From Methanolobus vulcani (GTDB lineage Archaea > Halobacteriota > Methanosarcinia > Methanosarcinales > Methanosarcinaceae), in contig NZ_FNCA01000002.1 in the NCBI RefSeq assembly GCF_900100715.1, positions 62,001 to 126,000 of the forward strand: a DNA stretch of 64,000 nt, read 5' to 3'. This document shows, piece after piece, positions 1-64,000 of the stretch (position 1 is its first letter; every line of letters begins with the position of its first letter). The position numbers and the translations under genes were made by a program. The notes beneath the pieces were generated by a model. That model did no database searches, was not told the origin of the DNA, and saw only the letters and a program-made list of their open reading frames with translations.

Positions 1-107
1 TAAAAGTTCAGTAACACATTAGCATCAAAAACAAATTCACAGTTATTCCATAGATTATCAAACTCGTCATCAGTGGGTCTATAATATTCATTAAAAGTTG
101 ATTTCAT
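1..107 (-). CDS. PIN-like domain protein, N-terminal part only (runs off left edge)
   Basis: Only the first 35 codons are inside the window. Reading from the ATG at 107 toward base 1, the protein begins MKSTFNEYYRPTDDEF and reaches FVFDANVLLN. A hydrophobic strand ending in a DxN motif near the start is what the PIN-like (DUF4935, PIN_8) family shows, where the Asp is the first metal ligand of a predicted nuclease. The family assignment is inference from one motif because the rest of the gene is missing. The nearest downstream gene on the other strand encodes a Fic protein, so this edge may belong to an accessory or defence-type cluster. Confidence 0.5.
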   Translation of the reverse strand, partial: MKSTFNEYYRPTDDEFDNLWNNCEFVFDANVLLNF

Positions 108-387
108 TAATTCACGTCGCGTACAAAATATCTTATATCTACAATTAATGATAACAATCTATTTATGTATTTTGTGAATGTGCCGTTGCCTTCTTTATAT
201 CGGATCATAATAAGCTCTATATTGAAAATTTGCTTATGTGGCTCCATATTTGGTGCTTTAATTGTTTTCCTTTATTTGGACACAATTTTTATTATTTTGA
301 AATTACAATTGAAAAACAGCCCAGCACCAGCAAGAATTGTTGTACGTGCACATCATTGTACACTGCCTTATTGTTTTTGAAAACTAT

Positions 388-462
388 TAATTACTAATTT
401 TGTTAAAATTAGTAATTAGATTTAATTACTATGAATTACTAATTTGTACTAAATTAGTAATT
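388..462. promoter_or_regulatory. Two tandem palindromes upstream of fic (probable operator)
   Basis: Bases 388-418 form a perfect inverted repeat with 14-bp arms around GTT (left arm TAATTACTAATTTT). Bases 434-462 repeat the same core, with 12-bp arms AATTACTAATTT around a 5-bp spacer. Both lie just before the Fic start at 481. Two copies of one dyad in front of a gene whose product ends in a winged helix suggest autorepression. The rest of 108-480 is AT-rich and holds no convincing gene. Confidence 0.6.
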
Positions 463-480
463 ACTACTGTGAGGGTTACA

Positions 481-1806
481 ATGAGAATTCCTGAAGCTCC
501 TCCTGAATTAAATGATTCGTCTTTGCAGGGCATTCTGCCTTATCTTAATAATGCTGACGTAAGTGCGGCTACAAAAAAATACAACAATAGATATCTATAT
601 TGGTCTGAATTTAAACACAAACCGATTCCTGATTTTATCACACATGAACAACTATGGTTATTGCTTAAATTGAGCAGGGATCTGGGTTCGGAGCAATTAA
701 AAATCAGTGATGTTCCCGGATTTCGACTTAGTTATTATTTAACTCCTGATATTCAGGAAAAACTGCATAATTTTGATTTGAATTTAGGTGGTACTCTTGA
801 AAGCCAGAATATTATTGGAAAAGACCATCAACAGCAGTATTTGATGAATTCGATAATGGAGGAAGCAATAGCATCAAGTCAACTGGAAGGTGCAAGTACT
901 ACACGGCAGGAAGCAAAAAAAATGCTGATGCAGGAAAGAAATCCAAAAGACAAATCAGAGCAGATGATTTTCAACAACTACAAAACAATCAAGAAATTAT
1001 CATCGATGAAACACGAAAAACTGACCATTGAATCGATACTGGATATTCATAGCTGTATGACTGAAAACACTCTGGATGATCCGGGTAATATAGGTGTATT
1101 CCGCAAATCAGATGACATTTATGTAATTGACAACATGACCGGTGAAATTGTACACACTCCATTGGAGCATATCCATATTTCACAGGTTATGCAGGATATA
1201 TGTGATTTTGTCAATAAAGAATCTGATGATGATTTCATTCATCCTATAATTAAAGCAAGCATATTGCATTTCTTAATAGGATATATCCATCCTTTTGTTG
1301 ATGGTAACGGAAGAACAGCAAGGGCATTATTCTATTGGTACTTACTTTCAAAGAATTATTGGTTAATAGAATATATGTCAATATCACGGATGATCAAAGA
1401 TTCTCCCGGGCAATATTCTCAAGCTTATTTATATACAGAACTTGATGAGAATGACGTAACTTACTTCATAAATTATCAATTGAAAACGATGGACCAGGCA
1501 TTTAAAAGTTTAAAAGGGTATATCTCAAAGAAAATAGAAGAAAAGAAACAACTGTACGATTTTAAGAAGATACCTGGAATCAATGAAAGACAATCTTACA
1601 TTTTAAAGTGGTTACTTGATGACCCTAAAATGACCTTTACTATAAAGGAAATGGAAAATAGGTTATCTGTTGTTTATCAAACAGCCAGGAATGATATAAT
1701 GGGTTTAGAGCAGCTTGGTTTACTGGGGAAAAATAAAGTTGATAAGAAAAAAATACTATACTACCGTTCAAACGAGTTCACTAATATACTAAAAAAACTA
1801 ATGTAA
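481..1806 (+). CDS. Fic-family adenylyltransferase with C-terminal winged helix
   Basis: The protein has 441 residues from the ATG at 481, which follows GTGAGG; longer in-frame starts would run through the operator palindromes. The Fic signature HPFVDGNGRTAR is intact at about 270-281, so AMP transfer from ATP to a target hydroxyl is expected. An inhibitory helix motif SSQLEG at about 132-137 precedes the core, placing it in the class II (intramolecularly inhibited) Fic proteins, whose Glu blocks the ATP site. The last 60 residues, roughly 385-435, look like a winged helix-turn-helix, as in the Fic/DUF4172-type regulators. The substrate is unknown. A rhomboid gene starts 6 bp downstream and may be cotranscribed. 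Confidence 0.88.
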   Translation: MRIPEAPPELNDSSLQGILPYLNNADVSAATKKYNNRYLYWSEFKHKPIPDFITHEQLWLLLKLSRDLGSEQLKISDVPGFRLSYYLTPDIQEKLHNFDLNLGGTLESQNIIGKDHQQQYLMNSIMEEAIASSQLEGASTTRQEAKKMLMQERNPKDKSEQMIFNNYKTIKKLSSMKHEKLTIESILDIHSCMTENTLDDPGNIGVFRKSDDIYVIDNMTGEIVHTPLEHIHISQVMQDICDFVNKESDDDFIHPIIKASILHFLIGYIHPFVDGNGRTARALFYWYLLSKNYWLIEYMSISRMIKDSPGQYSQAYLYTELDENDVTYFINYQLKTMDQAFKSLKGYISKKIEEKKQLYDFKKIPGINERQSYILKWLLDDPKMTFTIKEMENRLSVVYQTARNDIMGLEQLGLLGKNKVDKKKILYYRSNEFTNILKKLM

Positions 1807-1812
1807 ATTATA

Positions 1813-2676
1813 ATGTTTGAGTCAATAAAGTGTCGTGTTGAGCCTTTGTTTTCAACACATCTTTTTGCTGCAAAGTGGGAAACAAGGGACTGGGTTTTTT
1901 ATTTTCTATTAGTTCCGGCGCTGCTCATAATCATATTTGAACTTCCAGCCGGGATAAAAGAAGCGTATTTCGTATTGGTTCCATCTGATGTAACGGTTTA
2001 CTCGCTGTTCTTATCCAATTATACACATAGCAATCTGCCACATTTTGTGGGAAATCTTGTCTCGTATCTGGCAACATGTTTTCTGATATTTAACTTTGAG
2101 ACCAACAAGCGCAGTTTCCGTGTGTATTCAATATTCATGTTCCTGCTCCTGCCGTGGATAATCTCAGTAATATCGCTGGATGTGCTAGGCTTTCAAACAA
2201 CATATCAGGGATTTTCAGGAATTGTCAGCTCTATGTTTGGCTATCTGACATACGCAATCTACAAATTCCTGCATAAATTCTGTTGCAAGCACATGAATCT
2301 CACATTCCTGGCTCTGATCATCGTAATGAATCTTTTATTAGTTTTTGCAAATATCTCCGCTCAGATACTTCAGTACTCACTCATAATAACATTCGCTCTG
2401 ATACTGGTATACATGCAAAAAGAAGTCATAATAGAAGTGATCCAGAAACATTTTGAGTTCATAGAATGGCTGGAAAAGTTCCCTCATCTGCAGAAAATAT
2501 ATCTGGCAATAATAATTTTAGCCACCATCAACTTCCTGTTCATTCTCCCTCATCTTGTGCCACAGGAAATAATGCAGAATGGCGCCTACGTAAATTCAGT
2601 CGGTCATTATACAGGCTACTTTTTCGGGATATTTGTTCCAGTAACTCTTGGAATTATCTCTAAAAAGCTATCGTAA
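1813..2676 (+). CDS. Rhomboid-family intramembrane serine protease
   Basis: This is a 287-residue polytopic membrane protein with about six to seven hydrophobic spans. The rhomboid signatures are present in order: LPHFVGN with H77 and N81 (oxyanion region), GFSG with the nucleophile S135, and GHYTGYFFG with the catalytic H265. It is therefore predicted to cleave transmembrane substrates inside the bilayer. The overall similarity to textbook rhomboids is low, and the hydrophobic linkers are long, but all catalytic positions are kept. The start is 6 bp after the fic stop with no clear ribosome site, so translational coupling to fic is possible. Its substrate cannot be told from the sequence. 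Confidence 0.75.
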   Translation: MFESIKCRVEPLFSTHLFAAKWETRDWVFYFLLVPALLIIIFELPAGIKEAYFVLVPSDVTVYSLFLSNYTHSNLPHFVGNLVSYLATCFLIFNFETNKRSFRVYSIFMFLLLPWIISVISLDVLGFQTTYQGFSGIVSSMFGYLTYAIYKFLHKFCCKHMNLTFLALIIVMNLLLVFANISAQILQYSLIITFALILVYMQKEVIIEVIQKHFEFIEWLEKFPHLQKIYLAIIILATINFLFILPHLVPQEIMQNGAYVNSVGHYTGYFFGIFVPVTLGIISKKLS

Positions 2677-2779
2677 ATATATCCCTAAACCTGGCTACAG
2701 GTCTAAAAGCCCAACTACCTGTAGCATCCACCATAATCTTCTCGGATTCAATTCTAAATCATCCAGATTTATCCATATC

Positions 2780-3040
2780 CTAGTTCACAAAAAGAAGCTC
2801 TTTGAGTTTCTGAACAAAACTCTCGTTAGAATGGTTCTCACTCTTCTCTTTAAACTGCAAAAGAAGGGTCTGTATCCGTGAAGGGGGGTGGTTGTCGTAA
2901 AGCTGCTGCATAGCCTCAGAAATGCAAGCATAGCGACATGGAGTACAGCAGTGTTCCATATCATCCTGGATCAAAGCTATGTGCCTCCGGGTTTTTTCAT
3001 CTCTATATTTTTTCATATCTACCGATACGAAATCTGGCAT
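2780..3040 (-). CDS. Small conserved-looking protein, function unknown
   Basis: I place the start at the ATG at 3040 because GAGGTT lies seven bases before it, giving 86 residues beginning MPDFVSVDMKKY. The middle holds a cysteine-rich CCTPCRYAC stretch that could bind metal, followed by an amphipathic helix and a short C-terminus. No family was recognised. It is divergent from the HEPN-like gene at 3163; the 122 bp between them must hold both promoters. Confidence 0.55.
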   Translation of the reverse strand: MPDFVSVDMKKYRDEKTRRHIALIQDDMEHCCTPCRYACISEAMQQLYDNHPPSRIQTLLLQFKEKSENHSNESFVQKLKELLFVN

Positions 3041-3162
3041 GTTAAAAACCTCTAATAATAAGATTTGTTTGTGTCTATTTATGTTTTGTGCATTTGATGC
3101 ACGCTGACAGATGCCATCCACGGCAGCGTTCTTTTATATACGATTTTTTCCATTCTCATATT

Positions 3163-3966
3163 ATGGACAGTCCGGATATTGACACATACATTCAGGAAGC
3201 CGAGAACCTTGAAAAAATGTATCTGGATCTTCTGGAAGGCACCACTCAAAGAAGGATGAAACGTATCGATGACGGTTCAACAGGCCTGCAAAATGTCGAA
3301 TACAGAATTTGTGTAATAAATTCCAAAAATGAGCTACTTCAAAGCATTCTCCTGGAAAGATACAATTCATGGTATGATGACTGCCATCAACTTATTCAGA
3401 AATATGCAGGTCAGGTCCGGAGCAACAAATATGAATCCTTCACAGAACGATATGACAGGATAATAAGCCTGATAGATCTTGAAGATTCCATCAGGAAATC
3501 CAATGAAAGAAATCATCTGAGAAAGGAATTCATTTCCTGTCTTGATTCCCAGGTAAGTATTCTTCATTTGATAAAGCCTCATGTGGCTTTAAATATGAAC
3601 TATCAACAGAAAATAAACAAAGCAGATAAGTTAGTATCTGATCTTGAAGAAGCCGAAAGTCTATGTGAAAAAGGACTTATAACTTCGGCATGTGATATGG
3701 CAGGTTGTGTCCTTGAACGATATATTGCGATATTGTGTGAAGTGAACGGACTTGAAACCAGCCCGGAAGATTCTATTGTTGAAATGGCTCAGAAACTCTA
3801 TGAGTCTAATAATGTATATGAGTTTGATAGTCAGATGCTTCAGACAATCGAGTATCTTTCAGGTATAAATCTTAAATGTGCAAATTTTGATAGTGAAATA
3901 GATGCTGACACTGTGCAAGATTTCATCGATAAAATTCGGGAAATAACTTTTTTAGTATTTTGGTAG
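3163..3966 (+). CDS. Helical protein with HEPN-like C-terminal half, probably leaderless mRNA
   Basis: The protein has 267 residues from the ATG at 3163. It is almost entirely alpha-helical and charged. The segment at about 170-215 (AESLCEKGLITSACDMAGCVLERY) resembles the core helices of HEPN/DUF4145-type domains, often found in RNA-binding or toxin-like proteins, but the usual RxxxxH ribonuclease motif is not evident, so a nuclease role is not claimed. A TATA box (TTTTATATA at about 3132) lies 25-30 bp before the ATG and there is no ribosome site, so the message is probably leaderless. No operon partner is visible. Confidence 0.5.
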   Translation: MDSPDIDTYIQEAENLEKMYLDLLEGTTQRRMKRIDDGSTGLQNVEYRICVINSKNELLQSILLERYNSWYDDCHQLIQKYAGQVRSNKYESFTERYDRIISLIDLEDSIRKSNERNHLRKEFISCLDSQVSILHLIKPHVALNMNYQQKINKADKLVSDLEEAESLCEKGLITSACDMAGCVLERYIAILCEVNGLETSPEDSIVEMAQKLYESNNVYEFDSQMLQTIEYLSGINLKCANFDSEIDADTVQDFIDKIREITFLVFW

Positions 3967-4212
3967 CTTTGTAGTTTTTGTAACTCTAAATAAGTATTAT
4001 GTAACCTTTTCAGATTTTCTGTTCAAATAGGCCTTGCCTACGTTTTGTGTTCATTTCTGAAGCTATTGGTTAGTAACACCAGTTATATTTAACTTTAAAT
4101 ATTAGCAGATATATATTAGTGATTATATCGATTATTCTATAATGTGTCTTCCTAAAGCTACATATTTTAGAATTAAGGGGCTGGATTATATTTACCATAA
4201 GGACGGATTGAT

Positions 4213-6876
4213 GTGATCAAATCATTATCTGACATAAATACAAAAAAAACCTTTTTGAAATTGCCAATACCAGGGAATTATAGGTCTATAAGGTCATTGG
4301 CATTGTGTATCGTTTTTGTAGGAATTATCTTAAGTTCTTTTTTTGTTGTTACTGCCACTCCATGGGTAGATTCAACACTGAGTAACACATCATATGTTGA
4401 ACAGCAAGGCTGGAAAAAGCTTGATACTAATGTAACTGTGTCATCAACGACAGATGATTTCTCTAATGGATACCTGATAGTGAATATAACTGATAACTTG
4501 ACCAGTTACGACGCTTTAAGAGTAGTTAGTAATGGTTCACTCAACGTTACCGGAGATGCTGTTTACTGGGAAAGTGATCGCATTGGAACAATAGATAGCA
4601 CTTATGACGGATCAAACGGAATACTGAGGATTGATTTCACCTCGGCTGTTTCACTCCCGAATTCAGGGTTTGAGACAGGAGATACTACTGGCTGGATAAT
4701 CAATAATTCGTACCCAGGAGTTAATGGCCAGGCATGGGTGGAAAGTCCTTTTGATGATCCTGATGTCGTCACAGGTCCTGGAACAAATGATGATCCTCTT
4801 GTAGATGATCATTCTTCAGTTTCACAAACGACAGCAGTTCAATCTTCTTTGGTGTATGCCGGTTCATATGCACTCAAGCTTACAATAGGAGGAACCGTTT
4901 CAAAAACATTTGGAACTGCACATGGGCCAATGGTCACAAGTTCAACATTCAGTGCTGATGAAGGAGATAACCTTTCAGTCAGGTGGTATGCACTTGATGG
5001 TGGTGACTGGTATGACGTTTATGGTTTTGTATACAAGGATGCTGACAATGACGGAATATGGGACAGTTCGGAGGAGTATCAGAAACTATTCCACGATGTA
5101 GGTTCAGATACAGGTGGCTGGATCACAACCAATGCAACAATAGCTTCCAACGTTGCCGGATCTAACATTAGATTCTTGTTCCTGAACGGTAACTATGATA
5201 ATACAGGGGGACAGGGTATCGGTTCATCCCTTTATATTGACGGAATCGTTCTGAACATAAATACAACTTCCTACGTGAATAATACAATTGCAGAGAACAT
5301 CATTGAAAATATAGAATTTAGTAATAGTTGTGATGCTCCTAATATACTGAAGACATATAATGTCACATTAAAAGAAAGCAACAATGATGTAGACTCGAGT
5401 TCTGCAACAATACTCATTACCCCTGTAAATGATGTGCCTGGTGCACCAGGCAATTTTACAAATCCTTCCACAGGACATTCACTTGAGAGAGGAGGCGTAG
5501 TAAACATAACATGGGAAGAAGCGACTGACCCTGATGGTGATTATCTTAATTATGATCTCTGGTTCTACAATGGCACATGGACACAAATAGGAAACATGCT
5601 CAGCTCTGCAAGTATGTTGTTCACAATGCCTTCGGATAATGTCACAGAAGGAAAGTTCAAGGTTTACGCCAACGACACATTGCTCAATTCCTCTGAGATA
5701 AACGTGACTTTTGGTATACTGGATGCTCCTGAATTCACATATAGTCCGGAAGATCAGGAACAATTATCAAAGTGTGGTGAAGAACTCAACTTTACCATTG
5801 AAAGTACATTGATGTCAGGTTTTCAGTGGTTTGTAGATGGCAGTCCTATAAGCGGTTCTGGGTATACAGTTGTCCAGAACAGCAATGATTCTGCAACAAG
5901 TTCCTATTGCCTGATAAATTCCAGTGAGTACATAAATGATGCTGATTTCTTCATGGGGACTTACAACATATCAGTTGTTGCAAGTAATTCAAGTCTCCTA
6001 AGAAATGATACCTATTCATGGGACTGGACTATAACAAATTCCTCAACTGCCAGTAGTGGAGATGACATATCTTTCATTATAAATGGGTCTGTAAATGTCA
6101 CAAGTTCAGGAAACGAATCTTATGTAAAGATTAACACAACTGACAGTAACAACACTGATGATAATGGATTACTTTGTGGTATCGTTTCTGTTGAGTTCAA
6201 TACCACGAATAATCCTTCCGGTGTAATTCTCAAGGTCGAAGTTATAAACAAGACTTCTATCAATGAATCTGAAGCAGGTTTTTCACAAGATTCGGTCTAT
6301 CAGTATGTTGATATAAGTTTCAATAACATAACACTGGTGAACAATCAGAGTTACAGCAGAAACATTCAATTCAAGGTACTCAATGAACTGAACGGTGGAA
6401 ATTTGATAATCAATACTGTTGCTCTAAAGCATCTTAAAACTGGTACGTGGGAAACTTATACTCCTACGTTGTTGTATGATGATGGAAATTATTCTCATTT
6501 CATGGTCTATAATGTGACTGGTTTTTCACCTTTTGCTGTTATGGCGAGTTATGGTTCTACAACGACATCCACTACCAGTAGTTCCGATGGTCTTCCGTAT
6601 TACCTGAAAAAGCAGATATTGGATAAGGCTGCACAGGAAACAACTGAAGAAGTGTCTCAGGAATCAGCCATCGCTGAAGATGCAGCAGATTCAGAGGTCC
6701 CCACAGTTGTTGAAAATGAACAAGTTAATGCTGGTTCACATGAAGTTGCTTCCACAACTTCCGAAATAATAGATAATGAGGATTCATCAGGGTCTAATGG
6801 TACCATACTGGTAGCAGGCACATTCATTTTGTTCTTGCTGCTTTTGTTCATTCTAAAGAGAAGATCAAATGAATAA
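4213..6876 (+). CDS. Large exported surface protein with PGF-pre-PGF-like domain and C-terminal membrane anchor
   Basis: This 887-residue protein starts at GTG 4213. It has an N-terminal hydrophobic signal segment (about residues 28-48), then a Ser/Thr/Asn-rich extracellular region with dozens of NxS/T sequons typical of archaeal S-layer-associated glycoproteins. Immunoglobulin-like or fibronectin-like beta segments lie at about 400-500. Residues about 620-780 match the PGF-pre-PGF pattern, ending in YSHFMVYNVTGFSPFAVMA. A low-complexity acidic linker and a final membrane helix with a RRS tail anchor it to the cell. It has no PGF motif before the last helix, so it looks permanently anchored rather than cleaved by archaeosortase. 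The exact role (adhesion, wall) is unknown. Confidence 0.8.
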   Translation: MIKSLSDINTKKTFLKLPIPGNYRSIRSLALCIVFVGIILSSFFVVTATPWVDSTLSNTSYVEQQGWKKLDTNVTVSSTTDDFSNGYLIVNITDNLTSYDALRVVSNGSLNVTGDAVYWESDRIGTIDSTYDGSNGILRIDFTSAVSLPNSGFETGDTTGWIINNSYPGVNGQAWVESPFDDPDVVTGPGTNDDPLVDDHSSVSQTTAVQSSLVYAGSYALKLTIGGTVSKTFGTAHGPMVTSSTFSADEGDNLSVRWYALDGGDWYDVYGFVYKDADNDGIWDSSEEYQKLFHDVGSDTGGWITTNATIASNVAGSNIRFLFLNGNYDNTGGQGIGSSLYIDGIVLNINTTSYVNNTIAENIIENIEFSNSCDAPNILKTYNVTLKESNNDVDSSSATILITPVNDVPGAPGNFTNPSTGHSLERGGVVNITWEEATDPDGDYLNYDLWFYNGTWTQIGNMLSSASMLFTMPSDNVTEGKFKVYANDTLLNSSEINVTFGILDAPEFTYSPEDQEQLSKCGEELNFTIESTLMSGFQWFVDGSPISGSGYTVVQNSNDSATSSYCLINSSEYINDADFFMGTYNISVVASNSSLLRNDTYSWDWTITNSSTASSGDDISFIINGSVNVTSSGNESYVKINTTDSNNTDDNGLLCGIVSVEFNTTNNPSGVILKVEVINKTSINESEAGFSQDSVYQYVDISFNNITLVNNQSYSRNIQFKVLNELNGGNLIINTVALKHLKTGTWETYTPTLLYDDGNYSHFMVYNVTGFSPFAVMASYGSTTTSTTSSSDGLPYYLKKQILDKAAQETTEEVSQESAIAEDAADSEVPTVVENEQVNAGSHEVASTTSEIIDNEDSSGSNGTILVAGTFILFLLLLFILKRRSNE

Positions 6877-6893
6877 TAAAATGTCTCTTCAAT

Positions 6894-6938
6894 AAGATCC
6901 TGCTTTTTGGCAGGGTCTTTTAATCTTTTTTTATTTTT
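6894..6938 (+). terminator. Hairpin plus T-run after surface protein gene
   Basis: A 10-bp stem (AAGATCCTGC with GCAGGGTCTT, one G-T pair) at 6894-6919 is followed by a T-rich tract to 6938. It begins 17 bp after the stop codon. Confidence 0.6.
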
Positions 6939-7063
6939 CGCATTCCTCTATATATCCCTCAATAATTCATTGTGAGCAGGCTTATATATTTTCGAGTATA
7001 TATTAATGTACAAGGGATAGTTCCTGTGTACGGCTGAAGATAGATTCTAACAGTACAAGAAAC

Positions 7064-7951
7064 ATGGATGCAATAACCTTCGACGGCTCATGCACACCTA
7101 ATCCGGGAGGATGCATGGGGTTAGGTTGGGTTGTTACCTTGCAAAACAACTCATTTTCAATACTCGGAAACGACCGCCTTGAGAAAGGGGCCAGCAACAA
7201 CGCTCTTTTTGCAGAATATCTTGCCCTTAAAAAAGGCATGCTTGAATATGTCAAAGCTAATGGTCAGGGTCCTCTGACAGTAATGGGAGACAGTCAGACC
7301 GTGATCTACCAGATGCGTGGTATCTATCCAATAATGGATGATGATATCTGGAACATTCGTCGGGATATTACCAACATCATCAGGGAATATGAGCTGGACA
7401 TTCATTTCCGATGGGTTCCACGAATGCAGAACAAGCAGGCAGACAGGCTCTCAAAGACAAAACAGAAGGTCAGGATCGAGTATCCGAATGACCGGGAGTT
7501 CCTTATCGATGTAAGAAATTCTCCTGCAATCGGCAAACTGAGAAAGAAGGTAGCTGCAATGAATGCTACTCCTTTCCCTACAAATGCCATGTATAAACGC
7601 CTTCATGTATCCTCTAAGGATATACTTTCAGATAAAGACATTTTTGAGCTTCGGGAAATGGCAGGGAAAAGAGCCACAAGAATGGTAATTGAAACCTTCC
7701 CGGGGAAGTGTGGTAAAAATAAATACTATCAGGCACAGGCGCTTCGCTGGATGCTCAGGGGACTTGCTGTTGATCTGGCTATTAAAAAAGTGAAGTTTGA
7801 TATTAACAATAAGAAAAATGGGAATAATAATTCCTCTAAGAAAAAAGGCCCGGTGAAAGCTAAATTTAAGAGAGCTTCTTCCAAAAGAAGGGCAAGGTCA
7901 TCAAATAAAGGTGCTAAATATTACCTAAACAGGAGTCAATTTGCTTTCTGA
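7064..7951 (+). CDS. RNase HI-family ribonuclease with basic C-terminal extension
   Basis: The 295-residue protein opens with the RNase H fold. The four metal-binding acidic residues are present: D7 in TFDGSCTPNPGG, E51 in AEYLAL, D76 in GDSQ and D127 in NKQADRLS. It should cleave RNA in RNA-DNA hybrids, for example R-loops and primers. After about residue 150 it continues into a second, helical region and a very basic Lys/Arg/Asn/Ser-rich tail (about 248-285) that probably adds nucleic-acid binding. The usual RNase HI length is near 150 residues, so this is a two-part protein, as seen in other archaea. It stands alone, with its own upstream region. Confidence 0.82.
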   Translation: MDAITFDGSCTPNPGGCMGLGWVVTLQNNSFSILGNDRLEKGASNNALFAEYLALKKGMLEYVKANGQGPLTVMGDSQTVIYQMRGIYPIMDDDIWNIRRDITNIIREYELDIHFRWVPRMQNKQADRLSKTKQKVRIEYPNDREFLIDVRNSPAIGKLRKKVAAMNATPFPTNAMYKRLHVSSKDILSDKDIFELREMAGKRATRMVIETFPGKCGKNKYYQAQALRWMLRGLAVDLAIKKVKFDINNKKNGNNNSSKKKGPVKAKFKRASSKRRARSSNKGAKYYLNRSQFAF

Positions 7952-7990
7952 CTTCTTTTTCTTTTAAAAATTGAATTACACACATCAATT

Positions 7991-8278
7991 TCAGCTGGTC
8001 ATCAAAAGTACTGCAAACATAAGAATCCCGATAAGGAGTAATGATCCAAGAAGAAGTATCATTTTCCTTCTTTGTTTTTCTTCTTCAGGAGTTGTTGGCA
8101 ATGGGTCAGGATTATACTTGTTTTCCAGATAAGAACCAATTCCTATTCCAAAAATAAGCCCAATGGCCGGTCCAATAGCTATCATTCCCAATACTATGCC
8201 TATAGGAATTCCAAGAGGAAGACCCATGACCATTCCTATCGCCAGAAAATGACCTTTTGGATATCTTTCGTTCTGCAT
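7991..8278 (-). CDS. Small glycine-rich membrane protein, function unknown
   Basis: The 95-residue protein has two closely spaced N-terminal hydrophobic segments rich in GxxxG-like repeats (residues about 11-50), a short hydrophilic loop with a PEEEKQRRK stretch, and a third hydrophobic helix at the C-terminus. Glycine-zipper segments pack tightly in membranes. No enzymatic motif is visible and no neighbour suggests a job. Confidence 0.55.
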   Translation of the reverse strand: MQNERYPKGHFLAIGMVMGLPLGIPIGIVLGMIAIGPAIGLIFGIGIGSYLENKYNPDPLPTTPEEEKQRRKMILLLGSLLLIGILMFAVLLMTS

Positions 8279-8365
8279 AGCTTAAAGTCCAGATCAAAAC
8301 TATAAATATTCTGCTATAATGTGATAGATCAAGCAGTAAAAAAGAGAGAAAGGAATGAGTAATAA

Positions 8366-9295
8366 TTACTCCTTCCTGCGTCCGAAGACAAATGCAAGTC
8401 CTATAATTGCAACCATTGGAATTGCTATTGTTGGGAATTCAGGGATTTCCTGTTCACTATTATGCAGACCTGCATCAACTACACTGTTATAGTCTCCTGC
8501 ATTGAGTGTGAAGCAATTTGTAATTCCACCAGCTTCCGCATCGCTGTCTACATCTTCGCCACCCTGATTTGCTGTAGTGAACACATATCCTGAAGGGCTT
8601 ACAAATTCAATGTAATAGCTTCCTGCATCAAGATCGGTAAACTCATAATAACCACTTGAATTTGTAACTGTTGTTGCTACCAGTTGACCTGAGCATGTAT
8701 ACAGCTTTACAGTAATTCCCACCATACCAGTTTCGCCATTGTCCTGTATTCCATTAACATTCAGGTCGTTCCATACGTAGTTACCTACGCCGGCTGGTTC
8801 TGGAGTTGGTTGGCAGTACATTCCTGCGTCCACCGTACACATACTACTTGTTACATAGATACAGTCTGTCTTTCCTGTAGTCGTGTCAGCATCACTGTCA
8901 TACTTATACTGCTGATAATAATGTCCCTGATCTTTCGGACTGAATACATATCCATCGATAAGTTCGAATTCAACATAATAATAATACCATTTGTCTACGG
9001 AAAAACTGTATATTCCATTTTCATTGGTAGTTGTTTCTTCGATCTTGAGCCATTCTTCTTTGCAGTAATCATATTTATACAAATACACATTTACTCCTGG
9101 TATTCCTGGTTCATTACTGTCCTGTATTCCATCCATGTTAAGGTCGTTCCATACTTTATCGCCAATGGATACATGGCATGCAGAAGCTTGTGTGGATAAT
9201 GCAATAATTGCCACAAGCATTAGTATTGCAACCTTAGCAATTCTAAAAACAAAGTTCTTTCTATTTGATTCTTTTAACGTATTTACCACCACCAT
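8366..9295 (-). CDS. SdrD-B repeat surface protein with PEF-CTERM sorting signal
   Basis: The 309-residue precursor has a basic N-terminus and hydrophobic signal peptide (about 20-40). Two Ig-like SdrD-B repeats follow, each opening with VWNDLN.(D/N)GIQD and carrying calcium-type Asp motifs. The tail reads PEFPTIAIPMVAIIGLAF followed by GRRKE: a PEF motif, a membrane helix and a basic end, the PEF-CTERM signal that archaeosortase removes while attaching a lipid. It is therefore expected to be a lipid-anchored cell-surface protein. No archaeosortase gene is in this window. Confidence 0.85.
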   Translation of the reverse strand: MVVVNTLKESNRKNFVFRIAKVAILMLVAIIALSTQASACHVSIGDKVWNDLNMDGIQDSNEPGIPGVNVYLYKYDYCKEEWLKIEETTTNENGIYSFSVDKWYYYYVEFELIDGYVFSPKDQGHYYQQYKYDSDADTTTGKTDCIYVTSSMCTVDAGMYCQPTPEPAGVGNYVWNDLNVNGIQDNGETGMVGITVKLYTCSGQLVATTVTNSSGYYEFTDLDAGSYYIEFVSPSGYVFTTANQGGEDVDSDAEAGGITNCFTLNAGDYNSVVDAGLHNSEQEIPEFPTIAIPMVAIIGLAFVFGRRKE

Positions 9296-9622
9296 GATAG
9301 TCTATACTACCTTGACTCCCTTGCAATGCAACATATTTATAAATTTTTAATAAAGTACGTCGGATATTTATCTTCAATATGATTATTGGAATAGAATATT
9401 CTGATATCGAACAGAATTTGAATTCACAAATTATTCTATTTAGGAAAATAATTATAGCTATATGAAATAGACCAAAGTCTGCTAAAGTTTTACATATCCC
9501 ATCTTATTCTCCGGGAAATATAGGGCTATATAGAAATCAGCATCAGAATATTTTTATATAATAAAAAATAATATATCTTATTTATAGAGAATACTCTATG
9601 CACGTAAATTCGAGGGGAATTT
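9296..9622. other. AT-rich intergenic region with promoters
   Basis: This 327-bp stretch separates the divergent PEF-CTERM gene and the 51-residue gene at 9623. A TATA-like TTTTTATATA lies at 9551-9560. Short palindromes (for example GAGAATACTC at 9587-9596) are present. No gene was seen. Confidence 0.45.
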
Positions 9623-9778
9623 ATGAAGAAACAAGATGAAGAAAAGTTCGATGAGTTCAGGGAAATGTTCTGCAGATATATGGAAACAGATGATCTTTCC
9701 GAACAGGAATTTGAACTCAGATGCCACATGATAAATTTCGTAAAAACAGCATGTATACAGACCCTGGTCTCATATTGA
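9623..9778 (+). CDS. Small acidic helical protein (51 aa)
   Basis: The ATG at 9623 is preceded at good spacing by GAGGGG, and the frame runs 51 codons to TGA at 9776-9778. The product starts MKKQDEEKFDEFREMFC and is dominated by two amphipathic helices with three cysteines. The strong ribosome site and protein-like composition support a real gene although it is short. No family was recognised; it could be a regulatory or adaptor protein. Confidence 0.55.
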   Translation: MKKQDEEKFDEFREMFCRYMETDDLSEQEFELRCHMINFVKTACIQTLVSY

Positions 9779-10079
9779 TACAGTAATATATCAATTACAG
9801 GCGGCATTAGTCTTCAAACAAAGCAATAGCCATATACTGATCTTAGGAAAATGCTGGCTTTGTGTTCCTTTAGTTTTTTTGCTCTACTTTTTTAATATTT
9901 ATACCTGAAGCCATCTGGTATATTTTCCAAACATAAGCAAGGATAATCTTCATATCATTTCTTATATATGATAGTGTCAGAAAAAGGCCGATATGCGGTA
10001 ACGATATAAGTAAAATCAGAAACTTATTAAGCTAATTGGTTTTACAGTAAATCCCTGCAATCTGACGGATGATATAATT
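9779..10079. promoter_or_regulatory. Region upstream of asd
   Basis: No gene was seen in these 301 bp. A near-palindrome (GGTTTTAC, 2-bp spacer, TAAATCC) lies about 50 bp before the asd start, and TATA-like TTATATATGAT lies near 9962-9972. The 3' part ends in GGATGAT, which serves as ribosome site for asd. Confidence 0.4.
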
Positions 10080-11072
10080 ATGAGTTACAAAGTAGGAATT
10101 ATGGGTGCTACCGGTGCAGTAGGTAGAGAAATTATTGAAGTATTGCACGACAGGAATTTCCCTGTGGAAAAGTTAAGGCTATTTGCATCAGTAAGAAGTG
10201 CTGGCAAAGTCATGGAAACTCCATTTGGAGAGATCACCATTGAAAATGCAGATGAGGCAGATTACTCCGAAATGGATATTGCATTTTTCGCAATAAGTGG
10301 TGGATGGAGCCAGGAAAATGCTGAAAAAGCAACCAGTGCCGGATGCTATGTTATTGACAACAGCAGTGCTTTCAGGTACGACGACAATGTACCTCTGGTA
10401 GTTCCTGAGATAAATGCAGATGCAATCGGAGATTCAAAACTCATTGCAAATCCTAACTGTACAACTGCTATTGCAGCAATTCCACTATACGTACTTCACA
10501 AAGAATACGGTGTAAAAAAGGTAATCATCAGTACTTATCAGGCTACAAGCGGAGCCGGTGCTGCAGGTATGAGCGAACTTACAGAAGAGACTCGCAATTA
10601 CCTTGATGGTAAAGAGGTCGGAAACAAGGTCTTTACTTATCCAATTGCTTTCAACGCAATTCCACATATTGACAGTTTCCAGGATAATGACTACACCCGT
10701 GAGGAAATGAAGGTTGTCTGGGAAACCAGGAAGATCTTCTCTGAGCCAGGCATACCGATAAGCTGCACATGTGTAAGGATCCCAACCATGAGGGTACATG
10801 CTGAAAGTATTGTAATTGAAACCGAAAAGCCTGTAAACCCGGATGATGCAAAGAAACTGTTAAGCTCAGTTGAAGGTGTTGATCTTAAGGATGATATTGC
10901 TAACAATGTTTATCCAATGCCAATAACTGCTACAAAGAAATACAATGTAGAAGTCGGCAGGATCAGGCAGAACCTTGTGTTTGGTGACCACGGTCTTGAA
11001 TTCTTCGTATGTGGTGATCAGATCCTTAAAGGTGCAGCACTCAATGCAGTGCAGATTGCTGAAAAACTTTGA
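10080..11072 (+). CDS. asd: Aspartate-semialdehyde dehydrogenase
   Basis: This 330-residue enzyme reduces aspartyl phosphate to aspartate semialdehyde with NADPH, the branch point to lysine, threonine and methionine. The Rossmann motif GATGAVGREI is at the N-terminus, and the catalytic cysteine lies in ANPNCTTA (about residue 129). The later EINADAIGDSK, GAAGMSEL and VRIPTMRVH segments match the bacterial-type ASADH fold, and the length fits the family. It is a single gene with GGATGAT before the ATG and a hairpin terminator after it, and no amino-acid biosynthesis genes lie beside it. Confidence 0.95.
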   Translation: MSYKVGIMGATGAVGREIIEVLHDRNFPVEKLRLFASVRSAGKVMETPFGEITIENADEADYSEMDIAFFAISGGWSQENAEKATSAGCYVIDNSSAFRYDDNVPLVVPEINADAIGDSKLIANPNCTTAIAAIPLYVLHKEYGVKKVIISTYQATSGAGAAGMSELTEETRNYLDGKEVGNKVFTYPIAFNAIPHIDSFQDNDYTREEMKVVWETRKIFSEPGIPISCTCVRIPTMRVHAESIVIETEKPVNPDDAKKLLSSVEGVDLKDDIANNVYPMPITATKKYNVEVGRIRQNLVFGDHGLEFFVCGDQILKGAALNAVQIAEKL

Positions 11073-11099
11073 TCTGAATCAGATTCCATAGTAATTAGC

Positions 11100-11132
11100 G
11101 ATGCATTTGCATCGTTCTTTATTTTTTTATCT
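11100..11132 (+). terminator. Hairpin and T-run after asd
   Basis: CGATGCA, a 2-base loop and TGCATCG form a perfect 7-bp stem at 11100-11115, followed by TTCTTTATTTTTTTATC. Confidence 0.65.
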
Positions 11133-11226
11133 GTTTTTTCTTACGATTCTTGTTTTCCAATAGAGAAATTCTTATTTGTTTTCAGCTCCTCCTTTTATCA
11201 GGGTTTATAGTCCCGGGTGTAAAAGT

Positions 11227-11643
11227 ATGAGTATGCAGGAAATAAACATATATTTTGAAAAGATAGAAAAGAACATTTTTAGATCCTCTGATATTCCATT
11301 GATCCTTAAAGTATTGCGACAGGACGCAAAAAATGGGCTAATAGAGCTTTCTAATGATGATATTCATCTCTTCCAGGTTTACATGTTTGCTTTACAACAA
11401 CTGGAACTGGCAAACAGGTCCGCATCTTCAGATGTTCATGCAGGTGACTGGCGTCCAATAGTTGATGACCTCTCAATGCTAAAGCAGGTGATGGATGAAA
11501 TGGAAAAAAGAAAAGTCATAACAAATGTCTCATGGAATGCGGGTGGTATGGCAATCTTCGATATACTTGATGGGATTGTTTACAAGAATCATCTCTATTA
11601 TATGATGCTTGCACATTTGAAGAAGCTTTATGAGAGAAAATAA
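11227..11643 (+). CDS. Conserved-type helical protein, function unknown
   Basis: From the ATG at 11227, preceded by GGGTGT, the protein has 138 residues (a second ATG lies two codons later). It is alpha-helical, with a mildly hydrophobic C-terminal half (GGMAIFDILDGIVY, YYMMLAHLKKLYERK) but no clear membrane span, cofactor motif or metal cluster. It stands alone between asd and the thermosome gene. I do not recognise the family. Confidence 0.5.
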   Translation: MSMQEINIYFEKIEKNIFRSSDIPLILKVLRQDAKNGLIELSNDDIHLFQVYMFALQQLELANRSASSDVHAGDWRPIVDDLSMLKQVMDEMEKRKVITNVSWNAGGMAIFDILDGIVYKNHLYYMMLAHLKKLYERK

Positions 11644-11849
11644 TCTCTCTATCTTTTTACATTATATCGCTGATTGATAATCCTGTCTTTATTTTTGTTC
11701 TTTTTTTTGTGTTGGCATTCAAGATCTAATCAGTTATCTTTATATAGAACTGCCTGCATTTAGATTGAGCAGTACCATAGATAGTACTCAGATCAAACTA
11801 ATGTTTACTTCTAACTTACAGAACGTTATGATTATTAGGAGGTTAAAAA

Positions 11850-13463
11850 TTGGCAGGACAGTCTTACGCTTCAGGGAACAGAAACAGGTCCCGTGCAAGG
11901 GATGCACAGAGCATTAACATCCTTGCAGGAAAAGCAGTTGCAAAAGCAGTCAGAACAACACTTGGTCCAAAAGGTATGGACAAGATGCTTGTCGACGGAC
12001 TTGGAGATATCGTCATCACAAACGATGGTGCTACAATCCTCAAGGAAATGGACATTGAACACCCAGCTGCAAAGATGGTAGTTGAGGTTTCAAAAACACA
12101 GGATGCAGAAGTCGGTGACGGTACAACAACCGCAGCGGTACTCACAGGAGAACTTCTCACAAAGGCCGAAGAGCTTATTGAGAAAGGTGTTCACCCAACA
12201 ATCATCTCCGGCGGATATAGGCATGCAGCAGAGAAGGCTGTTGAGATTCTAAAGACGATTACAATCGATGTTTCCACAGATGACAGGGAAACCCTGATGA
12301 AACTGGCAAAAACTGCTCTCACAGGAAAGGCAGCAGGCGAATACAAGGATTTCCTTGCAGAGAAAGCTCTTGATGCAGTACTCTCAGTTGTTGAAGAGAC
12401 AAATGGAAACATCAGTGTAGATGTCGACGACATTACAATTGAAAAGCGTGAAGGTGGCAGCATCCTTGACACAGAACTTGTCAAAGGTCTTGTGATTGAC
12501 AAGGAAAGGGTCAGACCAAACATGCCAAGAAAAGTAGAGAATGCAAAGATCCTCCTTGCAAGCTTCGCAATCGAGTTCCAGAAGATCGAGAAGAGCGCAG
12601 AGATCAAGATAACTTCTCCTGACCAGATGAATCTGTTTGTCGAACAGGAAGAGAAAATGGTCAAGGAAATGGTTGACAAGATCGTTGCAAGTGGTGCAAA
12701 TGTAGTATTCTGCCAGAAAGGTATTGATGACCTTGCACAGTATTACCTTGAGAAAGCCGGTGTTTACGCATGCAGAAGGATCACAAAGAGCGACCTCAAA
12801 AAGCTGTCAAGGGCAACCGGTGCAACTCTGTTCCAGGATGTAACTGACATCAAAACAGAAGATCTTGGTGCAGCAGATGTTGTAGAAGAGCGCGATCTCC
12901 ACGGTTCAAAGATGACATTCCTGCTTGGATGCAAGGAAGCTAAGACCGCTTCACTCATTCTTCACGGTGGTACAACACACATCGTAGACAGTCTCAAACG
13001 TGCACTTAACGATGCACTCTGTGTTATCGGTGTAGCACTTGAAGACAAGAAGATCGTAGCTGGTGGCGGATCACCTGAGATCGAGCTTGCACTCAGACTC
13101 AGAGACTATGCAGCAACACTTAAGGGCAGAGAGCAGCTTGCAGTTGGCAAGTTTGCAGAGGCACTTGAGATCATCCCACAGACACTTGCAGAAAATGCAG
13201 GTCTTGACCCAATAGACAAGCTTATTGACCTCCGTGCACAGCACGAGCAGGGTAACAAGAACATGGGTCTTGATGTTTACACCGGTAAGGTTGTAGACAT
13301 GTACGATAACAATGTCCTTGAGCCACTCAGAATTAAGACCCAGGCAATCAATGCAGCAACAGAAGCAACAGTAATGATCCTCAGGATCGATGATGTTGTA
13401 GCTGCAACCGGCAGAGGCGGCGCAATGCCACCAGGAATGCCACAGCCTGATATGGATATGTAA
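11850..13463 (+). CDS. thsA: Thermosome subunit (group II chaperonin)
   Basis: This 537-residue chaperonin subunit folds proteins in a double-ring ATP-driven cage. Family motifs are clear: [14 protein letters not shown] and [10 protein letters not shown] near the N-terminus, [11 protein letters not shown] (ATP binding), the built-in lid region in the middle, and [19 protein letters not shown] in the second equatorial part. The tail ends in the flexible [15 protein letters not shown]. The start is a TTG preceded by AGGAGGTTAAAAA, a strong site. Only one subunit gene is in the window; Methanosarcinales usually have several, so the specific paralog letter is uncertain. Confidence 0.95.
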
Positions 13464-13471
13464 TTCTTTTT

Positions 13472-13508
13472 TGTGCAGGTTTTTCCTGCACAGCAATTCT
13501 CTTTTTGT
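13472..13508 (+). terminator. Hairpin after thermosome gene
   Basis: TGTGCAGG, a TTTTT loop and CCTGCACA form an 8-bp stem at 13472-13492, with CTCTTTTTG following. Confidence 0.6.
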
Positions 13509-13557
13509 TATAGTTTCGGTTGATTTTGCTTTTCATCTGACATAAGGATTATATATT

Positions 13558-13590
13558 TTGTAAACCATGCACCATCAGAAAGGTTAACAT
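13558..13590. promoter_or_regulatory. BirA-type biotin operator upstream of bioY
   Basis: The half-sites TTGTAAACC (13558-13566) and GGTTAACAT (13582-13590) are inverted with a 15-bp spacer, 7 of 9 positions complementary. This is the layout known for BirA operators in bacteria and some archaea. It abuts a TATA box (ATTATATATTTTG), so bound repressor would block transcription of the biotin transporter operon. Confidence 0.75.
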
Positions 13591-13618
13591 TAAATGTTTA
13601 AATACAAATGGTGATATA

Positions 13619-14176
13619 ATGGTAAAAGAAAATCATTTTCAAACCACTAACAGTGACAACATTAAAAAAATGGTCTTTGCATCTCTTTTTGCTGCTTTGA
13701 TGGCTGTGGGTGCATACATTGAGATCCCTGTACCTGCAAGTCCGGTTCCTATTACACTGCAGACCTTTTTTGTATTACTCACAGGTGCAATATTAGGGGC
13801 CAGATGGGGAGCTATCAGTGTGGTTGTGTATCTGCTTCTTGGAATTGCAGGTCTTCCTGTGTTCTCAGGTGGCAGTTCTGGTCTGGGTATGATATTCGGA
13901 CCAACCGGTGGTTTTCTCATTGGGTTCATGTTCGGTGCTTTTATCATAGGTTATCTGTCCGATCGTTTTGGAACAAAAAATATAGGTCTGAATATTACTA
14001 TTATGTTTGCAGGTCTTTTTGTGATCTATGTTTTCGGAATTTTCCAGCTTATGAACGTCGCAGACCTGAGTCTTACGCAGGCAATAGTGCTTGGAATGCT
14101 TCCCTATCTTCCAGGTGCAATTTTAAAACTCATTGCTGCTGCTGTGATCTCTTCCAGATATTCCCTGAACAACTAA
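13619..14176 (+). CDS. bioY: Biotin transporter substrate-binding protein BioY (ECF S component)
   Basis: The 185-residue membrane protein has six hydrophobic spans. BioY hallmarks are the early segment IEIPVPASPVPITLQTFFVLLTGAILG and the glycine-rich LPVFSGGSSGLGMIFGPTGGFLIGF stretch, which forms the biotin pocket. It captures biotin for the ECF transporter encoded by the next three genes (ecfA1 starts 2 bp after its stop). A GGTGAT site precedes the ATG, and a BirA-type operator lies 30-60 bp upstream. No biotin synthesis genes are nearby, suggesting the cell salvages biotin. Confidence 0.93.
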   Translation: MVKENHFQTTNSDNIKKMVFASLFAALMAVGAYIEIPVPASPVPITLQTFFVLLTGAILGARWGAISVVVYLLLGIAGLPVFSGGSSGLGMIFGPTGGFLIGFMFGAFIIGYLSDRFGTKNIGLNITIMFAGLFVIYVFGIFQLMNVADLSLTQAIVLGMLPYLPGAILKLIAAAVISSRYSLNN

Positions 14177-14177
14177 T

Positions 14178-14993
14178 ATGATTAAAATTGAAAACCTGAG
14201 TTATCATTATCCCGATGGCAGTTCTGCCCTGGATTCTATAACTCTGAATATCCGCAAAGGCGAATTTGTAGCCATTGCCGGAAAGAATGGTTGTGGTAAA
14301 TCAACCCTGTTGCGACATATTAACGGACTTCTGCAACCCTCAGAGGGCTCCGTAATAATAAAAGGGATGGATACTTCAGATAATTCAAAACTTCAGGAGA
14401 TCCGTAGAACAGCCGCAATGGTGTTCCAGGATCCTCAATCCCAATTCATCGGTATGACAGTTGAAGATGATATTGCATTCGGTCCTGAGAATCTGGGTTT
14501 TTCCACCTCTGAGATCAAAAAACGAGTATCCAATGCACTTGGATCTGTGGGAATGTCTGCTTACAGGTATAACACACCCAGAACTCTCAGTGGAGGTCAG
14601 AAGCAGAAAGTGGCCCTGGCTTCAGTTCTTGCAATGGAACCTGAGATCATACTTTTTGATGAAGTGACATCTATGCTTGATTCCGGGTCAAGAATGGACA
14701 TACTTTCTCTGGTCAGACAGTTGCATGAGGCAGGTACAACTATAATCTATGTGACTCATCTGTTGGAAGAACTTGTACACGCAGACAGGCTTATGCTAAT
14801 GGAAAATGGTCGCATGATCTGCAATGGTGATCCCAGGGAGATTATCAGCAAGATAAGTTCCGGTCGTTTTGGTTTTGACGCTCCTCCAATTATAGAATTA
14901 TCAAAAAGGCTTGTAGATGCAGGAATACTTGAACCTTCATTTTTGCCTTTATCGAAAGATGAACTTCGGGAGGCTATATGTCAGTTGAAGTAG
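14178..14993 (+). CDS. ecfA1: ECF transporter ATP-binding protein A1
   Basis: This 271-residue ABC ATPase carries Walker A GKNGCGKST, the Q-loop in VFQDPQSQFIG, signature LSGGQKQKVALASVLA, Walker B IILFDEVTSMLD and a switch His in VTHLLEEL. It pairs with EcfA2 as the ATPase dimer that drives biotin uptake through BioY-EcfT. The Walker B Glu follows the Asp as expected (DE). It begins 2 bp after bioY and overlaps the next gene by 16 bp, so the four genes form one operon. Confidence 0.93.
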   Translation: MIKIENLSYHYPDGSSALDSITLNIRKGEFVAIAGKNGCGKSTLLRHINGLLQPSEGSVIIKGMDTSDNSKLQEIRRTAAMVFQDPQSQFIGMTVEDDIAFGPENLGFSTSEIKKRVSNALGSVGMSAYRYNTPRTLSGGQKQKVALASVLAMEPEIILFDEVTSMLDSGSRMDILSLVRQLHEAGTTIIYVTHLLEELVHADRLMLMENGRMICNGDPREIISKISSGRFGFDAPPIIELSKRLVDAGILEPSFLPLSKDELREAICQLK

Positions 14994-15811
14994 CGGATGT
15001 CAGCTTTTTCTACAACAAAGGTACTTCCCTTGAAAAGAAAGCTCTTGATAAGGTAAGTTTCTCTATCGCTAAAGGTGAATTCATTCTCATTACCGGGGAG
15101 GTAGGTTCAGGCAAATCGACTCTTGTCAGACATTTGAACGGCTTGTTAAAACCCCATTCAGGTTCAGTGAGAATAAACGGTATTGATTCTACAAGTAAGA
15201 AACTGCGGTCAAAAATAGGCCTGTTGATGCAGTATCCGCAAAGGCAGCTTTTTGGAAAGACTGTCTTTGAAGATGTTTCTTTTGGACCTTCAAATTTCGG
15301 CTTGAAAGATGAAGAACTCAATGAACGTGTAAGTGCTTCCCTTACCCTTGCAGGTCTCAGTCATGATATTGCAGACCTTTCGCCATTTTCTCTAAGCGGA
15401 GGACAAATGCGGCTTGTAGCCCTTGCAGGTGTTCTTTCCATGAGACCTGAATACCTGATTCTGGACGAACCGACATCAGGTCTTGATCCTGAGAACAGAG
15501 CTTCTCTTTTTTCAACTCTGTCACATCTTAAGGGAAGACGGATATCAGTTATTGTAGTATCGCACCAGATCTATGATTTTCTTCCGTTTGCTGATAAGAT
15601 CCTTCTTTTAAAGAATGGCTGTGTCGATTTTATCGGAAGTCGGGACGAATACTTGCAATCAATAGCTTCACCCATCCCTGAGATCACCTCCTTTATGAAA
15701 GAGTTACAGAAATGTGGTTTTGAAGTAACCAGTAATATCTACTCTGTGGATGATGCTTTCAATGAGATTATCAGGGCCCTTGGATCAAATGGGGTGAATG
15801 AAAATGAATGA
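14978..15811 (+). CDS. ecfA2: ECF transporter ATP-binding protein A2
   Basis: This 277-residue second ABC ATPase of the biotin ECF complex carries Walker A GEVGSGKST, the Q-loop LLMQYPQRQLFG, signature LSGGQMRLVALAGVLS, Walker B LILDEPTSGLDPE and a switch His in VSHQIYDF. The Q-loop sequence QYPQRQLF is typical of the EcfA2 partner. The ATG lies inside the end of ecfA1, and its own stop overlaps the start of ecfT, pointing to tight translational coupling. Confidence 0.93.
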   Translation: MSVEVADVSFFYNKGTSLEKKALDKVSFSIAKGEFILITGEVGSGKSTLVRHLNGLLKPHSGSVRINGIDSTSKKLRSKIGLLMQYPQRQLFGKTVFEDVSFGPSNFGLKDEELNERVSASLTLAGLSHDIADLSPFSLSGGQMRLVALAGVLSMRPEYLILDEPTSGLDPENRASLFSTLSHLKGRRISVIVVSHQIYDFLPFADKILLLKNGCVDFIGSRDEYLQSIASPIPEITSFMKELQKCGFEVTSNIYSVDDAFNEIIRALGSNGVNENE

Positions 15812-16574
15812 TCTTTTACTATCTTACATGCCCGGTAAGTCTTTCCTTCACAGGCTTGACCCGCGGACAAAGATAATAGGACTTATGGCAGTCAGTTTTT
15901 GTATTCTTAAAGTTTCATCCTTTGAAATTATGTTGTTGATATCTATCATTTTTTCAATACTTGTCATTGCATGTCACCTCCCAACAATTCACTTTGCAAG
16001 ATCTGTGCGCCCAATGCTTCCTTTTTTCATATTCATATTCCTCATGCAATTACTGTTCACAGAAGGAAGTCCACTATTTGAATTTGGCTTGCTGACAGGT
16101 ACTTACGAAGGATTTCTCCTTGGCAGCATACTTGCATTGAGATTTATTTTCCTAATCCTCTTTGCAGCCCTGATAACAGCTACCACGTCACCTGCCGGAA
16201 TTACTGCAGGTGTTGAAAGACTTCTCAGGCCTCTTCCAATCAGGTATGTCGGAATATCCTCACACGATCTTGCAATGATGATGTCATTGTCACTTTATTT
16301 CGTGCCAATGCTTTTTGATAGTTTCAGGGATCTCAGGGATGCGCAAATCTCACGTGGACTGGACATAAAAAAAGAACCTGTAAAAGCGATAATGTCACTA
16401 ACTGTTCCGCTTGTAAGAATGTCTTTGAGATCAGTGAACGAAGTGGCTCTTGCGATGGAGAGCCGTTGTTATACTGGTGAAGGACGCAGTTCCATGTACT
16501 TATTGGAATTCAGGTTGTCGGATTATGCTTTACTTGTTCTCTATTGTATGCTGCTATTTTTGCTTTGTATTTGA
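15804..16574 (+). CDS. ecfT: ECF transporter transmembrane protein EcfT
   Basis: The 256-residue membrane scaffold links the two ATPases to BioY. It has about six hydrophobic spans and two Ala-Arg-type coupling motifs: the first at DAQISRGLD and the second at ALAMESRCYTGEGR, the family's signature contacts with the ATPases. The early HRLDPRTKIIGL is also characteristic. Of two close ATGs I chose 15804, eight bases after GGGGTG; 15798 is the alternative. It is the last gene of the bioY operon. Confidence 0.92.
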   Translation: MNDLLLSYMPGKSFLHRLDPRTKIIGLMAVSFCILKVSSFEIMLLISIIFSILVIACHLPTIHFARSVRPMLPFFIFIFLMQLLFTEGSPLFEFGLLTGTYEGFLLGSILALRFIFLILFAALITATTSPAGITAGVERLLRPLPIRYVGISSHDLAMMMSLSLYFVPMLFDSFRDLRDAQISRGLDIKKEPVKAIMSLTVPLVRMSLRSVNEVALAMESRCYTGEGRSSMYLLEFRLSDYALLVLYCMLLFLLCI

Positions 16575-16598
16575 AGATTGAAGAAGGGATATATTGAT

Positions 16599-16618
16599 AT
16601 ATGAACATGTGTTCATAT
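16599..16618. promoter_or_regulatory. ArsR/SmtB-type operator overlapping the start codon
   Basis: ATATGAACA, a 2-bp spacer and TGTTCATAT form a perfect 9-bp-arm palindrome, the classic ArsR/SmtB operator. It lies between a TATA box (near 16589) and the ArsR start, covering the expected transcription start, so metal-free repressor should block initiation. Confidence 0.75.
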
Positions 16619-16622
16619 GTTC

Positions 16623-16976
16623 ATGGATAATTCAGAGCATGTTTGTGCAGATTCAACTTGTCTTGATGATAGAGTCCGGCATCTTCCTTCAGAAGATTCC
16701 ATTTATTCAATGTGCAAAATATTCAATGCACTCCAGTGCACAACCCGCCTGAAGATACTTTTTCTGCTGCTGCAGGGCGACCTTTGTGTAAAGGCTATTG
16801 AAGATGCTCTGGGACTCACCCAGTCTACAATATCCCATAGTCTGAAAAACCTGAGGCAGCTTGATCTTGTAAGGGTCAGGAAAGAAGGAAGATTTGCTGT
16901 TTATTATCTTGCCGACGAACATGTTGAATTACTAATGTCTATGTGTAGAGAACACGTGGAGGAGGTCAAACAATGA
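16623..16976 (+). CDS. ArsR/SmtB-family metal-responsive repressor
   Basis: This 117-residue winged-helix repressor (the ATG at 16617 would add two residues) has a recognition region reading GDLCVKAIEDALGLTQSTISHSLKNL, an ArsR fold with a Cys in the DLCV metal motif. Further cysteines lie near the N-terminus (HVCADSTC) and at MCKIF, so soft-metal or arsenite sensing by thiolates is likely. The TATA box lies about 30 bp before the ATG with no ribosome site, so the mRNA is probably leaderless and starts inside its own operator. It overlaps the efflux permease gene by four bases (ATGA), forming a two-gene metal-resistance operon. Confidence 0.87.
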   Translation: MDNSEHVCADSTCLDDRVRHLPSEDSIYSMCKIFNALQCTTRLKILFLLLQGDLCVKAIEDALGLTQSTISHSLKNLRQLDLVRVRKEGRFAVYYLADEHVELLMSMCREHVEEVKQ

Positions 16977-18112
16977 CACTTATAGATGCAGTTCCAGCCA
17001 TAATACTTGGAATTCTGACAGAATCATGGAACCTGTTTGGAGAGGCTGCACCATATCTCTTCCTTGGATTTGTAGTTGCAGGGCTATTGCATGCGCTTGT
17101 GCCCGATGAGAAAATCCTTAAATATCTGGGAAAATCCGCAGGAAAGTTCAGATCAGCATTGAACGCTTCACTGATTGGTATTCCACTGCCGCTTTGTTCC
17201 TGTGGTGTGGTCCCAACTGCACTTTCACTAAAGAACAGAGGTGCAACAAAAGGTGCAACTCTCTCCTTCCTAATATCAACCCCTGAAACTGGTGTGGATT
17301 CGATTGCTATTACATACGCTCTGCTGGATCCAATTATGACCGTCTTCCGTCCCATTGCCAGTATGACAACGGCTTTATTCACGGGAATTGCAGAAAATAT
17401 CATAGGTGAAAAGAGGGATTCAAAGAAGTCTTTCTTTTCATCTGAAAACGGTTCTATCGCTCTTATGCAGGCTCCGGCATGCAGCGATTCATCATGCTCA
17501 TGCCATTCAGGTTCAGTACCAGACGGGAATGCTTCAGTATTGACAAAAATCAAAGAAGCCTTGAGATATTCATTTGTTGAACTCCTTGGTGATATATCAG
17601 GTTGGCTGATGATAGGAATCCTGATTGCCGGAATTATCTCCTATGCAATACCTGATGAAATGGTAAGCAATTATCTGGGAGGAGGAGTTTTCTCCATGGT
17701 CCTTATGCTTGTAATAGGAATTCCTCTTTACATTTGTGCAACAGCTTCAACTCCACTTGCTGCAGCCCTGGTGTCAAAAGGAATGAGTCCGGGCACAGCA
17801 TTTGTATTTCTGCTGGCAGGTCCCGCAACAAATGCAGCCACCATTACAATGGTAACAAAATTCCTGGGAAAAAGAAGTGCAGCATTGTATCTTACAATGA
17901 TTGCGGTGTGTTCACTGGCTTTTGGATTGTTGCTTGACGCTATCTATTTCAGATTAGGCATTGAAGCTTCATCTATTGCAGGAAATGCAAGTGAAGTGCT
18001 AAGCCCCGGGATTAAAACAGTGTTTGCGCTATTATTGATCCCTTTCATAATACACGGTATTTATAATCAACGAAAATTGAAGAAAAATAAGACGTCATCT
18101 TCTCCGATGTAG
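16973..18112 (+). CDS. Metal/metalloid efflux permease (SO_0444/ArsP, DUF318 type)
   Basis: The 379-residue permease has eight or more membrane spans in two repeated halves. Half one holds IPLPLCSCGVVPTALSLKNRGATKGATLSFLISTPETGVDS. Half two holds the mirrored IPLYICATASTPLAAALVSKGMSPGTAF and LAGPATNAATI. The CSCG motif in the membrane is the hallmark of the permease family that includes SO_0444 (Cu/Zn) and ArsP (organoarsenical). A central loop has the Cys/His cluster ACSDSSCSCHSG, which could bind soft metals. Translational coupling to the ArsR gene says it is induced by the same metal. Which metal it exports cannot be told here. Confidence 0.85.
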   Translation: MTLIDAVPAIILGILTESWNLFGEAAPYLFLGFVVAGLLHALVPDEKILKYLGKSAGKFRSALNASLIGIPLPLCSCGVVPTALSLKNRGATKGATLSFLISTPETGVDSIAITYALLDPIMTVFRPIASMTTALFTGIAENIIGEKRDSKKSFFSSENGSIALMQAPACSDSSCSCHSGSVPDGNASVLTKIKEALRYSFVELLGDISGWLMIGILIAGIISYAIPDEMVSNYLGGGVFSMVLMLVIGIPLYICATASTPLAAALVSKGMSPGTAFVFLLAGPATNAATITMVTKFLGKRSAALYLTMIAVCSLAFGLLLDAIYFRLGIEASSIAGNASEVLSPGIKTVFALLLIPFIIHGIYNQRKLKKNKTSSSPM

Positions 18113-18325
18113 TTCCCTTGAGAGAATTTCTGTCATTTTCTCTTTGAACTCATCCACTACGATGTCAGAGTCTTCATCAAAATTCTGTTTGATTTGTTTT
18201 AATTTTCTATCGTCGAATGTTTCCGGCTCTAAATCCTCCTGAGTGGGAATTGATACAATCCTGCCCAGAGTATCACCGTTTTTGATCTTGCCGTCTTCCC
18301 ACGAAAAATCTTGCTTACTTTTCAT
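18095..18325 (-). CDS. Small charged protein, function unknown
   Basis: The 76-residue protein starts at the ATG at 18325 (MKSKQDFSWEDGK), preceded by GGAAGAGAA. It is strongly hydrophilic with alternating acidic and basic stretches and ends in SRELHRRR. Its 3' end overlaps the convergent permease gene by 18 bp. No family was recognised. Confidence 0.5.
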   Translation of the reverse strand: MKSKQDFSWEDGKIKNGDTLGRIVSIPTQEDLEPETFDDRKLKQIKQNFDEDSDIVVDEFKEKMTEILSRELHRRR

Positions 18326-18460
18326 GATTCTCTTCCCGGCGTGAAACAAAAATATCAACAACTTGATCGTTAATATAATTTCTAACCAGGATAATATGTG
18401 TCCTAAAAGTATATACGACTTTTGAAAGGCGGATTAATTAATCCAACCTCTAATGTCCTC

Positions 18461-19006
18461 TTATTTCTGTTTTTGCTCTTTTCCGATAAGCACTTCCGTT
18501 GATTTGATTATTGCAAAGACATTGTCTCCTTCTTTGATCTCAAGTCGTTCCACTGCTTCGGAAGTTATGATGGATGTGAGCGCAGATGGGTCGATCTCCA
18601 GTTTTACTTTTGCAACAAGACCTTCTTTTTCAATGCCCACAACCTTTGCAGGAATCTTATTACGTGCTGAGATGGCAAGACCCAGTTTTTCCCAGGATCC
18701 TTCATCTTCCATCGTATTGTTGATGAATTTCCTGTTCATCTCATATTCCTTGATAAGTCTGCGACCTTCATCTGTAAGAAAAGTTCCTTGGTTCTTTCCG
18801 CCCCTTATAGTCGTAACTACATCTTTACCAAGTCTCTCACTCATCTTATTGAGGACATTCCATGCATGTTTGTAGGATATATCCATTTTCATACAGGCTT
18901 TGCGAAGTGATCTCTCTTCGTCGATGGCTTTGAGAAGTTCGACTTTTCCACCGCCTATTATTGGTTTTCCGTCTTCTGCAAGCCAGACTTTTGTTTTTGC
19001 TTCCAT
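18461..19006 (-). CDS. modE: ModE-type molybdate-responsive regulator
   Basis: The 181-residue protein has an N-terminal ModE/LysR-like winged helix (KVELLKAIDEERSLRKACMKMDISYKHAWNVLNKM) and a C-terminal Mop/TOBE oxyanion-binding domain at about 118-176 (SARNKIPAKVVGIEKEGLVAKVKLEI). ModE proteins sense molybdate or tungstate and control uptake and molybdoenzyme genes. Only one Mop domain is present, where E. coli ModE has two. No molybdate transporter genes are adjacent, so targets lie elsewhere. The XRE-type gene starts 16 bp away on the same strand upstream. Confidence 0.88.
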   Translation of the reverse strand: MEAKTKVWLAEDGKPIIGGGKVELLKAIDEERSLRKACMKMDISYKHAWNVLNKMSERLGKDVVTTIRGGKNQGTFLTDEGRRLIKEYEMNRKFINNTMEDEGSWEKLGLAISARNKIPAKVVGIEKEGLVAKVKLEIDPSALTSIITSEAVERLEIKEGDNVFAIIKSTEVLIGKEQKQK

Positions 19007-19022
19007 TATTTATCTCCTGGTG

Positions 19023-19229
19023 TCATTTGAGGTCAGATTCATCAAAGATGAACAGCTCATCTATTGTTGTCTCAAGAGTTATTGCTACTTTATATGCAAG
19101 TTTTAGTGAGGGATTGTATTTCCCTTTTTCCAGAAAACCGATGGTTTCTCTTCTCACACCAACTTTGTTTGCAAGGTCTTCCTGAGTCATGTCATATCTG
19201 GCCCGGAGTTCCTTGATCCTTGTTCTCAT
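19023..19229 (-). CDS. XRE/Cro-type helix-turn-helix regulator
   Basis: This compact 68-residue DNA-binding protein has the five-helix Cro/C1 pattern: [46 protein letters not shown]. It lies 23 bp behind a membrane protein gene in the same direction, a common archaeal and bacterial pairing in which the short regulator controls the pair. ModE follows 16 bp downstream of its stop, so the three genes may be one transcript. Confidence 0.87.
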
Positions 19230-19252
19230 CCTATCATCCCTGCATTTTGTTC

Positions 19253-19648
19253 TTATTCAACATCTCCTTTTCTGAAAAGGTACCATTGAATTCCTTTTGC
19301 AGTTACAAGCATTGTTACCATGAGGATTGCCAGTACTTGCCTGATTGTCAGTTGTATGATCTGGAATTCATCTACCCAGAACAAAAGGGAGATTAGAATG
19401 AATGTTATGAGCCATGAATATGAAAGCCCGTAAGCACCGATCTTGATAGTTCTCTCATCTTTTACAGGTCCGTTGCGATATCTTCTTGCTTTTACGAATG
19501 TTACAAAGATAATAATCGATCCGGCATTTATGAATCCAGTCCCAAGAGCCTGATATTGTTCCTGGAACGCAACCATGAAAATGCCTATTAGTATAAGGAT
19601 CAAAGCAAAAGTGTAACTTATCTTTGTGTATTTTTCAATTTGTCCCAT
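19253..19648 (-). CDS. Four-span membrane protein (DUF2178-like), paired with XRE regulator
   Basis: The 131-residue protein has four hydrophobic helices (about 10-30, 36-55, 74-95 and 100-120) and a basic loop ([15 protein letters not shown]). The sequence [16 protein letters not shown] before the third span is typical of DUF2178-type proteins, usually encoded next to a small XRE regulator as here. AGAGGATAAATC precedes the ATG. The function of this family is unknown. Confidence 0.7.
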
Positions 19649-19714
19649 GATTTATCCTCTATTCTTCATTTCGATGGAATTAATTCTAACATTATATTAG
19701 GTTAAACTATCATT

Positions 19715-19734
19715 ATGTTATCTATATCTAACAT
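19715..19734. promoter_or_regulatory. Inverted repeat in the promoter of the membrane/XRE pair
   Basis: ATGTTA and TAACAT are inverted around TCTATATC, about 70-85 bp before the start of the membrane gene. A related CTAAC...TTAG dyad lies beside it. The dyad may be the site of the XRE regulator. Confidence 0.4.
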
Positions 19735-19849
19735 CTACTATTTATAGTAAATCATTATTCTAAGTACTCGAAAATTATTTATGTTGTCTTCAACTGATAT
19801 TATGCCTGTATAATTGACTTTTAAAGAACTATTTTGACAGGTGGGAATG

Positions 19850-20467
19850 ATGAAAATAAATGTGATCTTTTATAGTTTGTATGGACATAATTACAAGATG
19901 GCTCAGGCTGTTGTAGAAGGTGCCAGGGAAGTTGAAGGAGCAGAAGTCGGACTTTTTCAGGTTCATGAAACATTTACTCCTGAGATCCTCGAAAAAATGA
20001 GAGCCGCAGAATCGAAAAAGAGCTTTGAGCACATTCCTGTTGCAACAGTGGATAATCTCACAGAAGCAGATGCCATCATCTTTGGAACACCCACACGTTT
20101 TGGCATGATGGCTGCACAGATGCGTGCTTTCCTTGACAGGACTGGTGGCATCTGGTCAAAGGGTGAACTTATCGGTAAAGTAGCTAGTGTTTTTACATCC
20201 AGCAGCACACAGCACGGTGGTCAGGAATCCACAATACTGAGTTTCCATACAACGCTGTTGCATCATGGAATGATTATAGTGGGCGTTCCGTATTCTGAAA
20301 AGAGACAGTCAACACTTGATGAGATCACAGGCGGTAGTCCTTATGGAGCTTCCACGATAACAGGCAGCGGATCAGGAAAGAGGCAGCCAAGTGAGAATGA
20401 GCTTGGGATTGCAAGGTTCCAGGGCAGGCATGTTGCTGAGATCACAAAGAAAATGGTTGGTGAGTGA
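19850..20467 (+). CDS. wrbA: WrbA-type NAD(P)H:quinone oxidoreductase / flavodoxin-fold protein
   Basis: The 205-residue flavoprotein carries WrbA signatures: an FMN phosphate loop in [14 protein letters not shown], the segment [59 protein letters not shown], and [11 protein letters not shown] near the end. WrbA makes a tetramer that reduces quinones with two electrons, protecting against redox stress. I chose the ATG at 19850 (MKINVIFYS); AGGTGG lies just upstream and 19847 is the alternative. The gene is divergent from the XRE/DUF2178 pair with a 200-bp promoter region between. Confidence 0.93.
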
Positions 20468-20638
20468 ATTAATCATCACAAATCTTTTTTGTTTTTATTG
20501 TCATTTCTTATTTTTATTACCGAAATGCACCACTGCATATAACTTCGAACATCTTTGAAGTTTAAGCAAAGTATATACAGTCATATTCCCAAACTCTGTA
20601 CTAAGGAGCATAATACTCTTAGTCTGGAGTGGTTAAAA

Positions 20639-23600
20639 TTGAACTTAACAGGGAAAAAAACAGTCTCTTTAGTACTTATAGTATCGGTGGCTGCAATTTT
20701 TGCAGTTCTGATATCGGGTTGCATAGGAAACAATACAGACACAGTTCTTTCATCAAATATAGCTGATCCATGTAGCGGTCAGGTATCATCTTCAGGTGAT
20801 GAATTCTTCATACTTGCACCACAAACCCTTTTCTCAGGTGGCGAGAGTTCCGTAACAATGGCAGCTTTTTCCGACAACAAATCCGTGGAGCGCTGTGTGG
20901 AATATACGCTAACTGATGAAAATGACAATGAGATAACTCTTGTCCAGGCATCGACATCCGAATCCGGAAATGTTGTAGCTACATTTGAAGTGCCTGACGT
21001 TGAAGAGGGAACTTATGTACTTACTGCGAAGCCTTCAGGTGTAGACACTGAATTCACGGCAACAGTAGATGTGGTAAAGAACAATCCACTGTTCATCGAA
21101 ACAGACAAACCCATCTACAAACCCGGCCAGACGATACATGGCAGGATAGTTTCTCTGAACAACAACCTCGTACCTGTTCAGGAAGACATCACCGTTGAGA
21201 TCACAGATGCAAAAGGTATCAAGGTCTTCAAGGAAGAACTTCCCTCAAACGAATACGGAGTAATTTCCTTTGATCTGCCACTGGCATCTGAACTCAATCT
21301 TGGAACATGGAAAATAATAGCAACATCAGGAAGCTCCAGTTCTAACGTTGATATCCAGATAGATAAATATGTGCTTCCAAAATTTGATGTTTCACTTGAA
21401 ACCCCACAGGAATGGTTCCTTGTTTCAGATAAAATTACAGGCACAGTTTCAGCCAATTATTTCTTTGGAAAAGAGGTTGATGGTGATGTGCTTGTGGAAG
21501 CATCACGCTATGTTGGTGAATGGGAACAATATGCAACTTTCTCCGGCACACTTGAGAACGGTTCAATTCAATTTGAGCTTCCGGCTGTAGAATACGCAAC
21601 CGGAACATACGGAGCAGGTGGGCAGGCAAGTCTCATGCTCAACGTGACTGTCACAGATACGGGCAATCATCGTGAATCCACAAACAAGCTTCTGACCATT
21701 GCAGAATCTCCTGTAGTTCTCCAGATAATCCCTGAGTCAAATTCAATAAAACCAGGCATGCCATTGCAGGTTCTGCTGGTCACAAAAGATCCGGGAGGCA
21801 ATCCTGTTGATACAAAGGTAAGTGTTGAGACCCTTATCAGGGATATTTCCTATAATGAAGTTACAAATAGCGAATCAGTAACTACTGTAGGAGGCATTGA
21901 AATGTTGGAATACGATATTCCTCTTAATACAACTACAATGTCTATAGATGCCAATACAGAGGATGCTCATGCAAGTGAAGTTCTATATGCTACGTATTCC
22001 CCAAGTGCAAGCTTCATTCATATTACTCAGACAAGTGATGGTGTGCCAGCAGTTGGTGACACTATTTCATTCCATGTCTACTCGACAAATCCGGGAACTG
22101 TTTTCTATGATGTGTTTGCCAATGGAAGAACTGTCTATTCAGCAACAAGCGATGAAGCTGATATCAGCATCCCAGTAACGCCACAGATGAGTCCTCAGGC
22201 AAAAGTTGTTGCTTACATGATAAACCCTAACAGTGAAGTATCAGTTGATGTGCTTCCTTTTGATGTGGAATTCTCCACTCAGGTAGATCTTTCAAGTTCA
22301 TTCAGCAGTGAATCGGCTGAACCAGGAGATGACGTTACAGTTGATTTCAATGCAGGAAGCAGGTCAATGATCGGTTTCTCCATAGTTGATGAGTCGGTCT
22401 ATGCTCTAAGTGAAGGCAGGCTCAATCTCAAGCAGGTTTTTGATGAACTGGAAAAACGTTTCATGGAACCACAGGCGGAATCTCATCCTTCATGGTACTT
22501 AGAAGGTGCCTATGACACTCTTTACAATGAAGGTATGGTAGTTATGGCATCGCCTGGAATTGATGTTCCTCAATCCAGATACTATGGTTATCAGACTACT
22601 GGACGTGAAGTTAAAGTTGATGTTGCAAACTTTGCAGGTTTCATGATGGACGTTGAAGATGGTATGGTAGTGGCTGAAGAAGCTATGGTGGCTATACCTA
22701 CTGAAGAAGCAGTTGCTGAACCCATGGCAAGTGGAGGTGAACTTGCAGAAGTGCAGCGTGTGCGTCAGTTCTTCCCTGAGACATGGGTATGGATGCCTGA
22801 ACTTCTAACCGACGAGAATGGTCTTGCAAGCGTTGACCTGAATGCACCGGACAGCATTACCACATGGAGGTTGCATGCAGTTTCAACCGGCCCCGAAGGA
22901 ATTGGTATTTCAGAATCCGGTCTCAAGGTGTTTCAGGATTTCTTCGTTGACCCGGACTTACCATATTCTGTTACAAGAGGTGAGGAATTCCCTGTACAGG
23001 TGCAGGTCTACAATTATCTTGACACGGAGCAGGATGTCAAACTAACTCTGGACGGTGCTGACTGGTTTGAGATTATCGGAGATGATGTCCAGACAATTAA
23101 CGTGGAGGGAAATGGTGTTGGATATGCCAGCTTTACGATAAGTCCTACAAAGGTTGGAAAACAGATAATTGAGATCACAGGCCAAACAACACAAAGAGCC
23201 GACGCGGTGAGAAAGGACATAATTGTTGAGGCTGAGGGTGCAACCCGCGAGATAGTTGATAATGGAGTGCTCAGTAACGGCTCTGTGGAGCTTGATGCAA
23301 CACTTCCGGCAGACATTGTTTCAGATTCCGAGAAGATCCTTGTGAGCTTCACTCCAAGTATTGTTGCTCAGAGCATAAGCGGAGTGGACGACCTGCTTGG
23401 TATGCCATACGGATGCGGTGAACAGAATATGATGCTATTCTCCACTGACGTTGAGGTTTTGAGATACCTGAAAGCAACCGGGCAGGATAATCCTGAAGTT
23501 CGTGCCAAAGCTGAGATGTACATTATCACAGGCTATCAGCGTGAACTTACATACCGCCATAGCGATGGTTCTTTTTCAGCATTCGGCGAGAGTGACGATA

Positions 23601-24880
23601 GCGGCAGTCTCTGGCTGACTTCATTCGTGCTTTCCCAGTTCAGTGGTGCAAGAGATGTCACCACTATTGATGAGAGTATTCTTTCCGAGGCTTCAGACTG
23701 GATAGAATCCTACCAGCAGGAAGATGGTTCATGGGAGCAGGTCGGTTTTGTTATCCACCAGGACATGATGGGTGGTGTGAGTGGAACCTACGCCCTGACA
23801 GCATACACAACCCTTGCACTGGATGAATATGGTTCTGCAAATCCTGTTGTTATGGCAAAAGCCCAGAAGTATCTTGAGGATAATCTTGCAGGCCAGGATG
23901 ACCCTTATGCTCTTGCCATCGGAACTCTTGCATTACAGAAACTTAACAGTCCCCTGGCAGAAGAGGCTTTTACCGGGCTGCTGGCGATTTCAAAACAGGA
24001 CGATGATGGCATGTACTGGGGATATGGTTCAGGCGATGTAAAGCTTCCATACGAATATGGTGGCTATGGGTTCATAGCTCCTTCAAGCAAGAATGTGGAA
24101 ACGACTGCATATGCCACCCTTGCACTCATCGAAGCAAATAATCCTTCAGCAACATCATCACTGAAATGGATTGCTGCACAGCGCAATTCAAATGGAGGAT
24201 TCTCAAGTACTCAGGATACTGTCATGGCTTTCAGGGCACTGATGAGTGCAGCAGCATCTGCCGGAAGGGATATCGATGCTACGGTTCATGTGATTACTGA
24301 TGGAACTGAGGTCAAGTCCGTTGAAGTGAATCAGCAGAACTTCGATGTCGTTCAGATAATTGAGATACCAGACGGTACTTCAAAGGTGGAACTTGAAATG
24401 CAAGGTACAGGTGACCTGAACTACCAGCTTGTAAGACGTTTCAATGTCATCCTGCCTGATGTCGTTGAGCAGAATGAGATCGAGCTTGACGTAGAGTATG
24501 ATTCAACTGATGTTTCAGTTAATGATATTGTAACAGTGAATGCTCACATAAAGTACAATGGGATCACTGGTATCGATGGTGTTACAAGTTCAAGCGGTAT
24601 GATGATAGTTGACCTTGCCGTTCCTACTGGTTTCAGTCCTGTTACTTCAAGCCTTGAATCAACAAAGGTATCTGAAGAAAAGATAACCCGATACGAGATT
24701 GCCGGAAGGAAGGTTATCTTCTACATCGATGATATGCAGGCCGGAGAAGAACTGAACTTCAGTATGCAGGTACAGGCTCTCTTCCCAGTGAAGGCTGTTG
24801 TGTCAGAGAGCAAGGCTTACTCGTATTATAATCCAGAGGTTGTGGCTGAGGTGAAGGGAATGAATGTGACTGTTGAATGA
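20639..24880 (+). CDS. Alpha-2-macroglobulin-family lipoprotein with thioester
   Basis: The TTG at 20639 follows GGAGTGGTTAAAA, giving 1413 residues; an in-frame TTG at 20555 would add 28 without a better site. The signal peptide ends in a lipobox LISG with Cys28. Macroglobulin domains fill the first 600 residues (e.g. ETDKPIYKPGQTIHGRI), then a variable acidic region that may serve as bait. The A2M core motif FFPETWVWMPELLTDENG and the thioester GCGEQN (Cys926-Gln929) follow, then an alpha-alpha TED barrel and a receptor-binding-like domain. A2M traps proteases covalently. Bacterial A2M is usually beside pbpC; it is not here. Confidence 0.9.
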   Translation: MNLTGKKTVSLVLIVSVAAIFAVLISGCIGNNTDTVLSSNIADPCSGQVSSSGDEFFILAPQTLFSGGESSVTMAAFSDNKSVERCVEYTLTDENDNEITLVQASTSESGNVVATFEVPDVEEGTYVLTAKPSGVDTEFTATVDVVKNNPLFIETDKPIYKPGQTIHGRIVSLNNNLVPVQEDITVEITDAKGIKVFKEELPSNEYGVISFDLPLASELNLGTWKIIATSGSSSSNVDIQIDKYVLPKFDVSLETPQEWFLVSDKITGTVSANYFFGKEVDGDVLVEASRYVGEWEQYATFSGTLENGSIQFELPAVEYATGTYGAGGQASLMLNVTVTDTGNHRESTNKLLTIAESPVVLQIIPESNSIKPGMPLQVLLVTKDPGGNPVDTKVSVETLIRDISYNEVTNSESVTTVGGIEMLEYDIPLNTTTMSIDANTEDAHASEVLYATYSPSASFIHITQTSDGVPAVGDTISFHVYSTNPGTVFYDVFANGRTVYSATSDEADISIPVTPQMSPQAKVVAYMINPNSEVSVDVLPFDVEFSTQVDLSSSFSSESAEPGDDVTVDFNAGSRSMIGFSIVDESVYALSEGRLNLKQVFDELEKRFMEPQAESHPSWYLEGAYDTLYNEGMVVMASPGIDVPQSRYYGYQTTGREVKVDVANFAGFMMDVEDGMVVAEEAMVAIPTEEAVAEPMASGGELAEVQRVRQFFPETWVWMPELLTDENGLASVDLNAPDSITTWRLHAVSTGPEGIGISESGLKVFQDFFVDPDLPYSVTRGEEFPVQVQVYNYLDTEQDVKLTLDGADWFEIIGDDVQTINVEGNGVGYASFTISPTKVGKQIIEITGQTTQRADAVRKDIIVEAEGATREIVDNGVLSNGSVELDATLPADIVSDSEKILVSFTPSIVAQSISGVDDLLGMPYGCGEQNMMLFSTDVEVLRYLKATGQDNPEVRAKAEMYIITGYQRELTYRHSDGSFSAFGESDDSGSLWLTSFVLSQFSGARDVTTIDESILSEASDWIESYQQEDGSWEQVGFVIHQDMMGGVSGTYALTAYTTLALDEYGSANPVVMAKAQKYLEDNLAGQDDPYALAIGTLALQKLNSPLAEEAFTGLLAISKQDDDGMYWGYGSGDVKLPYEYGGYGFIAPSSKNVETTAYATLALIEANNPSATSSLKWIAAQRNSNGGFSSTQDTVMAFRALMSAAASAGRDIDATVHVITDGTEVKSVEVNQQNFDVVQIIEIPDGTSKVELEMQGTGDLNYQLVRRFNVILPDVVEQNEIELDVEYDSTDVSVNDIVTVNAHIKYNGITGIDGVTSSSGMMIVDLAVPTGFSPVTSSLESTKVSEEKITRYEIAGRKVIFYIDDMQAGEELNFSMQVQALFPVKAVVSESKAYSYYNPEVVAEVKGMNVTVE

Positions 24881-24980
24881 TAGGGGAAAGGAAGGGATTT
24901 TTCTCTTCCTCCCATTTCTTTTTATAATTTACAATTGCATATTTATCCAGAATAATTTCCTTCTAAAAGAGCTGGGTAAA

Positions 24981-25568
24981 ATGGACTTCAGACTAATTTT
25001 CATTATTGGATTTGCAGGCTTTGTTGTTACAGTTATCCTGTTGGCAATTGTAATTACAATTCTTAATGAGAAACTCAGAACGAAAACTCTGGTAAAACAG
25101 GCAAATGAAATGGGATTTAAACCAGCTTCAAAAGAAATTGTTACGTCTCTTGGTTTTGAACAAACCCAGCTTGGAAACAAACAAAAGGTGTACAATGTTT
25201 TCACAGGTACATATGATGGCTTGCAGGTGATATTTTTTGATATCACAATAGTTATTGGTTATTTTATAACCGGTTCTGCAAGTTCTCATGGAGGTACTTT
25301 CAAATCATCTGGTATCATCTTTGAGAAAACTGCTCCTGTTTTTGAGTTGCAGCCTCGTTCACCGCTCTCTAATAATGCTTATAACAAATACTTCTCCTTG
25401 GACGGAGATTCTTCTTTTATGGATGAATCTCTGGCAGAGAAAATCGGGCGAAATTATACAATTGAATCCAACGGGACACATGTAATGTTCGTTCCTTCAG
25501 GAAAGCGTGTTGAAAATATCAGTGAGGAAGTAAAAGCTACTTACAGAATATTGCAGAATATAGTTTAG
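24981..25568 (+). CDS. Single-span membrane protein, function unknown
   Basis: From the ATG at 24981 the product has 195 residues: one N-terminal membrane helix (about 3-27), then a soluble domain. The soluble part is mixed alpha/beta with no recognised motif. A longer reading from 24873 would overlap the A2M stop and lacks a ribosome site. Its last codons lie inside the 51-bp promoter repeat of the next gene. Confidence 0.5.
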   Translation: MDFRLIFIIGFAGFVVTVILLAIVITILNEKLRTKTLVKQANEMGFKPASKEIVTSLGFEQTQLGNKQKVYNVFTGTYDGLQVIFFDITIVIGYFITGSASSHGGTFKSSGIIFEKTAPVFELQPRSPLSNNAYNKYFSLDGDSSFMDESLAEKIGRNYTIESNGTHVMFVPSGKRVENISEEVKATYRILQNIV

Positions 25569-25601
25569 AAACATCAATTATTTATTTCTGTCAAACTCTG
25601 A
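25551..25601 (+). repeat. Promoter repeat, copy 1 (before merR)
   Basis: These 51 bp match 26510-26560 at 42 positions. The core reads AGAAACATCAATTATTTATT and contains a TATA-like box. The copy overlaps the 3' end of the gene before merR. A TCTGAC/GTCAGA palindrome at 25597-25612 follows directly. Confidence 0.7.
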
Positions 25602-25657
25602 CCCGTGTCAGAAAAAATCACATTAAATATTTACAACTCAATTCTGTGTTGACCAAG

Positions 25658-26500
25658 ATGAAATTCGATCGGATACCAATTGGAAAGTTTTCCCTGATGA
25701 CGCACCTGACGCAGAAAGCCCTCCGTCTCTATGACAAGAAAGGTCTTCTTGTACCTGAGGCAAAGGATGCATTCACCAATTACCGTTGCTACACCTATGA
25801 TCAGATAGAAAGAGGAGTAAAGATACGAATTCTTTCCTGGATGGGATTCTCTCTTGATGAGATAGCTACCTTGCTGGATGCAGAGGAAAAAAGTGACAGT
25901 GCCACTATCAGTGTACTTATGCAGAAAAGATGCGCACACACAGAGAAGGAAATTCTCAGACTGCAGAAAGTACAACAGGTCTTGCTCAGACAAAAAGACA
26001 CATTGGAGTTGTATAGTATGTCAGTATCAGAACCAGCAATTAAAGAAGTCCCGCAGATGCGTGTGTTAAGCAAAAAAGAGATTGGAAACTATGAAGTGAC
26101 AATCGGAAAACTCATAGGAGAACTATTCGGGTTTATAGAATCACAAAATAATCTCCGAAACAATCTCAAAATGACAGGACCCTGTATGTTCATCTGCCAT
26201 GATGAGGAATACAAAGAAACAGAAGCAAATATTGAAGTTGCTCTTCCGGTATCAGGTAGCATTACTACCGATAATTTTGACGTTGAAATGGTAACATTGC
26301 CGGCTGCTAATGTTGTATCGGCTATCCATAAGGGACCCTATGAGGAAGTGGGAGTAGCATATACCCGTCTTTTTGAATACATCAAAAATAACGATCTTAA
26401 GGCTGCAGGTCCTTCCAGGTCATTATACCTGAACGATCCGAATGAAGTTTCCGAAGAGGAATTACTGACTGAGGTCCAGATTCCTGTAAAACCATTGTAA
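25658..26500 (+). CDS. MerR-family regulator with GyrI-like effector domain
   Basis: The 280-residue protein (ATG at 25658) starts with a MerR winged helix: IGKFSLMTHLTQKALRLYDKKGLLVP and the wing YRCYTYDQIERG. A coiled dimerisation helix follows (about 70-120), then a GyrI-like/SHS2 drug-binding domain at about 130-280 (NYEVTIGKLIGELFGF, AIHKGPYEEVG). This BmrR/Mta-like arrangement binds hydrophobic compounds and activates transporter or detoxification genes. No ribosome site is seen and the TATA box lies about 30 bp upstream, so the mRNA may be leaderless. Its promoter sequence recurs before the membrane gene at 26594, its likely target. Confidence 0.87.
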   Translation: MKFDRIPIGKFSLMTHLTQKALRLYDKKGLLVPEAKDAFTNYRCYTYDQIERGVKIRILSWMGFSLDEIATLLDAEEKSDSATISVLMQKRCAHTEKEILRLQKVQQVLLRQKDTLELYSMSVSEPAIKEVPQMRVLSKKEIGNYEVTIGKLIGELFGFIESQNNLRNNLKMTGPCMFICHDEEYKETEANIEVALPVSGSITTDNFDVEMVTLPAANVVSAIHKGPYEEVGVAYTRLFEYIKNNDLKAAGPSRSLYLNDPNEVSEEELLTEVQIPVKPL

Positions 26501-26509
26501 TGTAACATT

Positions 26510-26560
26510 TTGCAGGAAATAGTTCAGAAACAGCAAGTATTTATTTCAGTCAAATCCAGA
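26510..26560 (+). repeat. Promoter repeat, copy 2 (before the membrane gene)
   Basis: This second copy of the 51-bp element found before merR has 42 of 51 positions identical, with the TATA-like TATTTATTTC kept. It ends 33 bp before the ATG of the next gene. Confidence 0.7.
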
Positions 26561-26593
26561 TATTATAAACTATAAGCTGAAAGAGGATTCCAA

Positions 26594-26980
26594 ATGAACA
26601 AATATCTCAAAATGGTCCTTTACGGACTGATAGTATGGCTGGTTCCTTTTATCATCTCTTTTGCATTCGTGGACAGTCAGGGTAATTTCGTCATAGATGA
26701 GACATTCTTCAAATCTATCATGGTGGTAACCGGTGCTTTTATTGGTGTGATTCTTGCAGTGAGATATTTCAGGGATGTTGAAACAAATTATCTGAATGAA
26801 GGAATCTTTCTTGGTCTGATATGGCTGCTTGTCAATCTTGCACTGGACCTATCAATGGTGTATGGTGGATTTTTCCAGATGTCAGTGACCCAATACTTTA
26901 CTGATATAGGCATGAGATATCTTTCCATGCCGATATATACGATAGGAATGGGTTATGCGTTAATGCAGAATGCTAAATAA
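26594..26980 (+). CDS. Four-span membrane protein, probable target of the MerR regulator
   Basis: The 128-residue protein has four hydrophobic helices (about 7-25, 40-57, 73-92 and 104-122) and few charged residues. No transporter or enzyme signature is visible. AGAGGA precedes the ATG. The upstream region carries the same 51-bp element as merR, which implies coregulation. A methyltransferase-like gene follows 22 bp after its stop, possibly in the same transcript. Confidence 0.65.
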   Translation: MNKYLKMVLYGLIVWLVPFIISFAFVDSQGNFVIDETFFKSIMVVTGAFIGVILAVRYFRDVETNYLNEGIFLGLIWLLVNLALDLSMVYGGFFQMSVTQYFTDIGMRYLSMPIYTIGMGYALMQNAK

Positions 26981-27002
26981 TTTCAAAGATTAATGAACAG
27001 TT

Positions 27003-27686
27003 ATGTCTGTAAAGTACCATAATGTAGTTCCATGGGGGCGCTCTTTTAAGGAATATGTTGATATGTTCAGTCTTACGGACGAAGACCTGAACAGATCCAT
27101 TCTGGGTTGTAGTGACGGTCCTGCAAGTTTTAACTATGAAATGAACCGGAAGGGCAAATCGGTTGTTTCAGTTGATCCAATCTATGAAATGGACAAGGAA
27201 ACAATTCGAAAAAGGATTGGTGAGACCTATTTAGAAGTACTGGAGCAGACAAAGGCAAACAAAGAAAAATTCATCTGGAAGAACATATCCTCGGTTGAAG
27301 AACTGGGAAAAATTCGTATGAGTTCTATGAATCTTTTCCTCGATGATCTTGAGGAAGGCAAAAAGCATGGAAGATATGTTGCAGGTTTCCTTCCTGAGCT
27401 GCCTTTTTCAGACAATTCTTTTGACCTGGTGCTTGTATCTCATTTTCTGTTCTTATATTCGGAGCAGCTATCATTTGATTTTCATGTGCAGGCAATTAAT
27501 GAGCTTTTAAGGGTTGCCGGAGAAGTCAGGATATTTCCGGTGGTAGATCTGAATTCACGGAAATCCATTCATCTGGATGAAATTATAGGGCTCTTGGTTT
27601 CACAAGAACATGTTGTTAGTGAGGAAAAAGTAGAATATGAGTTTCAGAAGGGTGGGAATACGATGTTAAAAGTCATCCGGGAATAG
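27003..27686 (+). CDS. SAM-dependent methyltransferase-like protein
   Basis: The 227-residue protein has a class I methyltransferase layout: ILGCSDGPASFNYEM replaces the usual glycine loop, VVSVDPIYE supplies the acidic residue that binds the ribose, and LPELPFSDNSFDLVLVSHFLFLYSEQ matches motif IV and the following helix. The glycine-rich loop is not canonical, so activity is uncertain. The substrate is unknown. It follows the membrane gene by 22 bp. Confidence 0.7.
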   Translation: MSVKYHNVVPWGRSFKEYVDMFSLTDEDLNRSILGCSDGPASFNYEMNRKGKSVVSVDPIYEMDKETIRKRIGETYLEVLEQTKANKEKFIWKNISSVEELGKIRMSSMNLFLDDLEEGKKHGRYVAGFLPELPFSDNSFDLVLVSHFLFLYSEQLSFDFHVQAINELLRVAGEVRIFPVVDLNSRKSIHLDEIIGLLVSQEHVVSEEKVEYEFQKGGNTMLKVIRE

Positions 27687-27701
27687 TTCAACTACTCTTC
27701 A

Positions 27702-27738
27702 CAATGAAAACACAAAAATACTAACAACCAGATAATTT
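27702..27738 (+). promoter_or_regulatory. Shared mismatch-repair promoter element, copy before mutS
   Basis: This 37-bp element with core AAAAATACTAACAAC matches the one before mutL (31783-31819) at 34 of 37 positions. It ends 26 bp before the mutS ATG. Outside these 37 bp the two upstream regions do not resemble each other. Confidence 0.7.
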
Positions 27739-27764
27739 GGGGCACCAATTTTGTGTGAATCATC

Positions 27765-30416
27765 ATGAGTAAAGTAACCCCTGCCATGCAACAGTATTAT
27801 GCAGCCAAGGAAGAGCATAAGGACGCCCTCATATTCTTCAGGATGGGGGATTTTTACGAATCATTCGGAGAAGATGCAAAGACAATTGCAAAAGAACTTG
27901 AGATCACCCTCACTACCCGTGGAAAGACGAAAGATGGGGAGAAAATGCCGCTGGCCGGTATTCCCTACCATGCAATTGACAATTATCTTCCCCGACTTAT
28001 CAAGAAAGGATATAAGGTTGCCATATGTGAGCAGCTTGAAGATCCGAAAAAGGCAAAAGGTGTTGTAAAAAGAGGAGTTGTAAGAGTTGTAACTCCGGGA
28101 ACTGCAATGGATTCTTCCATGTTCTCTGATTCTTCTAATAATTATCTTGTGGCTTTGTATGGGGATAAGGATGAATTTGGTCTGTCGTTTCTGGATATTT
28201 CCACTGGAGAATTCCTTGCGACCCAGCTTACCGACGAGGAACCATATGACCGGATTGTAAGTGAACTCGCACGCATGGGTCCTTCTGAGTGCATTATGCC
28301 TCCGTCCATGCTAAAGGACAGTCATCTTAAAGAGAGGATAAAAGACCTGAAGATAATTATTCATGAGTTTGATGAAGATTTATTCGATCACAAAATTGCC
28401 GAAAAAGTTCTCCTTGACCATTTTAAAGTTTCCACTTTAGAGGGCATGGGTTGTAGCGAACTCCTGGCGGCAGTATCATCCGCAGGTGCGGCATTGCGTT
28501 ATGCTACTGACACTCAGATGAGGGAACTCTCACAGGTTCAAACACTAAAGACCTATTTTGACTCCGAGTTCATGGTTCTGGATGCCATAACCTTAAGGAA
28601 TCTGGAAATTGTAAGAAACGTCAGGGGTGAAGGAAATGATGCATCTCTTATCGGTGTTCTTGACGAAACAAAAACTCCTATGGGCAGAAGACAATTGCAG
28701 AAATGGCTGCTGAAACCACTGATATCTGTGGATTCTATAAATGACCGGCTGGATGCCGTTTCATGGCTCCATGATAATACACTTGTGAGATTCGATATTC
28801 GTGCTCATCTTTCCTATGTAAAGGACATGGAACGTCTTGTTGGAAGGGTAATGTATGGAAACTCCAATGCAAGAGACCTTGTATCTCTAAAAAAATCACT
28901 TGAATCAGTTCCTCTTTTGCTTGATTCACTTCAGGGGTGCAAAGACATAGGATTGCTTGAGAGTACTTCATCAAAGCTTTCATCATTTGCAGAACTGGAT
29001 GAGCTTGCAAAACTCATAGACAGTGCAATAGTTGAGGAACCTCCTCTTAGTGTAAGGGATGGAGGAATGATAAAACCCGGTTATAATGAGCAATTGGATG
29101 AGTTGTTCGATCTTTCAAAGAACGGAAAACAATGGATTGCTAAATTCCAGCAGAAAGAGCGTGAAAGGACCGGAATTAAATCCCTGAAGGTAGGTTACAA
29201 CAAGGTTTTCGGCTACTATCTTGAGGTTACCAAGGCCAACATCTCACAGGTTCCTGATGATTATATCAGGAAGCAGACCATGACCAATGCAGAGAGGTTC
29301 TATACTCCTGAACTGAAAGAACGTGAGAGTGCCATACTTTCGGCTGATGAGAAAATGACGGCACTTGAATACGAACTTCTCAGTGAGTTAAATACTATAA
29401 TCGCATCCCATTCCAGAAAGTTGCAGGAAACTGCTGCTCTTATCGGAACACTGGATGTGCTTGCAAACCTCGCGGAAGTTGCAGCAAATAACAATTATGT
29501 AAGACCTGCGATAACTCCTGACTGCAGGTTGCTTATCAGGGATGGAAGACATCCCGTGGTTGAGAATACTGTTCCGGGTGGATTTGTTCCCAACGATACT
29601 GAGATGGATTGCAGTGAGAACCAGTTCCAGTTAATAACCGGACCTAACATGGCAGGTAAATCCACATACATGAGGCAGATAGCTATGATAGTTATCATGG
29701 CGCAGTCCGGTTCCTTTGTACCTGCATCACATGCTTCCATCGGAATTGTTGACCGTGTTTTCACAAGGGTGGGTGCTTTCGATGACCTTGCAAGTGGCCA
29801 GAGTACTTTCATGGTGGAGATGGTTGAGCTTGCCAACATCCTGAACAATGCAACACCTAAAAGCCTTGTACTGCTTGATGAGATCGGTAGAGGTACAAGC
29901 ACTTATGATGGTTATAGCATTGCAAAGGCAGTTGTTGAATACATTCATAATAAAGGACGTGTTGGTGTCAGGTCACTTTTCGCCACTCATTACCACCAGC
30001 TTACAGAAGTTGCAGCCAGTCTAAAGAGGGTTAAGAATTATCATATTGCTGTAAAGGAAGATGGCGATGACCTCGTCTTCCTGCGTAAGATCGTTCCGGG
30101 TGCAACTGACAGAAGTTATGGTATTCATGTTGCAAGAATAGCCGGTGTGCCTCATGCTGTCACTTCCAGGGCAAAGGAAATTCTCGAAGATATTGAGGAT
30201 GAATGCATGCTTAGTGAAGAGGACCGCAAGGGCAGCAAAAAGAAACAGCGCAGCAGTGCCAAATATACTCAGGTCATACTTTTTGACCAGGACGCATCAT
30301 ATGGTGAACCAGCTTCGGACCCTGTTGTTGAAGAGCTGAAAAAACTGGACCTAAACTCTATGACTCCTATCGAGGCGCTGAACAAACTGAATGAGTTAAA
30401 AGGTAAATTGTTATAG
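27765..30416 (+). CDS. mutS: DNA mismatch repair protein MutS
   Basis: This 883-residue MutS1-type protein recognises mispaired bases and starts repair. The mismatch-binding wedge is present at the N-terminus (GDFYESFGEDA, with the Phe and Glu of the FxE motif). The connector and clamp domains follow. The ATPase carries Walker A TGPNMAGKSTYMRQ at about residue 625, Walker B VLLDEIGRGTSTYDG, and ATHYHQL. The C-terminus has a helix-turn-helix. Archaeal MutS/MutL are regarded as acquired from bacteria. mutL lies 1.5 kb downstream, past an opposing MFS gene, and shares an upstream element. Confidence 0.97.
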   Translation: MSKVTPAMQQYYAAKEEHKDALIFFRMGDFYESFGEDAKTIAKELEITLTTRGKTKDGEKMPLAGIPYHAIDNYLPRLIKKGYKVAICEQLEDPKKAKGVVKRGVVRVVTPGTAMDSSMFSDSSNNYLVALYGDKDEFGLSFLDISTGEFLATQLTDEEPYDRIVSELARMGPSECIMPPSMLKDSHLKERIKDLKIIIHEFDEDLFDHKIAEKVLLDHFKVSTLEGMGCSELLAAVSSAGAALRYATDTQMRELSQVQTLKTYFDSEFMVLDAITLRNLEIVRNVRGEGNDASLIGVLDETKTPMGRRQLQKWLLKPLISVDSINDRLDAVSWLHDNTLVRFDIRAHLSYVKDMERLVGRVMYGNSNARDLVSLKKSLESVPLLLDSLQGCKDIGLLESTSSKLSSFAELDELAKLIDSAIVEEPPLSVRDGGMIKPGYNEQLDELFDLSKNGKQWIAKFQQKERERTGIKSLKVGYNKVFGYYLEVTKANISQVPDDYIRKQTMTNAERFYTPELKERESAILSADEKMTALEYELLSELNTIIASHSRKLQETAALIGTLDVLANLAEVAANNNYVRPAITPDCRLLIRDGRHPVVENTVPGGFVPNDTEMDCSENQFQLITGPNMAGKSTYMRQIAMIVIMAQSGSFVPASHASIGIVDRVFTRVGAFDDLASGQSTFMVEMVELANILNNATPKSLVLLDEIGRGTSTYDGYSIAKAVVEYIHNKGRVGVRSLFATHYHQLTEVAASLKRVKNYHIAVKEDGDDLVFLRKIVPGATDRSYGIHVARIAGVPHAVTSRAKEILEDIEDECMLSEEDRKGSKKKQRSSAKYTQVILFDQDASYGEPASDPVVEELKKLDLNSMTPIEALNKLNELKGKLL

Positions 30417-30432
30417 GTGCAATCTGCACCTA
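30414..30432. terminator. Hairpin at end of mutS
   Basis: TAGGTGCA, a 3-base loop and TGCACCTA form a perfect 8-bp stem that begins within the mutS stop codon. It lies between convergent genes and can serve both strands, though only a weak T tract follows. Confidence 0.5.
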
Positions 30433-30468
30433 ATCTCTATCTTATATTTTCTGATATTTTCGTTGGTC

Positions 30469-31650
30469 CTAGTGTTCAGAACCAAGTCCTCTTTTTTGCA
30501 ACATGATCCAGGCTGAAAAAACAACAATTCCACAGACCAGGGTGATAATTCCAAGCATCTGCATACGTTCCATCCATTCCTGTGATACCAACCACATGCC
30601 GACTGCTCCAAGTGTGAAATATGTGAATATCAACAGGGAGGATGCAGCACCGGCATCCTTTTGTACCTGTTCAAGTACCAGATGGTTGCTCGGTGGCCTG
30701 CTGATTCCTATGGAATATGTGATGAGTGCCATTGGGAGTGCAAATGCCCAGGGTCCGTAATGTCCTATTGTGAGTATAAGGGCGGCCCCGATTGTAATTC
30801 CTGCAAAGCCGGCAGTCATGAGGTGTTTGGGATTTATCCTGTCTGTGAGTTTCAGGCATGACATTGATCCTGTCATGAGTGCGAGGGCATTGAAAGCAAA
30901 GAAGTAACTGAAAGTCTGTTCGCTCATTCCAAATTTGTTGATGTACAGGGCTGAAGAACCTGCAATGAAACTATAAAGCGGCAACAGGCTGATAGACATC
31001 ACGAGCACCATGACCACGTAATTTGTGTTGAGCAGCAGGCTTCCATAAGAGTTCATGACCTTTGAGATAGGAACTATTGTTGGCTCTTTCAATGTCTCCG
31101 GTGTTCTGATGACGCCAAGAAGACCGATAAGTCCCATTGCACCTTGAGCAATGAATATCCAGTGCCATGACATGTATGCAAGTATCCATCCACCGACAAT
31201 AGGTGCGAACATTGGTGCAAGCGCCATTATGACTGCAATGTATGCAAGTATTCTCTGCCTTTCGTTTCCTGCAAAGATATCCTTTGTCATTGCCATGGAA
31301 AGGGATGCACTTGCAGCAGCTCCGGCAGCCTGCAATATTCTGAATATGATAAGTGCTGTTGCGCCGCTGGCTGTAGCACAAAGGACACTAGCAATTATGT
31401 ATAATGTGATGCCTGCTATCAGAGGTTTCTTGCGTCCGTATCTGTCAGATATCGGGCCATAGAAAAGTAGTGAGAATCCGTAGGTTACAAAGAAACCGAT
31501 GAGTATCAGGTTAACAACTGAGAGTGGTTTGTTCCACAAAAGTGCCAGTGACGGTATCGCTGGCAGTATCATGTCTGTAGAAAAAGCCGGGAATGCTGTC
31601 AAAAGAGCTAATAAAGGAACTATGTTTTTTAGTTTACCGGAATTGTCCAT
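30469..31650 (-). CDS. MFS multidrug efflux transporter (Bcr/CflA type)
   Basis: The 393-residue transporter has twelve spans. The first helix contains the Bcr/CflA signature AFPAFSTDMILPAIPSLA, with the membrane-embedded Asp of motif D1. Motif A between helices 2 and 3 reads GPISDRYGRKKPLIAG. It should export hydrophobic compounds by proton antiport. It is convergent with mutS and divergent from mutL; it separates the two repair genes, as if inserted between them, but nothing in the sequence proves that. Confidence 0.9.
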   Translation of the reverse strand: MDNSGKLKNIVPLLALLTAFPAFSTDMILPAIPSLALLWNKPLSVVNLILIGFFVTYGFSLLFYGPISDRYGRKKPLIAGITLYIIASVLCATASGATALIIFRILQAAGAAASASLSMAMTKDIFAGNERQRILAYIAVIMALAPMFAPIVGGWILAYMSWHWIFIAQGAMGLIGLLGVIRTPETLKEPTIVPISKVMNSYGSLLLNTNYVVMVLVMSISLLPLYSFIAGSSALYINKFGMSEQTFSYFFAFNALALMTGSMSCLKLTDRINPKHLMTAGFAGITIGAALILTIGHYGPWAFALPMALITYSIGISRPPSNHLVLEQVQKDAGAASSLLIFTYFTLGAVGMWLVSQEWMERMQMLGIITLVCGIVVFSAWIMLQKRGLGSEH

Positions 31651-31782
31651 GTAAAGCCTTCTTATTTGATGTTGCTTTTTGATAACATGAAATGATATAA
31701 TTCTGTTGTTCGTCAGTCATAATTTTTCATAGGTATCAAATTAAGGTAGAAAGTTATCTGTAGGGGGTTAGTGGAACTTTCC

Positions 31783-31819
31783 CAATGAAAAAACAAAAAT
31801 ACTAACAACAAGATATTTT
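31783..31819 (+). promoter_or_regulatory. Shared mismatch-repair promoter element, copy before mutL
   Basis: This 37-bp copy of the element found before mutS (34 of 37 identical) differs by C/A, C/A and A/T only. It ends 83 bp before the chosen mutL start. Confidence 0.7.
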
Positions 31820-31902
31820 TGCCGTGATGGGTTGGAGAACTGAATTTATTGTCTTCATTTATTGTTTAATTGTCTGTACTTGCCGTGGACAGGAAGTGGA
31901 AA

Positions 31903-33972
31903 ATGACTGAGAGATCATGTGATATCAAAGGTTCCAGAATAAAATTACTGGATGAGTCCACCATCAATAAAATAGCAGCAGGAGAAGTTATTGAGCGTCC
32001 TGCGTCAGTGGTAAAAGAGCTAATTGAGAACTCTATTGATGCCCATGCAACCGATGTTCGAGTGGAAATAGGGGGGTATGGCACGAAAAGTATCCATGTC
32101 ATAGACAATGGCGTTGGAATGAGTCATACTGATGCTTCAATGGCCTTTAAAAAGCATGCCACCAGTAAGATAAACAGCATCGAAGACCTGGATTCCATTC
32201 TTACAATGGGATTTAGGGGTGAAGCTCTTGCTTCCATTGCTTCGGTTGCTCGTGTGGAACTGGTCACCCGACAGGAAAGTGAAATAGAAGGCACAAAGGT
32301 CGTGGTTGACACCAGTGGGATCAAGAACATAACTACCACGGGTGCTGCAGTAGGAACCAATATTCTTGTCAATGACCTTTTTTATAGTACTCCTGCACGC
32401 AGGAAATATCTTAAGACTGCCAGAACTGAACTGGCTCATATCGTTGATGTCGTCTCAAGAAACGCTTTGTCACATCCCGATGTTTCATTTACTCTGGTCA
32501 TAGATGGTAAAGTGAACCTTCGCTCACCATCTTCTGTAAAGATGCTTGACAGCATTGTGCATTTGTATGGTGCTGACGTTGCACGTTCCCTTGTTCCACT
32601 GGAATATGAATCAGATCTCCTGACGATCTCAGGATATGTATCAAAACCGGAATTCACAAGAAGTGGAAAGGACTTTCAGGTATTTTTCATCAATGGCAGA
32701 CCCATATATTCAAATCAGCTTAGCAATGCCGTAAGACTTGGTTATTACACTTTACTGCCAAAAGGTCGCTATCCGGCAGCTTTCCTTAACTTCATTATCA
32801 ACCCTGTGAACGTTGATGTAAATGTACATCCGGCAAAGAGGGAAGTCAGGCTTAGTCATGAAAAAGAAATTGGTGTCATAATCATAGCTGCTGTAGAGGA
32901 AGCACTTGCAAAGGATTCTCTGGTACCTGAAGTTCAATTGAATAAAAAGGATGTTCCAGTTCAGTCCCGTTTAAATATTTCAGAAACTAAACAAATTTCA
33001 TCTTCTTCAAGTGCTTCGGCAGACAAACCAGTAACATATGATTCAGCAGAATCTGAAAAACCTTCTGAGTTTTCTGTTTCTTCTGCACAGGCAACATCTT
33101 TACCAGATTTATCAAATTTATCAAAATCATCCTGTGATTTGCAGGAGGATAAAACTTCTAAGGCAGAGAAGCCAGCTCCTCGAGAACTAACTTCAGACTA
33201 CGAAGCTTCTTCTCCAATCATAATTTCAGATGAGGAACCTGTTGAAAAGGCAAAAGCAAATCTTGCCAAAGAAGAAAAAGAGCCTTATCATTATCCTGCT
33301 AAAGATACGCAACGCCGCCTGAAAAGAAGTGAAAGGCTTCAGATGAATGTAAGTTCTGAAGTCTCGGAGGATCTGGAAGAACTGAACGCAACATTTTATC
33401 CATCGGGAGTGAAGGTATTCGGCCAGTATGCCGATCTTTATATTCTTACAGAAATGGACAGCAAGCTTGTGCTTATCGACCAACATGCAGCGCATGAGCG
33501 TATTATGTATGAGCAGGTGCTGAGGATGCAGGATATGGGCTGGCAGGAACTTATTACTCCGGTAACACTTGACCTGAGCCAGAAAGAGATAGCAATCATT
33601 GAAGATTTTATTCCGCAGCTTGAGGAAATGGGTTTCTCTATATCGGAATTCGGCCTGAAGAGCTATGTTGTGACCACTGTTCCCAGCATCTTCGGTAAAC
33701 TTGAGGATACTGATGTGATCCATGATATAATATCAGATCTTCTATCAGTTGGCAGAGTAAAGGAAGATACAGAACGCTATGACCTTCTTTGCAGTACCAT
33801 GGCATGTCGCGCAGCTATCAAGGCCGGTGCGATCTGTAATACTAAACAAATGGAAGAACTCATACGTCAGTTGATGAACTGCAGTAATCCTTACACATGT
33901 CCGCATGGTCGTCCAACTATGATTTCCTTCTCAAAGGATGAACTGGCAAAGCTGTTCAAAAGGACCGGATAG
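31903..33972 (+). CDS. mutL: DNA mismatch repair protein MutL with endonuclease motif
   Basis: The protein has 689 residues from the ATG at 31903, preceded by GGAAGTGG; a TTG at 31870 would add 11. The N-terminal GHKL ATPase holds ELIENSIDAHAT, DNGVGM and TMGFRGEALASI. A Ser/Glu-rich linker spans about 350-500. The C-terminal dimerisation domain carries the metal-dependent nicking motif DQHAAHERIMYE (DQHA-x2-E-x4-E), plus ACRAAIKAG and CPHGRP. MutL proteins with these motifs nick the daughter strand themselves, fitting a genome without MutH. Confidence 0.96.
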   Translation: MTERSCDIKGSRIKLLDESTINKIAAGEVIERPASVVKELIENSIDAHATDVRVEIGGYGTKSIHVIDNGVGMSHTDASMAFKKHATSKINSIEDLDSILTMGFRGEALASIASVARVELVTRQESEIEGTKVVVDTSGIKNITTTGAAVGTNILVNDLFYSTPARRKYLKTARTELAHIVDVVSRNALSHPDVSFTLVIDGKVNLRSPSSVKMLDSIVHLYGADVARSLVPLEYESDLLTISGYVSKPEFTRSGKDFQVFFINGRPIYSNQLSNAVRLGYYTLLPKGRYPAAFLNFIINPVNVDVNVHPAKREVRLSHEKEIGVIIIAAVEEALAKDSLVPEVQLNKKDVPVQSRLNISETKQISSSSSASADKPVTYDSAESEKPSEFSVSSAQATSLPDLSNLSKSSCDLQEDKTSKAEKPAPRELTSDYEASSPIIISDEEPVEKAKANLAKEEKEPYHYPAKDTQRRLKRSERLQMNVSSEVSEDLEELNATFYPSGVKVFGQYADLYILTEMDSKLVLIDQHAAHERIMYEQVLRMQDMGWQELITPVTLDLSQKEIAIIEDFIPQLEEMGFSISEFGLKSYVVTTVPSIFGKLEDTDVIHDIISDLLSVGRVKEDTERYDLLCSTMACRAAIKAGAICNTKQMEELIRQLMNCSNPYTCPHGRPTMISFSKDELAKLFKRTG

Positions 33973-34013
33973 AGTCGGTAGATTTTAAAAGTATTAATTA
34001 CAATTGACCTGAG

Positions 34014-35024
34014 ATGATCGACCCGGTAAACAAATCCAGGATCCCAGACGAATGGCTGGATCGTTCTAAAATGCCACGTGAAGAGCTTGAAGAAGGTATA
34101 AAGAACGGAACTCTTGTAGTTCTGAGCGATGGTTCTGTACTAAAGAGAGGATATACTACCGGAACCACTGCGGCAATGGCTGCAAAGGCGGCTGTTCTTT
34201 CCCTGGGCGGTGATGTGAACCATATTTCAGTTCCAACGTCTGTCGGACTCAGGGCAGAGATGGATGTCACAGGAAGCAAGGGACACGCTGTTGCAGTGAA
34301 GATGAATAACGATCATGAATCTGATATCACAAGGGGTCTTGAATTCGTTGCCGATGCCAGGGAAGCTGAAGGCATTAATGTCTATGCAGGTGAAGGTATA
34401 GGAATTGTCACCCGTAGTGGTCTTGAATCCAAGAAAGGCCATCCGGCAATAAATCCCGGTCCTATGAAACAGATAAGGGAATCCATCAAGGAAGCTGTGG
34501 ACGAGCTTGGACTTAAGGGTGCTGAAGTAACTATCTATCTTCCAAGGGGTAAGGAAATTGCCAAGCAGACCCTGAACAGTCGTATTGGTATCATTGACGG
34601 TATCTCTATTCTTGGAAGTACGGGATTTGTGGAACCCTGGAATGATCACCTCGGTGAAATGAAAGGTGATCTTATAAGACACTCTGACAAAGTGGTTCTC
34701 ACCACAGGCAGGGTCGGTATTCGTTATTCTACCATGCTTTTCCCTGACCACACCGTTGTTCTTGCAGGAAGCCGCATATCCGAGGCTCTTGATTCTGCAC
34801 ATGGTGATGTGGTTATCTGTGGACTGCCGGGACTTGTACTGAAATGGGGCAATCCTGATATGTTAAAGGACAGCGGCTTTGCTACGGTTGTTGAGATGAT
34901 AGAACTTGACCCGGAGAATGAGCGCCTTAAGCAGGCATTTAATATGGCTGTGGAGAAAGGCAATGGTGCACGTATCGTTGTTGTTGACAGGGACGGTACA
35001 GTGTTGATGGACAGTGGTGAGTGA
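34014..35024 (+). CDS. cbiD: Cobalt-precorrin-5B (C1)-methyltransferase CbiD
   Basis: This 336-residue enzyme of the anaerobic cobalamin pathway methylates C1 of the corrin ring. CbiD landmarks include [16 protein letters not shown] near the N-terminus, [26 protein letters not shown], and [14 protein letters not shown], with the NPGP and GSTG loops typical of the family. It starts 41 bp after mutL. A TATA-like ATTTTAAAAGT lies about 30 bp before its ATG, suggesting its own leaderless transcript. It overlaps or abuts cbiE. Methanogens need cobamides for methyl transfer from methylated compounds. Confidence 0.95.
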
Positions 35025-35026
35025 AT

Positions 35027-35608
35027 ATGATCGTAGTGGGCGTTGGCGTTGGTCCGAACATGTTGACCCAGGAAGCCATAGATGTAATCAGTAATGCTCC
35101 TGTTGTGTATGGTTCAAAACGTTCCATAGAACTTGTTGAAGAGTTCATCAAATGTGAAGCTCATATAATTAAGGATTATAAGAATCTCCATCTTCTTCCA
35201 GAGGATGCGGTCGTACTCTCAACCGGCGATCCGATGTTCTCAGGACTTGGGAAATTCGCAACCGAAAAGGACAGAGTTGTTACTGGTGTTTCATCTGTTC
35301 AGGCTGCATGTGCCCGTTTCCATGTGGACATGTCAACTCTTGCAATAATCACAGCACATGGCAGGGATCCTGCTCCTGCAAAAGAAGCTCTGATAAGGGA
35401 GGTCGGGCTCAATAAGAATATTTTCCTGTTGCCCGCTGAGAATTTTGGTGTAAAAGAGGTTGGAGCACTTCTTCGAGGTATGGGTGTGACCGGTAAACTT
35501 CATATATACGAAAACATCGGTTATCCCGACGAGCGTGCTGCAAGCGGTACTATGGAAGAGCCACCGGTTAATACTTCTGATGTATATTGCATTATGGTTG
35601 TGCAATAA
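35027..35608 (+). CDS. cbiE: Cobalt-precorrin-7 (C5)-methyltransferase CbiE
   Basis: The 193-residue protein (ATG at 35027; a GTG at 35021 overlapping the cbiD stop is the alternative) has the tetrapyrrole methylase fold: IVVGVGVGPNMLTQEA is the N-terminal SAM loop, and AVVLSTGDPMFSGLGKF is the second glycine motif. The length matches CbiE alone, so the decarboxylating partner CbiT is encoded elsewhere rather than fused as in bacterial CobL. It forms an operon with cbiD. Confidence 0.93.
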   Translation: MIVVGVGVGPNMLTQEAIDVISNAPVVYGSKRSIELVEEFIKCEAHIIKDYKNLHLLPEDAVVLSTGDPMFSGLGKFATEKDRVVTGVSSVQAACARFHVDMSTLAIITAHGRDPAPAKEALIREVGLNKNIFLLPAENFGVKEVGALLRGMGVTGKLHIYENIGYPDERAASGTMEEPPVNTSDVYCIMVVQ

Positions 35609-35921
35609 TTCAATTTACTTATTGTCTTCTCTATTTTTTTATAATAAATCAACTTATTATGTTTTTATTTTTACCATAGTATTATCACTATGCCTGCATT
35701 CTTTAACTGGCGTTTTGGGTGATACTAGTTAGACATTAGGTAAATTACTGTTTCCTCGTGCTTTATTGTTGTTAGCTAAATAATAAACATTATTAATCTC
35801 ATGGGTGAATCGTTATGTTTAAGTACCATAACATATTACATCCAGTAGCTAAAACAAATTTAGTTGATTATCTATGCTACTCTAATTGATTATGGTGATC
35901 AAAAATGGAAGGTGAAAAATA
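35609..35921 (+). promoter_or_regulatory. Regulatory region of the cobalt transporter genes
   Basis: This 313-bp non-coding stretch contains a perfect inverted repeat GTTATG and CATAAC with a 9-bp spacer (35812-35832). Bases 35851-35870 (AAAACAAATTTAGTTGATTA) recur at 18 of 20 positions before cbiQ. TAGCTAAA occurs twice (near 35773 and 35846). No cobalamin riboswitch was recognised. These repeats are the likely sites for metal or cobalamin control. Confidence 0.5.
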
Positions 35922-36629
35922 ATGCATATATTCGAAGGCTTCTTGCCATCCCCATGGTGGCAGTTATGGTTCGTATTTTCTATCCCTGTCATATTGTATG
36001 GTATGTACAAACTGAATAAACTTGTAAGTGAAAAAAGGGAAGTTGTACCTCTTATAGCAGTTGCTGGTGCATTTATCTTTGTGTTATCTTCGCTAAAACT
36101 TCCTTCTGTGACCGGAAGCTGTTCACACCCCACTGGTACCGGAATGGCAGCTGTTCTTTTCGGACCTTCAATAACTGCAGTACTAGGTGTAATAGTTCTC
36201 ATATACCAGGCTCTTTTCTTGGCTCATGGAGGTATTAGTACTCTTGGGGCAAATGTAGCATCCATGGGTATAATAGGTCCGTTTGTGGCATATGCATTCT
36301 ACAAAGCAGCTGCAAAAACCAATATGAATTTTTACCTTAACATATTCCTGGCCACGGCAATAGCTGACTGGATTACGTATGTGACAACATCTGTCCAGCT
36401 GTCTCTTGCCTTCCCTACAGGTGGTTCCCTGACTGTGACAGGTTTCCTTTCATCGTTCATAGCATTTGCAACAGTATTTGCAACCACACAGGTTCCTCTT
36501 GCAATCATGGAAGGCGCCCTTACAGCCCTTATTATGAAGTATGTTGTGCAGGTCAAGAGTGATGTACTTGTTAATCTGGATGTTCTTACATCCGATGCAG
36601 TCGAAAAACTAAAGGGGGCTATGTCATGA
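35922..36629 (+). CDS. cbiM: Cobalt ECF transporter substrate-specific protein CbiM
   Basis: The 235-residue membrane protein starts MHIFEGFLPSPWW, the CbiM/NikM N-terminus whose Met-His amino end chelates the cobalt or nickel ion. Six or seven spans follow, with SVTGSCSHPTGTGMAAVLFGPSITAVLG containing further ligand histidine. Cobalt rather than nickel is inferred from the presence of cbiN and the cbiD-cbiE neighbours. Its stop overlaps cbiN by ATGA. Confidence 0.94.
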   Translation: MHIFEGFLPSPWWQLWFVFSIPVILYGMYKLNKLVSEKREVVPLIAVAGAFIFVLSSLKLPSVTGSCSHPTGTGMAAVLFGPSITAVLGVIVLIYQALFLAHGGISTLGANVASMGIIGPFVAYAFYKAAAKTNMNFYLNIFLATAIADWITYVTTSVQLSLAFPTGGSLTVTGFLSSFIAFATVFATTQVPLAIMEGALTALIMKYVVQVKSDVLVNLDVLTSDAVEKLKGAMS

Positions 36630-36919
36630 AACTGGAATACATTGTAGGGATCATAGCAATTCTCTTTGTTGCTCAGTTCTTCTATGGGGTTTTAGCACAT
36701 CCGAACGCTGAATTCGGAGGTGCGGACGGCGAGGCTGAAAATGTAATTACTGCTATTAGTCCTGATTATCAACCATGGAACCCCGGAATTCCAACATTCG
36801 AACCTCCAAGTGGTGAGATAGAAAGTCTGCTCTTTGCCCTTCAGGCAGCCATAGGTTCACTTATCATTGGCTACTTCTTTGGTTATTACAGGGGAAAGAA
36901 TCAGTCAGTTCAGCAATAG
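36626..36919 (+). CDS. cbiN: Cobalt transport protein CbiN
   Basis: This small auxiliary protein (97 residues) has two membrane helices at about 5-22 and 70-90 joined by an extracellular loop (FGGADGEAENVITAISPDYQPW). CbiN boosts metal insertion into CbiM and is found only with cobalt-type systems. It is coupled to cbiM by a 4-bp overlap. Confidence 0.92.
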   Translation: MKLEYIVGIIAILFVAQFFYGVLAHPNAEFGGADGEAENVITAISPDYQPWNPGIPTFEPPSGEIESLLFALQAAIGSLIIGYFFGYYRGKNQSVQQ

Positions 36920-37055
36920 GTTTCATAAGAAACCTTCTTTCATTTTTTTAGTTAAGTAAATCCAGTGTGATTTCTTAATATTGCAATTTATCCGGCAAAA
37001 CGGAACTCTTATCTAATATGACTCTCAATCAACCTAATTGCAAAGCTCTTTTATA

Positions 37056-37075
37056 AAAACAAATTTGCTTGATTA
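37056..37075 (+). repeat. Copy of the cbiM upstream motif before cbiQ
   Basis: AAAACAAATTTGCTTGATTA differs from the copy before cbiM (35851-35870) at two adjacent positions and ends 22 bp before the cbiQ ATG. Confidence 0.55.
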
Positions 37076-37097
37076 AATATTAGACTCAGGGAAAACC

Positions 37098-37880
37098 ATG
37101 ACCCATGTACTGGACGACTATGCCTTGAACAGCCCCCTGCGCGAAAAGAATAACTGGCTTAAACTGGCCATTACGATCTTTGGTATACTTGTAGGAGTAT
37201 CTTCCAATTCTCCGGTCCCTCCCTTTGTGATAGCTCTTTGTATGGGTATTGCAACCGTTCACTTCAGCAAGGTGCCTGTAATATTCTACTTAAAAATACT
37301 TGCAGCTCCAGCCGGTTTCGTATTGGTGAGTTCGGTAATAATTGCTTTCTTATCAGGTTCTGGTACTGAACTTTTTGGATTTGATATTCTGGGACACAGG
37401 TTGGGCGTGGATACAGCCGGTCTGAATCTGGCAATTCTCGTGCTGGCTCGTACTATCAGTGGTATGTCATGTATGTTTTTCCTGTCCCTGACAACTCCCA
37501 TGATAGAGTTATTCTCTGTTTTAAAGGCTGCAAAATTGCCGGATTCCTTTGTTGAGATAGCGATGATGATGTATCGTTATATTTTTGTTTTTCTTGACGT
37601 TGCAATGGATATAAAGTATGCTCAGACAGTCCGTCTCGGATATAGAGATTTTAAAACATCGTTCAGGTCGATGGTTATGCTTGGTGCCAATCTGTTTATA
37701 AGGTCATGGGAGCAGGGTGAAAAGCTATATCTTTCTATGAATTCCAGGTGTTATGACGGCAAATTGATAATGTATGATGAAAAAAGACCGGTAAAGATGC
37801 CGGATATTTTGCTGACAGGAATTTATTTTGTAATAGTACTGTCCGTCTTCTCTCTTACAAGAGACATGTCTTTTATTTGA
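37098..37880 (+). CDS. cbiQ: Cobalt ECF transporter transmembrane protein CbiQ
   Basis: The 260-residue T component has about five to six spans. The coupling motifs for the ATPase are seen at AQTVRLGYRDFKTS and LYLSMNSRCYDGKL, equivalent to the Ala-Arg-Gly and Ser-Arg helices. The early NWLKLAITIFGILVGVSS is typical. It is separated from cbiN by 178 bp holding its own promoter motif, and cbiO begins 6 bp after its stop. Confidence 0.93.
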   Translation: MTHVLDDYALNSPLREKNNWLKLAITIFGILVGVSSNSPVPPFVIALCMGIATVHFSKVPVIFYLKILAAPAGFVLVSSVIIAFLSGSGTELFGFDILGHRLGVDTAGLNLAILVLARTISGMSCMFFLSLTTPMIELFSVLKAAKLPDSFVEIAMMMYRYIFVFLDVAMDIKYAQTVRLGYRDFKTSFRSMVMLGANLFIRSWEQGEKLYLSMNSRCYDGKLIMYDEKRPVKMPDILLTGIYFVIVLSVFSLTRDMSFI

Positions 37881-37886
37881 GGTGAA

Positions 37887-39206
37887 ATGTTGGTTATTTT
37901 AGAAACTAAAGATCTAAGTTACTCTTATCCCGATGGTACTCTGGCACTAGAGGGCATCAATATCAAAATAGAGAAAGGAAAGAAGGTAGCCTTTGTTGGT
38001 CGCAATGGTTCGGGAAAATCAACTCTTTTCATGACACTTAACGGAACTCACAAGCCTCAGAAAGGAGAAGTGCTCTTTCACGGCAAGCCCATGAAATATG
38101 ACTCAAAGTCCTTGAGGGAGGTCCGGAAAAATGTAGGTATCGTTTTCCAGAATTCAGATGATCAGATATTTGCCCCTACTATTTATCAGGATGTGGCTTT
38201 TGGGCCCACAAATCTCGACTATCCGAAAGATAGGGTCACAAAAATAGTTCATGATACTCTTGAATACGTGGGACTTACACATCTAAAAGACAAGCCTCCT
38301 CATCATTTAAGTGGAGGGCAGAAAAAGAGGGTTGCCATAGCTGGTGTTGTTGCCATGGATCCGGAGGTCATAGTTCTTGATGAACCTCTTGCAAATCTGG
38401 ATCCTGTAGGTGCAGACGAAGTTATGGATTTGCTCAATGAGCTGAACTACTTTGGAAAAACAATAATAATATCCACGCATGATGTGAATCTGGCATATGG
38501 CTGGGCAGATTATGTTTTCCTGATGAATGAGCATAAAGTGATCAGTGAAGGTACTCCTGAAGCCATTTTTATGCATGACGAAAATCTGAAAGCTGCATAT
38601 CTTAGAAGACCTGTTACACTTGAGATATACGAAGAGATCAAACGCAGAGGTCTTGTAAAGCCTCAATGCTGTCCCCGTGATATTCCTGACCTTGTTCATT
38701 CACTACGTTCACAGCAATTATTATGGGCTAAAGTACCATCTGAGGTGAAAGAAGGAGACAACATCAACCTTGGTATATTATATGGTGATTATGCGCCGGA
38801 TTCCGGCTATGAGGCCGCAAACTGCAAGGTTCTCCATATTCATGAAGATGGCCTTGCAATTGTAGAGATGGACCGTCGTCCCTATAGGGCAGGATCAATT
38901 GGAATATATGATACGGAACATTATACCAAAGATGAGCTTATAGATATAATATCCAGGGATGAGATCGAGTGTATTGGTGCCATGGGTAAACAAAGCAAGG
39001 TATTGGCTGAAAGGGATGATATCTATCTTCATATAACAGCCGGGGTTGTAGATCGTTCCATACTTAATTCCCTTGCAGGTCAGCGTTGTCTTATTCTCAC
39101 TAATGGGGGGATGGTTGGGCATGCGCTGGAAAGAATAAAAGATTATATGCAAAAAAGTGGAATTAACATACCTGTAACTGTTGTAAATCCAAAACAGGAA
39201 GCCTGA
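37887..39206 (+). CDS. cbiO: Cobalt ECF transporter ATP-binding protein CbiO with extra C-terminal domain
   Basis: The 439-residue protein is an ABC ATPase of usual size (about residues 1-270): Walker [11 protein letters not shown]-loop [11 protein letters not shown], signature [16 protein letters not shown], Walker [14 protein letters not shown] and switch His STHDVNL. Residues about 280-439 form an added domain that bacterial CbiO lacks, reading [19 protein letters not shown] ... [14 protein letters not shown] ... [17 protein letters not shown]. It has alternating strands and glycine turns but no recognised family. It may be regulatory. The start is ATG at 37887. Confidence 0.92.
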
Positions 39207-39240
39207 TTTAATATTTTTATTCACATGTTATAATGAAGTT

Positions 39241-40080
39241 TTACAATCTATCATAAGTTGTTTTTAACAAAAGGGCATCCACTTCATTATCAGGACTTTC
39301 ACATATCAACAGACCTTTTACTTTAAAGTCTTTAAGAGCATGCATAAGTTCTGAGTATTGCATGTCCGAATCGTCAAGATTCAGGTGATTCCTCTCACCT
39401 TTTTCGCTGTATTCTATACCTGAAACATGCATGTGCATATCGTCAAGTCCTTCCCTGCCAAGTTCATTCTCAACAAGTTCCAGAGTTGCAGAGAACTCAT
39501 CATAGCTGTTCTCAGCACCATTACTTCTTGCATGCAGGTGTGCAAAATCAATGCATGGGAGTACGTTCTCAAGCTCTGCTCCAAGCCTTACGTTTTCTTC
39601 AAGACTGCCAAATTGTGTTCCCTTTCCCGTAGTTTCAGGACGGAGTATCACTTCTATGCCTTCATCGTTAAGCCTGGATTCCAGTTGTTCCAGCAATGAG
39701 AATACCTTCTCATAGACCTTCTCCGGCTGATCCTTATGGTAATATGCCGGGTGGAACACGATATTCCTTGCACCGCAAAGACTGCCAATTCTTGATGATC
39801 TGTATATCCTTTCGATACTGGCATCTATCTTTTCAGGCTCCTGTGAGTTCAGATTTATGTAGTATGGACCATGAACGCTCAGCGAGATATCTTCATCCTG
39901 TGATCTCTTCCGCACATCAGCCGCAGTAGCCTCGCCCATCTTGACCCCACGGACAAATTCAAGTTCCATGCAGCCAAGTCCAAGTTCTTTAACTCTTTCG
40001 ATACCTGAAATACTGTTTCTCTTTCTGGAACTTTTAGGCGTACCTGCAGTTCCAAAAAGCAGTTGTGAAGGTTTCATCAT
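39241..40080 (-). CDS. Endonuclease IV-like (AP endonuclease 2 family) TIM-barrel protein
   Basis: The 279-residue barrel carries metal-binding motifs of the AP-endonuclease/xylose isomerase superfamily in order: SVHGPYYINL, NIVFHPAYY, EVILRPETTGKG, CIDFAHLHARS, MHMHVSGIEYSEKGERNHLNL and LLICESP. These supply the His, Glu and Asp ligands for the three-zinc site of endonuclease IV. Enzyme IV cuts abasic DNA. The Asn/His variations mean a related repair or sugar role is possible. Its start overlaps the stop of the preceding 110-residue gene by ATGA. Confidence 0.82.
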   Translation of the reverse strand: MMKPSQLLFGTAGTPKSSRKRNSISGIERVKELGLGCMELEFVRGVKMGEATAADVRKRSQDEDISLSVHGPYYINLNSQEPEKIDASIERIYRSSRIGSLCGARNIVFHPAYYHKDQPEKVYEKVFSLLEQLESRLNDEGIEVILRPETTGKGTQFGSLEENVRLGAELENVLPCIDFAHLHARSNGAENSYDEFSATLELVENELGREGLDDMHMHVSGIEYSEKGERNHLNLDDSDMQYSELMHALKDFKVKGLLICESPDNEVDALLLKTTYDRL

Positions 40081-40409
40081 GCCATTCCAAGCTTAGCTTT
40101 GAGCTCCTTCATCTTTTCTGTTGAGAGCTTTTCCTCTACCAGTTCAATAAAGGTGTCAACATCTTCTTCTTCAAGGGATCTGATGTCCTCTTTGCCTTCC
40201 ATGGCAAGCTGGAAAAGATATTCCATTTCTTCTATGTCCAGTTTATCCATTCTTGCCCTGAAGTCATCGGCATCCACTGCGATTTTGTGGGACACCGGTC
40301 TGAGAATAAAAGGATAGTTATGACCTGCATTTGACATTGTGTTCCCACTGAGCTCAGGTGCAAGCTTGTTAAAGATCTGATTGTCCATTTCGTTGAATAC
40401 TCTTCCCAT
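40077..40409 (-). CDS. Conserved-type acidic helical protein coupled to the endonuclease gene
   Basis: The 110-residue protein has a structured region (LSGNTMSNAGHNYPFILRPVSHKI) and an acidic helical C-terminal half (LDIEEMEYLFQLAMEGKEDIRSLEEEDVDTFIELVEEKLS). It is translationally coupled (4-bp overlap) to the endonuclease IV-like gene, so a shared role in DNA repair is plausible but not shown. I recognise no family. Confidence 0.6.
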   Translation of the reverse strand: MGRVFNEMDNQIFNKLAPELSGNTMSNAGHNYPFILRPVSHKIAVDADDFRARMDKLDIEEMEYLFQLAMEGKEDIRSLEEEDVDTFIELVEEKLSTEKMKELKAKLGMA

Positions 40410-40462
40410 GGACAGTAGTTGTAGAAAATAGTTTATAAAATTATGTTCCGAAAAATAAAATC

Positions 40463-40921
40463 TTATTTCAGATGCCCGTGAATATCAATCTCACCGTGGG
40501 CTATTCTTGTTGAGGATATGGGAATCTTGTCATCTGCAAGAACAAACTCCACCTTGATGATCTTAATTTTTTTCATGTTCTTCTCACTTCTTAGCTGGTT
40601 TATCTTCAGTGCAACAGAATTTGTTTCCGGTGAAACCACGATGTAGTCATAGTCCGTTTCAAGTGTTTTTCCGAAGGGCTCATTGAGTTCCAGTATTGTA
40701 TATTCCTGGCCTTCTGATATCATGTTGATGTAATCAAGGAGCTTTTTCTTCCTTACATCATAATCCGGAACATGACGTGGACGTTTGTTTGCCATTTCAT
40801 TGGATGTAAGCCCGATGTCCACAATTCCATTGTTTCCGGCAAGTTCGAATGCTTTGTGGATAAGTTCCCTGTGTCCGTCATGCAGACATTCGAAAGTTCC
40901 GCCTAGTACTACTCTGGCCAT
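40463..40921 (-). CDS. coaD: Archaeal phosphopantetheine adenylyltransferase CoaD
   Basis: The 152-residue nucleotidyltransferase transfers AMP from ATP to 4'-phosphopantetheine in coenzyme A synthesis. The HxGH motif lies in LGGTFECLHDGHRELI, and the second signature ISSTRIAHGEI lies at the C-terminal end. The start is the ATG at 40921 (MARVVLGGTF) with AAGGAAG immediately upstream; the longer frame has no support. It is divergent from radA, separated by 166 bp. Confidence 0.92.
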   Translation of the reverse strand: MARVVLGGTFECLHDGHRELIHKAFELAGNNGIVDIGLTSNEMANKRPRHVPDYDVRKKKLLDYINMISEGQEYTILELNEPFGKTLETDYDYIVVSPETNSVALKINQLRSEKNMKKIKIIKVEFVLADDKIPISSTRIAHGEIDIHGHLK

Positions 40922-41087
40922 TGCTTCCTTAATGATTGGTTTTAATGATAAGTTTTGTTGTAGGCATACAATATATGTTATAAATAATACTTTCACCCTG
41001 CTCTCTTCAGGTATATATACTCAAAAATCAATTAGGTAATCGAATTGTGCACCAGAAGAAAACATGTGCACCCAGGAGTTAAGATAA

Positions 41088-42065
41088 ATGTCAGAAGTGT
41101 TATTGGAAGAACTGGACCATGTCGGCCCGGCGACCGCACAGAAGTTAAAAGATGCCGGTTTTACAACCGTTGAGGCTATTGCTGTATCCTCTCCAGCCGA
41201 GCTTGCAACGGCAGCTGAAATTGGTGAATCAACTGCATCGAAGATAATTCTTGCAGCCCGTCAGTCTGCTGATATAGGCGGCTTTGAGACGGGAGACATT
41301 GTGATGGAACGCAGGAAGCTTGTGGGTAAGCTTTCCACAGGATGTACTGAGTTTGATGAAATGATGGGCGGTGGCATCGACACACAGGCAATTACTGAAC
41401 TCTATGGTGAATTCGGTTCAGGTAAAACACAGGTTGCACATCAGCTTGCTGTAAATGTACAATTACCAAAGGAACAGGGCGGACTCAGTGGCTCTGTGGT
41501 TATTATCGATACTGAGAATACTTTCAGACCTGAAAGGATCAAACAGATGGTTGAAGGTCTGTCCGAGAAATATGGCCAGGAATACGATCCAGAAGAGTTC
41601 CTGAAACACATCCATGTTGCACGTGCATACAATTCCAATCACCAGATCCTTCTTGTAGATTCTGCAATGGAACTTGCAAATGAGTTAAAGGATAGTGACA
41701 TGCCAGTCAGACTTTTCATTGTGGATTCCCTGACAGCTCATTTCAGGGCAGAATATATCGGAAGAGGAACACTGGCAGATAGGCAGCAGAAACTCAACAA
41801 ACATCTGCACGGTCTGCAAAAATGTGGTGACCTCTATAATGCCTCAGTCATAGTTACAAATCAGGTTATGTCAAAACCGGATGCATTCTTCGGTGATCCA
41901 ACCAAGCCAATAGGTGGTCACATAGTAGGACACACTGCAACTTTCAGGCTTTACCTGCGTAAATCCAAGGGGGATAAGAGAATTGTCAAACTCGTGGATT
42001 CTCCAAACCTTCCTGATGGTGAAGCAATTATTTCCGTAACCACACCTGGTCTGCGCGATCCATGA
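41088..42065 (+). CDS. radA: DNA repair and recombination protein RadA
   Basis: This 325-residue archaeal RecA/Rad51-type recombinase has an N-terminal helix-hairpin-helix domain ([34 protein letters not shown]), then Walker [17 protein letters not shown], the ATP cap and loop L1/L2 segments, and Walker [13 protein letters not shown]. The terminal [18 protein letters not shown] is typical. It forms filaments on single-stranded DNA for strand exchange. The length is standard. A hairpin terminator follows the stop. Confidence 0.97.
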
Positions 42066-42084
42066 TATTGAAAAACAGTAAACG

Positions 42085-42120
42085 ATTCTCCTTTTTGGAG
42101 AATTCTTTCTCTTTCTTCTG
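42085..42120 (+). terminator. Hairpin after radA
   Basis: ATTCTCC, a TTTTT loop and GGAGAAT form a 7-bp stem (42085-42103), followed by a T/C-rich tract. Confidence 0.55.
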
Positions 42121-42225
42121 TTTTGAAGTCATATTTTTGTATTATGTATTTTTATTCGAGCTTTTTTCTTATCTGTGAATCACGTCATTGAAAACACTTT
42201 TATCTCTCATTGTCTTCTAATGCTT

Positions 42226-42906
42226 ATGAAATTCAAGGCCATTGTAATTGACATCGATGGAACCATTACTCACAGGGATCGCAAGCTTAGCCTGAATGCT
42301 GCTGCCAAATTGCGTACACTTGACGTTCCCGTTGTGATCGCCACGGGGAATGTTCTCTGTTATGCCAAAGCCGCAGCCAAACTTGTAGGAGTATGCTGCA
42401 ATATAATAGCAGAGAATGGTGGTGTCATAGTTGATGGGTTTGATAATGAGCCAATAGTTTCTGATGTGATCCACGAATGTGAGGAAGCCTACGAGTTCCT
42501 TTCTTCTGGGTTTGATATGGAAAAACTTGATTCGGTTCACAGAAGAACTGAAATAGTCCTCAGGAGTAATTTTGATGTGGAAAAAGCACGTGAGGTGCTT
42601 GGAACACATTTCCCAAACATAGAGATTATAGACACACATTTTGCCATACATATAAAGAGTAAAAAGATCAACAAGGGAACCGGACTTTTTAAAATGGCAG
42701 AGCTTATGGCTCTTGAAACCACTGATTTTGTAGCCATAGGTGATTCGATAAATGATCTGGAAATGCTTCAGGAGGCAGGGTTTGCAGTTGCCGTAGGCAA
42801 TGCTGATGATTTCTTAAAAGATATTGCGGATTATGTCAGTGAAGCAAGTTATGGCGATGGCACTGTGGAAGCGATAGATTATCTGCAATCAAGCGGCTTG
42901 ATCTGA
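42226..42906 (+). CDS. pgp: Archaeal phosphoglycolate phosphatase (HAD family)
   Basis: The 226-residue HAD-type phosphatase has motif I IDIDGTITHRD (nucleophile and acid Asp), the helix VVIATGNVLCYAKAAAK with motif II Thr, a conserved Lys region HIKSKKINKGTGL, and motif IV VAIGDSINDLEMLQEAGFAVAVGNA. This is the type IIB cap arrangement of archaeal phosphoglycolate phosphatase, which removes the 2-phosphoglycolate formed by oxidative damage. A TATA-like ACTTTTATCTC lies about 25-30 bp before the two near ATGs (42220 and 42226), so the mRNA may be leaderless. Confidence 0.88.
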   Translation: MKFKAIVIDIDGTITHRDRKLSLNAAAKLRTLDVPVVIATGNVLCYAKAAAKLVGVCCNIIAENGGVIVDGFDNEPIVSDVIHECEEAYEFLSSGFDMEKLDSVHRRTEIVLRSNFDVEKAREVLGTHFPNIEIIDTHFAIHIKSKKINKGTGLFKMAELMALETTDFVAIGDSINDLEMLQEAGFAVAVGNADDFLKDIADYVSEASYGDGTVEAIDYLQSSGLI

Positions 42907-42934
42907 TCAATTCTAGTTAATAAAGAAAATATAA

Positions 42935-42958
42935 GGCTGCAAGACAATCTCTGCAGCC
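42935..42958. terminator. Hairpin between convergent genes
   Basis: GGCTGCA and TGCAGCC form a perfect 7-bp stem around a 10-base loop, just after the phosphatase gene and before the stop of the convergent PRC-barrel gene. Confidence 0.45.
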
Positions 42959-42965
42959 GGTGTGA

Positions 42966-43241
42966 TCATATTTCTACAGGTTCCGGATTTAAGCCGCGGG
43001 CTATATTCTTGTCAACAACGATGTAGTCCTTTATGGCTCTGACAGATTCAAAGGGCAGAAGTATGTACTGCTCATCGGTCTTGTATTTGGAAGTATCAAG
43101 GCTCATGTCCGGTTTTACTATAAGGTCAATGAGCTCGCCTGTCCTGATATCCATTACTATATTATATAATATACCAATCTCCGTTCCATCTGTTGCCATT
43201 ACCTGTTTGCTCGAAAGGTTTTTTGCAAAGACATTTGCCAT
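42966..43241 (-). CDS. PRC-barrel domain protein
   Basis: The 91-residue single PRC-barrel protein (MANVFAKNLSSKQVMATDGTEIGILYNIVMDIRTGELIDLIV). PRC barrels occur in photosynthetic reaction centres, RimM and many small archaeal proteins linked to RNA or division. The start is the ATG at 43241, with 43247 as an alternative; AAGGGGCG lies just before. It lies downstream of cdc48 on the same strand, 49 bp after its stop. Confidence 0.85.
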   Translation of the reverse strand: MANVFAKNLSSKQVMATDGTEIGILYNIVMDIRTGELIDLIVKPDMSLDTSKYKTDEQYILLPFESVRAIKDYIVVDKNIARGLNPEPVEI

Positions 43242-43289
43242 TTTCATTCGCCCCTTGATATAATAATCACATCTAAATTTTTCATATAT

Positions 43290-45527
43290 TTATCTGTATC
43301 CTATATAAGAACTTGCTTCTTCTTTCTTGATGCCACCCTTGAACTGTGCCTGTATTTTCTCGTAGTAGTCCACAAGATTCTCTGACAGTGTGGGTCTTAC
43401 CTTGTTAAGAGCTTCCTTGAAGTATTTCATTCCGACCTTCTCTGCATCAAAGTTATCCCTGAGCGAAAGCATTACAGCTTCTCTGCATACTGCTTCGATG
43501 TCAGCTCCTACAAATCCCTCTGTCATGGCTGCAAGGTCATCGATTGTAACATCATCTCCAAGTGGGATGTTCTTAGAGTGGATCTTGAATATCTGTTTTC
43601 TTCCGGAATAAGTGGACTGTCCCACAAGTACCATTCTGTCAAACCTTCCTGATCTTAAAAGAGCAGGGTCAATAATGTCCGGCCTGTTGGTTGCGGCAAC
43701 AACTATTATTTCCTTCAATGGCTCAAGACCGTCCAGTTCTGTAAGAAGTTGATTCACAATTCTCTCTGAAACCTTTGAATCCTCTGATATGGCACTTCTC
43801 ATGGGTGCAATGGAATCTATCTCATCAAAGAATACAATACATGGTGCAACCTGCCTTGCTTTCTTGAAAGTTTCCCTTATGGCCTTTTCAGATTCTCCAA
43901 CCCATTTGGACAACATCTGTGGTCCTTTAACACTAATGAAATTGGCATTTGATTCATTCGCAACTGCCTGCGCCATCAGTGTTTTTCCGGTTCCGGGCGG
44001 TCCAAAGAGCAGAACTCCTTTTGGTGGTTTGATTCCCATGCTCACAAATCTGTCTGGTCTTGTGAGTGGCCATTCCACAGCTTCCTTGATCTCCTGCTTG
44101 GCTTTGTCCAGTCCTCCAACATCATCCCATCTGACATCAGGGACCTCTACAAGTACTTCTCTCATTGCAGAAGGCTCGATCTCTCTTAGAGCATTCTCAA
44201 AGTCGTCCTTGCAGACAACAATGGTCTCAAGAATTTCCTGTGGTATGTCTTCATCTTCGAGGTTGATATCAGGTAGTGCTCTCCTCAATGAGCGCATTGC
44301 AGCTTCCTGAACAAGTGCCAGGAGGTCTGCACCCACAAATGCCTGTGTGTGTTTTGCAATATGATCAAGGAACTCCTCATCGACATCTTCTGCAAGAGGC
44401 ACACCACGCGTATGAATCTGCATTATTTCAAGACGGTCATCGGTATCCGGAACTCCTATCTCGATCTCCCTGTCAAACCTTCCTGGTCTTCTAAGTGCAG
44501 GGTCGATCGCATCAACGCGGTTTGTAGCACCTATTACAACGACCTGTCCTCTTTCCTCAAGGCCATCCATCATTGTAAGCAGCTGAGCTACAACTCTGCG
44601 CTCAACTTCTCCAGTGACATTCTGCCTTTTTGGTGCGATGGAATCTATCTCATCAATGAATATGATAGAAGGTGCCTCATCCTCGGCTTCCTCGAATATC
44701 TTACGGATACGCTCCTCACTTTCTCCGTAATATTTACCCATGATCTCAGGACCTGCGATGTAGAGGAAATTAGCCCTGGATTCGTTTGCAACTGCCTTTG
44801 CGATAAGTGTTTTACCTGTACCAGGTGGTCCGTAGAGTATAATTCCCTTTGGTGGCTCAATATTGAGTCTCTGGAACAGTTCCGGGTGCTTGAGTGGAAG
44901 TTCTATCATTTCCCTTACACGCTGTATCTCTGAACCAAGTCCTCCAATATCTTCGTAGGTAACTCCGCGGGTAGCACCGTCATAACCACGAACAGGTTTC
45001 TGGCGAAGTTCGATTTCAGTGAACTCTCCGATTATAAGGATCTCTTCTTTTGGATCAGTTTCAACAGCTATAAGCGGAATTGCCTGTCCGCCACCCATCT
45101 GGCTGGTCATAGGCTGTGTCATTGAGCTTATAATAGGGATGATGTCGCCTTCAACCAGAGGACGCTTCATTATATTTCGTTTGATTATCTCGCTGATGTG
45201 GTCACCATATTCCATGGAAACTCCTTCAGGAGGTGCCAGAACTACTTTTGTAGCAGTAATAACCTCCGCTTTCCTTACGGTAATCCTCTCACCGATTCCG
45301 ACTCCGGCGTTCTGCCTGATAAAACCGTCAATCCTGACGATTCCCTGACCCCAGTCCTGCCTTTCAGCTCTCCATACCTTGGCTGCTGTCTTCCTCTTTC
45401 CTTCTATCTCAACTATGTCTCCGGGAGAGAGTTGCAGGCTTAAGAGTGTAGTAGGATCCAGACGTATAATTCCCCTTCCAAAATCGTTAGGATGGGCTTT
45501 CTCAACTTTTATCTGAACTTCATCCAT
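43290..45527 (-). CDS. cdc48: CDC48/VAT AAA+ ATPase
   Basis: This 745-residue unfoldase has the N-terminal double-psi barrel domain ([18 protein letters not shown]), then two AAA modules, each with Walker A GPPGTGKT, Walker B ([10 protein letters not shown] and [10 protein letters not shown]), sensor and Arg-finger segments. Archaeal CDC48 unfolds proteins for the proteasome. I chose the ATG at 45527 ([11 protein letters not shown]), near GGGATG; 45536 is an alternative. A TATA box (minus strand, 45573-45582) fits a short 5' leader. The boundary of the integrated element begins 68 bp upstream. Confidence 0.96.
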
Positions 45528-45572
45528 TGTTTTCATCCCTAAAATTACTTTGAACAAACGGTGAGCTTGTGA

Positions 45573-45582
45573 TTTATATCTA
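45573..45582 (-). promoter_or_regulatory. TATA box of cdc48
   Basis: The minus strand reads GATATAAATC about 45 bp before the start codon, as expected for a TATA box with a start site near 45550. The element edge lies just upstream at 45604, so the promoter core is intact. Confidence 0.5.
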
Positions 45583-45603
45583 TCTATTTTATTCTAAAGA
45601 ATA

Positions 45604-45616
45604 AATAAGATATGGT
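45604..45616 (+). other. Candidate attL (13-bp direct repeat)
   Basis: AATAAGATATGGT is repeated at 58424-58436, just outside the integrase gene. The repeats share a further loosely matching CTAAA just upstream. They bracket the whole AT-rich block. Confidence 0.6.
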
Positions 45617-45891
45617 AATTTAATTACAAAACATATATCGAAGTCAGCAAAAATGAAAAATAATGTTGATTAATTTCAATCTTGAATGAATAGCATATTC
45701 ATATATCATTATAATATATTACAATTGATATCATACAAGAACTGTTGATTAAAAGTTCGAAATATGTGGACCGGATTATCTAGCCTTGTATCTTGAGCAG
45801 AGTTGCACGGTAAAAATTCTAATATCTCTGAACCAATAGTTTTGAATTACTGTGATTCAGTTGATACTTAAAAACTTGAACGAACCAATTT

Positions 45892-46311
45892 TCATTTCAA
45901 GTCTATATTTTTTATTGAATCTGAGCGAATTTTAAATCCAACTAACGACTCAACGATTTTCTCTTTAATCTGCTCACGACTGTCATTTTTATTCGTATGT
46001 ATTTCAGATGCTTGTGTTAATGCTAGCAAATCTTTCTTAGTTTTCAACATAGCTTCATTTTCAATAATTTGATATGCCTCATCCCTTGTTTCACAAGAAC
46101 CAATCCTATCAGCTATATTGCGATAAATAGAAACATCTATCTCTTTATTATCATTAATCTCTTTTTTGTGATTCGATTTTGTTTCGTATACTAAATGTCC
46201 GTCTCCTGCTAGAAGTTCATTATATTCCTTATCAGAAATAGTGGAAAGTGTTTCTGACATTATTTCAAGCATCTTCAACAAATCTTGTCTTTTAATGGGC
46301 ATAGTAATCAT
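45892..46311 (-). CDS. Small partner protein of ParA
   Basis: The 139-residue protein is charged and helical (MPIKRQDLLKMLEIMSETLSTISDKE near the start). A short C-terminal basic tail and a predicted coil around 60-110 are visible. Its ATG lies 6 bp after the ParA stop, the usual place for a ParB-like centromere binder, but I see no ParB motif. The partition role is inferred from position. Confidence 0.55.
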   Translation of the reverse strand: MITMPIKRQDLLKMLEIMSETLSTISDKEYNELLAGDGHLVYETKSNHKKEINDNKEIDVSIYRNIADRIGSCETRDEAYQIIENEAMLKTKKDLLALTQASEIHTNKNDSREQIKEKIVESLVGFKIRSDSIKNIDLK

Positions 46312-46317
46312 TTCATA

Positions 46318-47250
46318 TTACATTTTGGATAAAAATTCATTCGTCAAATTTTTAAGCTCAGACTTAACATCAATATAAGTTTTACCAGAAACACTTTGTG
46401 TAACTACGGGAACCCCATATTGTGGTGCATCAGCATAAATTGTTTTATTTTCTCTAATCATAGTATCAAATGTTGGTATTGATAGTCTTTTGACTTGATT
46501 GATAAATGCTTGCTGAGCAGATATAGGTGCGTTTGATCTTATGAAAAGCATCGTAAAAACAACACCAATCATTTCAGGACCAAGTAAATCCCATTCATCT
46601 TCATCACTTCCTTCTACTGTATCTGATACATACATGTTGTAGTCTTTTATCAATTCATCTACATGTTTTTGCAGTTGGTCAATACCTAATGTGGATAAAT
46701 AATCAGGTTTTGCAGGAATCATGTAAGCATCACTGGCTACAAGAGCGTTTCTTGTGACAATATTAAAATTAGGAGGGCAATCAATAAGAACAAAATCATA
46801 TGGACTTTCTTCCATATTATTTAATCCATTTTTTAATCGGCTATATACACGCAAATAATTTTTTCTAGATTGTCTAGGAGATGCTCCGCCAAGTTTTGTG
46901 GCTAATTCCAAGTCTATGTTAATTAAACCGAGGTGGGAGCAAATGAGATCTACTTTTCCAGTTCCTGTTATATCTTTATTGACTCTTTCAGGAGTAATTA
47001 TCAAATCACTTATATTAAAATCAGACTCGTCATCTAAAAAAGCATCGTACCATTTTTTAATAGTTTTTGATTTCTGATACTTTTTTTGCCAATTGTCAAC
47101 AGTAATAAATGAAAACGTTAAGTTTGTTTGTGGGTCCAAATCAATACATAGAACTTTATAACCTTCTGTTGCTAGATTGGCAGCAATATTAGCGACAAGT
47201 GTTGTTTTACCTACGCCACCTTTATAGTTAATCACTGAGACAGTCTTCAT
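46318..47250 (-). CDS. ParA/Soj-type partition ATPase
   Basis: The 310-residue P-loop ATPase opens with the deviant Walker A KGGVGKTTLVANIAANLA, then LCIDLDPQTNLT (Walker A', the adenine-contact Asp) and YDFVLIDCPPNFNIVTRNALVASD (Walker B). The longer middle and C-terminal region matches plasmid ParA more than MinD. GGTGGAG precedes the ATG, and a TATA box lies on the minus strand near 47298-47311. It should move or retain the element's DNA if it ever becomes extrachromosomal. Confidence 0.88.
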   Translation of the reverse strand: MKTVSVINYKGGVGKTTLVANIAANLATEGYKVLCIDLDPQTNLTFSFITVDNWQKKYQKSKTIKKWYDAFLDDESDFNISDLIITPERVNKDITGTGKVDLICSHLGLINIDLELATKLGGASPRQSRKNYLRVYSRLKNGLNNMEESPYDFVLIDCPPNFNIVTRNALVASDAYMIPAKPDYLSTLGIDQLQKHVDELIKDYNMYVSDTVEGSDEDEWDLLGPEMIGVVFTMLFIRSNAPISAQQAFINQVKRLSIPTFDTMIRENKTIYADAPQYGVPVVTQSVSGKTYIDVKSELKNLTNEFLSKM

Positions 47251-47439
47251 ATTTTAAGCTCCACCGCGGAAGTTATTTACAAGATATACAAGCTTCTTCT
47301 ATATAATAAATTCATTACCTTTTATCCTGTAGTTGTCTGATCTTGTTAGTATTGCCTTGGCTGAGTTTATAGGAAAATACGAAAGAGAAGGAAAAGAAAA
47401 GGAATCTGTCAGTTCAAATACTGATAGGTGAAGGATGTT

Positions 47440-47799
47440 TCAGTAATCTTCAGGTAGCATAATTGTAAACTTGCCAATCTCGTTCATTGAAATGTAAATC
47501 TTCTGTTGTCTGCCACTGGGTAGTTCTATATCCCCACTGTAAAATGTATCAGGCTTATCCTTGAAGCCATTCGATGCATCCCGAATGATAATAGTTGATT
47601 GAACAAGCAAATCCATCAGGTTTGGAATATTGATTTCTTTATCATTCAGGTAGCCATGCTCCATAAGGTTCATTGTGACATATCTGAATAAGCCCTTTGC
47701 CCATTCAGGATTAACTTGTATAATATCAAAAAGGATACCATCATCTGCTGCCTGTTCAGATGTGTAGGTGTAAATGGGTTCACCAAAAATATCATCCAT
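47440..47799 (-). CDS. Element protein of unknown function (119 aa)
   Basis: The ATG at 47799 follows the stop of the upstream gene by one base and has AAAGGA upstream; a longer frame from 47862 overlaps the previous gene in another phase and is less likely. The product starts MDDIFGEPIYTYTSEQAADDG and contains a possible winged segment (LFRYVTMNLMEHGYLNDKEINIPNLMDLL) and a beta-rich end. No family was recognised. It forms an operon with the gene at 47801-48010. Confidence 0.5.
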   Translation of the reverse strand: MDDIFGEPIYTYTSEQAADDGILFDIIQVNPEWAKGLFRYVTMNLMEHGYLNDKEINIPNLMDLLVQSTIIIRDASNGFKDKPDTFYSGDIELPSGRQQKIYISMNEIGKFTIMLPEDY

Positions 47800-47800
47800 G

Positions 47801-48010
47801 TTACCACGTATTCCTTTGAATGGTAATCGTGAATGTTGACCTGTCAGGAGCAATGACGACAAGACCCTTATCTGTAGTTAGCATACCTGCATCTTCAAAC
47901 GTTAGAACTTGGAATGATTGTATCTCTGCATCCTCGTCCTCTTCATCTTCCCAAGTCTTTTCCCATATTGCTTTTTCAAGAAACTTCTGAAACTCTACTT
48001 CGGTTGTCAT
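47801..48010 (-). CDS. Small acidic element protein (69 aa)
   Basis: The 69-residue protein starts at the ATG at 48010 after GGTGAT. The N-terminal half is acidic and helical (FLEKAIWEKTWEDEEDEDAE), the C-terminal half beta-rich (GLVVIAPDRSTFTITIQ). It lies one base upstream of the 119-residue gene. A small acidic protein followed by a coupled gene is reminiscent of antitoxin/toxin or repressor pairs, but no toxin fold is recognised. Confidence 0.5.
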   Translation of the reverse strand: MTTEVEFQKFLEKAIWEKTWEDEEDEDAEIQSFQVLTFEDAGMLTTDKGLVVIAPDRSTFTITIQRNTW

Positions 48011-48308
48011 TGATTATCACCGAAAAGGGTTATTCAGTACATTCCTCATGTAAACTATGTATGAAAAGTTACGCTGTTGTGATAGAGGAAATAGAATAAT
48101 ATATCAGGCAAAATCAGAACGATAAGCACATGAGAAGAATGAGAGGAAGAAAGATAAGATAGTCATAGAAAATTATCAAATCTCTCACACAAGAAGAGGC
48201 AAGGGTAAATACTCCCAAATATAGACTAACTTTTCAATACTAGGATAAACTATAATTGCTAACCAAAGTTAGCATATTTCAACACAATCAACAGAAATGA
48301 TATCAATA

Positions 48309-48707
48309 TCATTGCCTTTCCGATATCATTTTCTCATATCCTGCTCTTGTCAAACCCATATAAGAGTCTATTTTTTGTGGAACTCCTCCTCTTTCCCTCT
48401 TTCTAAGGTTAAGTTCACGACCTTGAACATATAATCCATGTAGATTCATGTATGTTTGAATACCAAGCATCGTAACTCTATATTTCCACATTATTCGATT
48501 CTTAATAGGGCATTTCCCTCTTCTTCTGCCTACATATCCATAATGAAGATAACGTTTAAGACCATCTCTTACTTTTTCAGGTTCTTCATTTATCATTTCT
48601 GCTATTTCATTTGGAGATGCATACTTTGGAAAATGATTATTTATCATCCCATCAAAAATTTTATACTTCAAATAATTATGTTTATGATAAACTCCTGACG
48701 CTGCCAT
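48309..48707 (-). CDS. Winged-helix DNA-binding protein of the element
   Basis: The 132-residue protein has a helix-turn-helix pattern in YASPNEIAEMINEEPEKVRDGLKRYLHYGYVGRRRG, then a basic wing and further basic helices (KRERGGVPQKI). It is probably a regulator. A palindrome ATGATAT/ATATCAT lies at its 3' end (48297-48312), and a similar one (TGATAT/ATATCA, 48990-49004) lies 280 bp upstream, possibly its binding sites. No ribosome site is visible; the mRNA may be leaderless. Confidence 0.65.
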   Translation of the reverse strand: MAASGVYHKHNYLKYKIFDGMINNHFPKYASPNEIAEMINEEPEKVRDGLKRYLHYGYVGRRRGKCPIKNRIMWKYRVTMLGIQTYMNLHGLYVQGRELNLRKRERGGVPQKIDSYMGLTRAGYEKMISERQ

Positions 48708-49290
48708 ATTAAAAAAATTGTGAAGGATAGGACATTAAAATTTTGATGGTCAGATTAAGCTCTTATTCTTGGTAGTTCAAAGTAACACCAAATGTAACAG
48801 ATGTTTTACTAAATTTAAGACCTATAATTCATGGTCAAAACAGTTAAAAGTACCTCTTAGATTTAGTAAATCTAAATGTTTCACCAAACTTACGAATTTA
48901 TTTTACAATGGCATGGCATTTTTAGTGCCGCATCAAATCTGAATCATTGTAATCTCATGTAATGGATTGTAAAAAGTAGCCTGATATATTGATATTCGAT
49001 ATCATAGAAATCCTGTTACAGAGGATGTACTTGATAGGAAAATAGGAAAATGATATTGAAGCAAGGGTAAGGGTGGAAGTGATTTAAGCCCTTACCCTTT
49101 ATTTTTTAAGAGGTAGATGAAGGGAATGGTAACCTTCACCTTTTCATTTTCCAATGGATACGCATCGCATCTTATTGGATTGTGGTAACCATTTTTGGAG
49201 GTAGCATATGAAACGAGGATAATTTGCCACAATCCAATCCTTCTCTATCTCACAATTAAAAAATCCATTTCTTAGGACATGTAATTTTAG
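48708..49290. other. 583-bp non-coding region with many inverted repeats (candidate origin)
   Basis: No credible gene was found. The region holds a near-perfect 15-bp inverted pair (48805-48819 with 48856-48870, core TTTACTAAATTTAAG), a palindrome GATTTAGTAAATC (48860-48872), TGATAT/ATATCA (48990-49004), an 11-bp-arm hairpin AAGGGTAAGGG/CCCTTACCCTT (49063-49099) followed by TTTATTTTTT, and a 12-bp pair ATTGGATTGTGG/CCACAATCCAAT (49174-49185, 49227-49238). This density is unlike any other stretch in the window. It may hold the replication origin and terminators. Confidence 0.5.
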
Positions 49291-49521
49291 TCATACAAGT
49301 TTGAATGCCCTTAATGTGACGAATGCACCAATACCAAGTATAGAATATCCAAATACCCTAAATAGAGGTGATACTACCTCTTTTGAGCCTTCCATGGATT
49401 GGTATGCATCATCTGATTCATTGATACCTGTATCTTCGTATGCTCCACCAACTGCATTTAATCCTACCAATACGAGCAATGCAAGTGCTATCATCAAAAC
49501 TAAGCCGCCTGAAACATTCAT
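49291..49521 (-). CDS. Two-span membrane protein, candidate coat protein B
   Basis: The 76-residue protein is made of one N-terminal helix (LVLMIALALLVLVGL), a short polar linker with NESDDAYQSMEGS, and a second helix (FGYSILGIGAFVTLRAFKLV). It aligns with the 92-residue protein at 49607 over the linker (ESD/ETDA, then Y and Ser) and the second helix, so the two look like paralogs. AAGGAG precedes the start. The two-hydrophobic-helix plan resembles major capsid proteins of spindle-shaped archaeal viruses. This is inference. Confidence 0.6.
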   Translation of the reverse strand: MNVSGGLVLMIALALLVLVGLNAVGGAYEDTGINESDDAYQSMEGSKEVVSPLFRVFGYSILGIGAFVTLRAFKLV

Positions 49522-49606
49522 TTCAATATTCTCCTTCGATGGTTATTACTTGCAAGAATCGATCTGACATCATGAAAAAGAAATTATGACAAAAAGAGGA
49601 ATGGGA

Positions 49607-49885
49607 TTAAAGGAATCCCATATACCGCATTATTGCTGAAGCTCCGAGTGCCAAAATCATAAGTGCGGCCAGCGTATACCCAGACTCGATGTTACCAATA
49701 ACGCTCTGTGAGAGGTTATAAAAAGCATCTGTTTCATCAAGACTTGCTGAACTGACTACTCCATTGAGAATAACAACACCAATAATAAGAATACAAGCCA
49801 CTCTTATAATTATAGTTGTTACTTCTGCTGCATCTCCGTGTTCGACTTTCTTTGCATATCTCTGTGCTGCTGCGACATCCATCAT
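49607..49885 (-). CDS. Two-span membrane protein, candidate coat protein A
   Basis: The 92-residue protein has a short hydrophilic start (MDVAAAQRYAKKVEHGDA), a first membrane helix (about 25-46), a polar linker ASLDETDAFYNLSQSV and a second helix (about 68-88) ending in RYMGFL. This is the plan of fuselloviral VP1/VP3-type capsid proteins and of the coat proteins of other spindle-shaped viruses. Its paralog lies 85 bp downstream on the same strand, as VP1 and VP3 are adjacent in SSV1. An alternative is a pilin-like or holin-like membrane protein. Confidence 0.62.
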   Translation of the reverse strand: MMDVAAAQRYAKKVEHGDAAEVTTIIIRVACILIIGVVILNGVVSSASLDETDAFYNLSQSVIGNIESGYTLAALMILALGASAIMRYMGFL

Positions 49886-50167
49886 TTATGAATCATTCCT
49901 GTTTGTTTGATTGTAACATAATATGTTACTTTCTAAAAAATTCATATCTGAATCGGGATATAAAGAGCTATGGTGAGTTTTGAAAAAAGAAGAGTTAACA
50001 AAAGTGTAGAACTTTAATGTAGTTATATATGATTTTAAAATGGTATATAATCTCATTAAAACTTATCATTTTTGATTTACCGAGTTTACATGTCCTGTAA
50101 CTTTGATAAATGTCTTTATGGAATTGACTAAGGACTTGATTGACATTGATTTTGAAGGTGTTTGCAT

Positions 50168-50857
50168 ATGAAATATATGAAATTAGTAAATGATATGCAA
50201 GGCATGTGGGATGAAGATGAATTAGAAATAAAAATCGATACACTTAGTAATGACGTAATTAAGTTTATTGAAAACGAAATAACTATTCTTCCTCAAAGCC
50301 CTCTCAAGTACAATACAGAATTTAAAGTCTTGGCGACAATTAACAATTATAAAAAAGAAATTAGAAATTTAGAACGTATCATTTTTAATGAATTTGACAA
50401 CCCGGATTTACATCTAAAAATTCAAGGATTAAAATATTATCGACAAAAGCAAATCCACAAATTATGGTTGGAATACAAAGAACTGCTGTTCGATAACTAT
50501 GAAGAATTGAAAGAACGAGCACTACAGATAAAATCAACAGAAATTCAAAATTTGTATCAGCAAATCATATCTGACGAACAAAAACTAACTGAAATGAAAT
50601 CGGAAGAGAAGGAACTAAAGAAGCTGAAGCTGCAATCCCCAGCTAGAAACGTCATTAATAAACAAATCCGAGAAAACCACTTTAAGCAAATACCAATTAA
50701 ACAAAATATTCGATTGAATATGAATTTAATGTCAGATATTATTAGGGAACATGAGCTTCATTCTAATTTTTGCGAAGAATGTTATAACATTCATTGTATA
50801 GAACGCGAATATGAAATTTATGATGATGTATTTGATGCGGGTGAGGTGACAGCATGA
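50168..50857 (+). CDS. Coiled-coil protein with terminal Cys/His motif
   Basis: The ATG at 50168 follows GGTG by about eight bases (a TTG at 50162 is the alternative), giving 229 residues. The protein is mostly charged helix with long heptad-like stretches (about 60-190). Its tail EHELHSNFCEECYNIHCIERE holds Cys and His residues spaced like a zinc site. It overlaps the next gene by four bases (ATGA), so the two are coupled. No family was recognised; a structural or assembly role in the element is possible. Confidence 0.55.
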   Translation: MKYMKLVNDMQGMWDEDELEIKIDTLSNDVIKFIENEITILPQSPLKYNTEFKVLATINNYKKEIRNLERIIFNEFDNPDLHLKIQGLKYYRQKQIHKLWLEYKELLFDNYEELKERALQIKSTEIQNLYQQIISDEQKLTEMKSEEKELKKLKLQSPARNVINKQIRENHFKQIPIKQNIRLNMNLMSDIIREHELHSNFCEECYNIHCIEREYEIYDDVFDAGEVTA

Positions 50858-51132
50858 TTCCCTGGGAGATTTGGGCAACTTTAATAGCAATCGCAATCAT
50901 CGGAACAGCATATAGCTGGCGCATCAGGGACGACAACAACTATACAGACATTATTACAGGTTTTGTGGCAGTAGTGTTTTGGCTCATAGCAGGAATTTCA
51001 TTATTTGGAACAGGAGTTGTCACCCAGACAATGGCATATGCAAACTCATCTATGGCGTGGATGTTCATTGCTGTCGGAATTATTCAGGCACTTATAGTGT
51101 TCATCGGTGCAACTGACCTATGGCATAAGTAA
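50854..51132 (+). CDS. Three-span membrane protein of the element
   Basis: The 92-residue protein has three hydrophobic helices (about 5-22, 33-52 and 64-88) with polar loops (RIRDDNNYTD and VVTQTMAYANSS). The C-terminal end reads ATDLWHK. It is coupled to the coiled-coil gene and lies near the coat-like genes, but on the other strand. It may be a membrane partner of the coiled-coil protein or a further envelope protein. No homolog family was recognised. Confidence 0.55.
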   Translation: MIPWEIWATLIAIAIIGTAYSWRIRDDNNYTDIITGFVAVVFWLIAGISLFGTGVVTQTMAYANSSMAWMFIAVGIIQALIVFIGATDLWHK

Positions 51133-51301
51133 AGCTGACGAATACCCATCATCAACTCTCGTTTTACTATCAACTTGTAAAGTACATTGCAGTAAGGCTA
51201 ATTATCATTAAGAAGTCATGTAGTGCTTGGTTTGAAAATCAGTATAACCTCGTATGAGGCGAGAAAAAAGAAAAAAGGTATTGATAGAGGGTTAATTTGC
51301 T

Positions 51302-51760
51302 CTAATGGTAGGTTATTTTGACATTATAAACATATTTACTACCCTCTTCGTATTCTCTGCCCGCCAATATCATTTCCTCTTTTAAAATCTCACAAACAGC
51401 TGACACATCTTCTAATGAAAAGTAATTGATGACAAAATGTTTGTTAAGATATCTTCTATTAGCTTCAGGAAGTATCTGATAAGGATACAACCATCTATAC
51501 TTTTTACCTTCAGGAGCATCATAGTTGTTTTCCCGATAGATGTCAGTAATTATCGGTTTAAGCTCCTTTTGTTTTTTCTTAGCCTTGTACTCTTCATCAA
51601 GGATATCTAATGCTTCACCCTCACCTTTTGCTCTACCTGTTCTAATCAGTTCTACTACAGCTTCTCCCAAGTCGGAATATTTTTGATCTTCTTCTGATTG
51701 TTCCTCGTAAGGTATGGGCTTAACAACTATACTTTCAGTTACTTCTTTTGTTTGTAACAT
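51302..51760 (-). CDS. Element protein of unknown function (152 aa)
   Basis: The 152-residue protein starts at the ATG at 51760 (MLQTKEVTESIVVKPIPYEEQ), with AAAGGAC upstream. It is acidic and helical to about residue 75, then has a basic and aromatic part (GKKYRWLYPYQILPEANRRYLNKHF) and a beta-rich end. No recognised family. It may be a DNA-binding or structural protein of the element. Confidence 0.5.
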   Translation of the reverse strand: MLQTKEVTESIVVKPIPYEEQSEEDQKYSDLGEAVVELIRTGRAKGEGEALDILDEEYKAKKKQKELKPIITDIYRENNYDAPEGKKYRWLYPYQILPEANRRYLNKHFVINYFSLEDVSAVCEILKEEMILAGREYEEGSKYVYNVKITYH

Positions 51761-52172
51761 TTTTATTCACTGTCCTTTATACAACGTGAAGAAGGACAAA
51801 AAAAGTATAAGCATCGAATCTCCAAAAGTACAGTATAAATACTTTCTTCTCAGACACGCCGGGGTACTTCTTAGACTGTCTATTACTATTCAGCCTAAGC
51901 CCAATTGTTCTCTTCTACTCTTAAATGGACGTTCTGATTATTAAGTGTTGTCGTATTCTATAAAATCAGATAGTGTCGACTGATAATTAAACAAGAGCTT
52001 TTAAATAGGGTTAATTATTACCTTCAAATGCAAGTTATCTATAATTCATACGGATTCCTGTAAACTTTTGGATTCTCTTTGAAACTATACAAAAATATAT
52101 TAATAATCAATTGTTTAATATGCTTATCATATAAATTATGAGGCAATGCCTATTAATTGTAGAGGTAATAGT
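51761..52172. other. Divergent intergenic region inside the element
   Basis: These 412 bp contain the promoters of the genes at 51760 and 52173. A TATA-like stretch AAAAATATATTAAT lies near 52090, and AGAGGT precedes the start at 52173. No gene is supported. Confidence 0.4.
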
Positions 52173-52361
52173 ATGGGATTAGCTGATAGAGATTATACAA
52201 AAAGAGATTCAAATGGCAATCTTTATGCCACGAATAACCATAGCAGTTCAGTAAATTATTCCAATCAATATAGCAGTGCTCAAACAAGCTATAAAAAATA
52301 CAAACCAAGCTTGTACTTAAGGATTAAATGGAAACTCATGAGGTTATTGAGGTTGCGATAG
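52173..52361 (+). CDS. Small basic protein (62 aa)
   Basis: The ATG at 52173 is preceded by GAGGT at six-base spacing; an upstream ATG at 52146 has no such site. The product starts MGLADRDYTKRDSNGNLY, has a low-complexity Ser/Asn/Tyr middle, and a strongly basic, amphipathic tail ending in KLMRLLRLR. The tail could bind membrane or nucleic acid. The function is unknown. Confidence 0.5.
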   Translation: MGLADRDYTKRDSNGNLYATNNHSSSVNYSNQYSSAQTSYKKYKPSLYLRIKWKLMRLLRLR

Positions 52362-52433
52362 TACTATCTTGACCACATTTTTATATCTGACACTTTGCCT
52401 ATTTTATGAGGGGGAAGTAAGGAATTATAAGAA

Positions 52434-53411
52434 TTACAATTCCCAATATATTTCCACATTTTTAACAATGCCTAAACTTTCAAAGAATCCTCTTAAACGG
52501 ACATTATCTTTTCTTAAATTATAGAATTCATAATCAGGCGTGTTAGTATAGTAAGCGGAGACAACACCATATTCTTTTCCTTCTTCGATATATGCTATTT
52601 TGTCAAAGCTATCTAATTCATCCAATGCTGTTGTTGATCCTGTGCAATCAACATAGACTAAACATTTATCTGTTGTTGTAACAGCGTTCAGGGCATGTCC
52701 TTCAGGTCTATCTGTAAAATCTACTACAACATAAGCTGTTTTAATACCTGCATTTTCGGCATTGTTATGCAATTTTTCAGCAAAATCGGCACATACAAAA
52801 GTACCTTTTTGGTATAGGATTCTGTCAGTATCGTCCTCTTTCAAAAAAGCAATTAATTCATCCCATGTAGGATCACTTGCTGATTGATTTTCAATTAAAG
52901 TAATTGGTTCCCCAGATGCTTTTACAAATACTGTACTTGGTACAGAATCTAATGTATTTCCATTTGAGATATTTCCATCTGATGAGGAAAATGATATTAT
53001 TGCAAGAATTGTTAAAACAAATATGAAAGTAAAAAATATAGCTACGAATGGGAATTTTGTTTTTTTCTTTACGATATATTTGTTATCATTCATATAGAAA
53101 GTTGCTTCAGATGGATTGTGTGGTTGCCAATGAGATGAGCTATTACATGCAATTGTTGGTTCATAGACAGGATTCTTTTTTGATTCTTTTGAACTTTTAA
53201 TTGTATTTTTTGTTTCTTTGCGGGGCTTTGGTTTATTTAGATAAGCGCAATGATGACTTTCGGGTAAACGATGCGAAGCACAAAATGTACCATGACATCT
53301 GCTACATTTAAATGGGAGGGCAAATGTTTTTGATTTTATTACTTTGTGACCTCCAGTTTCATAGGAATAGTCACTTCCTGTTATTTCGTTACCGCAATAA
53401 TCGCATTTCAT
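52434..53411 (-). CDS. AN1 zinc finger-membrane helix-transglutaminase-like protein
   Basis: The 325-residue protein begins with a zinc finger whose ligands follow the AN1 spacing: C3, C6, then C36-x2-C39-x4-C44-x2-H47-x5-H53-x-C55. A Lys-rich linker leads to one membrane helix at about 120-141. The C-terminal part (about 180-290) has the transglutaminase-like triad in order: C207 in GTFVCADFA, H239 in EGHALNA and D255 in VYVDCTG. Such folds act as proteases, amidases or cross-linkers. AN1 fingers occur mainly in eukaryotic ubiquitin-linked proteins and scattered archaea. The order suggests an inside finger and an outside catalytic domain, but topology is not proven. Confidence 0.72.
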   Translation of the reverse strand: MKCDYCGNEITGSDYSYETGGHKVIKSKTFALPFKCSRCHGTFCASHRLPESHHCAYLNKPKPRKETKNTIKSSKESKKNPVYEPTIACNSSSHWQPHNPSEATFYMNDNKYIVKKKTKFPFVAIFFTFIFVLTILAIISFSSSDGNISNGNTLDSVPSTVFVKASGEPITLIENQSASDPTWDELIAFLKEDDTDRILYQKGTFVCADFAEKLHNNAENAGIKTAYVVVDFTDRPEGHALNAVTTTDKCLVYVDCTGSTTALDELDSFDKIAYIEEGKEYGVVSAYYTNTPDYEFYNLRKDNVRLRGFFESLGIVKNVEIYWEL

Positions 53412-53503
53412 TTTAAATTAGCCTTCAGTATTTTTGTTAGTTTGTCATCTTGGATTCTTATGTAGGTATATAGTGAAAAATAAAAAAATAAGGTACATAT
53501 ATT

Positions 53504-54058
53504 CTATTTGAAAAGACCTTTAATAGAATCTATGATTTTTGATAATCCTTTTTTCTGTGGTTTGGATTTTACTTGTGGTTTATGTCTTGCTTGTGGTTTG
53601 GATTTTGTTTGTGGATTTGGCCTTGTCTGAGGATCAGGTCTTGCTTGTGTAGTCTTATTTTGATTAGGCGTAGGCTTAGTTTTAATTTTTACAATTGGTT
53701 CAGCAATACCTTTTTTGTGACCACAGACAGTACATTCCATTTCATAATAGTCAAAATTATTATCATAACGAATAAATTTTTTAGAATAATTGTGTGAGCA
53801 GTTCTCTTGTTTGCATTTTATGCAGATATTCGATTTAACGAATGTATCTTTATTTTTGTAATATGATTCTATGCAGTCCGAACAAAACAGATTTCCGCAG
53901 CTTGAACAAAGAATTGCTTTTTGTTTCTTTGTTGATTCTATTTCAATTTCCTCGACTACAACACCATTATTTGTTATAATTGAGCTGGTTTTCTCTTCTT
54001 GTCTATACTCTATTTCCAACTCATTTCCACAATATCCACAAAAACTATTATTTTCCAT
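53504..54058 (-). CDS. Zinc-ribbon protein with Pro/Lys/Gln repeat tail
   Basis: The 184-residue protein starts at the ATG at 54058 (MENNSFCGYCGNEL). Zinc-type CxxC pairs are seen at CGYC, CSSCGNLFCSDC, CIKC and CTVC, so two or more ribbons are likely. Between about 130 and 170 it has an imperfect repeat (PDPQTRPNPQTKSKPQARHK). It ends in a short amphipathic KIIDSIKGLFK. It lies 92 bp upstream of the AN1-transglutaminase gene in the same direction and shares the CGYCGNE-type start. The pair may work together. Confidence 0.6.
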   Translation of the reverse strand: MENNSFCGYCGNELEIEYRQEEKTSSIITNNGVVVEEIEIESTKKQKAILCSSCGNLFCSDCIESYYKNKDTFVKSNICIKCKQENCSHNYSKKFIRYDNNFDYYEMECTVCGHKKGIAEPIVKIKTKPTPNQNKTTQARPDPQTRPNPQTKSKPQARHKPQVKSKPQKKGLSKIIDSIKGLFK

Positions 54059-54711
54059 TAAAACCCACAACATTTGTTTTTTTAAGATGTTCTATAGATT
54101 AGGTGAATTTGATATAAATATTTTGATTTATACATGAGAAAATGAAGTTACTATCAAAAAACTAATATTCAGACCAACAGAAACCCAATATGAGATTATC
54201 TAATAACACCTCTCCTATATCCTCTACATTAAAAGAAATCCTATTGACCAATACATGAGGGTAGGTTATGAATTGGATGATATGGTATGGGTTTTTATTG
54301 TAGGTATGGAGGATGGAAATATCTATGTTTTAAAAACGGAGTACCACACCACTAATGGGAGCTGTATTTTTGAGCCTATTTGAGCTATTTTTGAAGGATT
54401 TTTGAATATAAAAATGATAATGGGTGCCGGATTTTAGGTTTAATTTTGAAAATTTGGTTGTGTGCAAGAAAAAAAACTTCGTATCATAATATTTTGAAAT
54501 GGCATATTTAACAAAATAATTTATTAAATGCAACATATCATTAAATTATTCTTCTATACAATTTCCATTTTTCAAAAATAGAATATATTATATACATAAA
54601 TTAGAGTTACTAATAATGGTTTTTATTTTTATATTAGTTCAAAAATAGCCCAAATATTCCTCAAAAACCATCAAAAATATAAAAAAAGGTATTGGGAGCA
54701 ATACCTGATGT
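54059..54711. other. AT-rich intergenic region of the element
   Basis: About 650 bp with no supported gene. A 42-codon frame at 54255-54383 lacks a ribosome site. The stretch 54540-54700 is extremely A/T-rich with repeated ATTTTT and AAAAAT runs. It contains the promoter of the zinc-ribbon gene and the 3' region of the ATPase gene. Confidence 0.4.
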
Positions 54712-56328
54712 TTACCAACTAGGGTGATTTGACATTGAATAACCGTCTTTCCTTTCACCCTTTAAGTAAATGAATTCATTACTGAATTTCATTACATTTT
54801 CACATCTAAATAATTCAGTCTTGCTTCCTTCTTTAGTCACTACTTTAATGTCTGAAATTCTATCCAATAATCCTTTTATTTCACCATGACCTTTAAGTCT
54901 ATCACGGACAGTTCCATAAGGAATGTCTGCTTTTTGAGCTATGCCTGATATTGATAATCCACTATTATCATGAACACATACAAGAGCGTTCATTATTGCT
55001 CGTTCTTTGTCATCAAGACTTGACATGATATTTGTCATCTGGGTTTCGAACAACTCCTTTGCATTATAAAAGTCATCCTTTGTTGCAATAAGGTATCCTC
55101 GATCATCCTTTTCCCTTTGAGCAAAATTCAAAATCGTAAATCCTTTTACCATATCCCAGAACTTGTTAATTGCCCTGTATTTACTTTTGTCAGTACAGAC
55201 TGCATTGTCCGCAATTTCTTCAGGTATGATAACATTGAATGTCTGTTGCTTGATGATTCTGAACATTTCTCGACAGACGAGTATTTTTTCATCTACAACA
55301 ACAAGACGACTTTCACCTGTTTTGAGACTCTCATTTGTATAATCCCAGACATTATCATGCTGCTGAGTTGAATTTTCAGGTGTCAACATAAACATTCTAT
55401 CTCTTAATTCATCAGAATTCCTATTTTCAACTGATGTTAAAAGCATCATCATTCGCTTAGGACCATTGAATACTTTGGCTTCATCATTAAGAACTACTGT
55501 ATAACTAATTTGCTTTTGGAATTTAGACATTGCTTCTTTCATAATCTCTTCAAGTGCTTCTGACAAATGTGTATCATCGCTAAAAATAATAGAACCATCA
55601 AGAAGATACAGCATTCTGTATATTGCTTTATCAGATAATTTTCCAACATATACATACTCTTGTGGCATTACATGAACTGTAGATGAAACAAGATGTGTCT
55701 TACCTGACCCTTTATCACCATTGAATGTAGCTTGCAGACCATTACTGTTTAAACAGGATTGATTGGCAATTGCAATAAGCAATATTTTGATGTTATTCTT
55801 ATCTCCTGTATGGATTGTTTGAATAACATCTAATGCGAACATTAAGGGGTCTTTTGTTAGTAAAATATTTTGTGCTGTTGCTATTGCTCGTTGCCTATCA
55901 ACATCAGTAAAATGAGACTCATCTTCGCAGACATGACAGTCCGCATCGTTTTCATTCTCACTGTCCTCAGACATTAGGTAGAATAACTCAGCTTTCCTGT
56001 GGATTGCCTCCGTCACTATTTCATCCAGCAGATTTTCGCCCTCATCTTTACCAACACCAAGGCGCGAGAGTTGCTTGATTATTTTATTGTCGCGCGAATC
56101 TTTAGCTTCAGTTATTGGTTCTTTACTTGGAATAGTTTGGAAACGTGGTTCACCATTATAGATCAACTGAAAATTCCATTTCCCTTTATCATAGGATATT
56201 ATAGCTGAAATATCCTCATTGGTGGTGTCAATAGTTATGCTCTTCCCAACAGGTGGTTCGATGAGTCCATCTCGACACACGACAGTTCCCATTTCAGTTA
56301 TCGGGGATGCTTCTAATAATTCTGACAT
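54712..56328 (-). CDS. AAA-type ATPase with C-terminal winged helix, possible replication protein
   Basis: From the ATG at 56328 (after GAGGGATTATC; a GTG at 56346 would swallow that site) the protein has 538 residues. Walker A GDKGSGKTHL lies at about 203-212. A Walker B-like IIFSDDTH and a sensor-1-like RMMMLLTSVENRNSDELRDRMF follow, as in superfamily 3/AAA+ helicases. A Cys pair CHVC lies near 132. The C-terminal region ALVCVHDNSGLSISGIAQKADIPYGTVRDRLKG is a winged helix. It may be the replicative helicase or initiator of the element. No primase domain was recognised. Confidence 0.65.
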   Translation of the reverse strand: MSELLEASPITEMGTVVCRDGLIEPPVGKSITIDTTNEDISAIISYDKGKWNFQLIYNGEPRFQTIPSKEPITEAKDSRDNKIIKQLSRLGVGKDEGENLLDEIVTEAIHRKAELFYLMSEDSENENDADCHVCEDESHFTDVDRQRAIATAQNILLTKDPLMFALDVIQTIHTGDKNNIKILLIAIANQSCLNSNGLQATFNGDKGSGKTHLVSSTVHVMPQEYVYVGKLSDKAIYRMLYLLDGSIIFSDDTHLSEALEEIMKEAMSKFQKQISYTVVLNDEAKVFNGPKRMMMLLTSVENRNSDELRDRMFMLTPENSTQQHDNVWDYTNESLKTGESRLVVVDEKILVCREMFRIIKQQTFNVIIPEEIADNAVCTDKSKYRAINKFWDMVKGFTILNFAQREKDDRGYLIATKDDFYNAKELFETQMTNIMSSLDDKERAIMNALVCVHDNSGLSISGIAQKADIPYGTVRDRLKGHGEIKGLLDRISDIKVVTKEGSKTELFRCENVMKFSNEFIYLKGERKDGYSMSNHPSW

Positions 56329-56450
56329 GATAATCCCTCTTGACACGGGAATTAATCAGGAACCATTACTTACATAAGGTGAAAAATGAATTATTACTTG
56401 GGTAATTCATTTATCGAGGGATTCCTGACAGATTCCTCGTATTCCTCTTT

Positions 56451-56618
56451 TTAGTATCCCACCTGCTTGTCTACAAGATGCTGTTCAAGTACATCAGAAA
56501 TATAGGCACTTCTCGGCATGTCTCCACGAATTTCATCAATTCTATCATACAACTTAGGATGAATGGATACACACATTCCTATTTTCTTTTCAGATGCAGG
56601 AACTTTAGCTCTGACCAT
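56451..56618 (-). CDS. Ribbon-helix-helix DNA-binding protein (55 aa)
   Basis: This short frame runs from the ATG at 56618 to a stop at 56451. The product contains KKIGMCVSIHPKLYDRIDEI (strand and first helix) and PRSAYISDVLEQHL (second helix), the pattern of CopG/Arc repressors. Its ATG directly follows the stop codon of the gene at 56619, so the two are coupled. It is a likely regulator of element copy number or integration. A palindrome at 56831-56852 is a candidate site. Confidence 0.75.
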   Translation of the reverse strand: MVRAKVPASEKKIGMCVSIHPKLYDRIDEIRGDMPRSAYISDVLEQHLVDKQVGY

Positions 56619-56759
56619 TTACTGACCAACCCCTATTTCCAAAAAGGTTTCTGCAAGAGCTCGCTCCGTTGCGTTTCCTGTTGTTGCAAGGGATTCTAAT
56701 ATGTCTTTACGGTCTGTAACCAATGTGGTTACTGTCTGATTTAATTCTTTGCTGTTCAT
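56619..56759 (-). CDS. Small helical protein coupled to the RHH gene (46 aa)
   Basis: The most plausible start is the ATG at 56759 (MNSKELNQTVTTLVTDRKDI), preceded by GGTAGTGA; longer frames to 56810 are possible. It is a 46-residue helical protein that ends immediately before the RHH start. No family was recognised. Confidence 0.45.
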   Translation of the reverse strand: MNSKELNQTVTTLVTDRKDILESLATTGNATERALAETFLEIGVGQ

Positions 56760-56810
56760 GATGTCACTACCATGAACCATAAAAAATAGCACTGATGTTA
56801 TGGTGTACAA

Positions 56811-57139
56811 GAACTTCTATTCGTACCTCCAAATTATCTAAAATGATAATTTGCAAGCACCCAGTTGCCGTAACCATTTTCTCTGATTCAATTCTTAACA
56901 AGTAATTATTACTTTTTCCTAGTATATAAAACCACTGAAAATTGCAGGAATTATGGGCTTTCTTTTTTGATTACAGGTCAATAATCGACTTTTATGATGA
57001 TAATAAGTAAGCAGAAGTGATAAATAAGAATATGACCTTATCGGATTTTAGGGAGTTGAATTGAATTAATATCATTATACCACTGCGGTATAGAAAATTG
57101 AACACACGCGATGTACGATGGGAAGAACGGTAAAAAAAA
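56811..57139. promoter_or_regulatory. Regulatory region between integrase and RHH operon
   Basis: A palindrome with 8-bp arms AAATTATC/GATAATTT and 6-bp spacer lies at 56831-56852. A minus-strand TATA box TTTATATACT lies at 56921-56930, about 170 bp before the first start. These fit an RHH-controlled operon promoter. No gene was seen. Confidence 0.5.
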
Positions 57140-58360
57140 TTACTGTTGCATCTGTGCCATTTTGCTATTAAACAGTTCTTGTATTTCGGGTGACTGCATC
57201 ATAATTTTCATCATCTCTGCCATTGTAGCATTCTTATCCTTATTCGCATTATCATTCAATCCATATCCACACTTGTAACAAAATGCTGCATTCTGCGGAT
57301 TATATTCTTTGCATCTATGACACTGCACAGGCATTGTTGCATCGGGTTTTTCTTCCTGCTTCTTGATTCCGTACATTTCTAATACTGCACCATCAGTATC
57401 TTTTCCTGCCAAATGGACATAAGTTGCAGTCATGTTAGAACCAGGAACCCAACCAAGATACACTTTCATCTGCTGTTCCGTCATATGATGTGCTAAATGG
57501 GTTGCTCTTGCATGTCTAAATGAATGCGGATTTGTCTTTTTCTTGATACCTGCTTTTTCAGCAAGACCTGTCAATATTGAATAGAAACCCATGTATTTCA
57601 AAGGCTTCAAGTTCTTATCAAGTGTCACCCATAATGGTGCTTCTGGGTCGTCTTTCAATGGGTGTACATCAATCCACTGGCGTAGATAACTTGCTGCATA
57701 AACAAGTAATATTTTTCTTGCACCTGTTTTGCCTTTTGGAAACAGGATATGCACAAAACCCTCGTCATCAAATTCAACGTGTTTCAGCTTGCATGATAAT
57801 ATTTCCTTTGCCCTTGAACCTGCTTCATAAACTGAAGCAACCATAGCTTTATTTCGAGGATGATTTGAAGCTTTAATCAAGATTTCAATTTCATCGTGTG
57901 TTAACAAATCTTCAGGTAGTTTGTTGTTTGTTTTTGATGCCTTTATCTTTATCATGTTGTTAAGCTCGTCCTCTTTCAGATATTTCAACAAATCCTTAAA
58001 GTGCATCTTGCGTGTGGTTTTTGTTGATTCTGCCAAAGGCTTTTCTTTCCCTCCACGACAATAGGTGTAGGTTGTAAGGGTCATCAGATATGTCTTAATA
58101 TCTCGTTCAGTCAAATTGGACAATTCAATATCTGTATTTTTGAAAACAAATATCAGGTCGTCTATTCTTGTGCAGATTGAACTTTTTGCAACCAAGCCAT
58201 TTATCAACAAGTCATCAATATACTCATTGGCAATTTCTAAGTTTGTGCTTGAAGTTACAGGAGGAAGAACTTCCGTATGTTCTTTATTTTTAACAATATG
58301 TTCTTCGCCAAGTGCGTTCATCCGTTCACGAATTTTCTTAACTGTCTCTAAATTTGCCAT
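57140..58360 (-). CDS. int: Tyrosine recombinase/integrase with C-terminal zinc ribbon
   Basis: The 406-residue integrase has the catalytic set R183 (AGSRAKEIL), K211 (PKGKTGARK), H279 and R282 (HSFRHARAT), W304 (YLGWVPGSN) and Y314 (TYVHLAG). A SAM-like core-binding domain precedes it (about 40-140). After the catalytic domain comes a zinc ribbon CHRC/CYKC (347-364) and a Met-rich coil, as in some archaeal integrases. It lies next to the right repeat (attR), as expected. GTGAT precedes the ATG. It should integrate and excise the element at the 13-bp core. Confidence 0.9.
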   Translation of the reverse strand: MANLETVKKIRERMNALGEEHIVKNKEHTEVLPPVTSSTNLEIANEYIDDLLINGLVAKSSICTRIDDLIFVFKNTDIELSNLTERDIKTYLMTLTTYTYCRGGKEKPLAESTKTTRKMHFKDLLKYLKEDELNNMIKIKASKTNNKLPEDLLTHDEIEILIKASNHPRNKAMVASVYEAGSRAKEILSCKLKHVEFDDEGFVHILFPKGKTGARKILLVYAASYLRQWIDVHPLKDDPEAPLWVTLDKNLKPLKYMGFYSILTGLAEKAGIKKKTNPHSFRHARATHLAHHMTEQQMKVYLGWVPGSNMTATYVHLAGKDTDGAVLEMYGIKKQEEKPDATMPVQCHRCKEYNPQNAAFCYKCGYGLNDNANKDKNATMAEMMKIMMQSPEIQELFNSKMAQMQQ

Positions 58361-58423
58361 TTAAATCACAATTATCTTTATTACCCTGAAAGGATATATA
58401 TGTTATGTAATTGACTAAACATG

Positions 58424-58436
58424 AATAAGATATGGT
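58424..58436 (+). other. Candidate attR (13-bp direct repeat)
   Basis: AATAAGATATGGT is identical to 45604-45616 and lies 63 bp from the integrase start. Beyond it the sequence belongs to the host promoter region of the TRAM gene. Confidence 0.6.
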
Positions 58437-58602
58437 TTCTGCACTGACTCTGATTTGTATTGAGAAGATTTAAATATCTGTTGTGTATACTTAGCGCTGT
58501 AAGATTTGATACTATTCTGGATTCATTGATATTACATTTTTATCGTGGTTTTTTTCAGTATGGTTTCGATTCTTAATTTTGAATTAAAGGACGTGTATTA
58601 TT

Positions 58603-58815
58603 TTGTTTAATAACAATGACAGAGAATCAACAGCTCCAGTAGATGTTGGCGAGACCTATGAAGTAACAATTGAAGACCTTGCAAGAGAAGGAGACGGCAT
58701 CGCCAGGATTGAAGGCTTTGTAATCTTTGTACCTGACACTCAGGTCGGCGACACTGTAAACATCAAGATCACAAGAGTACTGCGCAAATTCGGATTTGCA
58801 GAAAAGGAAGAATAA
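58603..58815 (+). CDS. Single TRAM-domain protein (RNA-binding)
   Basis: The 70-residue protein is a lone TRAM domain: GETYEVTIEDLAREGDGIARIEGFVIFVPDTQVGDTVNIKITRVLRKFGFAEKE. Such proteins bind RNA and act as RNA chaperones in methanogens, including cold-adapted Methanolobus species. The start is a TTG at 58603 after AAAGGACGTG, with loose spacing. The TATA-like TTTAAATATC near 58470 implies a 5' leader of about 100 bases, as seen in cold-response genes. The integrated element ends 166 bp upstream. Confidence 0.9.
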   Translation: MFNNNDRESTAPVDVGETYEVTIEDLAREGDGIARIEGFVIFVPDTQVGDTVNIKITRVLRKFGFAEKEE

Positions 58816-58823
58816 ATCGACTA

Positions 58824-58860
58824 AAGAATGGTTTTTACCATTCTTCTTTACTTTTATCTA
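58824..58860 (+). terminator. Hairpin after TRAM gene
   Basis: AAGAATGGT, a 4-base loop and ACCATTCTT form a perfect 9-bp stem (58824-58845), followed by CTTTACTTTTATC. Confidence 0.65.
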
Positions 58861-58951
58861 GATTTCAATTGGTTTTTAATTATTTCCGTTTTCTATTTCT
58901 CATTGGATTCCGTTCCAAGAAATAATATTTATCTGCCGTTATCTTGTCTTT

Positions 58952-59595
58952 TTGTTGGGGTTTAAAGCACTGTTTTTGAATTGCACTTTTAAAAGCTGTC
59001 CTGCAATCTCAAACACAAAAGCTTTGATTGATAAGGCTGTGATTTTTTTGAAAATATTGATGTTGAGTGAGGTGGTCCGAGTTACTAATATCATGTTCGT
59101 TGTATCTTCCTATGAATATGTGGGGGTGATGAATGACCTTTGATACTGGAGAAATCAAAAGCTTGCGACATTATCATCATTGTTTATCCTACTTGTATTG
59201 GTGTACGTTCATCTGTGGCACAGTTAGTATTAGGGGGGAGTTGATGGTACTTATGGGGATAGTGATCCTGAAACCGGGAAATTCCCTCTTTATGGAAAGG
59301 TCGCAGGAGTGATAATTACAGATAATAGGGATGGTATACGTACTGTTACATCCATGACTTAATTCAACCTAAGTCATCCTGATTGCACAATTTCTCCAAA
59401 TGTTGATTATTAATGGATAGGGGATGTAGGTCTAGGTCCAAGCTACATAAAAGCTGGTGGTGGAAGGCATCCTTACACTAACAAAACGGTTCGCTACATG
59501 GGTAACAACCTTGTTTTCTTTGCAAAAATACTAAAAGAAAAATCTATTCCTACGAGTATAAATCAGCTCTATAAGGATGCTCTGAAAGAAAGTGA
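58952..59595 (+). pseudogene. Broken NADPH-dependent FMN reductase/flavodoxin-family gene
   Basis: The sequence codes for an almost full-length flavoprotein, but in pieces. From 58952 it reads ALFLNCTFKSCPAISNTKA, the N-terminal phosphate-binding region. Near 59161 another frame gives ACDIIIIVYPTCIGVRSSVAQ; near 59247 a shift gives GTYGDSDPETGKFPLYGKVA. Then in one frame come DCTISPNVDY, WIGDVGLGPSYIKAGGG, RHPYTNKTVRYMGNN and KEKSIPT, interrupted by two in-frame TAA codons (59359 and 59411). At least two frameshifts and two stops show the gene is dead. The stops are TAA, so pyrrolysine read-through is not an explanation. Confidence 0.8.
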
Positions 59596-59708
59596 ATTAG
59601 TTCTTTTAATTTCCACTATCTGTGTGGTTTTTAACATTTCAACAGTTATATATAATGTAATCTAAATATTACTTTAATTGGTAAAGGGGTTAAAAGGGAG
59701 GTGAAGCT

Positions 59709-59912
59709 TTGCCAAGAATGAATAGTATTGACTGGATAGCCATGGTATTGGTGATAATAGGAGGTCTGAACTGGGGTTTGTTTGGTATCTCTGCTAATCT
59801 GAATCTGGTAGATATGATCTTCGGATACAGTATCATAGCAAGAATAGTCTATATTCTGGTTGGTTTGTCTGCATTATATATGATCTATTTTGCAGTACAA
59901 AACAAAGAATAA
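59709..59912 (+). CDS. DUF378-family small membrane protein
   Basis: The 67-residue protein has two membrane helices and the family signature IGGLNWGLFGI between them. The start is TTG at 59709 after GGGAGGTGA, a strong site; the ATG three codons later is the alternative. The function of this widespread family is unknown. It lies alone with a TATA box (TATATATAATG near 59647-59657). Confidence 0.85.
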   Translation: MPRMNSIDWIAMVLVIIGGLNWGLFGISANLNLVDMIFGYSIIARIVYILVGLSALYMIYFAVQNKE

Positions 59913-59970
59913 GTTGCAACTGTGATGCAGATTAAAGAGTAGTATTTATAAAAATGAGATGTGATGATGG

Positions 59971-62118
59971 TTATTCCATCATCAAATTCATGAGGCTTTC
60001 TCTTGCCTCTTTTATTTCTTCAACTGTTAATTCTTTCTTTGAATCACCGATCTGAATGCTCAGACTATTTCCGCCAACATTACCAATGATTGTGTATGGA
60101 ATTTCTCCAAGCATCTCTTTTACAACATCCGGTTCAGAAGTTGCTATAATCGCTCTTGCATATGATTCTGAGAACAGGATGTCATCGGTTCTTAGGCCCT
60201 CTGCAATACTGCTAAGGTCAACTTCAGCACCTGTCTTCTCACACATTTCTGCAAGTGCAACCGCAATTCCACCAAGTGAAACATCGTGTGATGCGGTTAC
60301 CTTTCCGCTTTCTGCAAGGTTGATAAGTGCGTCTATGACAGCAGTCACGTTCTCAGGAACCTGTGGGGCTTTTCCATCCTTTTTCATTCCTATGATGTTG
60401 TAGTACTCAGAGCCTCCGAGCTCATCGGATGTGCTTCCTACCAGAATTATTGTGTCGCCTTCATTTGAGAAAACTCCTGCTGGTGCTTTTGTCACATCTT
60501 TGATATAACCTGCAAGTCCGATAGATGGTGTCGGGACAATTGCTGTCTTAAATTCACCACTCTCATTGTACAGGGATACATTTCCACCGACAACAGGTAT
60601 TGACAGGTCTCTTGCAGCATCCCCAAGTCCGAGAATTGCGTGCTTGAACTGCCAGTATATGTCAGGTCTTTCCGGGTTTCCGAAGTTCAGACAATCTACA
60701 ATTGCTATTCCGCGTGCACCTTTCACTGCAAGGTTCATTGCGTTCTCAACAACAGTTCCTTTACCGCCTGAATATGGATCAAGGAGTGTGTGTCTTGGGT
60801 TACAGCCACATGAAAGCGCTATTCCCTCGTTTCCGTCAATCCTTAATATGCCTGCATCATCACCTGGTTTTGTAACAGTTCTGACCTGAACTTCATGGTC
60901 GTACTGCCTGTAGATCCATCTCTTTGATGCTATATTGTGTGATGACAATACATCGAGAATTGCTTTTTTGATGTCTGCCGGAAGTTCCGGTTTATCCCCT
61001 ATGTCACGTTCTTCAGGGGCAGTTGATGGACGCTCAAAAGTTGGTGCACCTTCTGTCAGGAGTTTGACCGGAATTTCTGCTGCAATTTCTCCCTGGAACT
61101 CTACTGTATAGTTAAGTTCCTCTGTAAGTTCACCGATCATACTTCCGTTAAGGTCGTATTTCTTTGCGATCTCAAGTACTGCATCAACGTTCTCAGGTTC
61201 AACTTCAAGGAGCATACGTTCCTGTGATTCTGCGATGAGTATCTCGTATGGTGTCATGCCACTTTCACGAAGAATAACATTGTCTGCAATAATCCTCATT
61301 CCAAGGTTTCCCTTTGCTGCCATCTCTGAACTTGCACCGGCAAGTCCTGCTGCTCCAAGGTCTCTGCATGATTTCACGTATCCTTTTCCTATGGCTTCAA
61401 GTGTTGCCTCGATAACAAGTTTCTCTGTGAATGGATCACCGATCTGGATACTTGGCCTGTCCTCTGCTTCAGAATCTTCGGAAAGGTCTCTTGATGCGAA
61501 AGATGCACCGCCAAGTCCGTCTCTTCCTGTGGTGGAACCCATAAGAACAAGTTTGTTACCTGCTTTCTGTGAGCATGCGGTCACAACATCCTTTTCACGT
61601 GCAAGACCCACTGCAACCACGTTTACAAGAGGGTTTCCGCTGTATGATTCGTCAAAGAATGCTTCTCCACGCACTACCGGGACACCGATACAGTTTCCGT
61701 ATCCTGCAATTCCTTCGATGATGTGCTCAAAGAGATAGAGGTTCTTCGGGTTGTTAAGCGGACCGAAATAAAGTGGGTCCATAAGTGCAATTGGTCTTGC
61801 TCCCATTGAAATGATATCACGCACAATTCCGCCAACACCAGTTGCAGCACCGTTATATGGGTCAACGTATGATGGGTGGTTGTGACTTTCCATCCCTATT
61901 GCAAGTACCCATCCGTTTCCAAAACTGATAATTGCTGCATCGTCACCAGGACCGATTATAACCTTGTCTCCGGTGGTTGTAAATGTTTTAAGCAGGGGTG
62001 CGCTTGAGCGGTATGAACAGTGCTCGCTCCACAGATTAAGGAAGCATCCCTGTTCAACAAGATTAGGTTCTCTTCCCATTTTCTCTGTTATGATCTTTAA
62101 GTCATCTTCAGGTAACAT
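59971..62118 (-). CDS. purL: Phosphoribosylformylglycinamidine synthase, subunit PurL
   Basis: This 715-residue enzyme uses ATP and ammonia to convert FGAR to FGAM in purine synthesis. It has the small-PurL plan (about 700 residues), not the 1300-residue fused form, and so needs separate PurS and PurQ. Motifs include [60 protein letters not shown] and a repeated second AIRS-type half ([36 protein letters not shown]). The start is the ATG at 62118. Confidence 0.95.
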
Positions 62119-62256
62119 TCATGTTCCTCGGTAATTGAGTAATTATAATATGGTGATTCTATCAGGGCTTTAAAGAACCCGGAATGTAATAAACATTTCT
62201 TTGAACAGGTTTTAACATCTGTGTGTATTTATGTGTTCCATGCAGCTTTTTACAGT

Positions 62257-62616
62257 CTACAGGCATTGATTCTCAAATTCGAAAGTATCCCCCGGTTTAA
62301 TCTTTAATTTTTCAGATTTACCATGAGACGTTTCGATGATGTATTTTACCTTTCCTTCGCAGGAGCAAGTACCTATCCAGGCCTTAAGACCGGATGTTTT
62401 TATGACCTTTTTTTTATCGTCAAGGAAAATAGCATCAATTGGATAATTGACAAATAGCATATGCAACGAAACTCTCTGGGGTTTCTTCATTACAAATACC
62501 AGAGCATAGTCCTCAGGTATCCTCTTACTGAACATAAGTCCCTTGATATGCTTTAGGGTGTTACAGGCAAAATCAACGTCCGTTGCTACCTCTTTACCAT
62601 TAGATTTTAATATCAT
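62257..62616 (-). CDS. DUF192-family protein
   Basis: The 119-residue beta-rich protein carries DUF192 signatures: ACNTLKHIKGLMFSKRIPEDYALVF near the start, LHMLFVNYPIDAIFLDDKKKVI, and AWIGTCSCEGKVKYIIETSHG. It lacks an N-terminal signal, unlike many bacterial members. The function is not established. It lies 138 bp downstream of purL on the same strand. Confidence 0.85.
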   Translation of the reverse strand: MILKSNGKEVATDVDFACNTLKHIKGLMFSKRIPEDYALVFVMKKPQRVSLHMLFVNYPIDAIFLDDKKKVIKTSGLKAWIGTCSCEGKVKYIIETSHGKSEKLKIKPGDTFEFENQCL

Positions 62617-62700
62617 CGAAGTTTTACTCTATTCATCTATTTAATTAAATGCATATGGAGTGTTTAAAATAGATAATAATGTCGGAGGAAATACCACAAG

Positions 62701-63009
62701 ATGAGTTCAGAAATGTGTTCAGTCTGCGGACTGCCCAAAGAACTTTGCATTTGCGAAGAAGTGGCAAAAGAGCAGCAAAGAATAATTGTCAAAGTAAATA
62801 GAAGAAGGTATGGTAAAGAAGTAACAGTTGTAGAGGGTTTTGATGCCCATGAAATTGATCTTCATGAACTATCTACTTACCTGAAATCTAAATTTGCATG
62901 CGGTGGAACTGTAAAAGGAAATTCTGTTGAGCTTCAGGGAAATCACCTGACCCGCATGAAAGATGTTCTTATTGCAAAAGGATTTTCTCCAGATCAGATC
63001 AAGGACTAA
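62701..63009 (+). CDS. Translation initiation factor aIF1 (SUI1)
   Basis: The 102-residue SUI1-domain protein helps select the start codon on the small ribosomal subunit. The N-terminal [15 protein letters not shown] holds four cysteines that may bind zinc, as in archaeal aIF1. The SUI1 core follows: [70 protein letters not shown] precedes the ATG. Confidence 0.93.
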
Positions 63010-63022
63010 TATTATTCTTGCG

Positions 63023-63047
63023 TGTGTGTGCAGACACACACATTTTT
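63023..63047 (+). terminator. Hairpin and T-run after aIF1
   Basis: TGTGTGTG, a 4-base loop and CACACACA form a perfect 8-bp stem at 63023-63042, followed by TTTTTA. Confidence 0.7.
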
Positions 63048-63132
63048 ACAGCAGTTAAGCTGACCATATTCTTTAGCATATTTGCTGAAGGATATTTATT
63101 TATTGAAGTCTTCTCTTATTATTATAGATACT

Positions 63133-64000
63133 ATGAAAAGGATCTATATGGACCACAGTGCAACAACTCCAGTCGACCCGCTGGTTGTAGACGCAATGTT
63201 ACCTTTTTTTACTGAGGCCTTTGGCAATGCTTCAAGTCTTCACTCATTTGGAACCGAAGCTGCAGATGCTTTATCCCTGGCACGCAAACAGGTTGCGGAT
63301 GCCATCGGAGCCCATCCGGAAGAGATAATATTCACATCCGGTGGGACAGAATCTGATAATCTTGCAATAAGGGGTGTGGTTCCATACAATAACGGAAAAA
63401 AACACGTTATTACTTCTGTCATCGAGCATCCGGCAGTTCTCAACACATGTGCTTTTCTTGAAGAACTGGGGCATGAGGTCACATATGTTCCGGTAGATGC
63501 TGACGGTGTAGTTGATATGAATATACTTGAGAAGTCTATCAAAGAAAACACCGCTCTTATATCGGTTATGCATGCTAACAACGAAGTTGGTACTATCCAG
63601 CCCATTGAAAAAATATCTAAAATTGCAAAAGAGAACAATATCTATTTCCATACGGATGCTGTGCAGAGTGTGGGGAAGATCCCTGTTAATGTGGATGATC
63701 TGGGCGTGGATATGCTCTCTATTTCATCCCACAAGATACACGGTCCCAAAGGAGTCGGAGCTCTTTATGTCCGCAAGGGAACAAATATCAGTCCGATTGT
63801 TTTTGGTGGGAATCATGAAAAAGGAATGCGTTCAGGGACTGAGAATGTTTCCGGTATTGTGGGATTTGCAAAAGCAATGGAACTTGCAGTTAAACTCCTG
63901 GATGCTGATTCTATACACATGACCCGGATGCGTGATTCACTCATTAGCAGGGTATTTGATACTATTTCCGATGTTCGCCTGAACGGGCATCCTTCCAGAC
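63133..64000 (+). CDS. nifS: Cysteine desulfurase (NifS/IscS), 3' end outside the window
   Basis: The first 289 codons of a PLP enzyme that takes sulfur from cysteine for Fe-S clusters are visible. It starts MKRIYMDHSATTPVDPLVVD. PLP-site motifs follow: TSGGTESDN, ISVMHANNEVGTIQPI, HTDAVQSVGKIPV and the lysine region SSHKIHGPKGVGALYV. The active-site Cys loop would be beyond the edge. A TATA box (ATATTTATTT near 63092) lies about 35 bp upstream of the ATG at 63133, with no ribosome site. Confidence 0.93.
   Translation, partial: MKRIYMDHSATTPVDPLVVDAMLPFFTEAFGNASSLHSFGTEAADALSLARKQVADAIGAHPEEIIFTSGGTESDNLAIRGVVPYNNGKKHVITSVIEHPAVLNTCAFLEELGHEVTYVPVDADGVVDMNILEKSIKENTALISVMHANNEVGTIQPIEKISKIAKENNIYFHTDAVQSVGKIPVNVDDLGVDMLSISSHKIHGPKGVGALYVRKGTNISPIVFGGNHEKGMRSGTENVSGIVGFAKAMELAVKLLDADSIHMTRMRDSLISRVFDTISDVRLNGHPSR

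Follow-up and report, generated by a model that had tools for sequence, protein, structure and literature searches.

We report that a 12,833 bp block inserted between cdc48, a central chaperone gene, and the TRAM gene of Methanolobus vulcani (NZ_FNCA01000002.1) is very probably a site-specifically integrated mobile element, integrative plasmid-like and with a virus-related module of small membrane proteins. As far as sequence comparison goes, the block is a foreign insertion at the cdc48 site with exact ends, and a common attP geometry emerges when such ends are joined. The same comparisons bring together three related elements with different cores, exchangeable replication and partition genes and, in the relatives, defence-type genes, and they place the block in a family of integrating elements that had so far escaped notice and of which some carry defence genes. 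We infer that the element is still capable of excision, replicates as a circle and spreads from cell to cell in particles or vesicles of its small membrane proteins.

The element (45604..58436, both core copies included) is bounded by exact direct repeats of the 13-bp core AATAAGATATGGT at 45604..45616 (attL, + strand) and 58424..58436 (attR, + strand), the only two copies of this 13-mer in the window, i.e. the whole 64-kb stretch of DNA that was analysed. As a control, a shared 13-mer was present in two out of 508 pairs of equally spaced 300-bp blocks, the real pair not being excluded from these. The G+C content is 33.5% for the element vs 40.8% and 40.5% outside. An earlier note on this DNA correctly described identical 13-bp repeats flanking an AT-rich block. 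Its view that the insertion lies between divergent promoters and not in a tRNA gene, with both promoters kept, also holds: ARAGORN predicted no tRNA genes in the window, and the host TATA-like elements, conserved in congeners, are both located outside the insert (cdc48, ≈45570-45578; TRAM gene, ≈58466-58476). With the insert subtracted, 246 bp separate the cdc48 ATG (45536) from the TRAM TTG (58603), close to the 240 bp estimated before. The right boundary is sharp, congener conservation being 0.93 in the core and only about 0.55 beyond. The attB sequence is part of a block of 32 bp that lies upstream of the TATA-like element of cdc48, is conserved in most congeners and has no tRNA. Within this block a 16-bp palindrome of host sequence, TTATTCTAAAGAATAA (45589..45604), is kept in most congeners; insertion leaves it next to cdc48, and the TRAM side no longer has it. 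The palindrome was also considered as a regulon box and rejected as such, exact copies being found almost only at cdc48.

That the block is an integrated element had been claimed together with a preset refutation test, the comparison of the cdc48-TRAM locus in congeners, and the outcome supports the claim: the site is uninterrupted, without the element, in 18 of the 19 congeners compared, and in the closest of these the two flank matches overlap by exactly one copy of the 13-bp core. The nineteenth congener (G022) has a different insert of 2.9 kb at the same attB and with the same left end as the window element. Two related elements were found, one of 17.2 kb in another Methanolobus species (G008) and one of 25.7 kb in another genus (G051). 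The G008 element occupies another intergenic site and its joined flanks are continuous in at least six genomes, the window genome included; since the cdc48 site of G008 is empty, the two genomes provide reciprocal empty sites. What all three elements have in common is an integrase with a zinc ribbon (52% identity), a winged-helix-like gene, the small genes g03 and g04 and a small membrane protein with two helices, while replication, partition and cargo genes vary. Specifically, in place of the window ATPase, G008 and G051 have a DUF927/Cch-like helicase, with 57% identity between the two, a ParB-like gene is present in the G008 element and Gabija and viperin genes in that of G051; defence-type genes against viruses among the relatives are Gabija, viperin or restriction-modification genes. 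The g03 product (140 aa; 47440..47862, - strand) is 88% identical in G008, 68% in G051 and 67% in G048, and the g04 product (69 aa; 47801..48010, - strand) 97%, 70% and 71%, respectively. The winged-helix-like protein (48309..48707, - strand), encoded by a core gene of the family and likely to bind DNA, is 86% identical in G008, 43% in G051 and 57% in G006.

Joining the ends of each of the three elements gives one attP design, GTAATT-N29-AATTAC, around unrelated cores, a pattern that in a shuffle control appeared in even one of the three elements in only 2 of 20,000 sets. In the window element the inverted arms are AATTACAAAACATATATCG on the left (45622..45640, - strand), an arm also present in the G022 remnant, and GGATATATATGTTATGTAATT on the right (58392..58412, + strand). 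The shared design thus predicts an excised circle; neither a circle nor an attP junction was found in the assembly. This counts against the mobile element that we favour, as do the failure to recognise any conjugation, packaging or spike/receptor-binding gene in it and the lack of matches in phage records (ATPase) and IMG/VR contigs (ATPase, TM92 and integrase profile). The junction would read AAACATG-AATAAGATATGGT-AATTTAATTACA, with AAACATGAATAAGATATGGTAATTTAATTACA as the sequence expected across the closed circle. We propose that the element's own integrase reads the two inverted arms of 19 bp, which a distance of 29 bp separates on the circular attP, and that the 13-bp core recombines with the identical sequence (attB) in the conserved block preceding the cdc48 promoter. 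Integration would duplicate the core, keep the palindrome beside cdc48 and leave both TATA-like elements intact, and excision would release a circle of 12.82 kb. This circle would be replicated by an AAA+ helicase, perhaps from an AT-rich stretch beside the helicase gene, and segregated by ParA and a neighbouring protein.

The tyrosine integrase (406 aa; 57140..58360, - strand; PF00589, 6.9e-22) adjoins one att site and is intact, with R183, K211, H279, R282, W304 and Y314 in the expected order; these residues, as well as C347/C350/C361/C364 of its C-terminal zinc ribbon, are invariant in an alignment of the three relatives. The AAA+ ATPase (54712..56346, - strand), with a probable C-terminal winged helix, is probably the replicative helicase: in relatives (L118, L119, L121 and L123) it is joined to a primase domain of the Prim-Pol, DnaG/CHC2 or NrS-1 type, and the window ATPase itself is without a primase domain. 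It had no match in phage records, and its AlphaFold model, computed with no alignment, was of no use (pLDDT 34.5). The adjoining gene-free AT-rich stretch (54074..54711) holds inverted repeats (19 nt, 95%; 42 nt, 74%), overlaps the 1-kb bin with the lowest G+C of the window (54001-55000) and is a candidate replication origin. The ParA partition ATPase (46318..47250, - strand) matches PF13614 (ParA/AAA_31, 5.6e-43) and phrog_164 (4.6e-49), and judging from gene order the 139-aa protein directly downstream (45892..46311, - strand), which belongs to no family, is its probable centromere-binding partner. The zinc-ribbon integrase, ParA, AAA-type ATPase and small membrane proteins listed in the earlier note are accordingly all there. 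For the RHH and winged-helix regulators it listed, the genes exist, and the labels reflect sequence appearance only because neither matches a Pfam model. The 55-aa RHH-like protein (56451..56618, - strand) is 52% identical in G008 and 44% in G006, and the 63-aa protein encoded upstream (56619..56810, - strand) is 64% identical in G008, where the gene pair is kept.

Among the alternatives, a purely intracellular integrative plasmid, with membrane proteins that serve exclusion, toxicity or the host envelope and with spread by natural transformation or host contact, has a chance that we place a little below even. The ParA, replicative helicase, RHH-like and winged-helix-like genes and the defence-type cargo of the relatives fit this explanation, as does the lack of recognised virion genes. 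It accounts poorly for the membrane-protein and winged-helix genes being constant while the replication genes are swapped, a pattern that suggests a function in transmission. The pT26-2 plasmids of Thermococcales and Methanococcales, the only two orders from which that family is reported, are likewise integrated and combine a conserved core rich in membrane proteins with exchangeable replication and integration genes (PMC6972569). Integration splits the integrase gene of these plasmids, whereas that of the window element is unsplit; seven core genes define their family.

A true provirus of a new fusellovirus-like, spindle-shaped family, with the two-helix membrane proteins TM92 and TM76 as two major coat proteins and budding without lysis, is in our view unlikely. 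TM92 (49607..49885, - strand; 86-92% identical in G008, 60% in G051) is possibly a virion or coat-like protein through a link that is weak and indirect: it is related to a 106-aa protein of G015 (contig C32; profile 3.0e-10; BLAST 5e-8 vs the G051 copy), which matches a virion-structural PHROG (2.2e-4) and is encoded near a DnaA-like ATPase (1e-3) with a weak match to the lemon-shaped virus LSV-48N (9e-3). An LSV-48N protein also ranked first with the TM92-family profile (E 7.5e-4; 14.0 bits vs 9.5 for the best shuffle), but this control favours any two-helix protein. TM92 itself had no PHROG match, its family profile matched no relevant solved structure, its low-confidence model (a helical hairpin) gave no match in a fold search against BFVD, and a scan of genome contigs returned none; the IMG/VR contigs held no match for TM92 (single or profile), the ATPase or the integrase profile. 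PHROG 16261 was too weak as a genome-wide marker of coat proteins (best E 2e-4, many matches with stops). TM76 (49291..49521, - strand) is 65% identical in G008 and has relatives in G006 and G094. In favour of a provirus, the winged-helix gene has relatives in virus-like clusters (profile match to that of G037, 2.4e-5), and small two-helix membrane proteins, possibly in two copies, are shared with Fuselloviridae, LSV-48N and the Eurekaviridae of Methanosarcina (Methanosarcina spindle-shaped virus 1, PQ167755), the last having two coat-protein copies (PMC12451623). SSV1 and LSV-48N also combine circular and integrated stages, as proposed here. Unlike spindle-shaped viruses, however, the window element has no recognised spike or large adhesin and no recognised DnaA-like (B251-type) ATPase, one of which is present in the L116 cluster, and its ParA partition is plasmid-like.

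Other viruses were compared as well. GaPV1 and ThalV2, pleomorphic viruses of Archaeoglobi, are similar in size and have the closest viral integrases among the matches listed (36-37% identity over about 60%), but their annotation includes structural proteins of the VP3/VP4 type as well as a rolling-circle Rep, and no comparable gene was recognised in the window element. None of its ORFs matched a VP4-like fusion protein of Pleolipoviridae and relatives in Pfam or PHROG; VP4-like proteins have about 500 aa, and the only element ORFs above 400 aa are those of the ATPase and integrase. SNJ2 is absent among the viral integrase matches listed; membership of the SNJ2 type would require an identity of 30% or higher across 60% or more of the protein, and the type is described as restricted to Halobacteria (PMC8371274). 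The inovirus of Methanolobus profundi Mob M (G005), in the same genus, was shown by PCR to form an excised circle (PMC6813254), and the pI-like (Zot) morphogenesis ATPase of inoviruses had no Pfam or PHROG match in the window element; an M. profundi integrase locus (43%) was not identified as the published inovirus by its gene content. The PsiM100 prophage of Methanothermobacter likewise resides in a methanogen at an att site that is AT-rich and intergenic, and differs in being a tailed virus (cited in PMC8371274).

That the block is a dead island, formerly mobile and now fixed like the remnant in G022, which illustrates that remnants persist at the cdc48 site, is improbable: the assembly lacks attP, but the cores are identical, the integrase retains all expected residues, both arms are present, and the 88% and 97% identity of g03 and g04 to the G008 copies suggests recent exchange.

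For the integrated mobile element that we favour, the reciprocal empty sites and precisely defined attB and attP open archaeal integration at sites other than tRNA genes to direct testing. A review of archaeal recombinases regards recombination at non-tRNA sites as untested and asks whether such sites have dyad symmetry (PMC8371274); here, the attP arms have it and attB has a palindrome at its border. Defence-type genes are carried between methanogens by the family, which might also supply an integration vector for Methanolobus. More speculatively, and with rather long odds, it might be the founder of a new Methanosarcinaceae group of capsid-poor, defence-carrying elements that travel as particles of TM92/TM76-type proteins and have constant attP arms, in which swapping only the 29-bp centre changes the host site and the cdc48 control element acts as a dock. 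The literature searched, outside which most subscription journals lie, holds no description of the element, in keeping with its having been called undescribed.

Most element genes had been said to lack a nameable family, and 14 of the 17 ORFs have no Pfam match reaching the curated cut-off. TM92b, a hydrophobic membrane protein (50854..51132, + strand; 59% identical in G008), is present in only four of 112 family genomes; the overlapping gene encodes a charged, probably coiled-coil protein of 231 aa (50162..50857, + strand), and a similarly placed 251-aa ORF is present in the G008 element, as is a divergent homologue (27% identity) of the 152-aa protein (51302..51760, - strand). The 189-aa zinc-finger-like protein (53504..54073, - strand; weak zinc-finger matches) has Pro/Lys-rich 18-bp repeats. 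A further protein (52434..53411, - strand) consists of an AN1 zinc finger (PF01428, 6.7e-10), a hydrophobic segment and a C-terminal domain in which C207, H239 and D253 may follow a transglutaminase-like motif order. Its closest solved AN1 match is the Cdc48-associated Cuz1; an action on Cdc48 is not supported, matches occurring in 88 of the 112 family genomes, many of them to the AN1 part alone. The adjacent 71-aa ORF (52146..52361, + strand) is also located beside AN1-type genes in G061 (59%) and G046 (47%).

The 12,833-bp element between cdc48 and the TRAM gene (45604-58436) is flanked by identical 13-bp repeats, as the earlier note had claimed, and the two copies of this core (AATAAGATATGGT) were located at the element ends (45604-45616 and 58424-58436) with no third copy within the 64-kb window. 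The block is indeed AT-rich (33.5% G+C vs about 41% outside), and the gene content described for it is matched by the gene calls, i.e. a zinc-ribbon integrase, ParA, an AAA+ ATPase, small membrane proteins, and small genes referred to as RHH-like and winged-helix-like on the basis of sequence appearance, with no family match. That most of its genes belong to no nameable family also holds, 14 of the 17 ORFs having no Pfam match at the curated cut-off, and no description of the element was found in the literature searched, which mostly left out subscription journals; within that scope it is undescribed.

Each of the 27 genomes of the genus contains the cdc48 5' region (the congener G005 is Methanolobus profundi Mob M), and the cdc48-TRAM locus was compared, as the earlier note had suggested, in 19 congeners (L002-L020). 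In 18 of these the TRAM-side flank adjoins the cdc48 side directly, i.e. the site is empty, and for the closest congeners the two flank matches share exactly the 13-bp core as overlap. The 19th, G022, carries a different insert of 2.9 kb (L133/L134, G022:C2, about 1,131,830-1,134,766) at the host site (attB) used by the window element. Over its first 84 bp this insert matches the left terminus of the window element, in a stretch that includes the arm of attP (the joined ends of the circular form). Its right core has diverged, an integrase is missing, and its one large gene is HEAT-repeat-like (831 aa). The cdc48-TRAM site has thus served as a target on at least two occasions.

In the aligned empty sites the attB region is a 32-bp block, TATTTTATTCTAAAGAATAAATAAGATATGGT, immediately upstream of the cdc48 TATA-like element. 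Identity to the majority base averages 0.92-0.93 within the block and ~0.55 past the core; 14 congeners have the block in identical or near-identical form, and in four it has diverged. The palindrome TTATTCTAAAGAATAA reaches one base into the core, and integration retains it on the cdc48 side and deprives the TRAM gene of it. A role of this palindrome as a widespread operator was ruled out because the genus has few exact copies of it at other places. The TATA-like elements of cdc48 and TRAM both lie outside the insert, and both host promoters would remain, as proposed before. Archaeal intergenic attB sites are known, with recombination there untested (PMC8371274).

Related elements were identified in G008 of the same genus (L113/L141, G008:C1, 2,292,805-2,309,980; about 17.2 kb) and in G051 of genus g7 (L114/L142, G051:C5, about 268,927-294,687; about 25.7 kb, with ends inferred from an imperfect 22-bp repeat), and partial relatives in G006, G048 and G094. 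The G008 element is inserted upstream of a gene other than that used by the window element, and six or more genomes have an uninterrupted match to its joined flanks, among them the window genome, where this site is empty. Relative to the window element, identities for G008 are 51% for the integrase (BLAST), 86%, 65% and 59% for the small membrane proteins TM92, TM76 and TM92b, and 86% for the winged-helix gene; for G051 they are 52% (integrase), 60% (TM92), 43% (winged-helix gene), 68% (g03) and 70% (g04). The small genes g03 (140 aa) and g04 (69 aa; together at 47440-48010) are 88% and 97% identical to those of G008 and most other shared genes are lower, which suggests that elements have recently exchanged genes.

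Scripted joining of the ends of the three elements gave GTAATT-N29-AATTAC in 3/3, within 19-bp inverted arms (consensus GGATATATGTTATGTAATT) around unrelated centres (AATAAGATATGGT; TTATAATATATAATAT; TGTTCGTACACAAACGATTTAT); among 20,000 composition-shuffled sets, two had the pattern in even one of the three. The pattern defines the element ends without recourse to the repeats. It further suggests that different targets are reached by a single type of integrase via the attP centre. The predicted attP was absent from the assembly, which has the attL (left-end) form only.

We favour the interpretation, based on gene content, that the window element is plasmid-like with virus-related membrane genes, since no spike, packaging ATPase or fusion protein was recognised in it. 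The same absence speaks against a new spindle-type provirus, which we consider rather unlikely; a relative of TM92, a small protein encoded in a virus-like cluster (G015:C32), matches a virion-structural PHROG (2.2e-4) and has a DnaA-like ATPase nearby, but TM92 itself has no PHROG match. When the TM92-family profile was run against three spindle viruses (404 ORFs), a protein of the lemon-shaped virus LSV-48N ranked first (E 7.5e-4), a match that is overstated because the shuffle control abolishes the two-helix layout, and that identifies no coat protein, since no similarity of LSV-48N proteins to known capsid proteins was reported (PMC12714723). The G015 cluster (L116, a 14,669-bp contig without terminal overlap), which also encodes a large secreted-looking protein, and L128 (G037:C6), also a virus-like cluster, have small membrane proteins and related ATPases, and are possibly spindle-shaped viruses of Methanosarcinaceae.

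In the window element, the AAA+ ATPase is most likely the replicative helicase, since its relatives carry fused primase domains of the Prim-Pol, DnaG/CHC2 or NrS-1 type. A candidate replication origin is the AT-rich stretch next to its gene (54074-54711), which contains inverted repeats. A DUF927/Cch-like helicase (57% identity between the two) replaces this ATPase in G008 and G051, and the G008 element has a ParB-like gene. Cargo genes vary between the elements: Gabija (GajA 2.2e-218, GajB 4.1e-141) and prokaryotic viperin (2.2e-77) in G051, and a BglII-type nuclease (2.3e-42), a D12-class methyltransferase and a PRTase-CE protein in G008. Their defence labels come from annotation, and no gene of this kind was recognised in the window element. 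The same modular logic is seen in pT26-2 plasmids, which are from other orders (PMC6972569).

The AN1 protein (52434-53411) combines a zinc finger, a hydrophobic segment and a putative transglutaminase-like domain, assigned by its C-H-D motif order and without a family hit. The best solved match of the finger is the Cdc48-associated Cuz1, and the element itself adjoins cdc48; this is probably a coincidence, because AN1 proteins occur commonly across the family. Degenerate 18-bp in-frame repeats at 53549-53649 encode a Pro/Lys-rich tail.
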